DNA from: Comamonadaceae bacterium
GTDB taxonomy: Bacteria; Pseudomonadota; Gammaproteobacteria; Burkholderiales; Burkholderiaceae_C
Reading direction: 5' to 3'
DNA: 64,000 nt
NCBI GenBank assembly: GCA_027483665.1
Contig: JAIXUC010000033.1
Span: 62,001 to 126,000, forward strand
Positions 1 to 64,000 of this stretch are shown here, piece after piece (the stretch's first letter is position 1; the number at the start of each line of letters is the position of its first letter). A program made the translations under genes and the position numbers. The notes below the pieces were generated by a model. It made no database searches. It was not told the origin of the DNA and saw nothing but the letters and a program-made list of their open reading frames with translations.

Positions 1-663
1 CCGAACGTCGGTGCCCTTGACCACATAAATGATGACCTCAGCAATGTTTTTGGCGTGGTCGCCAATGCGCTCCAAGGCTTTGGCCAGAAACAGCAGCTCT
101 AGGCAAGAGGAAATCGTACGGGGGTCTTCCATCATGTAGGTGACCAGCTTGCGCACGAAGCCGTCGAACTCGCGGTCGATCAAGTCGTCTTCTTTCAAGA
201 TGGACACGGCTGCTTCCGTGTCCAGCCGAGCAAACGCATCTAAAGCCTTGTGCAGGAGCTTGCTTGCCATATCTGCAGCCACGCGCAACTCAGACGAGGG
301 CAAAGACCGGGCCAAACCGGCCTCGATCACAGAGCGCACCACACGTGCAATCTTGGAAGCCTCGTCGCCAGCGCGCTCCAAGTTGGCGGTGGTCTTCGAA
401 ATAGCGATCAGCAGGCGCAAGTCACTGGCCGTGGGCTGGCGGCGCGAGATGATGGAGGACAGCTCGCGGTCAATTTCCACTTCCATGGCGTTGACGCGGA
501 CTTCTGTCTCGAACACGCGGGAGGCGATCTCACCGTTGAACTGACTCAAGGAAAAAACCGCATCACGAATTTGCGACTCGACCAACCCGCCCATTTCCAT
601 GACTCGGGAAGAAACGCTGGTGAGTTCAGCGTCGAACTGGCTGGATAAGTGCTTGTCGGGCAT
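1..663 (-). CDS. phoU: PhoU, phosphate transport regulator (3' part cut by window edge)
   Basis: PhoU is a cytoplasmic metal-binding protein that links the PstSCAB transporter to the PhoR/PhoB two-component system and damps Pho signalling when phosphate is plentiful. The reading frame starts at an ATG at 663 behind an AAGGAA ribosome site and runs open off the left edge; 221 codons are visible of the usual 230-240. The two copies of the PhoU helical-bundle metal motif are visible, ERAGDEASKIA in the first half and ERIGDHAKNIAE near the end. It follows pstB by 10 bases, as the last gene of the pst run in view. phoB/phoR would be expected beyond the edge. Confidence 0.95.
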   Translation of the reverse strand, partial: MPDKHLSSQFDAELTSVSSRVMEMGGLVESQIRDAVFSLSQFNGEIASRVFETEVRVNAMEVEIDRELSSIISRRQPTASDLRLLIAISKTTANLERAGDEASKIARVVRSVIEAGLARSLPSSELRVAADMASKLLHKALDAFARLDTEAAVSILKEDDLIDREFDGFVRKLVTYMMEDPRTISSCLELLFLAKALERIGDHAKNIAEVIIYVVKGTDVR

Positions 664-673
664 GTTGCTTTCC

Positions 674-1453
<780 letters not shown>

Positions 1454-1494
1454 GATGGCCTTGGCTTTGGAGTTGTAGGGCTTGGGACTGAATG

Positions 1495-2367
1495 TCAGAG
1501 CTTGGAGCGTGTCAGCACACGGGCCAGAATATTCAAAAAGAGCACCATCGCCGTGATGATGAACACACCCGCCCAAGCCAGCTCTTGCCAGTTGGAATAG
1601 GGGCTCATGGCCATCTTGAAAATGGTCACTGGCAAGCTCGCCATCGGACCACTCAAGTCAGTTGACCAAAACTGGTTATTGAGCGCCGTGAACAACAGCG
1701 GCGCCGTTTCACCAGCGATGCGAGCCAGCGCGAGCAATACACCCGTGACGACCCCAGCCATCGCGGCCTTGAGTGTGATGCTCAAGATCACCTTCCACTT
1801 GGGCGTGCCCAAAGCGTAGGCCGCTTCGCGCAAGCTGGGCGGAATGAGTTGAAGCATGTTTTCTGTGGTTCGGATAACCACCGGGATAACAATCAACGAC
1901 AGGGCCACAACACCGGCGAAGCCAGAAAACGTTTTGAAAGTCGCCACCAAGATGGCGTAGACGAACAAGCCGATCACGATGGAAGGTGCAGACAACAAGA
2001 TGTCGTTCACAAAACGGGTGGTGGCTCCGAACATGGTGCCGCGGTCGTATTCGGCCAGGTAAATCCCGGCCATCACGCCGATGGGCGTTCCGATGAACGT
2101 GGCCATCAACACCATCATCAGGGAGCCAAGCATGGCGTTGGCCAAGCCGCCAACCTCACCCGGAGCCGGCGTAGACATGGTGAAGGTGGTGGCCTTGAGC
2201 CCAGCAAAACCCAGGGTGATGGTCTCGATCAGAATCCAAGCCAGCCAGAACAGCCCGAACGCCATCGCCGCGAGGGACAAGGTCAGCATGACCTTGTTGA
2301 CTCGTTGGCGGTGTGCAAACTTGCTGCGGCGAACTTCCAGGGCTTCGGGACTGAGGATCGCGCTCAT
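1495..2367 (-). CDS. pstA: PstA, phosphate ABC transporter permease
   Basis: Inner-membrane permease subunit of the phosphate importer, 290 residues. It has about six hydrophobic segments beginning near residue 28. The permease coupling region is visible around the stretch with [16 protein letters not shown], the EAA loop that docks on PstB. The start ATG at 2367 has a strong AAGGAG ribosome site and overlaps the pstC stop by four bases (ATGA), so translation of the two permeases is probably coupled. The order pstS-pstC-pstA-pstB-phoU is the canonical one. Confidence 0.96.
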
Positions 2368-3389
2368 GTGCGGGCTCCTTCGGACCGACGCATGCGCGCC
2401 AGCATGAACTTGGACAGAGCCAATACGACAAAGGTGATGAAGAACAGAATCAGACCCAGGTAGAACAAGGCGGCCTGATGCAAACCGGCAGACGCTTCTG
2501 CGAACTCATTGGCCAAGGCTGAAGTGATGCTGTTGGCCGCGGCAAACAAACTCACTGAATCCAGCTGGTTGAAGTTACCGATGACGAAAGTCACAGCCAT
2601 GGTCTCACCCAAGGCGCGACCCAAGCCCAGCATGATGCCGCCCACCACGCCGGCTTTGGTGTAGGGCAACACAACCTTGGACACCACCTCCCATGTGGTC
2701 GATCCAAGGGCGTAGGCCGACTCCTTCAGCAAGACAGGGGTGACCTCGAAGACGTCGCGCATCACCGAAGCGATGAACGGAATGACCATGATGGCCAAGA
2801 TGATCCCGGCCGAAAGAAGACCGATCCCCACGGGGGGGCCAGAAACCAGCGCGCCAAGGAAAGGGACACCCGTCAACAGCGACTGCAAAGGGGTCTGCAC
2901 GTACTGGGTGAGGATGGGTGCAAACACCAGCAAACCCCACATACCGTAAACGATGGATGGCACCGCTGCCAACAACTCGATCGCTGTCCCCAGAGGACGA
3001 CGCAACCAAGCTGGCGACATTTCAGTCAGGAACAGCGCGATACCAAAGCTGACCGGCACCGCAATAATCAGGGCAATCGCAGACGACACCAAAGTGCCGT
3101 AGATCATCACCAGACCACCGTACTCCTCAGTGACAGGGTCCCATGTCGAATTGACCAGGAAGCCAAGCCCGTACTTCTCGATGGCAGGCCAAGCACTGAT
3201 GGCCAGAGACAACAAGATGCCAAACAGCAGCAGCAGAGTGATGGCTGCTGCGCTGCGAGCCAACACGGCGAACACCGTGTCAATCCAAGTGCCGAAGCGC
3301 GCGGATCGAACAGGAGGGGGACTGGACATGGACTTCTCTGAGTGGCCAGGCATTTCTGCGCTGGCGGAAGCTACGGATGCAGAAGCCAT
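2364..3389 (-). CDS. pstC: PstC, phosphate ABC transporter permease
   Basis: Second inner-membrane permease of the Pst importer, 341 residues, pairing with PstA. A roughly 45-residue Ser/Ala/Pro-rich cytoplasmic N-tail precedes the first membrane segment ([19 protein letters not shown]). The EAA-type loop reads [16 protein letters not shown]. The ATG at 3389 is supported by AGGAG 10 bases upstream. The 36-base gap to pstS holds no convincing terminator, so pstS and pstC are probably one transcript. Confidence 0.96.
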
Positions 3390-3425
3390 AAGGCAGCCTC
3401 TCCTGTTCGATTATCAAATGCCAGT

Positions 3426-4469
3426 TCAGCGGAACGCGATGGCCTTGCCAGCTGGGTCGGTGATCTTGCCCCAGGCGGCACGAATCACCGTTTTAGCTTC
3501 AGCAGGCATTGGCACGTAGTCGAGTTCAGTGGCTGCAGCGTCACCGTTGGTCAGCACCCAATCAAAGAACTTGAGTGCTTGCGCTGCGTTGGCAGGCTTG
3601 TCTTGCTTCAAGTACATGACGATGAAGTTGGCACCGGTGATGGGCCAGCTGGCAGCGCCAGGCTGGTTCGTCAAGATCTGGAAGAAGCTCCTGTCCCAAG
3701 CAGCACCAGCGGCAGCCGCTTTGAAGGCGGTGTCGTCAGGCGTCACGAAGTTGCCGTTCGCGTTTTGCATCAGAACAAAATTCATCTTGTTCTGTTTCAC
3801 GTACGAGTACTCGACATAACCGATCGAGTTAGGCAAGCGACCCACAAATGCGGCGACGCCTTCGTTGCCCTTACCGCCTGCACCCGTAGGCCAATTGACA
3901 GCCGTGCCCTCGCCCACTTTGGACTTCCACTCGGCATTGACCTTGCTCAGGTAGTTGGTGAACAAGAACGTGGTGCCGGAACCGTCGGCGCGGCGAACCG
4001 GGGCGATGGTGGCGTCAGGCAGAGCCAGGTTGGGATTCAGCGCGCGCAAAGCGGGGTCGTTCCACTTAGTGATCTTGCCCAAGTAAATGTCACCCAACAC
4101 TTGACCGTTCATCCGCATTTGGCCAGGGTTGATACCGCGAATGTTGATCACGGGCACCACACCGCCCATGGCGATCGGGAATTGCATTTGAGCCAGACGC
4201 GTCAGGTCGGCATCGGTGCGAGGCGCATCGGTCGAGGCAAAGTCAACCGTCTTGCCGTCGATCTGGCGCAAACCACCACCGGAGCCGATGGACTGGTAGT
4301 TGATCTTGACGTTGGTCTGGCGGTTGTACTCGGCAGCCCATTTGCTCATGATCGGGTTGATGAAGGTGGCGCCGGCGCCCGTGATGTCTTGCGCTTGCGC
4401 CGTGCTCATCGCACCGGCCATGCCGACTGCGGCCAAAGCCAGGGTGACCGATCTCGTGCTGAATTTCAT
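3426..4469 (-). CDS. pstS: PstS, periplasmic phosphate-binding protein
   Basis: Periplasmic receptor that captures phosphate and delivers it to PstCA. The product is 347 residues with a Sec signal peptide (residues 1 to about 25, ending STAQA). Phosphate-binding motifs are visible: GAGATF at the mature N-terminus, SIGSGGG, and GSGTTF with FTNYL. I chose the ATG at 4469 because it carries the signal peptide directly behind an AAGGAA ribosome site; an upstream in-frame ATG at 4571 would add 34 non-homologous residues. It is the first gene of the pst run, transcribed from the Pho-box promoter upstream. Confidence 0.97.
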   Translation of the reverse strand: MKFSTRSVTLALAAVGMAGAMSTAQAQDITGAGATFINPIMSKWAAEYNRQTNVKINYQSIGSGGGLRQIDGKTVDFASTDAPRTDADLTRLAQMQFPIAMGGVVPVINIRGINPGQMRMNGQVLGDIYLGKITKWNDPALRALNPNLALPDATIAPVRRADGSGTTFLFTNYLSKVNAEWKSKVGEGTAVNWPTGAGGKGNEGVAAFVGRLPNSIGYVEYSYVKQNKMNFVLMQNANGNFVTPDDTAFKAAAAGAAWDRSFFQILTNQPGAASWPITGANFIVMYLKQDKPANAAQALKFFDWVLTNGDAAATELDYVPMPAEAKTVIRAAWGKITDPAGKAIAFR

Positions 4470-4505
4470 ACTGGGTTCCTTCAGGTGGGTTGAAACAATC
4501 GCTGA

Positions 4506-4540
4506 ACTGTAGGTAGCGTGTGTGACAAGTTGGTGACATT
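4506..4540 (-). promoter_or_regulatory. PhoB box and -10 for the pst operon
   Basis: Read on the minus strand, two TGTCA half-sites start exactly 11 bases apart (plus-strand TGACA at 4523-4527 and 4534-4538), the spacing of a PhoB box. After the second half-site (TGTCAC) come 10 bases and then TACAGT (plus 4506-4511), a plausible -10. The Pho box takes the place of a -35, as in PhoB-dependent class II promoters. It sits 52-70 bases before the pstS start codon. Confidence 0.85.
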
Positions 4541-4586
4541 GCCACATCCCTTGTTTCGTGCAAGGGTGCACGGAAGCCTCTGTGAT

Positions 4587-4620
4587 TTGTCACGAACATG
4601 TCATGTGGCGAACCTAGGCT
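4587..4620 (+). promoter_or_regulatory. Second PhoB box, facing the fasciclin lipoprotein gene
   Basis: On the plus strand, TGTCA at 4588-4592 and again at 4599-4603 (11-base spacing) form a complete Pho box. It is followed after 10 bases by TAGGCT at 4615-4620, a weak -10 at exactly the spacing seen for pstS on the other strand. The gene it faces starts at 4656. The two boxes are about 50 bases apart, so this is a divergent PhoB-controlled region. Confidence 0.75.
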
Positions 4621-4655
4621 TGCGCGGTTTCTTTCACATCATGGAGTCAACCCAC

Positions 4656-5138
4656 ATGCAGACCCGTCGTTTCGCTTTTGGCGCTGTTGCAGCAGCCGCT
4701 TTCGTGTTGGCTGGTTGCGCCAGCACCCCCACACCCAAGAATTTGGCCGATACCTTGGCCTCAACGCCCTCCCTGAGCACGCTCAATGGCTTGGTCATGA
4801 AGGCTGGCCTGACCGACACGCTCAAGGGCACCGGCCCCTTCACGGTATTCGCCCCCACGAACGACGCTTTCAAGGCCGTGCCTGCCAAGACCTTGGACGA
4901 TTTGGGCAAGAACCCCGAGCTGCTCAAGCGCGTGTTGGCCTACCACGTGGTGGCAGGCAAAGTCATGGCTGCTGATGTGAAGACGGCCAACGTCAAGACC
5001 TTGGCTGGCCCGAACGTGGGTACCAGCAGGGCGGGCACGTTTGTGACCGTCGAAGGCGCTGTCGTTGAACAAGCCGATGTGGCCGCGACCAACGGGGTGG
5101 TCCACCTCATCGACTCGGTCATGCTGCCACCCAACTGA
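4656..5138 (+). CDS. Fasciclin (FAS1) domain lipoprotein, probably phosphate-starvation induced
   Basis: A 160-residue protein with a lipoprotein signal (MQTRR, hydrophobic core, lipobox LAGC with Cys21) and one FAS1 domain filling the rest. The FAS1 H1 region reads TVFAPTNDAF and the H2 region GVVHLIDSVMLP. FAS1 domains mediate adhesion or protein-protein contacts; single-domain bacterial versions are secreted or membrane-anchored and usually of unknown function. The ATG at 4656 is preceded by GGAG at good distance; the upstream in-frame ATG at 4641 overlaps that site and is less likely. A Pho box faces it and a strong terminator follows, so it is probably a single-gene unit of the Pho regulon. 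Confidence 0.9.
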   Translation: MQTRRFAFGAVAAAAFVLAGCASTPTPKNLADTLASTPSLSTLNGLVMKAGLTDTLKGTGPFTVFAPTNDAFKAVPAKTLDDLGKNPELLKRVLAYHVVAGKVMAADVKTANVKTLAGPNVGTSRAGTFVTVEGAVVEQADVAATNGVVHLIDSVMLPPN

Positions 5139-5160
5139 GCTGGGACGCACCAGTGACACA

Positions 5161-5186
5161 GCCGGGCCTTGTGCCCGGCTTTTTTC
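5161..5186 (+). terminator. Rho-independent terminator after the fasciclin gene
   Basis: A perfect 7-bp stem GCCGGGC (5161-5167) and GCCCGGC (5173-5179) with a 5-base loop is followed directly by six T residues (5180-5185). It begins 23 bases after the fasciclin stop codon and precedes ppx. Confidence 0.92.
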
Positions 5187-5257
5187 TGCCCCACTCTCGA
5201 CGAAAAGCTTCGGTGAAGGCGGCTGCTATCCTGCGCGCCGCAACCCACGGATCCCTC

Positions 5258-6754
5258 ATGCAGAACGGCACACGGCTGGCCGCCGTCGATCTCGGCTCCA
5301 ACAGCTATCGCCTTGAAATTGGTCGGTTTGAACACGGCCAAATCCAGCGCACCGAATACCTCAAAGAAACCGTTCGCCAAGGCAACGGCCTGGACGCGCA
5401 ACGCAACCTCACACGCGAAGCCATGCAACGCGGCTGGGACTGTCTGGCGCGTTTTGGCGAACGTCTGGCTGGCTTCAAGCGCCCCCAAGTGCGCGCGGTG
5501 GCCACGCAAACGCTCAGAGAAGCACGCAACCGGGACGACTTCATTGCCCGCGGCCGGGAACTGCTGGGCTTTCCGATTGATGTGATTGCCGGGCGTGAAG
5601 AAGCGCGCCTGATTTATCAAGGCGTGGCGCATCTGCTGCCGCAAAGCGATGAACGCCGGCTGGTGGTGGACATTGGCGGGCGCTCCACCGAATTGATTCT
5701 GGGTCGCGGCTTTGAGGCGAGCGCCATGGAGTCTTACCGTGTTGGAAGCGTGGCTTGGTCGAGCCGGTTCTTCCCAGACGGCGCGTTTACAGAAGAAGCT
5801 TTTCGCACTGCAGAAGTCGCCGCCAAAGCGGTGCTCGACGAAGCCTTGGTGACTTACCCACGAGGCTCTTGGGACGTGGCGTATGGCTCCTCCGGTACCG
5901 TGGGCGCTGTGGGGGATGCCCTTTCAGCCACTGGCTGGCCCGCGGGAAAAATCACACGCGAAGGACTCGATTGGCTGCTCGATCGGCTGCTGCGCGCGCA
6001 GAGCGCGGACCGGCTTCGCATCGACGGCATTCGTGACGACCGGCGCATGGTGATTGGTGGTGGCGTCAGCGTCTTGCGGGCCTTGTTTGACCTCCTGTCG
6101 ATCAACGAGATGCAATGTGCTGATGGCGGCTTGCGCCAAGGCGTGCTCTACGACCTGATCGCCCGCGAGCAGCCCAACACCGACCTGCGCTCCACGACGG
6201 TCGAACGCTTGGTGCGCAAGTTCAACGCCGATGCCGAGCATGGCTTGCGCGTCAGCCGCACGGCGCAAAGCCTCATGCGGCAACTGCAAGAGGGCAAGCC
6301 CCTTGAATCAATTGATCGCCATCTGCGCAAGCTCGATTGGGCGTCTCGACTGCACGAAATTGGCAGCCACATTTCGCACAGTGACGCCCACAAGCACGGC
6401 GCATACATCTTGGAGCACATCGATGCTTTGGGCTTCGCGCAGCACGAGTTACACCGGCTCAGCCAATTGGTGCTTGGGCACAAGGGCAAGCTGCGCAAGC
6501 TGGAGTTGGCCTTCATCGACGATGCCTTCGTCGAGCAGTTGCTGTGCCTTCGGCTGGCGGTGCTGCTGTGCCATGCCCGTCGCGACCCCGACTTGAAGGG
6601 ACTGCGCCTACACCCGCTGCGCGACCAAGCAGGCTATCTTCTGCAAGCCCGCGAAGGCTGGGCGCTGACCTACCCGCAATCAGCCCACTTGCTGAGGGAA
6701 GAAGTGCTCGCTTGGCAAAAGACACCGTGGGCGTTTAGTTGCGAGGCCTTGTGA
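5258..6754 (+). CDS. ppx: Exopolyphosphatase / guanosine-pentaphosphate phosphatase (Ppx/GppA)
   Basis: A 498-residue cytoplasmic enzyme that removes terminal phosphate from polyphosphate; some family members also convert pppGpp to ppGpp. The ASKHA-fold phosphate loops are visible: DLGSNSYRL near residues 10-18, a second phosphate-binding region DIGGRSTELILG near 140-150, and YGSSGTVGAVG near 210. The C-terminal HD-like domain (residues 310-498) contains the helix with HEIGSHISHSDAHKHGAYIL. The ATG at 5258 gives the family-typical N-terminus; the frame extends upstream through the terminator, which is not credible coding sequence. ppk1 lies 1.2 kb away on the other strand. Confidence 0.93.
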   Translation: MQNGTRLAAVDLGSNSYRLEIGRFEHGQIQRTEYLKETVRQGNGLDAQRNLTREAMQRGWDCLARFGERLAGFKRPQVRAVATQTLREARNRDDFIARGRELLGFPIDVIAGREEARLIYQGVAHLLPQSDERRLVVDIGGRSTELILGRGFEASAMESYRVGSVAWSSRFFPDGAFTEEAFRTAEVAAKAVLDEALVTYPRGSWDVAYGSSGTVGAVGDALSATGWPAGKITREGLDWLLDRLLRAQSADRLRIDGIRDDRRMVIGGGVSVLRALFDLLSINEMQCADGGLRQGVLYDLIAREQPNTDLRSTTVERLVRKFNADAEHGLRVSRTAQSLMRQLQEGKPLESIDRHLRKLDWASRLHEIGSHISHSDAHKHGAYILEHIDALGFAQHELHRLSQLVLGHKGKLRKLELAFIDDAFVEQLLCLRLAVLLCHARRDPDLKGLRLHPLRDQAGYLLQAREGWALTYPQSAHLLREEVLAWQKTPWAFSCEAL

Positions 6755-6905
6755 ACGGTATAAACTGTTTACTCGGTTTGGCGTTCGATTCAAGGCTTGG
6801 GGTGGACAGCTCATCTTGGGTCTCGATGGATCGCCAATCGCATCGGTGATCAGCCAGCCTTGAAGCTGGCTTCATCCCCCGCTAATGACCAGGAGAAATT
6901 TGAAG
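6755..6905 (+). promoter_or_regulatory. Upstream region of the histone-like gene: possible promoter and leader hairpin
   Basis: This 151-base gap holds TATAAA at 6759-6764, a good -10 in isolation with only a weak TTAGTT 18 bases upstream, inside the end of ppx. A 7-bp inverted repeat AGCCAGC (6852-6858) and GCTGGCT (6865-6871) would form a hairpin about 20 bases before the AGGAG ribosome site. No T-run follows, so it is not a standard terminator. If the TATAAA is used, the mRNA has a leader of roughly 135 bases. Confidence 0.3.
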
Positions 6906-7403
6906 ATGAGCACTGCACCCAACCCCAAGGCCGCTACTTCGGCACCCGCCAATTTCCCGCCAAAGCAAGTACCCGCTCAGAAGGCTGCTTCAAAAGCGAT
7001 CAGCAGTCTGTCTAAACCAAAGCCCTTGCCCGCGACAAAGCCTGTCTCGAAGGCTGCAGCCAAACCGCCTGAGAAGACCTTGCCCAAGGCGGTAAGCACC
7101 AAAATTGCAGTCAAAACCACAGCGAAGCCAGCATCTAAAACCTCGGCAACTGCTGCAGCGACGCCAGACGCAGCCAAGACCAAGAAGGCTAAGCTGGTAC
7201 GCGATAGCTTCACCATCCCGAAGGCCGAGTACTACGTGCTGGAAAGCCTGAAGTTGCGGTCTGTGAAGATGGGCAAACCGGCTAAAAAGAGCGAAATTCT
7301 GAGAGCAGGAATCAAAGCACTCGCAGCCATGAGCGACAGCGGCTTGGCTGCGGCCTTGGTGGCCGTACCCACGATCAAAACCGGACGTCCCAAGCTGAGC
7401 TGA
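6906..7403 (+). CDS. Histone-H1-like basic protein with C-terminal ribbon-helix-helix domain
   Basis: A 165-residue protein in two parts. Residues 1 to about 90 are a low-complexity tail of Lys, Ala, Pro, Thr and Ser resembling eukaryotic H1 tails. Residues 95-165 look like a ribbon-helix-helix fold, with a beta-strand-like RDSFTIPKAEY followed by helices containing KKSEILRAGIKAL. It ends in TGRPKLS, a minimal AT-hook-like GRP. This predicts a small DNA-binding or nucleoid-associated protein; no specific name can be given. The start at 6906 follows AGGAG by 10 bases; an upstream ATG at 6885 precedes that site. It lies between ppx and the convergent ppk1-sixA genes. Confidence 0.8.
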   Translation: MSTAPNPKAATSAPANFPPKQVPAQKAASKAISSLSKPKPLPATKPVSKAAAKPPEKTLPKAVSTKIAVKTTAKPASKTSATAAATPDAAKTKKAKLVRDSFTIPKAEYYVLESLKLRSVKMGKPAKKSEILRAGIKALAAMSDSGLAAALVAVPTIKTGRPKLS

Positions 7404-7424
7404 GCTGGACTCAGCTGAGTTGCT

Positions 7425-7886
7425 CTAGAGCAGCTCGGGAACCTGAACTGTGACGATGACGGTTTGTAAAAGGCCGTCGCGCTCACGTGCCCGCAGCCAC
7501 CAGACCGAGCCCTTCTTCACCGCGCACTCGCTGGCCGACATGCCCATAAGGCCAGCGACTACCCGACCCAGCGTGGGCTGGTGTCCGATCACCAGCGTTG
7601 CTTGGCGTGACAGCGGCCAATGGGCCACAGCCAGTAAGTTCTCGACACTGCCTGTTGGGCCAAGTTCCGGGCAGAGGCGATAGCGTCGCCCCAAAGCCAT
7701 GGCTGTTTGTTCTGTTCTGACCGCCGGACTGACCAACACCCGCGAAGTTTCCGGCAAGCGCCCGTCTAGCCAGACACTCATGCGCTCGGCCTGCTTCTCT
7801 CCGCGCCGGGTCAGAGCCCGGTCGTGATCCGCAGACGGGTCCTGCCCCTCTATGGCTTCGGCGTGTCGCCACAAGATAAGGTCCAT
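7425..7886 (-). CDS. sixA: SixA-type phosphohistidine phosphatase
   Basis: A 153-residue histidine-phosphatase (phosphoglycerate-mutase-like) protein. The catalytic RHAEA motif is at residues 7-11 and the second active-site histidine is in VIGHQPTLGRV. SixA removes phosphate from phosphohistidine, classically on HPt domains or PTS proteins. I chose the ATG at 7886, which puts the RH motif at the usual distance from the N-terminus. It begins 17 bases after the ppk1 stop, so the two are likely co-transcribed. Its 3' end faces the histone-like gene, separated by 21 bases; a short inverted repeat there (7398-7416) lacks a T-run. Confidence 0.88.
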   Translation of the reverse strand: MDLILWRHAEAIEGQDPSADHDRALTRRGEKQAERMSVWLDGRLPETSRVLVSPAVRTEQTAMALGRRYRLCPELGPTGSVENLLAVAHWPLSRQATLVIGHQPTLGRVVAGLMGMSASECAVKKGSVWWLRARERDGLLQTVIVTVQVPELL

Positions 7887-7903
7887 GGCTGCGGCGCCCG
7901 TCG

Positions 7904-10042
7904 TCACCGCCGCTCGACCCGACCGTGGCGCTGCATCAACGCCCACTGGGCACCCGGGTCGGCGTGCGCACTGTGCCCGATTTGCAGCACTGCAGCCTCA
8001 CCGCCGGGCTGCACGCCAATGCCTGCGGGGTTCACCGGCTTGTAGCGTCCGTCCGGCCCCAACATCCAAGCGTCGCGTGCATCGAGCATGTAGGCCACCA
8101 AACACTCGTCAATGATTCGCTGGCGCAGAGCCGGGTCCGTGACAGGCCACGCCAACTCGATGCGCCGCAACATGTTGCGGTTCATCCAGTCGGCGCTGGA
8201 GAGGTAGACCTGATCGGACTCGCCTTCGCGGAAGTAAAACACGCGCGAGTGCTCCAAGAATCTGCCGATGATCGAGCGCACACGGATTCGATCGGTCAGT
8301 CCCGCGACCCCAGCCGGCAACATGCACGCGCCACGCACGATCAGGTCAATCTCGGTGCCCTGCTGCCCCGCTTGAACCAAGGCATTGATGAGCGCCTCGT
8401 CGGTGAGTGCATTCATCTTGAGCACGATTCGCGTGGACACGCCTTTAGATGCAGCAGTGCCCAAGGCCGCAATGCGCTCGATCAGGCGTTGATGCAACTG
8501 GAACGGTGCCATCCATGCCTTGGCCAGCGGTGCCAGGCGGCTTTGGCCAGACAGGTGCATGAAGATGTTCTCGACATCCTGGGTCAATGCGGGGTCGGCA
8601 GTGAGGTGGCTGATGTCGGTGTACAGGCGAGCTGTGCGGGGGTTGTAATTGCCTGTGGACAGGTGGGCATAGCGGCGCAGCTTGCGGCCTTCGCGGCGCG
8701 TGATCAGCATCATCTTGGCATGGGTCTTCAGGCCCACCACGCCATACAAAACCTGCGCACCCACAGACTCCAGCGCTTCGGCCCAGTTGATGTTGGCCTC
8801 TTCGTCGAAACGCGCCTTCAACTCCACGACCGCTGTCACCTCTTTACCTCTGCGCACGGCCTCCCGCAACAGGTCAATCAGCGTGGCATCCGCACCCGTG
8901 CGGTAGATGGTCTGGCGAATGGCCAGCACGTTGGGGTCTTCGACCGCTTCGCGCAGGAACTGCACCACGCCTTCGAAGCTCTGGAACGGCTGGTGAATGA
9001 GGACGTCACCCTGCTGCAGACGCTCAAACACACTTTGCCCGCTTGGCCACTCCCAGGACACGCGCGGGGCGTACGTCGGGAATTTCAACTCCGGACGGTC
9101 GATCAGGTCCACCAGTTGAGTCAGGCGCACCAAGTTCACGGGGCCATGCACGCGGTACAGCGCGGCTTCGGGCAGACCAAATTGCTTCAACAAAAACTCT
9201 GCCAAATGGTCTGAGCAAGCAGAAGCCACCTCCAAGCGCACAGCCTGGCCGTAGTGCCGATGCTGCAGGCCGTGGCGCAAGGCCGTGCGCAGGTTGCGGG
9301 CGTCATCTTCATCGACTGCAAGGTCGGAGTGACGTGTCACGCGGAATTGCGAAAACTGCGACACCTCGCGGTCTGGGAACAACTCGTGCAAATGCGAACG
9401 GATCACGCTGGAGAGCGAGACGAACAGCAGCTGTCCGGCTGGACACAGCTTGTCCGGCATGCGGCTCAGACGCGGCAACACCCGTGGCACCTTGACGATG
9501 GCCACCTCGTTCTCACGACCAAAGGCGTCCAGCCCATGCAGTCGGACGATGAAGTTCAAAGACTTGTTGGCCACCTGCGGGAAGGGGTGGGCCGGGTCCA
9601 GTGCCACGGGCACCAGCAGGGGTTTGACCTCGCGGTGAAAGTACTCGCTGACCCATCTGCGCTGCGCTTCACTGCGATCGACATGCGCCACGATGCGGAT
9701 GCCCTCTTTCGCAAAGGCAGGCATCAATGCGTCGTTGTACAGCGCGTACTGACGATCCACCAGCGCATGAACCGTGTCTGACAGCGCATGGAAGCTGGCT
9801 GCGCTGTAGCCGCCTTTGGCGTCGTGTTGCAGCGCCGCCGTCACATGAGGCTCTGCACGCACCTCGAAAAACTCGTCAAGGTTGGAAGAAAAAATGCACA
9901 GGTAGCGCAAGCGCTCGAGCAAAGGCACATGCTCGCTGGCAGCCCAGCCCAACACGCGCTCATTGAACGCCAGGATGCTGTGGTCGCGGTCGAGCAGATT
10001 CAGATTGCGGTTTGGTGGGGTCTTTGACTCAGGCGTCGACAT
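7904..10042 (-). CDS. ppk1: Polyphosphate kinase 1
   Basis: Reversible enzyme that polymerises the gamma-phosphate of ATP into polyphosphate via a phosphohistidine intermediate. From the ATG at 10042 it has 712 residues, in the family range. The N-terminal domain begins LLDRDHSILAFNERVLGWA. The catalytic histidine region reads YAHLSTGNYNPRTARLYTD, and IVRGACMLPAG marks the second active-site segment. An alternative ATG at 10072 adds 10 residues; neither has a clear ribosome site. The start lies inside the end of the glycosyltransferase gene (14-base overlap), so translation is probably coupled. sixA follows at 17 bases. Confidence 0.95.
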   Translation of the reverse strand: MSTPESKTPPNRNLNLLDRDHSILAFNERVLGWAASEHVPLLERLRYLCIFSSNLDEFFEVRAEPHVTAALQHDAKGGYSAASFHALSDTVHALVDRQYALYNDALMPAFAKEGIRIVAHVDRSEAQRRWVSEYFHREVKPLLVPVALDPAHPFPQVANKSLNFIVRLHGLDAFGRENEVAIVKVPRVLPRLSRMPDKLCPAGQLLFVSLSSVIRSHLHELFPDREVSQFSQFRVTRHSDLAVDEDDARNLRTALRHGLQHRHYGQAVRLEVASACSDHLAEFLLKQFGLPEAALYRVHGPVNLVRLTQLVDLIDRPELKFPTYAPRVSWEWPSGQSVFERLQQGDVLIHQPFQSFEGVVQFLREAVEDPNVLAIRQTIYRTGADATLIDLLREAVRRGKEVTAVVELKARFDEEANINWAEALESVGAQVLYGVVGLKTHAKMMLITRREGRKLRRYAHLSTGNYNPRTARLYTDISHLTADPALTQDVENIFMHLSGQSRLAPLAKAWMAPFQLHQRLIERIAALGTAASKGVSTRIVLKMNALTDEALINALVQAGQQGTEIDLIVRGACMLPAGVAGLTDRIRVRSIIGRFLEHSRVFYFREGESDQVYLSSADWMNRNMLRRIELAWPVTDPALRQRIIDECLVAYMLDARDAWMLGPDGRYKPVNPAGIGVQPGGEAAVLQIGHSAHADPGAQWALMQRHGRVERR

Positions 10043-11135
10043 GGACGGTTTGGGAGGCTTGCGGCGGGACATGCGCTTGATTGTGGCTGACCGTTTGGCT
10101 CGCCGGCACCAAGTGCGAAACAAAGCTCGCTGCAGCCTGTGCCCATGAAAACCGCGAGGCGCGCGCCCGGGCATCTTGCCGTGGCGTGCTCAACGCACCA
10201 AAAACTGCCTGGCGCAGATCTTCATCCAATACGCCGCCCAATCGGTGCTCGCGGCCTTCGCGTTGAACCGCTGGCCCCAAGACCTCCAACGGGCCATCCA
10301 CGGGGTAAGCGGCGACAGGCGTGCCGCAAGCCATGGCCTCGAGCATCACCAAGCCGAAGGTTTCGCACCGACTTGGAAAAACAAACACATCCGATGCGGC
10401 ATATGCCTTCGCCAACACATCGCGCGGCAACAGACCGACCCATTTCACCTGGGGGTATCGCTCGCGCAGCCCAGCCTCCAGGGGGCCTACGCCACAGACG
10501 ACCTTGGAGCCGGGAATGTCCAACTGCAAAAACGCTTCGATGTTCTTTTCGTAGGACACACGCCCCACGAACAAGGACACGGGGCGGGTGAGCAAACCCA
10601 AATTCGGCGATTGCCGTGGCTCGTCCACGTAGCTGAAGAGCTCGGTGTCCACGCCATGCGTCCACTGTCGCAAGTTGCCAAATCCGCGGTTGTGCAGCAT
10701 GTTCAACACGCCTTCGGTTGGCACCATCACACCGGACGAAGGTTTATGGAAATGCTTGAACAAGGCGTAACCAAACGACAAAGGCACGCCCATCGCGGCT
10801 TTCAAAATCTCAGGAAAGCGGGTGTGAAAGGCCGTGGTGAAGGCCAGCCCATGCCGCAAGCAATAACGCCGCCCAGCCCAGCCCAGCGGCCCTTCTGTGG
10901 CCAGGTGAATTGCGTCGGGGGCGAAGGCGTCGAGGCGCCTGGACAGCTCACGCTTGGGCCTCACTGCCAAGTCAATTCCTGCGTAGCCCGGGCACGGCCG
11001 GGTGCGGAACAAGCCTGGGTGAATGACCTCCACCACATGGCCCAAAAGCGTCAGCTCTCGCACCAACTCGACCAAAGTGGTGACGACTCCGTTGACCTGC
11101 GGTGCCCATGCATCTGTCACCAGTGCGACTTTCAT
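10029..11135 (-). CDS. GT4-family glycosyltransferase (candidate Agt-type lipid glycosyltransferase)
   Basis: A 368-residue GT-B fold glycosyltransferase. The N-terminal MKVALVTDAWAPQVNGVV and the GRVSYEKNIEAFL and FPSRCETFGLVMLEAMACG segments are typical of GT4 enzymes that transfer sugars to lipid acceptors, such as the Agt and mannosyltransferase groups. The start at 11135 has an AGAGG ribosome site. It overlaps the preceding phosphoesterase gene by four bases. In several bacteria a PlcP-type phospholipase C and a GT4 enzyme are adjacent and together replace phospholipids by glycolipids under phosphate limitation. Assigning that role here is inference from neighbourhood and family; donor sugar and acceptor are unknown. 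Confidence 0.85.
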   Translation of the reverse strand: MKVALVTDAWAPQVNGVVTTLVELVRELTLLGHVVEVIHPGLFRTRPCPGYAGIDLAVRPKRELSRRLDAFAPDAIHLATEGPLGWAGRRYCLRHGLAFTTAFHTRFPEILKAAMGVPLSFGYALFKHFHKPSSGVMVPTEGVLNMLHNRGFGNLRQWTHGVDTELFSYVDEPRQSPNLGLLTRPVSLFVGRVSYEKNIEAFLQLDIPGSKVVCGVGPLEAGLRERYPQVKWVGLLPRDVLAKAYAASDVFVFPSRCETFGLVMLEAMACGTPVAAYPVDGPLEVLGPAVQREGREHRLGGVLDEDLRQAVFGALSTPRQDARARASRFSWAQAAASFVSHLVPASQTVSHNQAHVPPQASQTVHVDA

Positions 11136-11995
11136 GCAAGGACCTCTTGCGCTCGGGGCGCTGATAACTTGGACGCGGGATGGGTCGACCAGCGCACCAG
11201 CTCCAAGCGCCCATCCATGTGCTCGACCAAGCCGGTGTGGCTTTCCACCCAATCGCCGTCGTTGCAGTACAGCACGCCGTCGATCTCGCGCATTTCAGCG
11301 CGGTGGATGTGGCCGCACACCACGCCATGGAGGCCGCGTCGGCCTGCTTCGGCAGCCACAGCACGTTCGAAATCAGTCACATAGTTCAGTGCGGTCTTGA
11401 CCTTGTGCTTCAGGAAAGCCGACAGCGACCAGTAGGGCAATCCCAGCCGCGCACGCAGCGAATTCAGGTAGCGGTTAAGGCGCAAAGTGAACTCATAGAG
11501 GTTGTCACCCAAGTAGGCCAGCCACTTGGCGCACTGCACCACCGCATCGAAGTAGTCGCCATGAACCACCCAGAGGCGGCGACCGTCTGCGGTGGTGTGG
11601 ACAGCCTCTTCCACCACCTCGATTCCGCCGAAGTGATGGCCCACGAAATGCCGTGCGAACTCATCATGGTTACCGGGCACGAACACCACACGGCAACCTT
11701 TGCGCGCGCGCCTCAGCAGCTTTTGTATGACGTCGTTATGCGCTTGCGGCCAATACCATCGACGGCGCAGTTGCCACCCGTCGATGATGTCGCCAATGAG
11801 GTAGAGCTGCTCACTGGGGTGGGCCTTGAGAAAGTCCAACACGGCTTCAGCCTGACATCCCGGGGTGCCCAAGTGCAGGTCTGACACGAACACCGTGCGG
11901 TACCTGGGGTAGGCCGAGTCCTCGTCGGCGTCCGAAGCCGTGCTTGCGGCTTGGACCTTTGCAGCCATGTCCCAAGCGTCGCGGGCGCTGCGCAT
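11132..11995 (-). CDS. Calcineurin-like metallophosphoesterase, PlcP/LpxH type
   Basis: A 287-residue binuclear metallophosphatase. Metal-binding motifs are in order: DLHLG (residues 39-43), GDIIDGW (68-74), GNHDE (108-112), VHGDYFD (144-150) and CGHIHRAE (227-234). The family (COG2908) contains LpxH, which cleaves UDP-diacylglucosamine in lipid A synthesis, and PlcP, which removes phospholipid headgroups during phosphate starvation. I favour PlcP-like for three reasons: it is about 45 residues longer than LpxH, it sits in front of a GT4 gene, and it is near Pst/Ppk genes. Its ATG shares a base with the upstream stop codon (TGATG), so it is translationally coupled. Substrate is unproven. Confidence 0.8.
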   Translation of the reverse strand: MRSARDAWDMAAKVQAASTASDADEDSAYPRYRTVFVSDLHLGTPGCQAEAVLDFLKAHPSEQLYLIGDIIDGWQLRRRWYWPQAHNDVIQKLLRRARKGCRVVFVPGNHDEFARHFVGHHFGGIEVVEEAVHTTADGRRLWVVHGDYFDAVVQCAKWLAYLGDNLYEFTLRLNRYLNSLRARLGLPYWSLSAFLKHKVKTALNYVTDFERAVAAEAGRRGLHGVVCGHIHRAEMREIDGVLYCNDGDWVESHTGLVEHMDGRLELVRWSTHPASKLSAPRAQEVLA

Positions 11996-12816
11996 CAGAG
12001 CCCTAACAAGTGCTTGCGATAGCGGGCTGGCATATCGGCCAGTCGCAGCAACATGGGCAAGTCCGCGGTGTGAAAGTCGGGGTCCCACGCCGGCGGGCCG
12101 AGAATTTTGGTGCCCAGCTTCAAGTAAGCGCTGATGAGCGGCGGCGGTGCCACGGGCAGACTCCCATCGAGCCGGTCCACTGGCAGGGCCACGCGCGGAA
12201 CGACGTGGTGCTCGATGGGGGCCAAATGCGTCTGGCGCAGCTGCTGCCAGATGCTTGCAGCCACATCACCACTGAGCACGCCGTTGTGCAGCATGGGGAT
12301 GCTGGCGCAGCCAATCATGCTGTCAAGCCGGTTGCGGCCCATGAAGTCGAACAGCGCGCCCCACAAAGCCAACACCACGCCACCCTGGCGATGGTCGGGA
12401 TGCACGCAGCTGCGCCCCAGCTCGACCATGCGCGGACGCAGGTTGCGAAGGCGCGTCAGGTCGAACTCGGTGTCGCTGTAGGTGCTGCCAATGCGCTGAG
12501 CCTGCGCAGGCGTGAGCATGCGATAGGTGCCGACCACAGCGCTGGTGGCGACGTCGCGAACCAGCAGGTGTTCGCAGTAATCGTCGAACAAATCAATGTC
12601 GTGCCCTGGGATGGGGGTGTTCAGGCGCGCACCCATCTCAGTTGCGAACACAGCAAACCTCAGGCGCTGCGCTTCGCGCACCTCATCCTGGTGCTGAGCC
12701 CAGGAAACGGTAATCCGGGCGGAATCGGGGACCAGCCGAAGGCGCGGCTGAACTTGGCTGTGTCTGGTGTCAGGCGTTGCGATGGCTTGATTCATGCGCG
12801 GCAGTTTGCTGCGCAT
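11995..12816 (-). CDS. OlsB-like GNAT N-acyltransferase
   Basis: A 273-residue protein of the hemolysin-like/OlsB acyltransferase group of the GNAT superfamily (COG3176). Core features are the EAQRLRFAVFATEMGARL segment near residues 47-65, LVRDVATSAVVGTYRML, and ELGRSCVHPDHRQGGVVLALW, the acyl-thioester binding region. OlsB transfers a 3-hydroxy fatty acid from acyl carrier protein to ornithine, the first step to phosphorus-free ornithine lipids. No OlsA (PlsC-type) gene is adjacent, so the product could be a lyso-lipid or another N-acyl amino acid. An alternative ATG is at 12795. It heads a run of five coupled genes ending with ppk1-sixA. Confidence 0.8.
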   Translation of the reverse strand: MRSKLPRMNQAIATPDTRHSQVQPRLRLVPDSARITVSWAQHQDEVREAQRLRFAVFATEMGARLNTPIPGHDIDLFDDYCEHLLVRDVATSAVVGTYRMLTPAQAQRIGSTYSDTEFDLTRLRNLRPRMVELGRSCVHPDHRQGGVVLALWGALFDFMGRNRLDSMIGCASIPMLHNGVLSGDVAASIWQQLRQTHLAPIEHHVVPRVALPVDRLDGSLPVAPPPLISAYLKLGTKILGPPAWDPDFHTADLPMLLRLADMPARYRKHLLGL

Positions 12817-12835
12817 GAGTGACGACCACGTGTCA

Positions 12836-12882
12836 ATTGATGGGCTGTTTCGTGACAGCCGCGCACGCCCAGTGACAGCCGC
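12836..12882 (-). promoter_or_regulatory. Direct repeat with PhoB-like half-sites before the olsB-like gene
   Basis: An exact 11-base direct repeat GTGACAGCCGC occurs at 12852-12862 and 12872-12882. On the minus strand each reads GCTGTCAC, a strong PhoB half-site. The proximal one is followed after 10 bases by ATCAAT (plus 12836-12841), the same spacing to a -10 as at pstS and the fasciclin gene. The half-sites are 20 bases apart, not 11 or 22, so this is not a canonical Pho box and PhoB control is only suggested. Confidence 0.4.
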
Positions 12883-12902
12883 TCAAGCCAAACGCGTGCG
12901 GC

Positions 12903-13397
12903 TTAGACGAGCTTTTTCTGGAGGAACTCGGCTGTGCCCATGGCAGGGTCCAGCGCATAAGCTGCAAACCCCAAACGGCGGTACAGGGCCTGTGCAGAAC
13001 GGTTGCCCTGCAAGACTTCCAGCGTGATCTTGCAGGCACCCCGCTCTCGGGCGACCTGCTCGACCAATTGCATCATGGCCGGAGCCAGCCCCTGACCCCT
13101 TGCCGCGGGCACCACGACTACATCGTGGACATTGACTAGGGGAAGTGCTGCAAAGGTGGAAAAACCCATCAGGCAATTGATAAGTCCTGCAGGCTGCTGC
13201 CCAACCCAGGCGCCGACGCTGAAAGCGCCTTGCACTGACGCCAAGGCGGGCACTAAACGCTGCAGAACGTCTGGGGAAAGTGCTGCCCCACCGCCAGCCG
13301 GATCGCTGGCGTAGGTTTGCATCATGTTCAGAATCATGGCCGCGTCATGGCCATCGGCGTAATTCAGCACCCGAACACTGCCGTCGGTGGCCTTCAT
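12903..13397 (-). CDS. GNAT-family N-acetyltransferase
   Basis: A 164-residue acetyltransferase with the GNAT acetyl-CoA loop: [19 protein letters not shown] (motif A, R-x-x-G-x-G-like) and the C-terminal [15 protein letters not shown]. The substrate is not evident; it may acetylate a small molecule or a protein N-terminus. The ATG at 13397 overlaps the glmM stop by four bases (ATGA), so it is translationally coupled to glmM. Eighty-six bases separate it from the olsB-like gene, where a new promoter is suspected. Confidence 0.85.
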
Positions 13398-14737
13398 GCG
13401 CCGGCCGCCTCTGCCAAGCGCTGCGCCCATTGCTGAGCTTGCTTCGCGTCTCGCGCTTCCACCATGACACGCAGCACCGGCTCAGTCCCGCTGGCACGAA
13501 TGAGCACCCGACCATGGCCCGACAGCGCCGACTCAGCTTGTTGTGCTGCGGCCACCAGATGGGGGTTGCTGAGCCAGTCGCGCGCAGCCGCTGACGAGTC
13601 TTGCAACTTCACGTTCAGCAACACCTGAGGGAACAACACCAAGCCTTGCAGGCACTCCGCCAGCGTGAATTGGCGCCGCACACAGGCCTGCAGCACAGCC
13701 AGCGCAGCAACCATCCCGTCACCCGTTGTGTGCTTGTCGAGCAACAAGAGATGACCAGAACCTTCTCCGCCCAATACCCAGCCACGTGCCTGCAACTGCT
13801 CCAGCACGTATCGGTCACCCACTTTGGCACGCTCCAACTGCACGCCCTGCGCGCTCAGCGCTTGCTCAACGGCCATGTTGGTCATGAGCGTGCCCACCAC
13901 ACCAGGCAGCACCTCGCCACGCTGCAAGCGGTCGCCAGCAAGTAAAAACAACAACTCGTCACCGTTGTAGAGCCGCCCTTGGTGGTCAACCATTTGAAGT
14001 CTGTCTGCATCGCCATCAAGCGCCACCCCGAAGTCCGCGCCCGCGGCCAACACCGCGTCAACCAAGGCCTGTGGATGCGTGGCACCCACGCCTTGGTTGA
14101 TGTTGAGCCCGTCTGGAGCGCAACCGATGGAAATCACCTCTGCACCCAACTCGTGAAACACCTTCGGCGCGACCTGGTAGGCCGCTCCGTGGGCCGCGTC
14201 CACCACCAGCTTGAGACCGCGCAGGCTCAGATGGGCGTCCAGGGTGCTTTTGCAGAACTCGATGTAGCGGCCAGCCGCGTCGTTCAATCGGCGGGCACGG
14301 CCAAGGTCCGATGAGTCGACCCAAGCCGGTGCAAGGTCTAACTCAGCCTCCACTGCCAGTTCCCAGGCATCGTCGAGCTTGGTGCCCTGGGCGCTGAAAA
14401 ACTTGATGCCGTTGTCGCTAAATGGGTTGTGGCTGGCACTGATCACCACACCCAAGCTGGCTCGTTGCCCGCGCGTCAGGTAGGCCACGGCAGGCGTAGG
14501 AATGGGTCCGAGCAGCATCACGTCGACGCCAGCCGAGTTGAAGCCGGACTCCATGGCGCTCTCCAGCATGTAGCCTGAAATGCGGGTGTCTTTGCCAATC
14601 AACACCAGCGGCCGAACTTCGGTACGCCGCAGCACGCGGCCCACGGCGTGCGCGAGGCGCAATACAAAGTCTGGGGTGATGGGTGCCAACCCCACAGCAC
14701 CGCGGATGCCATCGGTGCCGAAATATCGTCTGGTCAT
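13394..14737 (-). CDS. glmM: Phosphoglucosamine mutase
   Basis: Converts glucosamine-6-phosphate to glucosamine-1-phosphate for UDP-GlcNAc, hence peptidoglycan and lipopolysaccharide. The 447-residue length is typical. The N-terminus [11 protein letters not shown], the active-site phosphoserine loop [11 protein letters not shown], the metal-binding DGDADR and the C-terminal phosphate-binding [12 protein letters not shown] are all present. The start overlaps the folP stop by four bases. folP-glmM order is widely conserved in proteobacteria. Confidence 0.97.
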
Positions 14738-15600
14738 TCGGTTGATCTTAGCTTTGCCACCACGCGCATCGCTTGCACGGTGGCGCGCACGTCATGCACA
14801 CGCAGCACCTGCGCGCCACGCTCCACAGCCAATACCGCAGCGACCACGCTCGGCACCATGCGCGCTTGTGCGCTTAGCGCGGCCGCCTCGGCCAAACCAT
14901 CAGCAACTACGGCTGCCAGCGAGCTCTTTCTGGACCAACCCACCAGTTGCACACAGCCCTCCACATGCCATGCAGCTTGATGTGCCAACAGGCTGAAATT
15001 TTGGTCCACCGTTTTGCCGAAACCGATACCTGCATCCACAGCCACACGGGACAAACCGATGCCCGATGTCTGCACTGCCCGCACCCGCTCTTTGAGGAAG
15101 CCAGCCACTTGCTCCACCACATGGCCTTGCAAGGTGTCGGTCTGCATGGTTTGCGGCTCACGGTGCATGTGCATCAGACAAAGTCCGCAGGAGGGATGCG
15201 CCGCCACGGCTTGGAGTGCGCCAGGCTGACGCAGTGCCCATATGTCGTTGATGATGTCTGCGCCCATGTCCAGCACAGCCTGCATCACTTGCGGTTTGTA
15301 GGTGTCCACCGAGACCGGGCAACCCATTTGCAGCGCACCTCGGACCACGGGCAACAGGCGGCGCATCTCTTCTTCTAGGGGAACTGGGGGCGCACCTGGA
15401 CGACTGGATTCCGCACCAATGTCCAAGACGTCTGCGCCTTCGGCCAGCAGCTGCTCGCAATGCCGAAGTGCAGCGGCGTCGCCCAGAAACTGACCGCCAT
15501 CTGAAAACGAATCAGGCGTGACGTTAACGATGCCCATGACCAACGTCTTATCCAGCAGCAGCCGGTGACGGGTCGTTTGCCAGTACGCAGGAGCGAGCAT
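14734..15600 (-). CDS. folP: Dihydropteroate synthase
   Basis: Folate pathway enzyme joining p-aminobenzoate to dihydropterin pyrophosphate; the target of sulfonamides. The 288 residues include [15 protein letters not shown] near residue 22, [11 protein letters not shown] (the pterin-site loop), [11 protein letters not shown] and the C-terminal [13 protein letters not shown] strong terminator lies just 12 bases before the start codon, so expression needs read-through or a local promoter in 15643-15723. Translation is coupled to glmM downstream. Confidence 0.96.
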
Positions 15601-15611
15601 GGGGATTCTTC

Positions 15612-15642
15612 AAAAGAAAAACGGGGCCACGCGGGGCCCCGT
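15612..15642 (-). terminator. Terminator between ftsH and folP
   Basis: On the minus strand a perfect 8-bp stem ACGGGGCC / GGCCCCGT (plus 15621-15628 and 15635-15642, 6-base loop) is followed by TTTTCTTTT (plus 15612-15620). It lies 82 bases after the ftsH stop codon and ends 12 bases before the folP ATG, so it could act as an attenuator for folP-glmM. Confidence 0.85.
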
Positions 15643-15723
15643 CAGTTCCAACCATTCACCTGGAGTCAGCCAGCCATGCAACCCAAAGCTGGATGACGCT
15701 GGAAGAACAATTGGTTTCCTCGC

Positions 15724-17637
15724 TTAGGCGGCACTCGGGGCTGGATCGGTCTTCACCGCCGCGTTGCCATCACTGTCGCCCCCGGGTGGCGGGGTGCGTG
15801 GTGTCCAGTCCTTCGGTGGGCGGGGCGCGCGGCCGGCCATGATGTCGTCGAGCTGGTCACTGTCGATGGTTTCCCACTCCAGCAGCGCCTTCGCCATCGC
15901 GTGCATCTTTTCGCTGTTGTCTTCAATCAGGCCACGAGCCAACGCGTACTGCTGGTCGATGATGCGGCGCACTTCTGCGTCCACCTTCTGCATGGTTTGC
16001 TCACTCATGTTGGTCGTTTTGGTGACCGAGCGACCCAGAAACACTTCGCCCTCGTTCTCCGCGTACACCATAGGACCGAGTGCGTCGGTCATACCGTAGC
16101 GCATGACCATGTCACGGGCGATCTGCGTAGCCCGCTCGAAATCATTCGAGGCGCCGGTGGTCATCTGGTGCATGAACACCTCTTCTGCGATGCGCCCGCC
16201 AAACAGCATGCTGATCTGGTTGAGCATGAACTCTTTGTCGTAGCTGTAGCGGTCCTGAGCCGGCAGGCTCATCGTCACGCCCAAAGCCCGTCCGCGGGGG
16301 ATGATGGTGACTTTGTGCACCGGATCGCACTTGGGCAACAACTTCCCAATCAGAGCGTGACCCGACTCGTGGTACGCCGTGTTGCGCCTTTCCTCTTCAG
16401 GCATCACCATGCTCTTGCGCTCTGGGCCCATGAGAATTTTGTCTTTGGCGCGCTCGAAGTCTTGCATCTCCACCACGCGCGCATTGCGTCTGGCCGCCAT
16501 CAAGGCCGCCTCGTTGCACAAGTTCGCCAAGTCAGCACCACTCATGCCGGGCGTTCCACGTGCAATCACGCTGGGGCTGACGTCTTGCCCGATCGGGACC
16601 TTGCGCATGTGGACGTTCAAGATCTGTTCACGACCACGGATATCCGGCAAGGTGACATAAACCTGCCGGTCGAAACGTCCTGGCCGCAGCAGTGCGGCGT
16701 CCAAAATGTCCGGCCTGTTGGTGGCCGCCACAACGATCACGCCCAAGTTGGTCTCGAAGCCATCCATCTCCACCAGCATCTGGTTGAGGGTTTGCTCGCG
16801 TTCATCGTTGCCACCGCCCAAGCCAGCCCCACGTTGACGACCGACTGCGTCAATTTCGTCAATGAAGATGATGCAGGGAGCGTTCTTCTTCGCGTTGTCG
16901 AACATATCGCGAACCCGGGCCGCCCCGACGCCAACGAACATTTCCACGAAGTCGGAGCCAGAGATACTGAAAAAGGGAACCTTCGCTTCTCCAGCAATGC
17001 CTTTGGCGAGCAGGGTTTTACCAGTGCCGGGAGGTCCCACCAACAGCAAACCCCGAGGAATGCGTCCGCCAAGCTTCTGGAATTTTTGAGGGTCCTTAAG
17101 GAAATCAACGACTTCCTTGACTTCTTCTTTTGCTTCGTCGCAGCCAGCCACGTCCGCAAACGTGACCTGGTTGTTGTTTTCGTCGAGCATGCGCGCCTTG
17201 CTCTTGCCAAAGCTGAATGCTCCGCCCTTGCCGCCCCCCTGCATCTGGCGCATGAAGTAAATCCAAACCCCGATCAGCAGCAGCATCGGCCCCCAACTGA
17301 CCAACAACGTCATCAGCAAAGAGCCCTCTTCGCGCGGGCGCACATCGAACTTCACATCGTTGGCAATCAGATCACCAACCAGACCTCTGTCCAAAAACGT
17401 GGCGTTGGTCCGAATGCGTCGATCGTCTTGGGTGATGGCAACGATCTCCGTGCCGCCTTGACCTTCCGCAATGGTCGCTTGCTTGATGCGGTTGTTTCGC
17501 ACTTCCTCAAGGAAGTCCGAGTAAGCGACATAGTTGGCACCCGCTGCGCCCCGGCTATCAAACTGTTTGAAAACCGTGAAGAGCACCAGGCCGATCACGA
17601 GCCAGACCGCAATTTTGGAAAACCACTGATTGTTCAA
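15724..17637 (-). CDS. ftsH: FtsH, membrane ATP-dependent zinc metalloprotease
   Basis: Inner-membrane AAA+ protease that degrades misfolded membrane proteins and regulators such as LpxC and sigma32 in model bacteria. The 637 residues comprise TM1 (about 7-23), a periplasmic domain, TM2 (about 105-123), the AAA+ module with GPPGTGKT and FIDEID, the second region of homology, and the protease domain with the zinc motif HESGH. It starts with an unusual TTG at 17637 behind GGGAG at good spacing; this gives the family N-terminus [12 protein letters not shown] sigma32-like promoter precedes it and a terminator follows. rlmE, usually its upstream neighbour, is 36 kb away. Confidence 0.97.
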
Positions 17638-17683
17638 GTGTGACTCCCGTCAATACCGACATCTAATCTGTCCCGGATAGGGC

Positions 17684-17711
17684 AGATGCGATTGATTCTA
17701 GGCTTTTCAAG
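17684..17711 (-). promoter_or_regulatory. Heat-shock (sigma32-like) promoter for ftsH
   Basis: On the minus strand CTTGAAA (plus 17705-17711) matches the sigma32 -35 consensus fully. After 13 bases follows TCGCATCT (plus 17684-17691), which agrees with CCCCATNT at five of the seven specified positions. The leader to the TTG start would be about 40 bases. ftsH is a known sigma32 gene in Escherichia coli. Confidence 0.65.
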
Positions 17712-17786
17712 TCTCAGCGAATGGCGCCGCCGGACCAACCCTAAAGACAGGAAGCCTGATACAGCGAGCAACCAACAACACGGCTC

Positions 17787-20480
17787 TTACAGCGCAGCAA
17801 CAGCCCTGTGACTGGCTTCAAAAGCTTCAATAGGAACCGGCTTGGCAAACAAATAGCCTTGGTAGAGCAGGCAGCCGTGCGAGGTCAACCAATCGCGCTG
17901 TTCGATCGTCTCAACACCCTCCGCCATTACAGAGAGCTGCAGCTTCTGTGCCAGCGCAATGATGGCCTGTGCTATCACCGCGTCATTGCTATCGGTCAAC
18001 AAGTCGCGGGTAAAGGATTTATCGATTTTGAGCTGCTCGATCGGCAAGCGCTTGATGTACGCCAAAGAGGAATACCCAGTTCCAAAGTCGTCCAATGCAA
18101 AGCCGACACCAAAGTCTTGCAGCTCAGACATTTTGGAAATCACGTCATCGACGTCGTGCAACAGCAAGCTTTCAGTGAGCTCCAGCTTCAGTCGATTAGC
18201 CAAGACGTTATGGCGGCGCAGCGCGGCGATCACTCCAGCGACAAAGTCTGGCTGGCGAAACTGGCGAGCACTGACATTCAATGACAGCGTGAGGCCCGCA
18301 GTGACAGGTGATGTCTGCCAGCGCGCAAGCTGCGCGCACGACTGCTCAATCACCCATTGACCGATGGCAATGATCAAACCGGTTTGCTCGGCCAATGGGA
18401 TGAAATCTGCTGGACTTACCAAGCCGCGGGTGGGATGCCTCCAACGCACCAGCGCCTCCGCACCCAGAACCACGTCTCTGTGGTCGACTTGGGCCTGGTA
18501 GAACAGCACGAACTGGTCTAGCCGAACCGCGTCGCGGAGCTCGTTTTCCAGATCGGCACGCTGCACCACATTGGCCTGCATGCTGGGGTCAAAGAAGCGC
18601 AGCGCGTTGCGGCCAGACGCCTTGGCTGCGTACATGGCAAGGTCGGCCTGCTTCATCAGATCGTCGAGTTTTGTCTGACCGGGCGCAAAAAGCGTGATTC
18701 CGATGCTGGGTGTGATGTGATGGTTTTGCCCATCGAGATCGAACGCTTCGTTGAGCGCACCCAACATCTTGTCGCCCACCCGACGCGCCTGCTCAGCCGC
18801 CATCACGGCCTGCGTGTCCAGAGATTCCAGCACCACCACGAACTCATCGCCCCCAAGCCGCGCCAGGGTGTCTTCTTCGCGGACACAAGCCTTGAGGCGT
18901 TGTGCCACCTGCTGTAACAGCAGGTCACCTACGTCATGGCCGCGGGTATCGTTGAGCGTTTTGAAGTTGTCTAAATCGATGAACAGCAACGCTCCGTGCA
19001 GCGCTCTGCGCTTGTTGGAAACAGCCGCATGCTGCAAGCGGTCCATCAGTAATCGACGATTGGGCAGATTGGTCAGCGGATCGAAAAAGGCGAGGCTGCG
19101 AATTTGCTCTTCTGAGGCGCGCCGCTCACTGATGTCCTGCACGATCTCGATGGTCTGCAACAGGTGCTGGTCGGCGTCCAGCAAAGGTGTGATGCTCAGA
19201 CTGCACCAGAAGACCGAGCCATCCTGACGTTTACAGGGCAACTCTGCAGCGTACTCCCTGCCCTCTGCGAGGCTCTGCGCCATCCACGGCGGCGGCGAGG
19301 GTGCCGGATCGTGGCGCATGCCAGTGGGCGATACCTTTCCCAGTAACTCCGATTCTGCATAGCCCGTCATGCGCAGATAAGCCTGATTCACAGAGACGAT
19401 GCGCCGATGCGCGTCCGTGATGACGACGCCTTGAGAGATGGACTGCAAGGCTCGATGGCTGATGCGCAAGGCATCTTCGGCCTGTTGTCGCCGCAGGTTG
19501 CGCCGCACGATGGCCACGCCTGCAGCCACCAACAAACCCGCCGCAACCACGAGGATGGAGCCACCCCATACAGCCGAGCGAGTCCAGGGGGCCAGCTCAT
19601 CTGTCAGAGATCTGCCATAAGCCACCACGACCGGGTAATCGTTGAGCGCCCGGTAGCTGTAGAGGCGGTCAACGCCATCGCGCTCATCACGCTCGCGCAC
19701 AGTACCCGTGGGCCAAGCCGGAAGGTGTTCCCGGAATAACGTCGTGTCGGACCAATTCAGTCCACCCACCGCTTCTTGTTGTGGCGATCGCACCGCCAAA
19801 AATCCCTGCAACAAAAGCAGAGCAACAAAGCCACGATCACCGCTGTCAACAGAGTCATAAAAACTTTGGAAATACCCCGGCTGGACCCACGCCACTATCA
19901 CGCCGTCGAACCGACCTGGACGCAGCGACACCCTGGCACTGATGGGCAATGCCCACTGGCCATCGGGCCCCAAGGCTGGAGAGCCAAAGACAAGATCACG
20001 GTCTGCGCCACGCCGGTGCGGCAAGAAATAGTCCTGCTGCGCGTGCAGTCGCGAGAGGCCAAGCGACGGGCCAGCCTGAGTGCCCATCACCCACCGACCG
20101 CCAGCGTCGATGAGCTCGAAGCTGCGAATGAGGCGATCTGCAGGCAACAAACCCAACAACTGGTCTTCAAGAGCGAGTGCAACAGGGCTGCCAGCAATGA
20201 CCGCATCCAGCGGCAAGATGGCACTGCTTTCCGACGATGACACAGAACGCTGTAGGGTTTGAGCCACCAAACCACTTGCTTGGGCCAACGTGCTGCCCAC
20301 GCGACGCAGGCTTTGGCGGGCGTGCTCTTCGACCACGCGAGCGAAGGTTTGTGTCGTGCGCTCGGTGGCATCGATGACGGCTTGCCGCTCTCGCACCAGG
20401 TTGAATACAAATGCGGTCACCAACACCAGCCCTGCGGCCAATGCCAGAACGATGGGGCCCAGTCGTTGTAGTAAGCGCAT
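17787..20480 (-). CDS. Membrane sensor with PAS, GGDEF and EAL domains (cyclic di-GMP enzyme)
   Basis: An 897-residue inner-membrane protein that could make and degrade cyclic di-GMP. Order: TM1 (about 10-28), a periplasmic sensor region of about 270 residues, TM2 (SILVVAAGLLVAAGVAIV), PAS (VITDAHRRIVSVNQAYLRMTG), GGDEF and EAL. The diguanylate cyclase motif LGGDEF is intact, with an RxxD inhibition site (REED) five residues before it. The phosphodiesterase motifs EALVRW, LNVSARQF and DDFGTGYSS are also intact. The ATG at 20480 is used; a TTG one codon upstream is possible. It is divergent from the TAXI gene, sharing about 100 bases of upstream DNA. Confidence 0.93.
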   Translation of the reverse strand: MRLLQRLGPIVLALAAGLVLVTAFVFNLVRERQAVIDATERTTQTFARVVEEHARQSLRRVGSTLAQASGLVAQTLQRSVSSSESSAILPLDAVIAGSPVALALEDQLLGLLPADRLIRSFELIDAGGRWVMGTQAGPSLGLSRLHAQQDYFLPHRRGADRDLVFGSPALGPDGQWALPISARVSLRPGRFDGVIVAWVQPGYFQSFYDSVDSGDRGFVALLLLQGFLAVRSPQQEAVGGLNWSDTTLFREHLPAWPTGTVRERDERDGVDRLYSYRALNDYPVVVAYGRSLTDELAPWTRSAVWGGSILVVAAGLLVAAGVAIVRRNLRRQQAEDALRISHRALQSISQGVVITDAHRRIVSVNQAYLRMTGYAESELLGKVSPTGMRHDPAPSPPPWMAQSLAEGREYAAELPCKRQDGSVFWCSLSITPLLDADQHLLQTIEIVQDISERRASEEQIRSLAFFDPLTNLPNRRLLMDRLQHAAVSNKRRALHGALLFIDLDNFKTLNDTRGHDVGDLLLQQVAQRLKACVREEDTLARLGGDEFVVVLESLDTQAVMAAEQARRVGDKMLGALNEAFDLDGQNHHITPSIGITLFAPGQTKLDDLMKQADLAMYAAKASGRNALRFFDPSMQANVVQRADLENELRDAVRLDQFVLFYQAQVDHRDVVLGAEALVRWRHPTRGLVSPADFIPLAEQTGLIIAIGQWVIEQSCAQLARWQTSPVTAGLTLSLNVSARQFRQPDFVAGVIAALRRHNVLANRLKLELTESLLLHDVDDVISKMSELQDFGVGFALDDFGTGYSSLAYIKRLPIEQLKIDKSFTRDLLTDSNDAVIAQAIIALAQKLQLSVMAEGVETIEQRDWLTSHGCLLYQGYLFAKPVPIEAFEASHRAVAAL

Positions 20481-20584
20481 CAAGTCTGAAAGTATCTGGG
20501 TCTTGCCGCTTCACAACCGCGGCGCAGGAATGCATAGTGCCACACAAGGAAACTGCGAGCTGCATGCCGAGAAAGAGTCAAAAA

Positions 20585-21604
20585 ATGATCGACGCGCCTA
20601 TGAGGAAAAGCTGGCTCTCAGCCGGCGCATTACCCCGCTGCTCGACAACCTCGCGCTCACGGATTGCAGGCGTCTTGCTCACCATTGCGCTCGGCGCAGC
20701 ATCCCTGTCGGTCTCTGCACAGCAGTTCGTTCGCATCGGCACGGGCGGAACGGCCGGTACTTACTATCCAGTGGGTACGCTGCTGGCCCAAGCTGTTTCG
20801 ATTCCGGGGCAGGTAGTGGTCAGCGCTCAACCCAGCAATGGATCCCTGGGCAACGTCAATGGAGTTGCCAGTGGCGCCATCGAAACCGGCTTTAGCCAAG
20901 CCGACGTGGCGACTTGGGCGCAAACGGGTACCGGCATCTTTCAAGGACGCCCACCCGTGTCCGAGCTGCGCCTGATCGCCACCCTCTACCCCGAAGCCAT
21001 TCAAATTGTCGCCAGCAAGTCAGCTGGCATTCGCAGCGTGGCAGACCTCAAAGGCAAACGCGTAGCGCTCGATGAACCCGGTTCCGGCACCTTGGTCAAC
21101 GCGCGGGCGGTGCTGGCAGCCTGGGGACTGCGTGAAGGCGATGTTCGTGCCGAGTACATCAAGCCAAACCAGGCTGGCGACAAGATGAGGGGGGGGCAAC
21201 TCGACGCTTTCTTTTTCACGGGGGGAGCACCTGCGCCGGCCATCGCCGACCTCGCGGCATCCGGGCTCATAGAACTCGTCCCGCTGGACGGCCCGCCCGT
21301 TCGCACGCTCACCTCGGCGAGCCCATTCCTTCAAGCAGACACGCTGCCCGCTGGCACCTATGTTGGCGTGGACGCCACGAAAACCTTGATGGTGAGCGCG
21401 CAGTGGGTGACGAGCGAGCGCATGGACGCCCAGTTGGTCTACCAACTCACACGAGCGTTGTGGAGCAACAGCGCACAGAAAATGCTAAGAGAGGGTCACG
21501 CCAAAGGCGTGTTGATGACCCCGCAGAACGCCGTCAAAGGGGCGGGCATCCCTTTCCACCCTGGCGCTTTGCGGTACTACCGCGAAGTGGGTTTGCTCAA
21601 GTGA
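20585..21604 (+). CDS. TAXI-family TRAP-type solute-binding protein
   Basis: Periplasmic substrate-binding protein of the TAXI group, about 339 residues. A signal peptide (hydrophobic core AGVLLTIALGAASLSVSA) is followed by the family start FVRIGTGGTAGTYYPVGTLLA. RLIATLYPEAIQIVA and RVALDEPGSGTLVNARAVL are typical binding-lobe segments. TAXI proteins normally feed a fused TRAP membrane permease, but none is adjacent, so the partner must be elsewhere. The start is uncertain: ATGs at 20564, 20585 and 20600 are in frame, and none has a strong ribosome site. It converges on der, 12 bases away. Confidence 0.9.
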   Translation: MIDAPMRKSWLSAGALPRCSTTSRSRIAGVLLTIALGAASLSVSAQQFVRIGTGGTAGTYYPVGTLLAQAVSIPGQVVVSAQPSNGSLGNVNGVASGAIETGFSQADVATWAQTGTGIFQGRPPVSELRLIATLYPEAIQIVASKSAGIRSVADLKGKRVALDEPGSGTLVNARAVLAAWGLREGDVRAEYIKPNQAGDKMRGGQLDAFFFTGGAPAPAIADLAASGLIELVPLDGPPVRTLTSASPFLQADTLPAGTYVGVDATKTLMVSAQWVTSERMDAQLVYQLTRALWSNSAQKMLREGHAKGVLMTPQNAVKGAGIPFHPGALRYYREVGLLK

Positions 21605-21616
21605 GCCTCAGCCAGT

Positions 21617-22960
21617 TCAGTGGGTGTCTTTATCGCCGTAAGGGTTTTGGGAGGTCTTCATTTCGATGCGCAAGGGCGTGCCTTCCAGGTCGAAAGCCTT
21701 GCGTACACGCCCCTCCAAGAAGCGTTTGTAGGCATCGGTGACGTGTTCTAGTGAGTTGCCATGCACCACCACCACGGGTGGATTCATGCCGCCTTGGTGC
21801 GCATAACGCAACTTGGGGCGGAACATCCCCGAGCGTTTGGGCGCCTGAAACTGCACAGCCTCCAGCAAAAGTCGCGTCAACATCGGCGTGGACATCTTGC
21901 ACATCGCCGACTTGTGAGCTTTGCTGATGGATGTCCACACCGGTGCCAAACCTTGGCGCTTTTTGGCCGAGATCAAGTGAAGTTTGGCGAACTTCAGGAA
22001 CGCCAGGCGTGTCTCGATGGAGCGCTGCACCAACTCGCGCTGATAGGCATCGACTGCGTCCCATTTGTTGATTGCCAAAACGACGGCGCGCCCGCTCTCC
22101 AAGATGTAGCCCGCGATATGGGCGTCTTGATCCGTCACCCCTTGCGTAGCGTCGAGCAGCAACAGCACAACATGCGCTGACTCGATGGCTTGCAAAGTCT
22201 TGACCACAGAGAATTTCTCGACAGCCTCGAACACCTTGCCACGGCGGCGCAGGCCAGCCGTATCGATCAGTTCAAACCGCTGTCCGTTTCGCTCAAAGGG
22301 CACAGAGATGGCGTCTCGCGTGGTCCCGGGCAAGTCGAAGGCGACAAGACGCTCCTCTCCCAGCCAAGTGTTGATCAGCGTCGACTTCCCCACGTTCGGA
22401 CGCCCCGCGACGGCGAGCTTGATGAGTGACTCATCTTGCTCTGCGCCTGAATCGTCTTCTTCGGGCAGGTGCAGCGGATCAAGGGCCTCCTCGACCAAAG
22501 ACCGAATGCCTTGCCCATGTGCAGCAGAGACAGGCAGCACTTGCCCCAAACCCAACTCATAAAACTCGGTGAGCTGAGCACCTTCTTGCATGCCTTCGGC
22601 CTTGTTGGCCACCAAAAGGCAGGGCTTTCCCAACTTGCGCAGAAAGTTGGCGATGTCATGGTCTTGACCAGACAAACCAGCCCTCGCGTCGACCACGAAC
22701 ACGACGACATCAGCCTCGGCAACCGCTTGCCGGGTTTGCTTGGCCATCTCTTGGTAAATGCCACTGTCGGCTTCTGGCTCGAAACCGCCCGTGTCAATGA
22801 CGATGAACTCGCGCTTGCCCAGTCGGCCATTGCCGTAATGGCGATCACGCGTGAGACCAGCGAAGTCAGCGACGATGGCGTCGCGGGTCTTGGTCAGCCG
22901 GTTAAAAAGCGTTGATTTCCCGACGTTGGGCCGCCCCACCAAGGCGATAACCGGCTTCAT
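21617..22960 (-). CDS. der: Der (EngA), double-domain ribosome-assembly GTPase
   Basis: Essential GTPase needed for maturation of the 50S ribosomal subunit. The 447 residues carry two tandem G domains, each with a [10 protein letters not shown]-loop (near residues 8 and 185), the NKAEG and NKWDA G4 motifs, and a C-terminal KH-like domain ending in a Lys-rich tail. The der-bamB-yfgM-hisS-ispG-rodZ order downstream of pilW/rlmN is conserved in betaproteobacteria. The gap to bamB is 16 bases, so it is the last gene of that operon. Confidence 0.97.
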
Positions 22961-22976
22961 GCAAGAGCGATCTGGT

Positions 22977-24128
22977 TCACTCCGGCGCGAAGCCGAAGAT
23001 ACCGCCGCTGCGGGTGACCACCACCAAAGTGTTACCCGCCAAGACAGGTGTGCCAGCTACGCCAGAGCCGTCAGTGACCAAGCGGTTCAATGGCGCACCG
23101 TCCTCTCGGGCCAGTAAGTGAACCAGCCCCTGCTGGTCGCCCACCACGACTGACCTGCCCAGCGACAGCGGCCCGGTCAGCTGCCGGTGCCGAAGCCGGT
23201 CCGTGCTCCAGAGGCGTTCACCATCACTGCGCCGCCATGCCACCAGCGTGCCGTCTGCTTCTGCCGCAAACACAGCCTGTTCGTCACCAGCAAGACCGCC
23301 AGCACCGGTCGCTGGCCTGGTCCAAAGCACTGACCCACGGGATGTAGACACGCAACCGATACTGACTTGAAAAGCCCGCGCGCAAACCACATCGGACACT
23401 CGGCTGACCGGGGCTGTTAAGTCGACCAAACGTTCGATGTCGTTGATGCCGCGCGGCGAGGCTAGGGGCGCCTCCCAGCGAACGCTACCGTTATCAGGGC
23501 TAAGACCAGTAAGCCGTGCCGACAAGCCCACAACCAAGGTGTCGCCTACCGCTAAAAGCACACCAGGTTGACGCAGCACCAAAGGCTCACTGGTGCGCTG
23601 CTGGGTCCACAAAAGTCTGCCCGTGCGGCCGTCGAACGCCGTGACCGAGCGGTCACCACCCAGCACAAAGACCCGGTCGCCTGCAACCAGTGGCGCGGTG
23701 TAGGGCTGTGATGACAGCCGGGTGCGCCACAGCAGCCGCCCCGACTCCCAGACCAGCAGTTCACTGGTCACAGAGCCAGCCGCTGCCAGTCGACCGTCGC
23801 TACCCGCGCCGGTGGCCAAGCCAACACCAGCGGCAACTCTCCAGTTCTCACGGCCGGTGGCAGCGTCAACAGACAACACAGTGCCATCGCTGGCAGCTAC
23901 CACCACGTTGTTGCCGACTACCGCGACCTGAACAGCGTCGGGGAGTGGCCCAGTACGCAAAGACCAAGCGGTACGCACGCCTTGCAGCACCACGTTCGGT
24001 CCGAGGTCGGCCGGTTGCGGCCGCTTGGGACCGCTGGAGCACCCCAGCAAAACAAGGCTGCAGGCCAGCGCGGCCAACCACGTAGACGTGACGGGCCGCC
24101 TGCGCTGGCATTGAAGCGCCCGATTCAT
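22977..24128 (-). CDS. bamB: BamB, outer-membrane protein assembly lipoprotein
   Basis: Lipoprotein subunit of the beta-barrel assembly machinery, anchored in the outer membrane facing the periplasm. The 383 residues begin with a lipoprotein signal, lipobox LLGC at Cys30, followed by an eight-bladed PQQ-type beta-propeller. Blade repeats such as [19 protein letters not shown] and GRLLWTQQR are visible. The start overlaps the yfgM stop by four bases. Confidence 0.95.
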
Positions 24129-24799
24129 GGCTTGACTGTCCCAGCTGCGGGGCTTGGCGCTACATCGACACCAAGCGCCGTCAGCTTGATATCCACCACA
24201 CGGCGGTATTCGAGTGACTCGGGCATCGCCTTTTTAGCCTGCTCGAAAGCAGCCTGGGCTTCTTCCTTCTTTCCCTGAAGCAACAACACGTCGCCCTTGC
24301 GGTCGGCGACCATTCCCTGAAAGGAAGGCGGGTAGGCACCCGCGAGCAACTTCATGGCTTCTTCGTAAGATTTGGCTTCGATGAGCAAGCCCGCTTGGCG
24401 CAGTCGCGCGACTGCGCTCAGGCCTTCGTCGGTATCTTGCGACACCACCCAGGCCAATGCCTCCTGCGCAGCTTTGGCATCACCAGCGTCATAGCGAGCC
24501 TTGGCATAGAGCAGTGCAACATGCGCTGCGAGTTGCGTTTTCGCGTATTGCTTGCGTAGATCTTCATAAGCGCTTTGCAGCCTTTGCGCATCACCAGCGG
24601 CAGCAGCCCGTTGTGCTTCGTCAAACAAGACACTGGCCGCGACGGCTTGGCGTGTCTGCCAGTACTGAAAGCCGTTCCAGCCGGCGAAGCCGCCTAGCAC
24701 CAGAACTAAAACCCAAGCGATGGCGTTGCCGTACTGGTTCCAGAAATGCTTGAAGGAATCGATTTGCTCCTGCTCTTGCAGGTCGAGGTGGGTAGCCAT
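24125..24799 (-). CDS. yfgM: YfgM/AncA family TPR protein (periplasmic chaperone interactor)
   Basis: A 224-residue inner-membrane protein with a short cytoplasmic N-tail (MATHLDLQEQEQIDSFKHFW), one transmembrane helix (residues about 23-42) and a periplasmic TPR_21 domain. In Escherichia coli YfgM associates with the SecYEG-PpiD machinery and links to Rcs stress signalling. The ATG at 24799 gives the family-typical N-terminus. It lies 52 bases from hisS and overlaps bamB. Confidence 0.88.
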   Translation of the reverse strand: MATHLDLQEQEQIDSFKHFWNQYGNAIAWVLVLVLGGFAGWNGFQYWQTRQAVAASVLFDEAQRAAAAGDAQRLQSAYEDLRKQYAKTQLAAHVALLYAKARYDAGDAKAAQEALAWVVSQDTDEGLSAVARLRQAGLLIEAKSYEEAMKLLAGAYPPSFQGMVADRKGDVLLLQGKKEEAQAAFEQAKKAMPESLEYRRVVDIKLTALGVDVAPSPAAGTVKP

Positions 24800-24851
24800 G
24801 GTGATCCAAAGTCCGTCGATGGGCCGCTTACCGAGGGCGCAGCCTCGCAAG

Positions 24852-26153
24852 TCAAAGCGCGGATTGTAGGTGTCTCAATGAAGCGGCCCACTCGTGTGCC
24901 AACGCCATGGAGCGCGGTGTTTGACCCGCGCTCGCATCGCGCATTGGCTTAACCAGCACTTCACCGCGCGCCAGCTCATCCGATCCGAAGATGAGTGCAA
25001 AGCGTGCGCCACTGGCATCGGCCTTTTTGAACTGGGACTTCATGCTGCCGGGCCCGTCGTTACCCAGACCCGCGTGCATCTGAATTCTCACCCCCTGGCC
25101 ACGCAGGGCCCGCAGGGTCTGCATCACCAAGGGCATGGATGCAGCATCGGGAACCACGGCATAGGCATCGGGTGCCTCTAAGACTGCGCCCTCCCCCTGT
25201 TCTTTGAGCAACTCCAATACCCGTTCGACACCCAAAGCCCAACCCACCGCAGGCGCTGGCTTACCGCCAATCTGCTCAAACAAGTAGTCATAGCGCCCTC
25301 CACCACAAACCGTGCCCTGGGAGCCGAGTCGGTCGGTCACGAACTCAAATACGGTCAGGTTGTAGTAGTCCATGCCGCGGACAAGGCGAGGATTGACGCT
25401 GTAAGCCAAGCCATTCGCATCGAGCACTGCCTTGACCGCTGAAAAATGCGCCAAGGACGGCTCTCCCAAGAAATCAATCAGCTTGGGCGCTCGATTGACG
25501 ATGTCTTGCATCGCTGGGTTCTTGGTGTCCAAGATGCGCAGCGGGTTGGTGTGGAGCCGACGCACGGCTTCTGGGTCCAATGACGCTTCGTGCTGCAGCA
25601 GGTACGCCACAAGGGCAGTGCGGTGCGCTCGGCGCTCATCGGGTTGGCCGAGGCTGTTGATCTCCAGGCGGACATCTTTCAGACCCAGTTCCCGCCACAG
25701 GTCGGCGGCCAAAACGATGAGCTCAGCATCCAACTCAGGGCCGGGAAAGCCCAAAGCTTCTGCCCCAATTTGGTGGAACTGGCGATAGCGCCCGCGCTGC
25801 GGGCGCTCGTGGCGAAACATGGGACCCATGTAGTACAGCCGCTTGCCCCCGTCATAGAGCAGGTTGTGCTCCGCCACCGCGCGAACCACGCCGGCGGTAG
25901 CCTCGGGCCGAAGGGTCAGTGCCTCCCCGTTCAGGCGATCTTCAAAGGAGTACATCTCCTTCTCGACGATGTCCGTGACTTGTCCAAGACCGCGCACAAA
26001 CAAAGGCGTTTGCTCGACGATGGGCGTGCGAATGTTTTTGTAGGCATAGCGGGCCATGACGTCACGCACCACCGATTCGAGCCGCTCCCAGCGCGCCGAA
26101 TCGGGCGGCAGGATGTCGTTCATGCCTTTTACGGCCAACAGCTTTTCACTCAT
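24852..26153 (-). CDS. hisS: Histidyl-tRNA synthetase
   Basis: Class II aminoacyl-tRNA synthetase charging tRNA-His, 433 residues. The N-terminus [18 protein letters not shown], motif 2 ([17 protein letters not shown]), the histidine-specific [15 protein letters not shown] and motif 3 ([12 protein letters not shown]) are present, followed by the anticodon-binding domain. It is preceded by a 115-base gap after ispG that contains a hairpin at the ispG stop codon. Confidence 0.97.
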
Positions 26154-26257
26154 GGTTCAAAGGGAACTGATTGATGAACGAATGGCCAAGCGGGCGTCGC
26201 CTTCGCTGGGAGCGCCGGCGCTGAAGCTCCTTAGCCCTGACTGAAAAGCAACGACTT

Positions 26258-26275
26258 GGCTTGACCGATCAAGCC
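26258..26275 (-). repeat. Short hairpin over the ispG stop codon
   Basis: Minus-strand GGCTTGA-TCGG-TCAAGCC (plus 26269-26275 pairs with 26258-26264) forms a 7-bp stem with a tetraloop that includes the ispG stop codon. No T-run follows directly, so termination is doubtful; it could stabilise the mRNA 3' end or partly separate ispG from hisS. Confidence 0.35.
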
Positions 26276-27585
26276 ACTGAGGCAGGATTGGCTGGGGCAT
26301 CAACCGCAGCGGCGACATCAACCTGGCCAAAGCGGCGCTCGATGTAGTTTTCAACGATTTGCTGAAACTCTTGGGCAATGTGCTCGCCTCGCAGAGTCAA
26401 CCGCTTCTCTCCGTCTATGAACACCGGTGCCGCCGGGCTCTCGCCCGTGCCAGGCAAGCTGATGCCCACATCTGCATGTTTGCTTTCACCCGGGCCATTG
26501 ACGATACAACCCATCACAGCCACCTTCAGCTTTTCGACACCCGGATAGCGATGACGCCACAACGGCATCTGAGCGCGCATGAAGTCGTCGATCTGCTTGG
26601 CCAACTCTTGGAAGGTTTCGCTGGTGGTACGTCCACAGCCAGGGCAGGCTGTGACCGAGGGCACAAAGCTGCGCAAACCCATCGATTGCAGGATTTCGCT
26701 GGCCACGACCACCTCTTGTGTGCGGGCCTCACCGGGCTGAGGCGTGAGCGAGACACGGATCGTGTCGCCAATACCTTCTTGCAACAAAACCGCCAGTGCC
26801 GCGGCAGAGGCCACCGTGCCTTTCGTGCCCATCCCCGCTTCGGTCAAACCCAAATGAAGGGCGTAGCGGCACCGCTTTGCGAGCTCGCGGTAAACCGCGA
26901 TCAGATCTTGCACGCCGCTGACTTTGCACGACAAGATGATTTGCTCGGCCTTCATGCCCATCGCTTCAGCCCGCTTTGCCGACTCCACTGCAGAGGTCAC
27001 CAAAGCCTCATACATGACAGACCTGGACTCCCAGGGAACAGCCCGGCGGCTGTTTTCGTCCATCAGCTCTGCCAGCAGCTCTTGGTCGAGGCTGCCCCAG
27101 TTGACGCCGATGCGTACCGGCTTGTCGAACCGCATGGCCGCTTCAATCATTTGGCCAAACTGTTTGTCGCGCTTATCGCCTTTTCCTACGTTGCCGGGGT
27201 TGATGCGGTACTTCGACAGCGCCTGTGCGCAGTCTGGAAACTCGGTTAGCAAGCGGTGTCCGTTGTAATGAAAGTCGCCCACCAGCGGGACATCCACGCC
27301 CATGCGGTCAAGTTGCTCCCGGATGTAAGGGACTTCACGGGCGGCCTCTGGGGTGTTGACCGTTATGCGAACCATCTCCGAGCCTGCAAGTGCCAGCTCC
27401 TTGACCTGGATGGCCGTGCCGATCGCGTCCACGGTGTCTGTGTTGGTCATTGACTGGATACGCACGGGCGCACCACCACCGATGGTGACAACGCGGTCAC
27501 CCCAGACCACACGGGCTTGCAGGGTGGTGTGCTCTGCAGCGGTGGCCGGCAACACAGGCTGGGCATTTGAACTAGGGAGGATCAC
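26269..27585 (-). CDS. ispG: IspG, 4-hydroxy-3-methylbut-2-enyl diphosphate synthase
   Basis: Iron-sulfur enzyme of the MEP isoprenoid pathway, converting MEcPP to HMBPP. The 438 residues include [11 protein letters not shown] near the N-terminus and the [4Fe-4S] cysteines in ACPGCGRTT and GCIVNGPGE. The start is a GTG at 27585 directly after the rodZ stop codon; no ATG exists early enough to keep the conserved N-terminal barrel. The C-terminus has an Ala-rich extension of about 25 residues. Confidence 0.95.
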
Positions 27586-27586
27586 T

Positions 27587-28576
27587 TCACTTCACCTCAA
27601 ATCGGGCCACGTTGTCGCGTGCAAAGCGAGCTGTATCAAACGGTCGTCCACGCACGGTCACATCGGTCAGGTCGGAGCGACCAACAACCACGCTCAAAGG
27701 CAACACACCGCTGGCGGCCACCGTGTCGCCTGGGTTCAATATGCGCCGCAAAGTCACGCTGCCTGTTGCGTCTGTCACTTCCACCCAAGATTCGCCTCTG
27801 CTCGAAAAAGCAACCAAGCCAGCGCGAGCGGGCAGAGCGGGCGCGACCGGTTGAGATGCAACAGATGCCTTTTCAGGAACTGCAGGGGTCACCAAGGCGT
27901 TCGCCGCAGTAGCCACCGGAGCCGCCAAAGACGCCGATGGGAGCCCACCATCGGCAGAGACTGGCCCAGCCAAAGCTGGGAGGGTTTGCGAAGCATCAGA
28001 TCCGACGACCTCGGCGGTTCTCTGCTCAGAGGGACTTGACACGACCGCAGATGGCACTGGCGCAGACACCGCTTCAACCGTCGTCTGCGCGCGCCGCTGC
28101 GGAATCAGCAACAGCACGATGGCGCCGACCAACAGCACGAAAACAGCCAGCATGGCACGGCGAGACAGGGCATGTGTAAGCGACGGCTTGGCAACATCAC
28201 CGGGTGCTCTAAATGGAGAATTCAAGCTGGAACTTGAAGGCTCTAGCCGGGGCGCGGTGGTCTTTGGAAGCTGGTCAAGGATGGGCTTGGGATCGATCTT
28301 CAAATGTCTACAAACGCTAGCCGTCAGCCCACGTACAAACACGGCGTCCGGCAATTGTTCGAGCTGGTCAGCTTCCAGACATTCGAGCTTTCGGACAGGG
28401 ACCTTCAGGGCCACAGCCAATGCTGCAATGTGCAAGCCAGAGGACTCTCGGGCTTGGCGTAGCAGAGTCCCGGCGCTGACCTGAGCGGCAGCAGGGCCCT
28501 CTCCAGAATCCGCTGGAGCGGACTTGGAAGCTGGGTCAGCCCCTTCCACAGCGGGCAGATACGTAGGTTCACTCAT
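27587..28576 (-). CDS. rodZ: RodZ-like cytoskeletal/helix-turn-helix membrane protein
   Basis: A 329-residue bitopic protein that links MreB to the elongation machinery and sets rod shape. It has an N-terminal HTH_25 domain ([20 protein letters not shown], about residues 37-105), a basic linker, one transmembrane helix ([16 protein letters not shown]), a Pro/Ala/Ser-rich periplasmic linker and a C-terminal DUF4115 domain ([19 protein letters not shown]). The ATG at 28576 overlaps the pilW stop by 8 bases; the upstream frame lies inside pilW. Confidence 0.92.
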
Positions 28577-29492
28577 TGAACGAACCTCGCTCGAGCGCTG
28601 CCAACTCGGGAGATTGGGGATAACGGCGCCGTAGTTGCTCACCCAGCTGCGCCATGGCGACAGGGTTGTTCAGCTCGCGCTCAATCTTGACCCCCAGCCA
28701 AAGCGTCTGAGCGTTCGCCAGTTCGCTGTTGTTGAGTCTGCGGATGTAGAACTGCGCGCGATTGAATTCCCGCCGCTTGTAGAGCAAGTCTGCCAAGTTG
28801 TAGCCAACGATCGGGTTGGCAGCATCCAGTGCATAGGCACGTGTCAGGCTGTCCTCGGCGTCGGCCGATCTCCCAGCTGCCATTTCGCACAGACCTTTGG
28901 TCATGAAAGTCCTGGCTCTGTCGGCATACAAAGGACTGGCCAAGGCCTGCCTGAACTGCTCGGCAGCGTCGTTGTAGCGGGCCCGTTGGCAATTGAGCCA
29001 ACCCAGGTTGTGCAGCGAACCCCCATCTCCCGGGTTGATGGAAAGAGCGCGCCTGAAGCTTTCCTCAGCCAAGGCGGGCTCGTTGAGCCGCATGTAGATG
29101 AGACCTCTCACGTTGAGGGCATCAACAAAGAGGGGATCCGCCGCCAGCGACAGCTTGACCTCGTCAAGAGCGACAGTTGTTTGCCCTTGTTCAAAGTAGC
29201 CAACCGCCAGTTCCAGGCGGATGCGTGCGCGCTTTCGGTTTTCCGGTTCATCAGAGGAAGTGACCAAGTCGGCGCTACTGCGCTGCCCTGATGAGGCGCC
29301 TTGCGTACCCGACCCAGGCTGAGGTGCCGCGCAACCCGCGAGCCCAAAGAAGAAAGCGACAGCCAGCGACCGGACCAACCACTGCAAAAGGCCGGCAGGC
29401 AAAAAACGGACCCTTTTGAAACCAGAGGACGTCAAGGCCAAACCACAGGTGCCAGTGGACGTCGACCTACGATCACGGTTCGGCAATGGCAT
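28569..29492 (-). CDS. pilW: PilW/PilF, type IV pilus biogenesis TPR lipoprotein
   Basis: Outer-membrane pilotin that helps assemble the PilQ secretin. The 307 residues carry an unusually long N-terminal region before the lipobox LAGC (Cys54), then about five TPR repeats (for example ALNVRGLIYMRLNEPALAEESFRRAL and NLGWLNCQRARYNDAAEQF). The ATG at 29492 shares a base with the rlmN stop (TGATG). The real N-terminus could lie further in, given the long basic n-region. Confidence 0.9.
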   Translation of the reverse strand: MPLPNRDRRSTSTGTCGLALTSSGFKRVRFLPAGLLQWLVRSLAVAFFFGLAGCAAPQPGSGTQGASSGQRSSADLVTSSDEPENRKRARIRLELAVGYFEQGQTTVALDEVKLSLAADPLFVDALNVRGLIYMRLNEPALAEESFRRALSINPGDGGSLHNLGWLNCQRARYNDAAEQFRQALASPLYADRARTFMTKGLCEMAAGRSADAEDSLTRAYALDAANPIVGYNLADLLYKRREFNRAQFYIRRLNNSELANAQTLWLGVKIERELNNPVAMAQLGEQLRRRYPQSPELAALERGSFNE

Positions 29493-30640
29493 CAGTCCTC
29501 AACCTTTGTTGCGCCGGCGGACGCGCCCGTGAGGGCCATCATGATGGGCTTGTGCAGCACCCTGCGGCGGTTGATTCCTGTGCGATCCTGCACGTCGCCG
29601 GCCAGTTGCCCGCATGCAGCATCGATATCGTCGCCGCGTGTTTTTCGAGTGGTCGTAACGATACCAGCATCCTGCAGAACCTCAGCGAAAGCCTGGACGC
29701 GCGCCGCTGGTGAACGAACAAGACCCGACTGCGGAAAAGGATTGAACGGGATCAAGTTGACCTTGCAAGCGACACCCAACTCAACGTCCTGCAGCAAACT
29801 CAACAACTCTCTGGCATGAGAGGGGCTGTCATTAACGCCATCCAACATGCAGTACTCAAAAGTGACGAAGTCACGCGGGGCATGAGCCAGGTAGCGCTGA
29901 CAAGCCCGCATCAACTCAGGCAACGGGTGTTTACGGTTGAGGGGCACCAAATCCGTGCGCAAGGTGTCATTCGACGCGTGCAGGGACACCGCGAGCGCCA
30001 CCGGGCAATCTTGGCCTAGCCTGTCGATCATGGGCACAACGCCAGAGGTAGATACGGTCAGTCTGCGGCGCGACAGTCCGTAGCCATGGTCGTCGAGCAT
30101 GACCCGCAGCGCTGGCACAAGCGCTTGATAGTTTTGCAGCGGCTCACCCATTCCCATCATCACCACGTTGGAAATGAGGCGCTCTGTGCGCCCCATCCGG
30201 CGTTTGAGTTCGTGCTCCGCATACCAAAGCTGCGCCACGATCTCACCGGTGGACAAATTGCGGCTGAAACCTTGCGCCCCAGTTGAACAAAACCGGCACC
30301 CGACCGCGCACCCGGCCTGCGAAGAAATGCACAGTGTGGCGCGATCGTCTTCCGGAATGAACACGGTTTCAACCGCATTGCCGCCGCCTACATCAAACAA
30401 CCACTTGATGGTCCCGTCGGCGGACGTGTGTTCGGAAACAACTGACAGCGCCTTTACCGACGCGTTTGCACTGAGCTTCGAGCGCAAAGCCTGCGCCAGA
30501 TCAGTCATGGACTCGAAGTCCGAAGCTCCCCGTTGGTGAATCCAACGAAACAACTGGGTCGCGCGAAAGCGCTTTTCTCCCAGCGTTTCGCACCACGCGG
30601 CCAACCCCTCCAGATCGAAATCGAGCAGGTTGACCGTCAT
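29492..30640 (-). CDS. rlmN: RlmN, dual-specificity 23S rRNA/tRNA adenine-C2 methyltransferase
   Basis: Radical-SAM enzyme methylating A2503 of 23S rRNA and A37 of some tRNAs. The 382 residues contain the radical SAM cysteine motif in [24 protein letters not shown], and a conserved C-terminal cysteine region ([10 protein letters not shown]). The catalytic cysteine of the family is probably the one in [13 protein letters not shown] or in DAACGQL. It follows ndk by 16 bases and is coupled to pilW. Confidence 0.96.
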
Positions 30641-30656
30641 GTCATGCAGCGCTGGC

Positions 30657-31082
30657 TCAGCGGGGATAAACGTTGAGTCCGGCGAAGAAAAAGGCTATCT
30701 CGGCCGCCGCTGTTTCTGGCGCGTCAGAGCCGTGCACCGCGTTGGCGTCGATGCTGTCGGCAAAGTCGGCGCGAATCGTGCCGGCCGCGGCCTTCTTGGG
30801 GTCGGTAGCGCCCATCAGGTCCCGATTTTTAAGGATGGCGTTTTCGCCTTCCAGAGCCTGGATCATGACGGGCCCAGAGATCATGAAATCGACCAGATCT
30901 TTGAAAAAAGGCCGGGCTTTGTGCACTGCGTAAAAGGCTTCGGCTTCACCACGCGAAAGGTGAGCCATCCGCGCTGCAACAACCTTCAGCCCCGCAGCTT
31001 CGAAGCGGGCGTAAATTTGCCCGATGACGTTCTTGGCGACTGCGTCGGGCTTGATGATGGAGAGCGTGCGTTCAATGGCCAT
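30657..31082 (-). CDS. ndk: Nucleoside diphosphate kinase
   Basis: Balances NTP and dNTP pools by phosphate transfer through a phosphohistidine. The 141 residues are full length: the N-terminus [17 protein letters not shown], the nucleotide-binding FFKDLVDFM, and the active-site histidine in [10 protein letters not shown]. The start at 31082 is preceded by AGGAA; the upstream extension is not homologous. Confidence 0.97.
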
Positions 31083-31171
31083 GGGCGTGTTCCTGTTGTT
31101 GAATCGATCAGTCCGTGCGGCGCATGCGGCGTTAGACAAAGCCTTCAATTCTAGCTCTGCGGCATCTGAGC

Positions 31172-32668
31172 TCAGCCCCGCTTGTTGCGCCCGCCACCCC
31201 TAGGACCGGGGGGTCTCGATGCGGGGCTGGTGCTCGTCCCAGGTCTCGGCCCTGCTGCGGCAGGCTTCCTGCCGGCAAGCCCGGGGCGCTGCTGATCTTT
31301 GCGTTGTCTGCTGAAGCTGTCGGCTCCTATGTATCCCAGTGAAGTCCGCATGGGATCTGGCTGCCCAGCTCCCGCTCGCACGGCCTTCGGGCCACCTTTC
31401 GATGGGTCATTGCGACGACCTCGGACCTCTCGGGCGTTAAGGGCCACGGCGGTCTGAAGCGGATCAATGGGGGGCCGACTGAACCTGCCTGCTGGGGCTG
31501 CGCTGCCGATGCCTCGGTCCGACACGAATCTGGAACCGTCAGGCCCACGCTGCATGGCGTCGCGGCTGCGTGAAGCGCCTCCACGGCCGGCGCGCTTAGT
31601 GCCTTCCCTGTTTCCATCCCTGTGACCTTCTGTCAGCCCCGCGCGCGGGCGAGAGCTGTCCTGGGATTGACCGACAGGCCGATGTGTGCCCGCAGCCGCA
31701 GGCCGCTCCGTGTGAGTGAGGTGCTTGTTCGTGTCGCTCGGACTTGCAGCGCGCATCAACGCGCGAATATCGGCCTCGTCCAGTTCCATCCAAGCGCCGC
31801 GTCGCAGCCCTCGCGGCAAGAGCATCGCACCGTACCGGATGCGAATGAGTCGACTCACAGCGTGGCCGACCGCCTCCAACATGCGGCGAACCTCGCGGTT
31901 ACGCCCTTCCGACAGAGTGACCCGATACCAGGTGTTGGCCCCCTCGCCGCCGCCGTCTTCGATGGTGGTGAACTGCGCCATGCCGTCACTGAGCTTCACG
32001 CCCTCAAGCAATCGCTGCTTTTCTTCGTTGCTCAGGGCACCGAGGACCCGGACGGCGTACTCGCGTACCAAACCAAAACGGGGGTGCATGAGCTGGTTGG
32101 CCAGCTCACCCGAGCTGGTGAACAGCAAGAGACCTTCGGTATTCAAATCGAGGCGTCCTACAGACTGCCACTTGCCTTGGTACACCTTAGGCAATTTGCG
32201 AAAAACAGTGGGGCGGCTTTGGGGGTCGTCGTGGGTCACGACTTCACCCGCAGGCTTGTGGTAGGCGATGACTCGGGCCGGCGGCGGGTCGATACGAACT
32301 CGGATGGGCTTGCCGTTGACTTTGACGCTGTCGCCCCATTGGATTCGTTGTCCGATGTGAGCGGGCTCATTGTTGACCGAGATGCGCCCTTCCAGAATAA
32401 GCTGCTCCATTTCCAAGCGCGAACCCAAACCGGCTTGGGCCAGAACTTTATGCAGCTTGGGGCTTTCCGGTTGCGGCAGCAGCACCCTTTTGCCCGGCAG
32501 AGCCATGTCTGTCTGCGCCTGATCCGCATCAAACCGCCCGGAAACCACATCCTGAAATTGAAGCGCCTGCTCTTGCTCAGTTTCGCCCTGCGCCGTGACA
32601 CCTGCGATCGGCGGCGCCGACGGATCTTCACCAGGCCTGGCAGCGCTGGGGACGTTTGGATCTTTCAT
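31172..32668 (-). CDS. rluB: RluB-type 23S rRNA pseudouridine synthase with long basic tail
   Basis: Modifies U2605 of 23S rRNA in model bacteria. The 498 residues comprise an N-terminal acidic/Gln-rich extension, an S4 RNA-binding domain (about 70-130), and the RsuA-family catalytic core with the aspartate in [13 protein letters not shown] and the C-terminal motif [16 protein letters not shown]. From about residue 320 onward it is a disordered Arg/Gly/Pro/Ser-rich tail ending GGGRNKRG, probably binding RNA. The core matches RluB; the tail is typical of Burkholderiales homologues. It overlaps scpB by four bases. Confidence 0.92.
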
Positions 32669-33357
32669 GGTGCTTCCGGTGTGTTGAAAGGTGTGTGCGC
32701 AACAGTACGGGCTTCGCTTTCAGCAGCCTCTCCAAGGTCGGCCATGCTGGAGGCGATCAATGAACGCTGGTCGCCCGAAACTTGATCAATCGGAAAGTCT
32801 TTGGCCTCGCTGGTGACCAACGAGTCCAACAGGCTTGCCTGGGGCACCGTGCCCTCTATTGAGGGCAATTGATCCAACGAGAACAACCCGAGATCATCAA
32901 GAAACTGCTGGGTGGTGGCAAAGAGCGCGGGCCTCCCCGCAGCCTCGCGGTGCCCGATCACTTCTATCCACCCCCGATCCTCCAGCTGCTTGATGATCAA
33001 CGCATTGACAGTGACGCCACGAATATCTTCCATGTCTCCCCGGGTAACGGGCTGACGGTAGGCAATGATGGCCAAAGTCTCCATCGCAGCACGGCTGTAG
33101 CGCGGTGGCTTTTCCGGGTGCAGGCGATCCAAGTAGACCCGCATCTCTGGGCGACTTTGCAAGCGCCATCCGGTTGCCACCATGACCAGCTCAATGCCTC
33201 GCTGGCGCCAATCGTCTTGCAGGTCTGCCAGCAATGAGCGAACCGTGTCTGCGCTTAAAGCGTCGTCAAACAAAACGCGAAGTTCATTCACGGTCAAGGG
33301 CTGACTGGCGCAAATGAGCGCGGTCTCCAGGATCCTTTTGGCATCCACCGTGTTCAT
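32665..33357 (-). CDS. scpB: ScpB, chromosome segregation and condensation protein
   Basis: Kleisin-partner subunit of the SMC/ScpAB complex. The 230 residues contain two winged-helix domains ([51 protein letters not shown]), the latter very characteristic. The ATG at 33357 is chosen because it begins at the family N-terminus; the frame stays open 87 codons upstream without homology. The 140 bases between here and rluD hold no other gene I can recognise. Confidence 0.93.
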
Positions 33358-33497
33358 AGCTTCTTCACATTCGGGGAACGAGGCTCGACTGAGCGGAAGG
33401 GGAAGCGCCGAGGGCTGCTCCATGGACGCAGGCTGTGACGGGCAACGTCTACGCCGGATCGAACCGAACCGAGCAGGTGCTTTGAATCGAGCTCGTC

Positions 33498-34553
33498 TTA
33501 GCTGGGCGGATTGTAGCCAAGCGATGCGTGCGCCAAAGCCCTGACAAAGTCGGCAGGCGGCTGGCACGTGAAGGCGCATGGCGCTCCGGTCATGGGGTGC
33601 TGAAATCGCAGACGCCAAGCATGCAAAGCTTGTCGAGAAATCAAAGAGGTTCGCCCGCCGTACAAAACATCACCGGCAATAGGTTGCCCCAGGAAAGACA
33701 GATGGACGCGAATCTGGTGGGTACGTCCCGTGTGCAAGCGACAGTGCACCAAGGCAGCCAAGCTCGACTGCCCCAAAACGGAAACGTCGGTTCGCGCTGG
33801 CTTGGCTCCAGGGCTGTCTAGTGACACCACCGCCATGCGCAGACGCTGGCGCGGGTCTCGTCCAATCGGCTGGTCCACATGCGCCACGAGCGCACCCTTC
33901 CAAGCTTTGTCAGTAACCGCCAGATACTCGCGGCTGACCTCGCGCTGCGACATCATGTCCACCAGTCGATCCATCGCCTGGCGGTGCCGCGCAATCACCA
34001 TCAGTCCCGTGGTGTCCTTGTCCAAGCGGTGAACGATTCCGGCGCGCGGCAGACCAGCGCTCGAAGGGAAGCGGTGCAGCAGGGCATTGAGCAGGGTGCC
34101 GCTCCAATGTCCGGCTGCGGGGTGAACCACCAAGCCCGAAGGCTTGTCAATGACCAACAAATGCTCGTCTTCGAACACCACATCGAGTGCGATGTCCTCG
34201 GGCTCAAAGGCTTGGGCTTGCTCTGGCTGGCGAACGTTGACCTCTACCAGTTGCCCCACTCGCAGTTTGCTGGCGGCCTTCGGCGTCAGTTGTCCATCGA
34301 TCGAAACATCACCCTGCGCAATCAACTGCTGAATGAAGTGGCGCGACAAACCCTGCAGCCGCTGCGCGAGCCAACGATCCAGCCGCAACCCGTGCTCTGA
34401 CACCCCGACGTCAAGCCGAGTAGCGATGTGCTGCGACTCGGCGGAATCTTCAGGGTCAGCCAGCGCTTCGCTCCCGGTGCCGAGCGCGCTGCCCGAGTCG
34501 GTCGGCGCCAGCGTTTGCTGCACGCCCTGTGCCCCGGCCGGACCGAGACCCAT
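33498..34553 (-). CDS. rluD: RluD-type large-subunit pseudouridine synthase
   Basis: Makes pseudouridines 1911, 1915 and 1917 in helix 69 of 23S rRNA. The 351 residues have a variable N-tail of about 45, an S4 domain ([22 protein letters not shown]), and the RluA catalytic motif [13 protein letters not shown] take the ATG at 34553; upstream GTG/ATG codons at 34601 and 34598 would overlap the bamD start on the opposite strand. rluD-bamD divergence is conserved in proteobacteria. Confidence 0.93.
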
Positions 34554-34592
34554 CGATATACTTTCAAAGCGACTTACCCGAGGTTTTTTTTC

Positions 34593-35441
34593 ATGCATCA
34601 CAAGCCATTATCGAATTTGCTCCCCCAGGCACAGAAGCGCGACCGCGGGGCTCGCGGCGCAGCGTATCTGTGTCTAGCCGCAGCACTCGGCATGGCTGCA
34701 TGCTCTTCCACACCACCTGCAGACCCCACCGCTGCCTGGAGCCCGAACCGCATCTACGCGGAAGCTCGCGATGAAATGAATTCTGGTGCTTATGACAAGG
34801 CAGTACCCCTGCTCGAAAAGCTAGAAGGCAGAGCCGCCGGTACGCCCTTGGCCCAACAAGCACAGATTGACCGCGCCTACGCCCAATACAAAGGCGGCGA
34901 GCCAGCACAAGCACTGGCAACGTTGGACCGTTTCATCAAGCTGCACCCGGCCAGCCCGGCCCTCGACTACGCTTTTTACCTGAAGGGAGTCATCAATTTC
35001 AATGACGAACTTGGGTTGTTTTCTTTCATCACCCGTCAAGATTTGTCCGAACGCGATCAGCGCGCAGCCAAAGAGTCTTTCGAGGCTTTTCGCGAACTCA
35101 CAACCCGTTTTCCGGAGTCGCGTTACACGCCAGACGCCCGCCAACGCATGCTCTATATCGTGAATGCTCTGGCCAGCTATGAGGTGCATGTAGCGCGTTA
35201 CTACTACCTCCGAGGGGCCTACGTGGCCGCCATCAACCGGGCACAAATTGCAGTGAGCGACTTTCGCGAGGCACCCGCCGTTGAAGAGGCGCTCTACCTG
35301 CTGGTGCGCTCATACGACGCCTTGGGAATGACGCAACTTCGCGATGACAGCCGGCGCGTGCTCACGACCAATTTTCCCAACAGCACCTTCCTGACACAGG
35401 GGCTTAAAGGGCGTGACGATCCGTGGTGGAAGTTTTGGTAA
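34593..35441 (+). CDS. bamD: BamD, outer-membrane protein assembly lipoprotein
   Basis: Essential lipoprotein of the BAM complex. The 282 residues have a lipobox MAAC (Cys37) and about five TPR-like repeats (YDKAVPLLEKLE; AQALATLDRFIKLHP; SFEAFRELTTRFPESRY). The start has GAGG upstream and TATACT at 34557-34562 as a possible -10. Its last 38 bases overlap the 3' end of the convergent DinG-type gene. Confidence 0.96.
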   Translation: MHHKPLSNLLPQAQKRDRGARGAAYLCLAAALGMAACSSTPPADPTAAWSPNRIYAEARDEMNSGAYDKAVPLLEKLEGRAAGTPLAQQAQIDRAYAQYKGGEPAQALATLDRFIKLHPASPALDYAFYLKGVINFNDELGLFSFITRQDLSERDQRAAKESFEAFRELTTRFPESRYTPDARQRMLYIVNALASYEVHVARYYYLRGAYVAAINRAQIAVSDFREAPAVEEALYLLVRSYDALGMTQLRDDSRRVLTTNFPNSTFLTQGLKGRDDPWWKFW

Positions 35442-37485
35442 GGCCTGCCAGGTAGTCCTGAAACGCCACTTCGTTCACCAGTCGGCGCATGGGCGGCAAG
35501 CCAGACAGCAGCTTGATGCCATAGGCCATGTGAACCAAACGGTTGTCGCACACGACCAAAACCCCCCGGTCCCGTTCGCTTCGGATCAGCCGGCCAGCAC
35601 CTTGCTTGAGCGCCACGGCAGCTTCTGGCAAAAAATAGTCACTGAAAGCCCTGCGGCCTTGGGCCTCCAGGCGCTGGGTTCGCGCGTGGACCAAGGGATC
35701 GCTGGGCGGCGGAAATGGCAGCTTGTCAATGACAACCATTTGCAGCGCATCCCCAGGCACATCAACACCCTCCCAAAACGAAACCGATGCCACCAGCACC
35801 GCACCCCGTGCACCAGTGGTCTGGCTTTGGCCCGCCGACTCGAACCGCTGGATGAGGCTACCGCGGGTTCCCTGCCCCTGCACCAAGACTTCAATGCCAG
35901 ATTCAGCCAATGCGCTGGTCAGGCGATTGCCCACCAGCGCCAATGCGCGCAAGGTCGTTGTCAAGACCAGAGTGCGGCCCCCCAAAAGCTGCACCGGGTC
36001 TACCAACCAGTCAGCCAATGCTTCACTGTGCCCGGGCTCATTGGGTTTAGGCAGCTGCCTTGGGACGTACACCGCAGACTGCACCGCATAGTCAAAAGGG
36101 CTGTCTACCCGCAGCTGCAGCGCGTGGGTCAGCCCGCACGGCTCAGTGAACCACTGCAAGCCACTGTCGTCGCCCAACGTTGCGGAGGTGAAAACCCAGG
36201 CGCGCGCGCGCTCAGGTGTGGGCGGCTCGGCAGATGGAACCGTTCGGTCATCAACAAAGGGGGGGCCGGGCGGAGCTGATCTGAGGACTCGCTCGCGCAT
36301 GGCCTGCGCGATGTCCAGCGGAGATTCGACCATGCGCATTTGTGTGCCAAGGTCCAGCCAGCGCACGCAGCCCAACTCGCACGGTGCAATAAAGCTTTGG
36401 GCCAGCTCATGCAGTTGTCCACAACGCTCGCGCAGACGAACGAAATCGGGGGCCAACTCGGAGACCGTGTCCAGGCCGCTGGCGGCTTGAGCCAACGCTG
36501 CGCCCACATTCTTGAGTCCCCCTAGCCAGTCATCGGGGTGAATCCCTTGAGGCGAGGTGCCCTCCCAAGACAGGCGGGACTGGGCGCTTGCGAACTTGCT
36601 GACAGGCCGCCCCGCTACCAAACGCAAATCACGTGTTGACATGTCGACCGCAGACACCAAGCTCGTCCAATCAACCAGTCCACGCGCGTGCTGCAATCCA
36701 GCCGCCAACATGTCTCTTGCAAAGTCAAGCAACTGCGCCGTACCCAACTGCGCCCCTAAAAACTGCACGCCTGTTTCATTGATCTGGTGCGCTTCATCAA
36801 AGACAACAGCGCGCACCGTCGGCAAAAGTTCGGCCATGCCCGATTCACGCACCTGCAAGTCGGCAAAAAACAGGTGATGGTTGATGACCACGACATCGGC
36901 TGCCAGCGCCTCCCGACGCGCGAGGTTGACGTGGCAGGCGCGGAAATCGGGACATTGCGAGCCCAAGCAGTTCTCGCGAGTGGAAGTGACCAATGGCCAA
37001 ACAGGGGAGCGCTCGGGCAAGCTCGCAACTTCTGCAAGGTCTCCGGTGCGGGTGTGACGAGACCATTGCTCGATGCTTGCCAGCAGCGCGAGCAAGCCCT
37101 TGTCGGAAAGACTGGTTTGCCGTGCCAGTTTCAGCCGGTGCAGACAAAGGTAGCTGCCACGCCCTTTGAGCAAGGCTGTTCGGGCCGGGACGCCCAAAGC
37201 CGATACAAGGCGCGGCAGGTCGCGGCTGAACAACTGGTCTTGCAGATTCTTGGTGGCCGTAGAAAGCAGCACCCGCTCGCCGCTGAGCAGCACAGGCACT
37301 AGGTACGCAAAGGTCTTGCCGACGCCGGTGCCCGCCTCCACCACCAACTCTCCACCTTGTTCCAAGACCTTAGCCACAGCTTGTGCCATTTGCAACTGGG
37401 CAGATCTTGGTGTGAACCCGCGCAGGTTGCGTGCCAAGGGACCATCAGGCTGAAACGCGGCATCTACCGCTGCATTAAGAGACAT
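35404..37485 (-). CDS. DinG/YoaA-family ATP-dependent DNA helicase
   Basis: A 693-residue XPD-like superfamily 2 helicase with an iron-sulfur cluster. It carries Walker A (EAGTGVGKT), cluster cysteines in YLCLH and NCLGSQCPDFRAC, the DEAH box (VFDEAHQI), and C-terminal motifs V/VI ending in KQGAGRLIRSERDRGVLVVCD. YoaA helps replication restart with HolC in Escherichia coli; DinG resolves R-loops. I cannot tell which subgroup applies. The ATG at 37485 gives the family N-terminus; the upstream frame runs toward the divergent phosphatase gene. Confidence 0.92.
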   Translation of the reverse strand: MSLNAAVDAAFQPDGPLARNLRGFTPRSAQLQMAQAVAKVLEQGGELVVEAGTGVGKTFAYLVPVLLSGERVLLSTATKNLQDQLFSRDLPRLVSALGVPARTALLKGRGSYLCLHRLKLARQTSLSDKGLLALLASIEQWSRHTRTGDLAEVASLPERSPVWPLVTSTRENCLGSQCPDFRACHVNLARREALAADVVVINHHLFFADLQVRESGMAELLPTVRAVVFDEAHQINETGVQFLGAQLGTAQLLDFARDMLAAGLQHARGLVDWTSLVSAVDMSTRDLRLVAGRPVSKFASAQSRLSWEGTSPQGIHPDDWLGGLKNVGAALAQAASGLDTVSELAPDFVRLRERCGQLHELAQSFIAPCELGCVRWLDLGTQMRMVESPLDIAQAMRERVLRSAPPGPPFVDDRTVPSAEPPTPERARAWVFTSATLGDDSGLQWFTEPCGLTHALQLRVDSPFDYAVQSAVYVPRQLPKPNEPGHSEALADWLVDPVQLLGGRTLVLTTTLRALALVGNRLTSALAESGIEVLVQGQGTRGSLIQRFESAGQSQTTGARGAVLVASVSFWEGVDVPGDALQMVVIDKLPFPPPSDPLVHARTQRLEAQGRRAFSDYFLPEAAVALKQGAGRLIRSERDRGVLVVCDNRLVHMAYGIKLLSGLPPMRRLVNEVAFQDYLAGLTKTSTTDRHAL

Positions 37486-37606
37486 CAGGCCAGCCCGGGT
37501 TAGAGGCCCAGCGAGCGCTGAGCCGCGTGGATAATACGAGCCCTTACCAGGACGCGAGGCAGCAGCATCGCGCCACTGATGCCGTCGAGGACCAACGAAG
37601 GACAGC

Positions 37607-38365
37607 ATGGGTAGCGGCTACAAAATCACGGCATCTACCGGGATCCACAAAGGAGACCGGGACTATCAGCAAGACCAAGTGGCGCTCATTCCCCATCCTC
37701 GGGTCCAAGGGTGCCTTCTGGGTGTAGTGGCCGACGGGATGGGTGGCAGAAGTGGCGGGCGAAAAGCCTCCGACCAGGTGATGCTCACGGCCAAGCAATT
37801 GTTCGAGCGCTTCTCCCCGGTCTACGACCATTCGAGCGACCTGCTGAAGCAAATCGTGAGAGAAGCGCATACGGTCATCCGGCTGACTGCCATCTCGACT
37901 GAGCAAGAACCGCACAGCACGATTGCTGCTTTTGTGGTGACCCCAGAGCGCGTCAGCCACTGGGTGCACTCAGGCGACTCCCGCATTTATCACTTTCGCG
38001 GCAACCAATTGCTCAAGCGCACGTCAGACCACTCCTACGTGCAACTGTTGGTCGACCGTGGTGAGCTGACGGAGGAGCAAGCAGCCGTTCACCCGCAGTC
38101 CAACATTTTGGTGGGCTGCCTTGGCACCGAAGACGAGCCCCCGATGGTCGAGCACGTGGTGCCACATCACGAAGTAGGCGAAACACTCATGGCATGCAGC
38201 GATGGTGTCTGGCACTACTTCACACCGCAAGAGTTAGGGGCAGTGGTGTCCTCTTTGCCTCCCCGTGAAGCCACGGAGTTCCTGATCAGCAAAGCGCGTC
38301 AAAGAGCTCAAGGCGGCGGCGACAACCTTTCGCTGGCCATCGTCAAGATAGAAGCGGGACATTGA
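37607..38365 (+). CDS. PP2C-type serine/threonine protein phosphatase
   Basis: A 252-residue stand-alone metal-dependent phosphatase. Metal-binding motifs are GDRDYQQDQ near residues 16-24 (the usual Asn-Gln-Asp appears as Gln-Gln-Asp), ADGMGG (42-47), GDSRIY, SDGVW and GGGDNLSL. No transmembrane segment is seen, so it should be cytosolic. No partner kinase or FHA protein is in view. An AGGA site precedes the ATG. It is divergent from the helicase gene. Confidence 0.9.
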   Translation: MGSGYKITASTGIHKGDRDYQQDQVALIPHPRVQGCLLGVVADGMGGRSGGRKASDQVMLTAKQLFERFSPVYDHSSDLLKQIVREAHTVIRLTAISTEQEPHSTIAAFVVTPERVSHWVHSGDSRIYHFRGNQLLKRTSDHSYVQLLVDRGELTEEQAAVHPQSNILVGCLGTEDEPPMVEHVVPHHEVGETLMACSDGVWHYFTPQELGAVVSSLPPREATEFLISKARQRAQGGGDNLSLAIVKIEAGH

Positions 38366-38411
38366 TCTGGCCTGCAGGGGTCCCAGCCTGAAGATGCCGG
38401 ACAGCGGTCCA

Positions 38412-39131
38412 TCAAGGCCTGGGCGGCAGAGGTAAATCGGAAGCCGGGCGACGCGATGGATCTGCGATGCGCCGGTCTCGCTCCAGGCGCCTCTCAGCCG
38501 CATCTTGCTGTCGCGCTTGGGTATCGGCCCTGACGGCGGCGGCCTGAGAGCTGCGTGCTCGAGACTGCGCCTCACGTTGAGCGGCACGTTGCTGAGCAGT
38601 CAGTGCGTCCTGCCGGCGCTGCTCGGCTTGGGCAGCGCGCTGTGTATCTGGCTCCATCGGTTCCACAGGCAGCGCCGGTAAAGGCAACGCAGCAGAGGCA
38701 GCAGCCGCGGCCCGGCTAGCGGCCGCTTGCACATTGCGCTGTTCTTCGGCAGCGCGCTGTTCAACGCGCAGGTCGATGCGCTGCAAGCGTTCCTGTGCAC
38801 GCTCGCGCCGCTCAGCGTCGTTCAGCAATGACTCTTGGCGCTGCAGCTCATCCAGCACGCGCCGCCGCTCGGCACGCGCATCATCGAGGCAAGAGGTCAC
38901 CACGAAGCGCTGGTAACAGGCACGGCTGGCAGCCTCGTGTTTTGCTTGAGCCTGCGCGCGCTCTTGGCTCACGCGCTGGCGGTCAGTTTCACGCGCGGAC
39001 ACGGTTTGTGCCCAGGCAGGGGCTGCGCCGAACAAGGTGACCCAGCCCACCAGCAACGAAGCTGCCACGGCGCCAGCGGCCTTGTGAGCCAACTTGTCCT
39101 TGGCAGTTGCAGCGCGGTGGGATGTATTCAC
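38412..39131 (-). CDS. Secreted coiled-coil protein of unknown function
   Basis: A 239-residue protein. A signal peptide (AGAVAASLLVGWVTLFGAAPAWA) is followed by a long Gln/Arg/Ala/Glu-rich region predicted to be helical and coiled-coil (ARAERRRVLDELQRQESLL and following). Two cysteines (SRACYQRFVVTSCLDDA) could form a disulfide. The start is a GTG at 39131 overlapping the zapE stop by four bases (GTGA), which supports it. I do not recognise a named family. Translational coupling to zapE suggests co-expression with it. Confidence 0.75.
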   Translation of the reverse strand: MNTSHRAATAKDKLAHKAAGAVAASLLVGWVTLFGAAPAWAQTVSARETDRQRVSQERAQAQAKHEAASRACYQRFVVTSCLDDARAERRRVLDELQRQESLLNDAERRERAQERLQRIDLRVEQRAAEEQRNVQAAASRAAAAASAALPLPALPVEPMEPDTQRAAQAEQRRQDALTAQQRAAQREAQSRARSSQAAAVRADTQARQQDAAERRLERDRRIADPSRRPASDLPLPPRP

Positions 39132-40270
39132 GTCAATCCAGTATCCACCGTGCGCTTGCCTTGAGCCAAGAAGTCGGCGGACTGCATTTCGTTCAAGCGC
39201 GACACGGTACGAGGAAACTCATGAGACAAGGGCCCATCGGTGTACAGCCCCTCGGGCTCTACCTCGGCAGACAACACCAGCTTGACCCTGCGGTCGTACA
39301 GAACGTCAATCAGCCAGGTAAAACGCCGCGCCTCCGATGCCATGCGCACGGGCATGTGCGGCACCCCGCTGAGCAACACGGTGTGGAATTGCGTCGCGAT
39401 CTCCAGGTAATCGTTCTGAGACCGTGGTCCACCGCAAAGTGTCTTGAAATCAAACCACACCACGCCGCCAGCACGCCGCAGGGCTCTGATTTCGCGTGAT
39501 TCGATGCGAAGCACAGGGCTTTCATCTTGCGCTTCCGCCAAGTCCTCGAAGGCCTGCGCCATGGCAGCCTCGGCGGTCGGCCCGAGCGGACAGTGGTAGA
39601 GCTGCAGCCGCTCGAGGGTGCGACGCCGGTAGTCGGTGCCGTGGTCGACATTGACCACTTCCAAATAACGTTTCAGCAGTTCGATGGCAGGCAACAGCCG
39701 ATCGCGGTGCAGGCCGTTGGGATACAGCGCATCGGGGTGAAAGTTGGAGGTGGTCACCATCCCAACGCCGTTTCGGAACATGGCGTCCAGCAGGCGATGC
39801 AGGATCATCGCGTCGGTGATGTCGGCAACGTGGAACTCATCGAAACAGATCAGACGAAAGCGCTCTGCAATGCGCTCGCCCAGCACTTCCAGAGGGTTGG
39901 CCGTGCCCTGCAGATCGCGCAGTTCACGGTGCACCTCACGCATGAACTCATGAAAGTGCAGCCGCGTCTTGCGCTGCAGCGGGACGGCACCGTAGAAGCA
40001 GTCCATCAGAAAGCTTTTGCCCCGACCCACGCCGCCATAGAGGTAGACGCCTCGGGGAATCTCTGGATGATGGATCAGCTTTTTGAAAGCGTTGGATCGA
40101 AGCCCCTTGTAGTGGGTCCACTCGGCAGCACAGGCCTCGAGCGCTTCCACGCCATGCAACTGGGCCGGGTCGCTTGTGTAGCCGCGCTGCACCAACTCGC
40201 GGGTGTAGGCCTGCCCGACAGGTCCCCTCTGCTCAGACGGGCTATGCAGGGGATGCAAGACAGCCGACAT
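39128..40270 (-). CDS. zapE: ZapE (AFG1-like) cell division ATPase
   Basis: A 380-residue AAA-type ATPase acting at the Z-ring under stress; the mitochondrial homologue is AFG1/LACE1. Walker A is GGVGRGKS, Walker B LICFDEFHV, and the sensor region TTSNFHPDALYPNGL is characteristic. The ATG at 40270 begins the conserved region; the frame upstream overlaps lpd and is not homologous. It follows lpd by 11 bases, as commonly seen in betaproteobacteria. Confidence 0.94.
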   Translation of the reverse strand: MSAVLHPLHSPSEQRGPVGQAYTRELVQRGYTSDPAQLHGVEALEACAAEWTHYKGLRSNAFKKLIHHPEIPRGVYLYGGVGRGKSFLMDCFYGAVPLQRKTRLHFHEFMREVHRELRDLQGTANPLEVLGERIAERFRLICFDEFHVADITDAMILHRLLDAMFRNGVGMVTTSNFHPDALYPNGLHRDRLLPAIELLKRYLEVVNVDHGTDYRRRTLERLQLYHCPLGPTAEAAMAQAFEDLAEAQDESPVLRIESREIRALRRAGGVVWFDFKTLCGGPRSQNDYLEIATQFHTVLLSGVPHMPVRMASEARRFTWLIDVLYDRRVKLVLSAEVEPEGLYTDGPLSHEFPRTVSRLNEMQSADFLAQGKRTVDTGLT

Positions 40271-40281
40271 GGGGAGACAGC

Positions 40282-41721
<1,440 letters not shown>

Positions 41722-41782
41722 GGGTAGAAGTGGTTGCTGGCCGAGCCCTCTTCAACGCGAGGCCCGATCCGGGTGAATGGGC

Positions 41783-43051
41783 TCAGATATCGAACAACAG
41801 CCGCGCCGGGTCTTCCAGCGCTTCCTTCATGGCGACCAGCCCCAGTACGGCTTCACGGCCGTCGATGATGCGGTGGTCATAGCTCATGGCGAGGTAGTTG
41901 ATGGGGCGCACCACGACTTGGCCGTTTTCCACCACGGCACGGTCTTTGGTGGCGTGCACACCCAGGATGGCGGACTGCGGCGGGTTGATGATGGGGGTCG
42001 ACAACATGGAGCCGAACACGCCGCCATTGCTAATCGAGAACGTACCACCCGTCATTTCTTCAATGCCCAGCTTGCCGTCTCTGGCCTTCACGCCGTATTC
42101 AGCAATTTTCTTTTCGATGTCTGCAAAGCTCATCTGATCGGCGTTGCGCAGGATGGGCACCACCAAGCCGCGCGGCGAACCGACCGCAATGCCGATGTCG
42201 AAGTAGCCGTGGTAGACGATGTCGTTGCCATCGACCGAGGCGTTGAGCACCGGGAACTTCTTGAGCGCGTGCACGGCTGCCTTCACGAAGAAGCTCATGA
42301 AGCCGATCTTCACGCCGTGCTCCTTCTCGAACTTTTCTTGGAAGCGCTTGCGCATTTCCATCACCGGCGCCATGTTCACCTCGTTGAAGGTGGTCAGGAT
42401 GGCGTTGGTGGATTGAGACTGCAGCAAGCGCTCGGCCACGCGGGCACGCAGGCGGCTCATGGGCACACGTTGCTCTGGCCGGGTCCCCAGGTCTGGGGCA
42501 GAAGGTGCGGAGACCTGAGGCAAGACCTTGGTCGGAATGCCCGTTGGAATGGCCACCGCAGGCGCAGCAGCAGCACCGCCAGCCACAGCCGCCAAGACGT
42601 CGCCCTTGGTGACGCGGCCATCACGCCCGGTCCCTGACACGGCCGATGCGCTGAGCTGGTTGTCCGCCAACAGCTTGGCGGCAGCGGGCATGGCCACACC
42701 GGCCTTGGAACCCGCAGCACTTGAAGGGGCTGGCGCAGCCATCGCGGGCGCAGCAGCAGAAGAAGCAGCAGGCGCTGCGCTGGGCGCAGCGGCCACAGCC
42801 GAACCTTTGCCTTCGGTGTCGATGCGCGCAATCAGTTGTTCTGCCACCACCGTCGCCCCATCACCGACCACCAACTCTGCCAAAACACCGGCAGCGGGCG
42901 CTGGAACTTCCAGCACCACTTTGTCGGTTTCGATCTCGATCAAGATCTCGTCCACAGCAACGCTGTCGCCCGCCTTTTTCTTCCACTGCAGCATGGTGGC
43001 TTCTGCCACGGATTCTGAGAGCTGGGGAACCTTAACTTCAACAATGGCCAT
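41783..43051 (-). CDS. sucB: Dihydrolipoyl succinyltransferase (E2 of 2-oxoglutarate dehydrogenase)
   Basis: Core E2 enzyme of the 2-oxoglutarate dehydrogenase complex in the TCA cycle. The 422 residues comprise an N-terminal lipoyl domain with the lipoylated lysine in [12 protein letters not shown], an Ala/Pro-rich linker, a peripheral-subunit-binding domain ([28 protein letters not shown]), and the catalytic domain with [13 protein letters not shown]. It lies 30 bases downstream of sucA. Confidence 0.97.
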
Positions 43052-43081
43052 GTTGTTCTCGTCTGTGTATCTGGATGGGGC

Positions 43082-45973
43082 TTACTTCGTGAGCACAAAG
43101 CCCTTGAGCTTGCCAAAGGCGCCATCGACCAGCGTCTTTTGCTGCTCTTGGTGCAAGTGCGAATAGCCGACCGCAGGCGATGCAGAAGCAGCCCTGCCGG
43201 AGTAGCCCAACTTCTGGCCTTCAGCCATGTTTTCGTGGATGTAGTGCTGCACGAAGAACCATGCACCCTGGTTTTGCGGTTCGTCCTGGCACCAGACCAC
43301 GTCCACCAAGTTGGGGTAGCGCTTGAGCTCGGCAGCGAAGGCCTTGTGCGGGAAGGGATAAACCTGCTCCACGCGCAACACCGCCACGTCGTCGATGCCT
43401 TTTTCTTCGCGCTTCTTGGCCAAGTCGTAATAGACCTTGCCAGAGCAAGCCACCACGCGCCGAACCTTGGCCGCGTTCTTTTGCACTTCTTCCTTGCTGT
43501 CGGGAATGACGGTCTGAAAGCCGCCCTTCACAAACTCCGATAGTGCAGACGTTGCGTCTTTGTTTCGCAGCAAAGACTTCGGGGTCATGATGATCAGCGG
43601 CTTGCGCAGGTTGCGGATCATTTGGCGGCGCAGCAGGTGGAAGATCTGGCTGGCCGTGGTCGGCTGGCAGACCTGCATGTTGGTGTCAGCAGACAACTGC
43701 ATGAAGCGCTCCAGGCGCGCCGAGCTGTGCTCCGGGCCTTGACCCTCGTAGCCGTGGGGCAGCATCAACGTGATGCCATTCACGCGGCCCCACTTCACTT
43801 CACCCGAGGCGATGAACTGGTCGATGACCACCTGCGCGCCGTTGGCGAAATCGCCGAACTGCGCCTCCCAGATCACCAGGGTGTTGGGGTCGTTCGATGC
43901 GTAGCCGTATTCAAATCCCAGCACCGCCTCTTCAGACAAGATGGAGTCGATGACCACGAAAGGCGCTTGGTTGTCTGCAACGTTTTGCAGCGGTACGTAA
44001 GTGCCGATGTCCCACTTCTCGCGGTTTTGGTCGTGCAAGACAGAGTGACGGTGGGTGAAAGTGCCACGCCCGCAATCTTCACCCGACAGGCGCACCGGAT
44101 AGCCGCTGGCCACCAGGGAAGCAAAAGCCATGTGCTCACCCATGCCCCAGTCCACATTGGCTTCACCTCGGCCCATGGCTGCACGGTCGTCCAGCACCTT
44201 CTTGACCAGGGGGTGTGGCGTGAAGCCTGCAGGCACCGTGGTGATGCGTTCTGCCAAGCGCTTCCACTCCGTCATGGGAATGGCAGTGTCGGCCGCATCG
44301 GTCCACTTTCTGTTGAGGTAAGGGCTCCAATCGACTGCGTACTTGCTCTTGAAGTTGGTGAGCACCGGGTCTGAGGTGTGGCGCCCGGCATCCAGAGCAG
44401 CCCGGAATGCCTTGGCCATGTCGTCGCCCAAAGTCTCACCCAGGCCTTGCGCAGCCAGCTTGTCTGCATACAGCTTGCGCGTACCAGGGTGCTGTGCGAT
44501 TTTCTTGTACATCAGCGGCTGGGTCAGGCTGGGGGTGTCCTGCTCGTTGTGGCCCAGCTTGCGGAAACAAATGATGTCAACCACGACGTCTTTTCGGAAC
44601 TCCATGCGGAAGTCCAGCGCCAACTGGGTCGCCAACACCACTGCCTCGGGGTCGTCCCCGTTCACGTGCAACACGGGCGACTCGATCATCTTGACAACGT
44701 CAGAGCAATACAGCGTGGAGCGGCTGTCGCGCGGGTCGGACGTGGTGAAGCCAATTTGGTTGTTGATGACCAAATGCACCGTACCGCCTGTGGAATAGCC
44801 ACGCGTTTCTGCCAGCGCCAAGGTTTCCATCACCACGCCCTGGCCAGCAAAGGCGGCGTCCCCGTGCACCAGCACCGGCAGCACTTGTTTACCCAAGGGG
44901 TCACCACGGCGATCCATGCGGGCGCGCACCGAACCTTCAACGACGGGATTGACGATTTCCAGGTGGGAGGGGTTGAAGGCCAAACTCAAGTGAACCGGGC
45001 CGCCGGGCGTGGACACGTCTGAGCTGAAACCCTGGTGGTATTTCACGTCGCCCGACGGAAGATCTTCCGGGGCCGTGTGGTCGAACTCTGCGAACAGGTC
45101 TTTGGGCATCTTGCCCAAGGTGTTGACCAGCACATTCAATCGACCCCGGTGCGCCATGCCGATCACGATCTCTTGGACGCCCTTGGCGCCCGCCTGCTGG
45201 ATCAGCTCGTCCATCGAGGCGATGAAGCTTTCTCCTCCCTCCAGCGAAAAGCGCTTTTGCCCGACGTACTTGGTGTGCAGGAACCGCTCCAAGCCCTCCG
45301 CGGCGGTCAGCCGGTCGAGGATGTGCTTTTTCTTCTCGACCGAGAAGCTGGGCTTGCTGCGGATGGACTCCAGCTTCTGCTGCCACCAACGCTTTTGGCT
45401 CTGGTCGGTGATGTAGTTGGTCTCAGCCCCGATCGTTCCGCAATAGGTTTCGCGCAAGGCATTGAGCAGCTCGCGCAGGCTCATGGAGTCTTTGCCGAAG
45501 AAGGTGTTGCTGGTGTTGAACACCGTTTCTTGGTCGGCATCGGTGAAGCCGTAGAACGAGGGCTCCAGCTCGGGGATGTTGTCGCGCTCGGTGCGCTTGA
45601 GCGGGTCCAGGTCTGCCCAGCGAGCCCCCACGTTGCGGTATGCCGCAATCAGCTGCTGCACCGCGGTGCGCTTGCGGCCCATTTCAGAGTCCGCGCCAGT
45701 GGCCATGACCACCCGCGTGACGCCGGCCTTAGCGCGCTCAGCGAACGCGTTGATCACCGGCTGGTGCGGAACATCTCGGGCTTGGCTGCCGTCAGCGGCT
45801 GGCACGTGCTGCAAGGCGTCGAAGTAGTCGCGCCAGGTGTCTGGCACGCTGCCAGGGTTCGCAAGGTAGTTTTCGTACATCTCCTCGACGTAAGGCGCAT
45901 TGCCGCCGAAGAGGTAGGTGTTGTTGCGGTAGGCGCTGTAGACAGACGCCGCCTGCGAAGCCGGATCGTTCAT
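43082..45973 (-). CDS. sucA: 2-oxoglutarate dehydrogenase E1 component
   Basis: Thiamine-diphosphate-dependent decarboxylase starting the 2-oxoglutarate dehydrogenase reaction. The 963 residues have the N-terminal E2-binding segment (YLFGGNAPYVEEMYENYLANP), the thiamine/active-site MAHRGRLNVLVN, the TPP motif HGDAAFAGQGVV, and a C-terminal transketolase-like region. The ATG at 45973 follows GGAGG. It is first of the sucA-sucB-lpd-zapE run. Confidence 0.97.
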   Translation of the reverse strand: MNDPASQAASVYSAYRNNTYLFGGNAPYVEEMYENYLANPGSVPDTWRDYFDALQHVPAADGSQARDVPHQPVINAFAERAKAGVTRVVMATGADSEMGRKRTAVQQLIAAYRNVGARWADLDPLKRTERDNIPELEPSFYGFTDADQETVFNTSNTFFGKDSMSLRELLNALRETYCGTIGAETNYITDQSQKRWWQQKLESIRSKPSFSVEKKKHILDRLTAAEGLERFLHTKYVGQKRFSLEGGESFIASMDELIQQAGAKGVQEIVIGMAHRGRLNVLVNTLGKMPKDLFAEFDHTAPEDLPSGDVKYHQGFSSDVSTPGGPVHLSLAFNPSHLEIVNPVVEGSVRARMDRRGDPLGKQVLPVLVHGDAAFAGQGVVMETLALAETRGYSTGGTVHLVINNQIGFTTSDPRDSRSTLYCSDVVKMIESPVLHVNGDDPEAVVLATQLALDFRMEFRKDVVVDIICFRKLGHNEQDTPSLTQPLMYKKIAQHPGTRKLYADKLAAQGLGETLGDDMAKAFRAALDAGRHTSDPVLTNFKSKYAVDWSPYLNRKWTDAADTAIPMTEWKRLAERITTVPAGFTPHPLVKKVLDDRAAMGRGEANVDWGMGEHMAFASLVASGYPVRLSGEDCGRGTFTHRHSVLHDQNREKWDIGTYVPLQNVADNQAPFVVIDSILSEEAVLGFEYGYASNDPNTLVIWEAQFGDFANGAQVVIDQFIASGEVKWGRVNGITLMLPHGYEGQGPEHSSARLERFMQLSADTNMQVCQPTTASQIFHLLRRQMIRNLRKPLIIMTPKSLLRNKDATSALSEFVKGGFQTVIPDSKEEVQKNAAKVRRVVACSGKVYYDLAKKREEKGIDDVAVLRVEQVYPFPHKAFAAELKRYPNLVDVVWCQDEPQNQGAWFFVQHYIHENMAEGQKLGYSGRAASASPAVGYSHLHQEQQKTLVDGAFGKLKGFVLTK

Positions 45974-45983
45974 ATTTCGCTGA

Positions 45984-46005
45984 CCTCCGTTCCCCTGCAG
46001 GGAAC
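45984..46005 (-). promoter_or_regulatory. Inverted repeat next to the sucA ribosome site
   Basis: A perfect inverted repeat GTTCCC (45989-45994) - 5 bases - GGGAAC (46000-46005) lies immediately upstream of the GGAGG ribosome site (plus CCTCC, 45984-45988) of sucA. As RNA it would form a 6-bp hairpin abutting the ribosome site; as DNA it could be a dimer operator. No regulator is identified. Confidence 0.4.
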
Positions 46006-46144
46006 ATTAGCTGGTTGGAAGAAACCTCCCGCTACACGGCTGAACCGAATGGCGGATGCGACTGTGGCTGGCAAGGGCCTAAGTCCGGCGGCATTGTGCC
46101 ACTGAAGACTTGGCGCTCTTTTACTCAGCCATGCAGGCTGTGCA

Positions 46145-46543
46145 TCAGTCCTTGCTCTGCGGTGTGACCGTCACCGGTGCAGGCGCCGAGGCGGGTGCTG
46201 CTTGCTCCGCAGCCGCACGGTTGGGCAAACGCCCGCTGGTGCCTACGCTCACACGCCCTCCCCCCACAGAAACCCCAACGCCCGTGGAAACCCGGCCGTC
46301 GCTGCCAACACCGACGCCAATCCCCACATGGGGGCCGATCGGAATGCTGACACCCAAGTTCACGCCAGTACTGGAACATCCGGTGATCCCTGCCGCGACC
46401 GCCAGCGCGCATGCCAATCGCCTGCCCGGGACGAGAGGCTGGCGATGCAGCCAAGCCAGAAAGCTCGATCGCCCAGCCTGGGACGCGGCTTGGCCGTCGC
46501 CGCGGGCGTTGGTGAAATTGGGGGTGTACGGGCTTCTTTGCAT
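46145..46543 (-). CDS. Small Gly/Val-rich lipoprotein of unknown function
   Basis: A 132-residue protein from the ATG at 46543 (an upstream ATG at 46567 is possible). A long basic n-region leads to a hydrophobic core and lipobox ITGC (Cys56). Then follows a Gly/Val/Ser repeat (about residues 60-100, with PHVGIGVGVGSDGRVSTG and GVGVSVGGGRVSVG), which looks like a short beta or glycine-zipper-like region. The end is Ala/Pro-rich. Family not recognised. Other frames here show no signal peptide. It is divergent from the barrel gene. Confidence 0.65.
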   Translation of the reverse strand: MQRSPYTPNFTNARGDGQAASQAGRSSFLAWLHRQPLVPGRRLACALAVAAGITGCSSTGVNLGVSIPIGPHVGIGVGVGSDGRVSTGVGVSVGGGRVSVGTSGRLPNRAAAEQAAPASAPAPVTVTPQSKD

Positions 46544-46751
46544 TGAAAGGCAGGCTACACCAAGCATCCAAGCTTGGCTCGCGCGGCCCTACTGAAACAT
46601 TTCTTCACAAAATTCGTTCATTGGCACACAATCCTTCAGGCTTTGTCCACGATTTTGTCGGCATCGGCTGGTTGATGTCGACTTTGGACGACTTTGCTCC
46701 GCTGAACCAGCATCGGTCGGTGGAGACCATCAACTTCTCAAGAGAGCGCCC

Positions 46752-48098
46752 ATGTCCTGGAATTCGCTTGCTCGCTCCCCACGCCTCATGGCGAACATGG
46801 CTTGTTGCTTGCTGGTCGGAGCGTGGGCTCCAGCACACGCCGTGGTGGACGCCCTGGTTCAAGAGAGCGCCGCACTGGTTCAGGCGAACCAGCCGGCGAA
46901 GGCCTTTGAGTTGCTGTCCGCCCGCGAAGTCGAGCGCGCCGGGGACCCGGATTTCGACTTGGCGCTGGGCATCGCAGCCAACCAGAGCGGTGAGTTCACC
47001 CGGGCCATCTTTGCCCTGGAGCGGGTGCTGGCCGTGCAACCCGACAACACCCGCGCCAAGGCCGAACTGGCGCGTGCCTTGTTTTCCGTGGGCGATACGC
47101 GCAACGCCCGCACGCTGTTCGAGCAGTCGCGCGCTCAGGGCGTGCCGGTGGAAGTGGGGAGCGTGATTGATCAGTTTTTGCAGGCCATCGAGAAAGTCGA
47201 TGCTGAGGGGCGATCTTCCTGGCGCGGGCAGTTCGACCTGGGGCTTGGGCGAGACACCAACGTGACGGGCGGCCCGTCCAACGGTTTGGTGGCGGTCCCT
47301 GCGTTCGGCGGCATCGTGGTGTCCCTCAACCCCGGCGCGGTGGAACGAGCAGATTCCTATTTCTCGGCCAACCTCGGTTTGTCCGGCCGCTACGTGATGG
47401 ATGACCCGCGCTGGTCGCTGATCGGCAACGGCAACCTGGGCCTTCGCTCCTATCTGGATGTGGGTGGTTTTGATAGCCAGCAGATCAACATCAGCGGCGG
47501 CGTGGCCTATCGGGTCGAGCGCCACGAACTCAGCGCGGTGCTTCAGCTGGAAGACTATGACGTCAATGGCAACACCGCCCGGCGGCAGTCCGGCTTGGTC
47601 GGCGAGTGGCTCTACCGCTTCGACGCCTTCCGCCAGTTCGGCAGTTACCTCCAGTATTCACAGTTGACCTATCCAGGGCAATCCACCCGCGACACCGACC
47701 GCACCGTGCTCGGCGCCTCTTATGCCCACCTCTGGCGCAGTGGCCTGCTGGCCTACGGCGGCTTGTACCTCGGTCAGGAAGCAGCGCAGACCGCAGGCCA
47801 AGACTTCCAAGGCCACGAGCTGAGTGGTTTCCGTTTGGGCGTGCAGCAGCCGATGTCGGCCGATCTATCCCTGTTCGCCGCTTTGGCTTATGAGCGCCGC
47901 CGTTTTGATGGCCAAAACCCCCTGTTCCTGGTGACGCGCCGCGACCGGCAGACCAACGTCAATCTGGGCTTGAACTGGGTGGTGGCCAAGGCCTGGCGCC
48001 TAACGCCACAGGTGGCCCTGACGCGGAGCAGCTCAAACATTTCGCTCAACGACTACAAGCGCACGGTCTATTCCGTGAACCTGCGGCACGATTTCTGA
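46752..48098 (+). CDS. TPR plus outer-membrane beta-barrel protein (Slam/T11SS-like)
   Basis: A 448-residue predicted outer-membrane protein. A signal peptide (ANMACCLLVGAWAPAHA) is followed by a periplasmic TPR region (residues about 35-150, with PDFDLALGIAANQSGEF and DNTRAKAELARALFSVGDT), then about 14 amphipathic strands from residue 170, ending in a C-terminal Phe (VNLRHDF) as BAM substrates do. This architecture is that of Slam (DUF560) proteins, which export surface lipoproteins or hemophilin-like proteins. The first barrel strand region GQFDLGLGRDTNVTGGPS fits that family. It is 13 bases upstream of the FecR-domain gene. Slam identity is inferred, not proven. Confidence 0.7.
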   Translation: MSWNSLARSPRLMANMACCLLVGAWAPAHAVVDALVQESAALVQANQPAKAFELLSAREVERAGDPDFDLALGIAANQSGEFTRAIFALERVLAVQPDNTRAKAELARALFSVGDTRNARTLFEQSRAQGVPVEVGSVIDQFLQAIEKVDAEGRSSWRGQFDLGLGRDTNVTGGPSNGLVAVPAFGGIVVSLNPGAVERADSYFSANLGLSGRYVMDDPRWSLIGNGNLGLRSYLDVGGFDSQQINISGGVAYRVERHELSAVLQLEDYDVNGNTARRQSGLVGEWLYRFDAFRQFGSYLQYSQLTYPGQSTRDTDRTVLGASYAHLWRSGLLAYGGLYLGQEAAQTAGQDFQGHELSGFRLGVQQPMSADLSLFAALAYERRRFDGQNPLFLVTRRDRQTNVNLGLNWVVAKAWRLTPQVALTRSSSNISLNDYKRTVYSVNLRHDF

Positions 48099-48111
48099 CC
48101 AGGGGCACCCC

Positions 48112-49494
48112 ATGAACCCGAACTTTCCCTTGCAAAACGCCACGCTGCTGATTGCGCTGGCTTCCATCTATCCCTTGCAGGTGCACGCGGCTGCTGGCGT
48201 CGCGCAGTTTGCGGTGGGCGCGGTCAACGTGCAGCGCGGGGCCGGCATCGTGCCTTTGAGCAAGGGCCAAAGCGTGGAGAGCGGCGACACCATTTCTACC
48301 GGCCCAGGGTCGCAGGCTCAGGTGCGGTTCTCGGATGGCGGCTTGGTGGCCTTGCAGGCCAATACGCAGTTCGCCATCCGCAGTTACGCCGACCAAGGCA
48401 GCGGCGGCAATGCAGACAGCTTCATCGTCGACTTTCTGCAAGGCGGCATGCGCGCCATCACCGGGCTGATCGGCAAGCGCAGTGCGGCCAACTACAAGGT
48501 CAACACCAAAACCGCGACCATCGGCATCCGCGGCTCTGCCTTTGCTGCCAACTACAACACCGACGGCAGCCTGACCATCGGTGCCACGCAAGACGAGATC
48601 GTGGTTTGCACCAACGGAGGATGCACCAGCCTGACCGTGGGCGAAATCGCCCGTGTTGCTGCGGACAACTCCACGCCCACACGCACCAACGTCAGGACCA
48701 ACCTGCCACTGGTGGAAGTGCGGCAAGACCCGCAATTGGCGGGTAACCAAAGTGGGGCCAATGCGCCCGTGGCCATCGCATCTGGGCTCAGTGCGACTTT
48801 CGCGGTCAACGATGGCGGCTACTCAGGCAGCAGCATCCTGTCTAGCAGTTTCGATTTCCCCTTCTCGGACGGCACAGGTACCTTCACCGGTGGGCAGCTG
48901 GTGACCTACGATAACGAAAGTGAAGACGTGATCGTCGCCAAAGAGGGCAACCAACCTGGCAGCTTCTTCACCCTGGGGGCACCGGCCGACGCTGATTTCC
49001 TAGGCTGGGGCTACTGGATGAGCGGCTCGAAAACTGAAGGGTACTCAGGCACTTCAGCGCTCACCGACGTGCACTATGTGGTGGGCAGGCCCACGCCCAG
49101 CGTGTCGATGCCCACGACCGGCACGGCGTCATACGCTTTGGTCGGTGGCACGGCACCCACCGCCAACAACGGGGGCACCTTGCTCACGGGGCAGTTGGTG
49201 AGTGCTGGCCTCGAGGTCGACTTTGGTGCCAATCAAGTGAGCGTAGAGGTCAACACCCGCTTCTCCTCTGGCGGCAGCACCATCGACGTGCCCATCACCG
49301 GCAGCGCGGGTATTTCCGGCTCGACCTTCGGCTGCGGGGGGTCAACGCGCATCAGCGGTATCTTCACGGGCGTGTTGGCCGCGCGCGCGGGTCTTGTCTA
49401 CCTTAAGGAGGGCACGCCTGTCGGTACCGTGTCAGGTGCAGCGGGTTTCGTGCAGAGCAGCAGCACTGGGCTTGCTGTCAGCCTTCCTAATTGA
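48112..49494 (+). CDS. FecR-domain secreted protein with TbpB-like C-terminal barrel
   Basis: A 460-residue protein. Signal peptide 1-26 (ending QVHA, no lipobox). FecR-like domain at about 35-185, with LSKGQSVESGDTISTGPGS, VRFSDGGLVALQANTQFAI and TATIGIRGSAF. A middle region of about 140 residues is unrecognised. The C-terminal segment (about 335-460) contains ISGIFTGVLAARAGLVYLKE and VSGAAGFVQ, like the eight-stranded barrel of transferrin-binding-protein-B-like Slam substrates. Being in a 13-base operon with a Slam-like barrel protein suggests it is the cargo. A heme or iron role is possible but not shown. Confidence 0.75.
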   Translation: MNPNFPLQNATLLIALASIYPLQVHAAAGVAQFAVGAVNVQRGAGIVPLSKGQSVESGDTISTGPGSQAQVRFSDGGLVALQANTQFAIRSYADQGSGGNADSFIVDFLQGGMRAITGLIGKRSAANYKVNTKTATIGIRGSAFAANYNTDGSLTIGATQDEIVVCTNGGCTSLTVGEIARVAADNSTPTRTNVRTNLPLVEVRQDPQLAGNQSGANAPVAIASGLSATFAVNDGGYSGSSILSSSFDFPFSDGTGTFTGGQLVTYDNESEDVIVAKEGNQPGSFFTLGAPADADFLGWGYWMSGSKTEGYSGTSALTDVHYVVGRPTPSVSMPTTGTASYALVGGTAPTANNGGTLLTGQLVSAGLEVDFGANQVSVEVNTRFSSGGSTIDVPITGSAGISGSTFGCGGSTRISGIFTGVLAARAGLVYLKEGTPVGTVSGAAGFVQSSSTGLAVSLPN

Positions 49495-49503
49495 CGCCGG
49501 CCC

Positions 49504-50484
49504 TCAGCCGAGGTAATTGCGCAGCACTGCCTGGTTGGCAGCATCTCCTTGCAAGTGGATAGCCCTTTGTCGGGCGTTTTCGCCAAGCGCCATACGCAGG
49601 GCCGAGTTGTCTTGCAAGCCAGTCAGTGCCTGTATGGCCTGCTCCTGCGTCTGGAACAGCACCGCGTCATGCCCATGCTTCAACGAAGAGGCATATCCAC
49701 CGCTCCCGTGCGCCACCAGGGGCAGGCCGCTGGCCATGGCCTCGAATACCACTCGGGCCGATGGCTCGGCCCAAGTGGTGCGATAGAAAAACACGTCCAA
49801 GCTGGCGAGGAAGTCGGCCACCGGCTCTGCCCCCGATGGCAGGCACTCCAGTCCGGGCAACGCGCCCAGCGTTTCGAGCAAGCAAGTTGCACCCATCAGG
49901 CGAACCCTCCAGCCACTGGCCACCAGTTGTCGGTAGAGAGGCACGTCGTGGACATGGTGTTTTTCAAGGACATCTCGGCTGTGCCGCCCGAGTGTGGGGG
50001 CGCGCGTGGGGCGCCGAACAGGTATCGCCAGAAATGGGCTCAGTTCCATCCAGCTGAGCTCGACACGCCCCGGCAGCCCGACAGAGGCCTGCATGGCCGG
50101 AGACACGAACACCAGCTCCGGCTCCAGGCCCGCGACAGCACGTATCTGCGCCATCCGCTCGAACAGGCGCCGGTGGTCTGGCAAGTTGTAATGAAGGGCG
50201 ACGCGGCGCAGACCAGCATCCGCCAACCAAGGGCCCAAGACCACATGCACACCCGTCACAAGCAGCATGCCGCCACGTGGGAACTCGCCGGCCTCTGGGC
50301 GAATACAGCGAACGCCTCGGGCTGCAAAGAGGGGATGCGGCGGCACCGTCGACCAGGCCTGCACAGGTCTGAGCGGCGCAAGGGCCTCGCCCAAGGCCAG
50401 GCGACCCAACTCAGCGCCGGTGAATGGGTCGTCGAACCGGCCCAAGATGTGCAGCGGCTCGGTATGGGGCGGTGCCTTAGTCAT
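49504..50484 (-). CDS. GT4-like glycosyltransferase
   Basis: A 326-residue GT-B glycosyltransferase. The C-terminal half has DVFFYRTTWAEPSARVVFEAMASGLPLVAHGSGG, the donor-binding E-x7-E type motif of GT4. The N-terminal half is poorly conserved. No signal peptide or membrane span is visible. It converges on the FecR gene (9-base gap) and diverges from the TPR-GT41 gene across an 80-base region with a perfect inverted repeat. Donor and acceptor unknown. Confidence 0.75.
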   Translation of the reverse strand: MTKAPPHTEPLHILGRFDDPFTGAELGRLALGEALAPLRPVQAWSTVPPHPLFAARGVRCIRPEAGEFPRGGMLLVTGVHVVLGPWLADAGLRRVALHYNLPDHRRLFERMAQIRAVAGLEPELVFVSPAMQASVGLPGRVELSWMELSPFLAIPVRRPTRAPTLGRHSRDVLEKHHVHDVPLYRQLVASGWRVRLMGATCLLETLGALPGLECLPSGAEPVADFLASLDVFFYRTTWAEPSARVVFEAMASGLPLVAHGSGGYASSLKHGHDAVLFQTQEQAIQALTGLQDNSALRMALGENARQRAIHLQGDAANQAVLRNYLG

Positions 50485-50502
50485 GGTGCGATTATGTGGA
50501 TT

Positions 50503-50526
50503 AGCACCTGTCGGTCAGCAGGTGCT
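50503..50526. repeat. Perfect 8-bp inverted repeat between divergent glycosyltransferase genes
   Basis: AGCACCTG (50503-50510) and CAGGTGCT (50519-50526) with an 8-base spacer lie in the 80-base gap between the GT4 and GT41 genes. It is a candidate operator for both, or a leader hairpin of the GT41 gene. Confidence 0.5.
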
Positions 50527-50564
50527 CGACCATCCGCTGCTGCCGGCCAACCATATAGCGCGCT

Positions 50565-52712
50565 GTGAACACCACTCCCATCGACACCCTGCTGCTGCAA
50601 GCGCAGCAAGCCCTTCAAGCGGGCCAGCCCGAGGCCGCCCTGCCCTTCCTGCAACAAGCCCTGGCGCAGCAGCCGCATCGGCCGGACCTGCGGGTGCAAT
50701 GCGCAGCCATCCTCGGTGTGCTGCAACAGCCGCAAGCGGCCCACCAGTTGATGCTGCAGGCACGAGAGCAGCTTCTTGGCGACGCCGACGGGGCCTGCAA
50801 CCTCGCCATCACCGCAGAGGCCGCCGGCCTGGTGGGCGACGCCATTGAGTGGTACCGACATGCCCTCAGCCTGCAGCCCCAGCACGTGCGGGCCTTGACC
50901 AACCTGTCGGCACTCGCTGCAGCCGCGCACCAATGGCCAGAAGCCGTCACGCTGGCGCAGCAGGCCCGGGCCTTGTCCCCAGGGGATATGGGTTTGTGGC
51001 TCAACGTGTGTGATTTCCTTACCGGCAGCGGTCGGGAAGACGAGGCCCTGGCCAGCATCGAAGAAGCCTGCCATCGCTTTCCCGATGACGAGCGGCTGGC
51101 CATTCGCCGGGTGGTCGCCAGCAGCCTGGCTGGTCGGTGGCAGGAAGGCGAGCGGCTGCTGGCCGGGTTGGGTACTTCAGCGGCCAGACAGCTCGATGCC
51201 ATGCTGCGCGGGCGGGCGCGGCCTGGGCCTGAGTCCAAGGCCAACGTGGCCTGGTACCCCCTGGATCTGCGGGAGCTGTTCTTGGCGCATGTGTTTGAGC
51301 GCCTGCGCCGGGCAGACACCCGACAGGCGGAGCTGGCCGGACGATTGATTGGCGAGTTGCTGGCCGAGTTCAATGCCCAGCCAGGCCCACGCGATTGGCG
51401 CGACGTGCAGTTCCATGCCTTGCAGCTGCCGGTGGACGAGGCGACACAGCGCGGCTTGTGGCACGCCACCATGCTCACGCTGCGCAACCGTGTCGAGGCT
51501 GTGGACATACCGCCAGTGGCCCGCCGTCTGCAGGCCGAGGGCCCGGTCAGGGTGGGCTTGGCCTTACCGCCCTTGCGCGACGAACGCCGCATCGACCACC
51601 TGATTTGCCAACTGAGCCTGCATGACCGCCAACACTTTCGCTTTTTCGTGTACTTGTCCGAACCGCGCCAACGCTTTGCGGCGGCGCAAACGCTGGACGA
51701 TCTGGGCGTGGGCTGCATCGGCATCGACCACTTCAGCGTGGTGGAGGCAGTGCAGCGCATTCGGCTCGACGAGTTGGACGTCTTTGTCGACTGGACCTTC
51801 TACGACCCATCTTGTCGATCAGAAATCTTGAACAGCCGCGTGGCACCCGTGCACATGCGCCACCAAAGTTGGCACCGCCACCAGGCCACAGCCGCAGGTC
51901 CGCAGGTTGTAGCCCCTTGCGAGTACACGGTGGGCGATGCCTTCACGCACCCGGGCACCGAGCCGGCCTCCATTCAGGCGGAGTTTGGCGCCGTGGTGCG
52001 GTTTCCCGGTAGTTGCTGGTTGGCCATGCCACCCTCAGTTCAGCCCGCGCCCCGCAATGCAGCGCGTCGCGCAGCCGTGGGGTTGCCTGAGCAAGCCTGC
52101 GTCATGGCCGCCTGGATGCCGGCTCTCTATATAGATAACGCGAGCTTTGCGGCCTGGTGCCAAGTGCTGAGAGAGCAAGCCCACACCCTGCTGTGGCTGC
52201 CGCCCATGCCCATCGACACCGCGGCCAACCTCAGGCTAAGGGCTCAGGCGCACGGGGTGGCTGCAGAACGCCTGGTATTCGCCCAACCTGCACCACGGCT
52301 GCAACTGCTGACCGACCTTTGCCAGGCCGACCTGTTTGTCGACAGCACCCGCTACAGCGCAAGCGCCGCACTGGCCGACGCGCTGCATCTGGGCCTGCCT
52401 GCGTTGGCCTTTGGCGGCGGGCTCATGCCGTCTCGGTTGGGTGGCAGCCTGCTGCATGCGGCCGGGCTGGGCGATCAGGTGAGCAACAGCATCGAAGACT
52501 ATGCGGCCCGTCTGGGCAGGCTGTGCTCCGATGCATCGGAGCGGCAGCGCCTGTCCGAGCGCTTGCAGCGGTTGCGCAGCGAAGGCGCAACCCCGCTGTT
52601 TCAGCCCGAGCAACAGGTGCGCCACTGGGAGCTGGCCTGGGCCGAGATGGCTCGCCGGCAACGCAGCGGGCTGGCGCACACCGCGTTCGACGTGGAAGCG
52701 CTGAAGCCATGA
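50565..52712 (+). CDS. TPR-GT41 glycosyltransferase (SPINDLY/OGT-like)
   Basis: A 715-residue protein starting with GTG. TPR repeats fill residues 1 to about 160 (EAALPFLQQALAQQPHRPDLRVQC; DAIEWYRHALSLQPQHVRALTN). The C-terminal part (about 290-700) resembles the catalytic lobes of O-GlcNAc transferases and SPINDLY proteins: YFVD-like DLFVDSTRYSASAALADAL, LGLPALAFGG and PSRLGGSLLHAAGLGD. The usual H-x-P-x-Q-x-x-x-G-x-P-x-T-x-G loop is degenerate (RVAPVHMRHQSWHRHQATA), so it may have another donor or be a divergent enzyme. These enzymes often glycosylate proteins such as flagellin or adhesins. The start lacks a clear ribosome site. It overlaps the GT2 gene by 3-4 bases (ATGA). Confidence 0.75.
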   Translation: MNTTPIDTLLLQAQQALQAGQPEAALPFLQQALAQQPHRPDLRVQCAAILGVLQQPQAAHQLMLQAREQLLGDADGACNLAITAEAAGLVGDAIEWYRHALSLQPQHVRALTNLSALAAAAHQWPEAVTLAQQARALSPGDMGLWLNVCDFLTGSGREDEALASIEEACHRFPDDERLAIRRVVASSLAGRWQEGERLLAGLGTSAARQLDAMLRGRARPGPESKANVAWYPLDLRELFLAHVFERLRRADTRQAELAGRLIGELLAEFNAQPGPRDWRDVQFHALQLPVDEATQRGLWHATMLTLRNRVEAVDIPPVARRLQAEGPVRVGLALPPLRDERRIDHLICQLSLHDRQHFRFFVYLSEPRQRFAAAQTLDDLGVGCIGIDHFSVVEAVQRIRLDELDVFVDWTFYDPSCRSEILNSRVAPVHMRHQSWHRHQATAAGPQVVAPCEYTVGDAFTHPGTEPASIQAEFGAVVRFPGSCWLAMPPSVQPAPRNAARRAAVGLPEQACVMAAWMPALYIDNASFAAWCQVLREQAHTLLWLPPMPIDTAANLRLRAQAHGVAAERLVFAQPAPRLQLLTDLCQADLFVDSTRYSASAALADALHLGLPALAFGGGLMPSRLGGSLLHAAGLGDQVSNSIEDYAARLGRLCSDASERQRLSERLQRLRSEGATPLFQPEQQVRHWELAWAEMARRQRSGLAHTAFDVEALKP

Positions 52713-53527
52713 CCGGTACACCGCCCTGGATCACCGCCGTCACAGTGTGCAAAGGCCGCCTGCATCAGCTGCTGCAGGTGTTGCCTGAGCGGCAAGTGGA
52801 CGGCATGCGGCAGATCGTGGTGGACAGCAACTGCCCGGACGGCACGGCCCAGCGGCTGGCAGAGGACTTCCCCTGGGTGGAGGTGGTTCGCCACGACGAT
52901 GCGGGCCGGTTCAACCTGGCGCGTGCGCGCAATGCCGGTGCAGCACTGGCCACCACAGATTGGCTGGCCTTTCTGGATGCAGACGGCCAGGTGCCTAGCT
53001 CTGAATGGTCGCGCTGGAAAGGCTTGGTCCAACCCGACCACCATTTCCGCATGGCAATCCGCCGTTCGTCGCTGTTTGGCTCGGCACTGGTACCCAAGGC
53101 TTTTTTTGTGGCCATTGGAGGCTATGACGACGTGATGGAGGGTTGGGGCGCAGAAGACACCGACCTCTACGCCCGACTTGTTATGGCAGGCTGCGCTGGC
53201 GCTGAGCTGGGACCTCACACAGCCCGCCCAGTTGAACATGACGATGACATGCGCACCGCCCACTACACGGAACCAGACCATCTGCGCAGTCAGCGTCAGA
53301 ACACGCTCTACTCGCAGATCAAGCAGGACCTGCTGCGGCATTTCGGCACGCACCACCTGCCAAGGGAAAGCCGCCAGCGGCTGTATGAACAAGTACAAGC
53401 AGCGTTGGCTTCCAGCCACGATGGCAGTGCTTGGCTCGACCTGAAACTGCCGCCGCCGGCCATGGTGTTGCCAGGCCTGTCGCTGCGCCGGACTTGGCAT
53501 TACGAGCTGGTGCGCAACGACGGGTGA
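52709..53527 (+). CDS. GT2-like glycosyltransferase (Glyco_transf_7C type)
   Basis: A 272-residue GT-A fold glycosyltransferase. The N-terminal ITAVTVCKGRLHQLLQVLP, the metal-binding DADG and the galactosyltransferase-type IGGYDDVMEGWGAEDTDLY are visible. It is cytosolic with no membrane span. Its ATG overlaps the GT41 stop codon, so they are co-translated and probably act on the same acceptor. The target is unknown; a glycoprotein or surface polysaccharide is equally possible. Confidence 0.85.
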   Translation: MTGTPPWITAVTVCKGRLHQLLQVLPERQVDGMRQIVVDSNCPDGTAQRLAEDFPWVEVVRHDDAGRFNLARARNAGAALATTDWLAFLDADGQVPSSEWSRWKGLVQPDHHFRMAIRRSSLFGSALVPKAFFVAIGGYDDVMEGWGAEDTDLYARLVMAGCAGAELGPHTARPVEHDDDMRTAHYTEPDHLRSQRQNTLYSQIKQDLLRHFGTHHLPRESRQRLYEQVQAALASSHDGSAWLDLKLPPPAMVLPGLSLRRTWHYELVRNDG

Positions 53528-53561
53528 GCCACGCAGACTCGGCGCGCTTTGGCGCTGTCGA

Positions 53562-54233
53562 TCAGCCGGGCCGCTCGGCCACGCGCGGGTGCAAACCGAC
53601 CAAAAACGTCTCTGAAGACTTGTCCCTGGAAGCTTTAGGCTTGATGGGTTTGACGACCTTGAAGCAGTCTTTGAACAGCTTCACGATCTGGCTGTAGCCA
53701 CTGCCGTGGAACACCTTGACCACCAGCGCACCCTCGGGCTTGAGGTGTTGCAGCGCAAAGTCCACCGCCACTTCCACCAAATGGGTGATGCGAGCCGCAT
53801 CTGAAGAAGCAATGCCCGAGAGATTGGGGGCCATGTCGGAGACGACGACATCCACCGCAACCCCAGCCAGTGCAGCCTGCAATTGCGCCAACACCGCGTC
53901 TTCGGTGAAGTCACCCTGCATGAACTCCACGCCCTCCACGGGCTCCATGGGCAGGATGTCCAAGGCGAGGATGCGCCCGTCGAGTTGCCCGACCGCAGCG
54001 CCTTGCGGTGCCAGACGACGTCGAACGTACTGGCTCCAGGCACCTGGTGCGCTGCCCAAGTCGACCACCAGCGCGCCGGGGCGAATCAGGCCCAGGCTTT
54101 CATCGATCTCTTTGAGCTTGTAGGCCGCTCTGGCGCGGTAACCCTCTTTCTGCGCCAACTTCACGTAAGGGTCATTGACGTGGTCGTTCAGCCACGATTT
54201 GTTGACCTTCTTGCTTTTTGTTTTGACTTTCAT
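53562..54233 (-). CDS. rlmE: RlmE (FtsJ), 23S rRNA 2'-O-methyltransferase
   Basis: Heat-shock methyltransferase acting on U2552 of 23S rRNA. The 223 residues contain [14 protein letters not shown] (SAM-binding), the catalytic-tetrad lysine near [13 protein letters not shown], the aspartate in VVSDMAPN and the lysine in ALVVKVFHG. The ATG at 54233 follows AGGAC. In most betaproteobacteria ftsH follows directly; here its 3' neighbour is the accessory island. Confidence 0.95.
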
Positions 54234-54263
54234 TCGGTGTCCTGTGGCGTCGATTGTCGCCTT

Positions 54264-54269
54264 GATAAT
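54264..54269 (+). promoter_or_regulatory. Possible -10 element for yhbY
   Basis: GATAAT at 54264-54269 matches the -10 consensus at five of six positions. It ends 6 bases before the yhbY ATG, so the transcript could begin at or next to the start codon (leaderless). No good -35 is seen at the expected spacing. Confidence 0.3.
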
Positions 54270-54275
54270 CCGTAC

Positions 54276-54749
54276 ATGGCCCAACTGCAACTCACCATCG
54301 CCCAGCGCAAGGAACACCGCGCGCTGGCCCATCACCTGTCACCCGTCGTCATGATCGGCAACGATGGTCTGACACCCGCCGTCATCAAGGAAACGGACGC
54401 CGCGCTCAATTCCCATGGCCTGATCAAAGTGCGCGTGCTGGGCGACGACCGCACGGCACGGGAAGCCATCTACCAGCAATTGGCCAACGATCTGAACGCT
54501 GCGCCAATTCAACACATCGGCAAGCTGTTGGTCCTTTGGCGGCCCAAGCCCGAGAAGGTGCGACATGAAGCTGCAGACCGCATGCCCGGCCCCAAAGACG
54601 TGAAGGTGTTGAAGTACAGCTCGCGCGGCGGCCAACGCCCTGAAGTGAAGACTTTGCGGGTTTTGGGCAATCAACGCCTGACATCGGGCGGCAAGGTCAA
54701 GCGGGCCAAGCCCAAGCTAGTCAGCGCCAAGAAGCGCAGCCAGACCTGA
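54276..54749 (+). CDS. yhbY: YhbY-family (CRM domain) RNA-binding protein
   Basis: A 157-residue protein that binds pre-50S ribosomal particles. The CRM domain (about 1-95) has [19 protein letters not shown] and [13 protein letters not shown], the GxxG-like loop region. A basic C-terminal tail ([14 protein letters not shown]) extends it beyond the usual 95-100 residues. It is divergent from rlmE (42-base gap), a common pairing. Confidence 0.92.
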
Positions 54750-54788
54750 CGGTCTAGAACCCAAACCTCTGGCACGTCCGCTGGCGAC

Positions 54789-55253
54789 TTAACCCGACTG
54801 ACCTGATCGTTGCTCGTTCAGCCTGAGACAAGACCACCAAGTCGCCAAGGCAAACAACCCCTGCGCAGCAAAGAGTGCGGTACCCAAGCCATGCCACAAG
54901 CGCCGGCTTTCGCCCCCCAAGATGCGCGGCGCAACGGCGAACTCTATGAGCAAGGCGCACAGCAGGCCACCCACTGCAGCCATCGATACACCTATGTCCT
55001 TGGGTGCGTGCGACTCACCCGAGCGGCGGGTCAGGAGCAAGAGCACCGCCATGGCACAGGCCACCGAGACCCAGGTTTGCGCTGCAAACAGTCGGGCCGC
55101 CATTTGCCCAGCCTGAGACGGCGTGGGCAAATGCTGAAACAACATCGGGACCACCAAGGCACCCAGCAGCGCCAGAGAACCCCACCAAAGGCCAGCGGCT
55201 GCCATGGCGAGCCGAAGCCTCCAAGGTTTGGCGAGCGTGATCGCTTCGCTCAC
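54789..55253 (-). CDS. DUF4149 inner-membrane protein
   Basis: A 154-residue membrane protein with four hydrophobic segments (about 15-37, 57-72, 88-108, 122-142), typical of the DUF4149 family found next to greA/yhbY in betaproteobacteria. Function is unknown. The start is a GTG at 55253 overlapping the greA stop (GTGA). It is the last gene of the carA-carB-greA run. Confidence 0.85.
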
Positions 55254-55722
55254 TGGTAGCGAATAGCCACGATCTCATAGCGGCGCACACCGCCCGGGGC
55301 TTGCACTTCGGCGATGTCACCCTCCTCCTTGCCGATCAAAGCCCGTGCGATGGGACTGCTGATGTTCACAAGCCCTTGCTTGATGTCAGCCTCGTCTTCG
55401 CCGACGATTTGATAGGTCACGCTGTCGCCACTGTCGGCGTCTTCGAGCTCGACCGTCGCACCGAACACCACGCGACCATCGGCGTCCAGCGAGGTGGGGT
55501 CGATCACCTGGGCCACCGAGAGCTTGCCTTCAATCTCTTGAATGCGACCCTCGATGAAACCTTGTCGATCTTTGGCCGCTTCGTACTCTGCGTTCTCGCT
55601 CAAGTCGCCTTGTGCGCGGGCTTCGGCAATGGCCTGAATGACGCCAGGGCGGTCCACCGTCTTCAGCCGATGCAGCTCAACTTTGAGTTTTTCGAAGCCA
55701 CGCGCGGTGATGGGAATGGTGC

Positions 55723-55726
<4 letters not shown>
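55250..55726 (-). CDS. greA: GreA transcript cleavage factor
   Basis: Rescues backtracked RNA polymerase. The 158 residues form an N-terminal coiled coil ([23 protein letters not shown], with the acidic tip in [11 protein letters not shown]) and a C-terminal FKBP-like domain ([33 protein letters not shown]). It overlaps carB and the DUF4149 gene by four bases each, so all are probably one transcript. Confidence 0.96.
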
Positions 55727-58969
<3,243 letters not shown>

Positions 58970-58977
<8 letters not shown>

Positions 58978-60157
58978 GGGCAGCGGCGGTCTGCGCTTGA
59001 GTGGACATCAGCGCGGTGAATCGGTCGAACAAATAGGCGATGTCATGCGGACCCGGCGAGGCCTCGGGGTGGCCTTGAAAGCAAAACGCTGGCACGTCGG
59101 TGCGTGCCAAACCTTGCAAGGTGCTGTCGAACAGGCTGACGTGCGTGGCGCGCAGGTTTTTCGGAAGCGACTTGGCGTCTACTGCAAAGCCGTGGTTCTG
59201 GCTGGTGATGCTGACACGACCCGTGTCGAGGTCTTTCACCGGGTGGTTCGCGCCGTGGTGACCAAACTTCATCTTGAAGGTTTTGGCACCACTGGCCAGG
59301 GCCATGATTTGATGACCCAGGCAGATGCCGAACATCGGGATGCGATGGTCCATCAACTCAGCAGCTGCACGGATGGCGTAGTCGCAAGGCTCAGGGTCGC
59401 CAGGGCCGTTGGACAAGAAAACGCCGTCGGGCCGCAGGGCCAACACTTCTTGGGCAGAGGTGGTGGCCGGCACCACGGTCAAACGGCAACCACGCTCGGC
59501 CAGCATGCGCAAGATGTTGCGCTTGACGCCAAAGTCGAAGGCCACCACGTGGTGTTGAAAGGCACTGGGTTTGCCAAAGCCAATGCCCAGACGCCACTCG
59601 CCTTCGCGCCACTCATAGGCTTGCTGGGTGCTGACCACACGGGCCAGATCCAAGCCGGCCATGGAAGGCGCAGCGCGGGCCGCGGCCAAGGCCTGCTCGG
59701 CGTGCTGCGGGTTAAGGGCTTGTCCATCGGACAAGCTCAGGATGCAGGCGTTTTGTGCACCGTGGGTGCGCAGATGGCGGGTGAGCTGGCGCGTGTCCAC
59801 CGCAGCGATGGCGACCGTGCCTTGCTCACGCAGGTAGTCGCTCAAGGATTGGGTTGCACGGAAGTTGGAATGGCGCAGGGGAAGATCTCGGACGATCAAA
59901 CCTGCGGCTTGGACACCAGCAGATTCGGCGTCTTCAGGGTTGACGCCCACGTTGCCGATGTGCGGATAGGTCAGAGTGACCAGTTGTTGGCAGTAGCTGG
60001 GGTCGGTGAGGACTTCTTGGTAGCCGGTCATGGCGGTGTTGAACACCACCTCACCAGAAGTCAAACCCTGCGCACCGATGCCGATACCAGTCATCAAAGT
60101 GCCGTCGGCCAGTGCCAACAGTGCAGGCGGGAAAGGGCCCTTGAGGGTGGAAAGCAC
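58970..60157 (-). CDS. carA: Carbamoyl-phosphate synthase small subunit (glutaminase)
   Basis: Supplies ammonia from glutamine to CarB. The 395 residues include the class I amidotransferase nucleophile in [13 protein letters not shown] and the catalytic histidine in [10 protein letters not shown] choose the GTG at 60157 because GGAG lies seven bases before it and it gives the family N-terminus [18 protein letters not shown]; the longer TTG-initiated frame adds 20 non-homologous residues. The upstream 148 bases carry a possible promoter. Confidence 0.95.
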
Positions 60158-60289
60158 TGGGGTCTCCGAATGGTTGCGGTTCACCCAGGCGAGTTCCAAG
60201 AGGGGTTTCCTGGCCAACGTCTCGCCGACGTTCGATGGAAGGGGGATTTGCTTGACCTGCGCCTGGGCGGTGTCTGCGGGAAGCCGCTC

Positions 60290-60295
60290 AGTATA
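60290..60295 (-). promoter_or_regulatory. Possible -10 for carAB
   Basis: Minus-strand TATACT (plus 60290-60295) matches the -10 consensus at five of six positions and lies about 130 bases before the carA GTG. No good -35 is seen; the region overlaps the end of the upstream methyltransferase gene. A leader of about 125 bases would leave room for pyrimidine-responsive control, but none is recognisable. Confidence 0.3.
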
Positions 60296-60305
60296 GCCCG
60301 CGACC

Positions 60306-61115
60306 TTATTGACTCTGGTCGCTGCGGCGCGCGTGGTAGAGGCAAATCGCAGCGGCTGCAGCCACGTTCAGTGACTCCTCGCCACCGGGCTGCTCGATAC
60401 GCACGCGGCCTGCGGCACGCGCCATCAATTCCGCTGAGACGCCTTGTCCTTCGTGACCCAGAGCCCAAACGCCAGCAGGCTCGAGGCGCTTGCTTTTCAC
60501 CAGCTCGCTCAGAGGCTCTCCGTGGTGCGAACTTGTCACCCATACAGGCAGGCCGAGGGCTTCCAGTGCGTCCAGACCCTGCCCCTCCAGCAGACGCAGC
60601 CCGAAATGGGCACCCATGCCGGCGCGCAAGGTCTTCGGTGCCCATAAGGCGGCCGTGCCTGTCAGTGCCAGCACTTGGGTAAAGCCAAACGCGGCAGCGC
60701 TGCGCAGAATAGAGCCCACGTTGCCCGGGTCTTGTATCCGGTCGAGAACCACCGCGGGCTTCCCCGCCTGAACTGCAGGCGGCGGCGGCGCATCGAAGAC
60801 CATCACCATGTCGGCAGCAGACCCCAAAGCACTCAGGCCTGACCACAGCGCGTCATTCACGACCAACAGCTTTCCTGGCCACTCTGCGCCAAGGTCGTGG
60901 GCGCTGGCCCAAGCCTGAGGCAGTCCAGCGCTCCAAGCCGAAGCCGGCCACAAGCTCAGCGATGGCAACCAAGCGCGCTTTACAGCAGCGGTACACAAAT
61001 GGTCGCCCTCGACCCACAGGCGCCCCTGGCTGCGGTAGGCGGTGCTGTCCTGCGCCAAACGGCGAAGGCTCTTGAGTTGTGCGTTGTCGCGAGATGCGAT
61101 GAACTCAGGCTTCAT
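60306..61115 (-). CDS. SpoU/TrmH-family RNA 2'-O-methyltransferase
   Basis: A 269-residue protein: N-terminal SpoU substrate-binding domain ([24 protein letters not shown]) and C-terminal SPOUT methyltransferase domain with [30 protein letters not shown] and [18 protein letters not shown]. Substrate is probably 23S rRNA or tRNA; RlmB-like enzymes are similar. The ATG at 61115 overlaps the rnhB stop by four bases. rnhB-spoU order after lpxB is typical for the group. Confidence 0.9.
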
Positions 61116-61768
61116 GAGCACGCATCCTTTGGCTGGGCCTGCCTCAAGCCCGCGCTCAGCATTTGGCGCACCGGCGCAAAACTTCTGCGGTGTTCTGAGC
61201 TGGGGCCGTGGGTGAGCAGTGCTGCCAAGTGCGTCGGCGTGCCGTAGCCCTTGTGGACATCAAAACCGTAAACCGGGTGCGCTGCGTGCAGTTGCTGACA
61301 AAGGCGGTCGCGGTGGACTTTGGCAAGGATCGAGGCCGCGGAAATGGCAGCGACCTTGGCGTCGCCGCCCACGATGGCCTCGCTCAGCACGTCAAGTCGC
61401 GGCAAGCGATTGCCATCGACCAAGACTTTGTGTGGCTTCAGACGAAGGCCCGCCACAGCCCTTTGCATGGCCAACAACGTGGCCTGCAAGATGTTCAGGC
61501 TGTCGATCTCTTGCACGCTGGCTTGGGCCACGCTGCAACACAGGGCTTTGGCCCATATCAGCTCGTGCAGGCGTTCGCGTTGTCGCGCAGTCAGCTTCTT
61601 GGAGTCGGCCAATCCAGCGATGGGCTGCAAATCGTCCAGAATCACAGCGGCAGCCACCACAGGCCCAGCCAAGGGGCCACGGCCAGCTTCATCCACACCG
61701 GCCATCAAGCCGGGGCCATCCCAAACCAGGGGCGCTTGAATCCCAACGGGTTTTAGACGCTTCGGCAC
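61112..61768 (-). CDS. rnhB: Ribonuclease HII
   Basis: Removes ribonucleotides from DNA. The 218 residues have the catalytic [36 protein letters not shown] and the acidic residue in VLVDGNRLP. The start is a GTG at 61768 with a strong GGAGGG site, overlapping lpxB by 16 bases; the only ATG later would cut into the active-site strand. Confidence 0.95.
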
Positions 61769-62925
61769 AAGCCCTCCAACACAGGCGCAGCCAGCGCGCA
61801 GGTGTCCCGACGCAACTCGGCGTGCAGGTCAGAGAACCGGCCTTGCAAATCGGCCACGCGCTGGGGGTTGATCAGCCACTCGTGCAGGTCCTTTGCCAAG
61901 GCATCGGGCGTGGCCTCTTCCTGCAAGCGCTCGGGAACCACAAAGGACTGGCACAGGATGTTGGGTAAACCCACCCAAGGCTGAAGCTTCTTGCGCTGGG
62001 TGATCCACCAAGACAGCGCATTCATGTGATAGGCCACCACCATGGGCCGTTTGAACAGCGCTGCTTCTAAAGTCGCGGTGCCGCTGGCCACCAAGACGAT
62101 GTCGCAAGCAGCCAGCACCGCATGCGACTGCCCAGCTACCACCTGCACCCAGGCTTGCATGTTCAAGGTGGCGACCTCTTGCTCAATGAGGCCTTGCAGG
62201 GCGGGCACCGCAGGCAGCACCACCTGCAAACCTGCGTGCCGATCGCGCAGCGCCTGCGCGGCCAGCAAAAAGCGACGCAAGAGATGGGCCACTTCGGCGT
62301 GGCGACTACCGGGCAGAAGCGCAAGCACCGGGCGCTGCGGGTCCAGGCCCAAAGCTTCTCGCGCAGCCGAGCGGTCAGGCACCATCGGGATCACCTGCGC
62401 CAGAGGATGGCCGACGTAGCTGGCTGCCATACCAGCCTGGTGCAGCAGCGCTGGCTCAAAGGGAAACACGCACAGCACATGGTCCACGCTTCGGCGAATC
62501 GCCGCCATGCGCTCGGGTCGCCAAGCCCATACCGCCGGGCAAACATATTGCACCGTCGGTATGCGCGCCGCTTTCAGGCGGGCCGCCAGATCAAGATTGA
62601 AGTCGGGTGCATCCACGCCCAAGAACAGGCTCGGAGGTTCACGCAGCAAACGATCGGCCAATTGGCTTCGGATACCGACGATCTCCACGTAGTGGCGCAT
62701 CACCTCCACGTAGCCGCGAACCGCCAGACGATCACTGGACCACCACGCGTCAAAGCCTTGGGCAATCATGGCTCTGCCGCCAATACCGAAGGCATTGAGC
62801 GCGGGGTGCCGCTGGCGCAGACCCTGCAGCAGCAGTGCCGACAGCAGGTCACCCGAAGCCTCTCCGGCCACCATGGCCAAGCGATCAAGCGCCGCTGCGT
62901 GCTCAGCAGACACGGGCGCAGACAC
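61753..62925 (-). CDS. lpxB: Lipid A disaccharide synthase
   Basis: Joins two acylated glucosamines in lipid A synthesis. The 390 residues include [49 protein letters not shown] and the C-terminal [16 protein letters not shown]. The start is a GTG at 62925 with AAGG upstream; no ATG is available. It follows lpxA by 11 bases. Confidence 0.96.
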
Positions 62926-62936
62926 CGCTTTGCGCC

Positions 62937-63731
62937 TTAGCGGACGATGCCGCGCTGCGGCGAGCCGTTAGCAAGGAAGTCCAACATCATCTGGACGTCA
63001 TCCGCCGCCTCTGGTGCATCAAGGGCCAACTCAGCAATGCGTTGCTTGGCTTCCTTCAGCGTCAGGTCATCTCTGTACAAGGCCTTGTGCATGGCCTTGA
63101 CCGCGCTGATGCGCTCAGGCGAAAAGCCACGCCTGCGCAGGCCCTCGAAATTCATGGACCGAGGCTCTGCGGGCTGTCCCTGGCACATCACAAAAGGGGG
63201 CAGGTCGGCAAACAACAAAGAACACATGGCCGTCATACTGTGCGCGCCGATTCGAACAAACTGGTGCACGACGGTGAAGCCGCCCAGGATGGCCCAGTCC
63301 CCTACATGCACGTGGCCTGCCAACTGCGCGTTGTTGGCAAAAATCGTGTTGTTGCCCACCTGGCAATCGTGTGCCAGATGCACGTAGGCCATCATCCAGT
63401 TGTCGTCGCCAAGCCGCGTGACTTGTGCATCACTGGGTGAGCCAATGTTGAAGGTGCAGAACTCCCGGATGGTGTTGCGGTCGCCAATCACCAACTCGCA
63501 AGGTTCCCCCTGGTACTTCTTGTCCTGCGGAATGGCACCCAAAGAACAGAACTGAAAAATGCGGTTGTCTCGCCCGATGGACGTGTTGCCTTCAATCACG
63601 CAGTGCGGGCCGACGCTGGTTCCGCTACCGATGATGACGTCTGGCCCGATGACGGTGTAGGGGCCTACCGTCACGTCATCATCCAGTTCGGCGTCCGGGT
63701 GGACGATCGCTGTGGGGTGAATTCGGGACAT
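62937..63731 (-). CDS. lpxA: UDP-N-acetylglucosamine acyltransferase
   Basis: First enzyme of lipid A synthesis, 264 residues. It is a left-handed beta-helix of hexapeptide repeats, with the catalytic histidine in [12 protein letters not shown] and the C-terminal helix bundle. The ATG at 63731 follows GAGG and gives the family N-terminus [15 protein letters not shown]. It lies 11 bases after fabZ. The fabZ-lpxA-lpxB order is the standard Gram-negative one. Confidence 0.97.
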
Positions 63732-63742
63732 GCGACTACGCC

Positions 63743-64000
63743 TCAAACGATGCTGCGCATGGTGCAGGTGAGGTCGGCCTCGGTTGCTACTTCTTGCCCA
63801 ACCAATGCCCGAGCCTTGAACTTGAATACTCTGGCCTTCATGCGCTCTAGAGCCACTTCCAGCAGCAACTGATCACCCGGCTCGACCGGGCGCTTGAATC
63901 GAGCACCGTCGATACCTGCGAAGTAATAGACGGTGTTCTCGTCTGGCGTTTCGTCCACAGCGTCGAAAGCCAACAGCGCAGCCGCCTGAGCCAAAGCCTC
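63743..64000 (-). CDS. fabZ: FabZ, 3-hydroxyacyl-ACP dehydratase (5' part cut by window edge)
   Basis: Fatty-acid elongation dehydratase of the hot-dog fold. Only the C-terminal 85 residues are in view, open to the right edge: [13 protein letters not shown] (the helix carrying the catalytic Glu), [21 protein letters not shown], and the final strand [15 protein letters not shown]. It is followed by lpxA. Confidence 0.95.

Follow-up and report, generated by a model that had tools for sequence, protein, structure and literature searches.

A probable type 11 (Slam) secretion pair with a FecR-bearing predicted cargo in a Comamonadaceae bacterium

Two adjacent genes in the window (the whole stretch of DNA analysed here, 64,000 nucleotides from a Comamonadaceae bacterium) raise the question of whether an outer-membrane protein with TPR repeats and the FecR-domain protein encoded directly after it form a translocon and its cargo. 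We approached the question by placing each protein in a family, by examining how far the gene pair is conserved and by considering the genes that follow it.

A Slam family protein and its predicted cargo

The first gene and its parts were defined as follows.

46752..48098, plus strand: Slam/DUF560 (T11SS) outer-membrane protein, 448 aa (PF04575; AlphaFold2 model; C-terminal F)
About aa 1-30 of the same protein: N-terminal signal
46851..47207, plus strand: periplasmic TPR domain, aa 34-152 (TPR_19, E 3e-8; helices 34-152 in the model)
47217..48095, plus strand: beta-barrel, aa 156-448, predicted to have 14 strands and ending in F (14 long strands modelled; SlipAM match over aa 223-448)

The 448-aa protein is a member of the Slam/DUF560 family, as given by a SlipAM match that passed the curated Pfam cut-off (PF04575, E 1.1e-10, 41.9 bits with a cut-off of 22), by its TPR part and by its fourteen strands. 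TPR repeats were also found with Pfam, the match to the TPR_Slam model being weak and below its cut-off. In the AlphaFold2 model, which was built on an alignment of 44 sequences and has a mean pLDDT of 92, helices at residues 34-152 are followed by fourteen long strands at residues 156-447, the barrel blocks being mostly above pLDDT 90. The protein ends in ...LRHDF, and a terminal F is typical of outer-membrane barrels. The original prediction of a TPR and beta-barrel protein with a terminal Phe is therefore confirmed by Pfam, the model and this last residue, and the barrel, which was to be compared with Slam by model and profile, does belong to that family. When the model was compared with solved structures using Foldseek, no Slam structure was found among them; the nearest were two polysaccharide exporters that also combine TPRs with a barrel, BcsC and PelB, and porins, OmpG among them. 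Searches of the PDB with the single sequence of either protein returned TPR or chance matches only. The layout of TPRs and a 14-stranded barrel with PF04575 is shared with the known T11SS proteins (N. meningitidis Slam1/2, X. nematophila NilB/HrpB), as is a neighboring cargo gene with a C-terminal eight-stranded barrel, which in the window is a modelled one.

The second gene starts after a gap of exactly 13 nt (48099-48111), just as the original prediction had placed the Slam-like gene 13 bases upstream. Its parts are listed below.

48112..49494, plus strand: FecR-barrel protein P0002 of 460 aa, predicted cargo, its gene separated from the upstream Slam gene by 13 nt
48112..48189, plus strand: Sec/SPI-type signal peptide without lipobox, aa 1-26 (inspection of the sequence)
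48190..48687, plus strand: FecR domain with beta-rich extension, aa 27-192 (PF04773, E 1.9e-12; structural match to 4m0h and 6ovk)
48769..48984, plus strand: handle/pedestal region preceding the barrel, aa 220-291 (AlphaFold2 strands, lower confidence; match to the TbpB C-lobe 5kkx)
49000..49479, plus strand: C-terminal TbpB/NHBA-type barrel, aa 297-456 (block pLDDT about 88-98; Foldseek; hhalign)

The N-terminus of P0002 reads MNPNFPLQNATLLIALASIYPLQVHA and then AA, which was judged by inspection to be a Sec/SPI-type signal of the cleavable type. Together with the PF04773 match (E 1.9e-12), this agrees with the signal peptide and FecR domain first described, and with Foldseek the N-terminal part of the model was matched to the FecR-type protein BDI_1681 (4m0h, 2e-5) and to PupR (6ovk). 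The cargo had also been said to lack a lipobox, unlike classical Slam substrates; the lack itself was found throughout the aligned cargo sequences (lipobox in 0/39), but non-lipidated cargo is already known from the haemophilins.

A weak resemblance to the LapA/MpAFP retention module was seen in the N-part of the FecR region (window 48190-48387). The corresponding model, NF033682, matched 39/39 aligned cargo sequences (best 3.3e-10), and in P0002 it scored 17.6 bits against a cut-off of 50, with a PDB match to 5ix9 at E 1.6e-4; the resemblance does not extend beyond the N-part of FecR.

The cargo was modelled with AlphaFold2 from an alignment of 39 sequences, giving a mean pLDDT of 85 and values of about 88-98 in the C-terminal barrel. 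The best PDB match of the model (Foldseek) was the TbpB C-lobe at 5.7e-7, then TbpB and LbpB, with further matches below 1e-3 to HphA, haemophilin, fHbp and NHBA, all of them solved Slam/T11SS substrates or their kin. The NHBA domain aligned with a TMt of 0.59-0.64, and whole-query TM-scores were low, which probably reflects a different placement of the domains and an alignment over part of the protein only. Pfam TbpB_B_D (PF01298) gave no match in P0002 itself, so that homology of the barrel rests on profile-profile comparison and on fold. An hhalign comparison of the cargo barrel alignment with an independent set of TbpB-type barrels without FecR gave E 1.4e-5 (probability 80), the controls (FecR part, Slam barrel and ten column shuffles) all giving E 0.34 or worse. 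An iterated barrel profile built from the FecR-barrel cargo family only also reached Pfam TbpB_B_D proteins that adjoin other Slams, PF01298 passed its own cut-off within the FecR cargo region of one other genome (G079), and NF041636, 'Slam-dependent surface lipoprotein', matched the C-terminus of P0002 below its cut-off (E 6.7e-6, 26.5 bits, cut-off 80). By predicted fold and by profile, then, the C-terminus is assigned to the TbpB/haemophilin barrel type, and the suggested AlphaFold comparison with TbpB barrels came out as a TbpB/haemophilin/NHBA fold.

Among the closest counterparts are the haemophilins HphA, HrpC and Hpl, which are likewise non-lipidated T11SS cargo with an SPI signal, no lipobox and a single C-terminal handle and barrel, but the window cargo carries an additional FecR domain, some 165 aa long, at its N-terminus, and identity in the structural alignments is 12-19%. 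With the lipidated Slam substrates TbpB, LbpB, fHbp and NHBA it shares the handle-barrel fold and, in its relatives, repeated lobes of up to 4 copies; unlike them, it lacks a lipobox, and FecR stands where they have a lipidated N-domain.

Conservation of the pair and the Slam tree

GTDB genomes were scanned with the Slam alignment and 80 named loci were kept as the closest relatives of the window's Slam, coming from Polaromonas, Acidovorax, Ramlibacter, Rhodocyclaceae, Nitrosomonadales and others. Counted by domain position, the gene next after Slam is a FecR gene in 78/80 of them, the exceptions being L206, where the contig ends, and L212; a gene order repeated this often makes the pairing more than chance. 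As the 80 loci are the nearest relatives, a less selected test was made on 274 genomes from across the class, with a Slam-only profile and a barrel-only profile (no FecR). There were 29 matches to the barrel profile, 24 of them within 4 kb of a same-strand Slam match and 23 of those 24 downstream of it. FecR also adjoins nearly all of the further Slam loci retrieved from across the class, though not the distant Slams L318-L321. A second Slam/FecR-barrel pair lies in the same genome (G000:C43:179921-182664, locus L033, C43:176000-188000), outside the window on the same contig and about 70 kb away. The genome survey that had been suggested as a check therefore shows that the pair recurs, and that the FecR fusion, first described as unusual, is the rule of this Slam lineage and not an oddity of one genome. 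The FecR-linked Slam/cargo pair is a conserved two-gene unit across many environmental proteobacteria.

A tree of 128 Slams, made by a quick method, separated almost all FecR-linked Slams from those of the TbpB type and the rest; support for the dividing branch is moderate (78) and that for the next inner branch is 96. The window's Slam falls in the FecR-linked part and does not group with the TbpB-type (cluster 1, animal-associated) Slams. Some sequences break the pattern: L083_8843 has FecR yet falls on the TbpB-type side; L125, L129, L133 and L302 (the last cut by a contig end) lie among the FecR-linked Slams without FecR; and in L099 the FecR gene lies on the other strand from Slam. The window's Slam thus differs from the known T11SS proteins in being mostly apart from the TbpB-type Slams and in having a cargo with FecR. 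Cluster 1 loci are reported with TonB receptors and haem genes, and the locus in the window has glycosyltransferases instead.

T11SS cargo has been described as lipidated or soluble with a C-terminal eight-stranded barrel (PMC8406197, PMC12282271), nine DUF560 clusters out of ten are stated to be likely transporters of cargo not yet known (PMC8406197), and clusters 1 and 3 have been surveyed (PMC12282271). FecR is absent from the main texts of both papers, and a literature search, with supplementary tables outside it, found no paper that links FecR with Slam, T11SS or DUF560. The proposal of a possible undescribed T11SS branch is supported to the extent that these Slams are mostly separate in the tree and are not discussed in the T11SS papers cited here, but the split itself has a support of only 78.

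The translocon family, the cargo fold and the conserved adjacency argue for the translocon/cargo pair of the original prediction at the level of sequence and predicted structure, and we consider the products of the two genes to be probable partners in type 11 (Slam) secretion, namely a translocon and its non-lipidated surface cargo. In the translocon, a TPR arm in the periplasm would be joined to an outer-membrane barrel of 14 strands. The cargo, presumably recognised by its own barrel, would cross the Slam barrel unfolded and fold outside, a mechanism assumed from liposome work in which Slam1 alone moves unfolded TbpB, with Skp helping (PMC9090332). The FecR domain would stand in for the usual ligand-binding N-domain and for the lipid anchor, and may serve either as an effector or binding domain outside the cell or to hold the protein at the outer membrane. 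Such a pair would give a specific and widespread cargo family to a Slam lineage of soil, water and sludge bacteria, and would allow the cargo of an exporter branch, previously unknown, to be tested in non-pathogens, Polaromonas for example. By the same token, many proteins whose only annotation is 'FecR domain-containing' may be exported surface proteins and not regulators.

Glycosyltransferase genes downstream of the cargo gene

Conserved glycosyltransferase genes follow the pair, a feature absent from the original prediction and added here.

49504..50484, minus strand: GT4-type glycosyltransferase, convergent with the cargo gene (PF00534, E 3.6e-11)
50565..52712, plus strand: TPR and GT41 (O-GlcNAc-transferase-like) glycosyltransferase, candidate third partner (PF13844, E 7.1e-18)

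The GT4-type protein matched 18 ORFs in the related loci by blastp, on the minus strand and before the GT41 gene where inspected. The order cargo-GT4-GT41 is repeated in Polaromonas loci L136, L137, L140, L144 and L150, whose GT41 proteins are 35-38% identical to that of the window. A GT2/GT7C-type glycosyltransferase ORF comes directly after the GT41 gene (window 52709-53527, plus strand); no relative of it was found in the 80 related loci.

The GT41 enzyme may act on the cargo in the cytoplasm and glycosylate it in the way HMW1C does HMW1, a step that stands outside our estimate for the pair. The locus would then be a three-partner system in which the cargo is glycosylated before export and becomes a surface glycoprotein like HMW1; this extends the secretion-pair reading, with which its likelihood overlaps, and we regard it as possible but somewhat doubtful. 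In its favor, a GT41 gene is found downstream of the cargo gene in 36/80 loci, on the same strand in 36/36 and at a distance of 0.9-6.7 kb, and the window's GT41 gene is the only PF13844 gene in its own genome. When only loci with 6 kb of room or more are counted, GT41 was found in 31/50 with a barrel and 0/9 without (p 5e-4, kinship ignored). There is also the precedent of HMW1C, a GT41 enzyme that serves a secreted adhesin as its third partner (PMC3983070), and a possible glycosylation of cargo has been suggested by the authors of a T11SS study (PMC12282271). On the other hand, GT41 genes are common in the order (109/200 genomes), N-X-S/T sequons are not clearly enriched in the cargo (172 observed, 155 expected), and the enzyme may modify another protein. 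The likeness to HMW1A-HMW1B-HMW1C two-partner secretion lies in an exporter, an exported protein and a GT41 enzyme being encoded together; unlike that system, the exporter is of Slam type and not TpsB, the GT41 protein has TPRs and not the AAD domain of HMW1C, and the glycosylation is hypothetical. The locus would bring to T11SS cargo an N-terminal domain new to it, FecR, as well as a candidate modifying enzyme.

A fuller version, which we hold to be unlikely, is a three-partner T11SS branch of environmental proteobacteria in which GT41 would glycosylate the cargo in the cytoplasm, Slam would export it barrel first and the N-terminal FecR domain would fold in the periplasm and stay there as a retention plug or anchor. 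If true, FecR would keep a T11SS cargo on the cell surface with no lipid, much as the LapA retention module might be compared.

Partners without a barrel and the place of FecR

The FecR domain is more constant than the barrel among the Slam partners, and the partners with FecR and no barrel are the main point against a simple cargo model. A barrel was present in 60/73 complete FecR partners, five of the 60 having two to four copies, and about a sixth of FecR partners have no detectable barrel. Acidovorax and Ramlibacter partners (L154-L162) carry a Pro-rich tail in its place, and those of L291, L292, L295 and L322 are short and FecR-only; in L287, L288, L316 and L324 the profile found no barrel, and a divergent one appears to be present when the sequence is read. 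Other partners do lack a barrel. Since some FecR partners lack a detectable barrel, the barrel cannot explain the whole pairing, and either some lineages have lost it or FecR contributes to the partnership in its own right.

These partners bear on an alternative in which the FecR protein works in the periplasm as an accessory subunit, bound to the TPR arm or to the cell wall and acting as a gate for the Slam barrel, its own barrel tail being optional and the true cargo lying elsewhere or being, for example, a glycan. The constancy of FecR (78/80 loci, as against a barrel in 60/73 complete partners), the existence of FecR-only partners, the resemblance of the TPR-barrel layout to the polysaccharide exporters BcsC and PelB and the nearby glycosyltransferase genes all fit such a subunit. 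Most partners, however, carry the module common to solved T11SS cargo, a barrel-only cargo adjoins a Slam of the FecR-linked branch (L125), and two to four barrel copies in some partners suit a passenger better than a gate, which leaves this explanation improbable.

Regulators of the FecR kind carry an anti-sigma domain in the cytoplasm, together with a membrane helix. A role of P0002 as a cell-surface signalling regulator of the FecR/FecI type, sensing through the barrel protein, was rejected as very improbable: it would account for the FecR-type fold and the structural match to the PupR signalling domain, but P0002 has a signal peptide directly before FecR, a cargo-type barrel and no anti-sigma domain, its partner barrel is of the Slam type and not a TonB-dependent receptor, and the adjacent ORFs examined in the window encode a dehydrogenase and glycosyltransferases, with no sigma factor gene among them.

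Two observations concern the barrel proteins at large. In L306 (6638-8137, minus strand) and L307 (6688-8031, minus strand), barrel proteins occur without FecR and with no Slam gene nearby, and are either orphan cargo or cargo served from elsewhere. Tandem handle-barrel units, three to four of them, were seen at L170:11486-15403, L041:6338-10792, L095:376-5130 and L210:1719-4724, the multi-barrel FecR cargo (or a split frame of it) reaching about 1500 aa; with up to 4 barrels per cargo, these repeats exceed the two lobes of TbpB and extend its plan.
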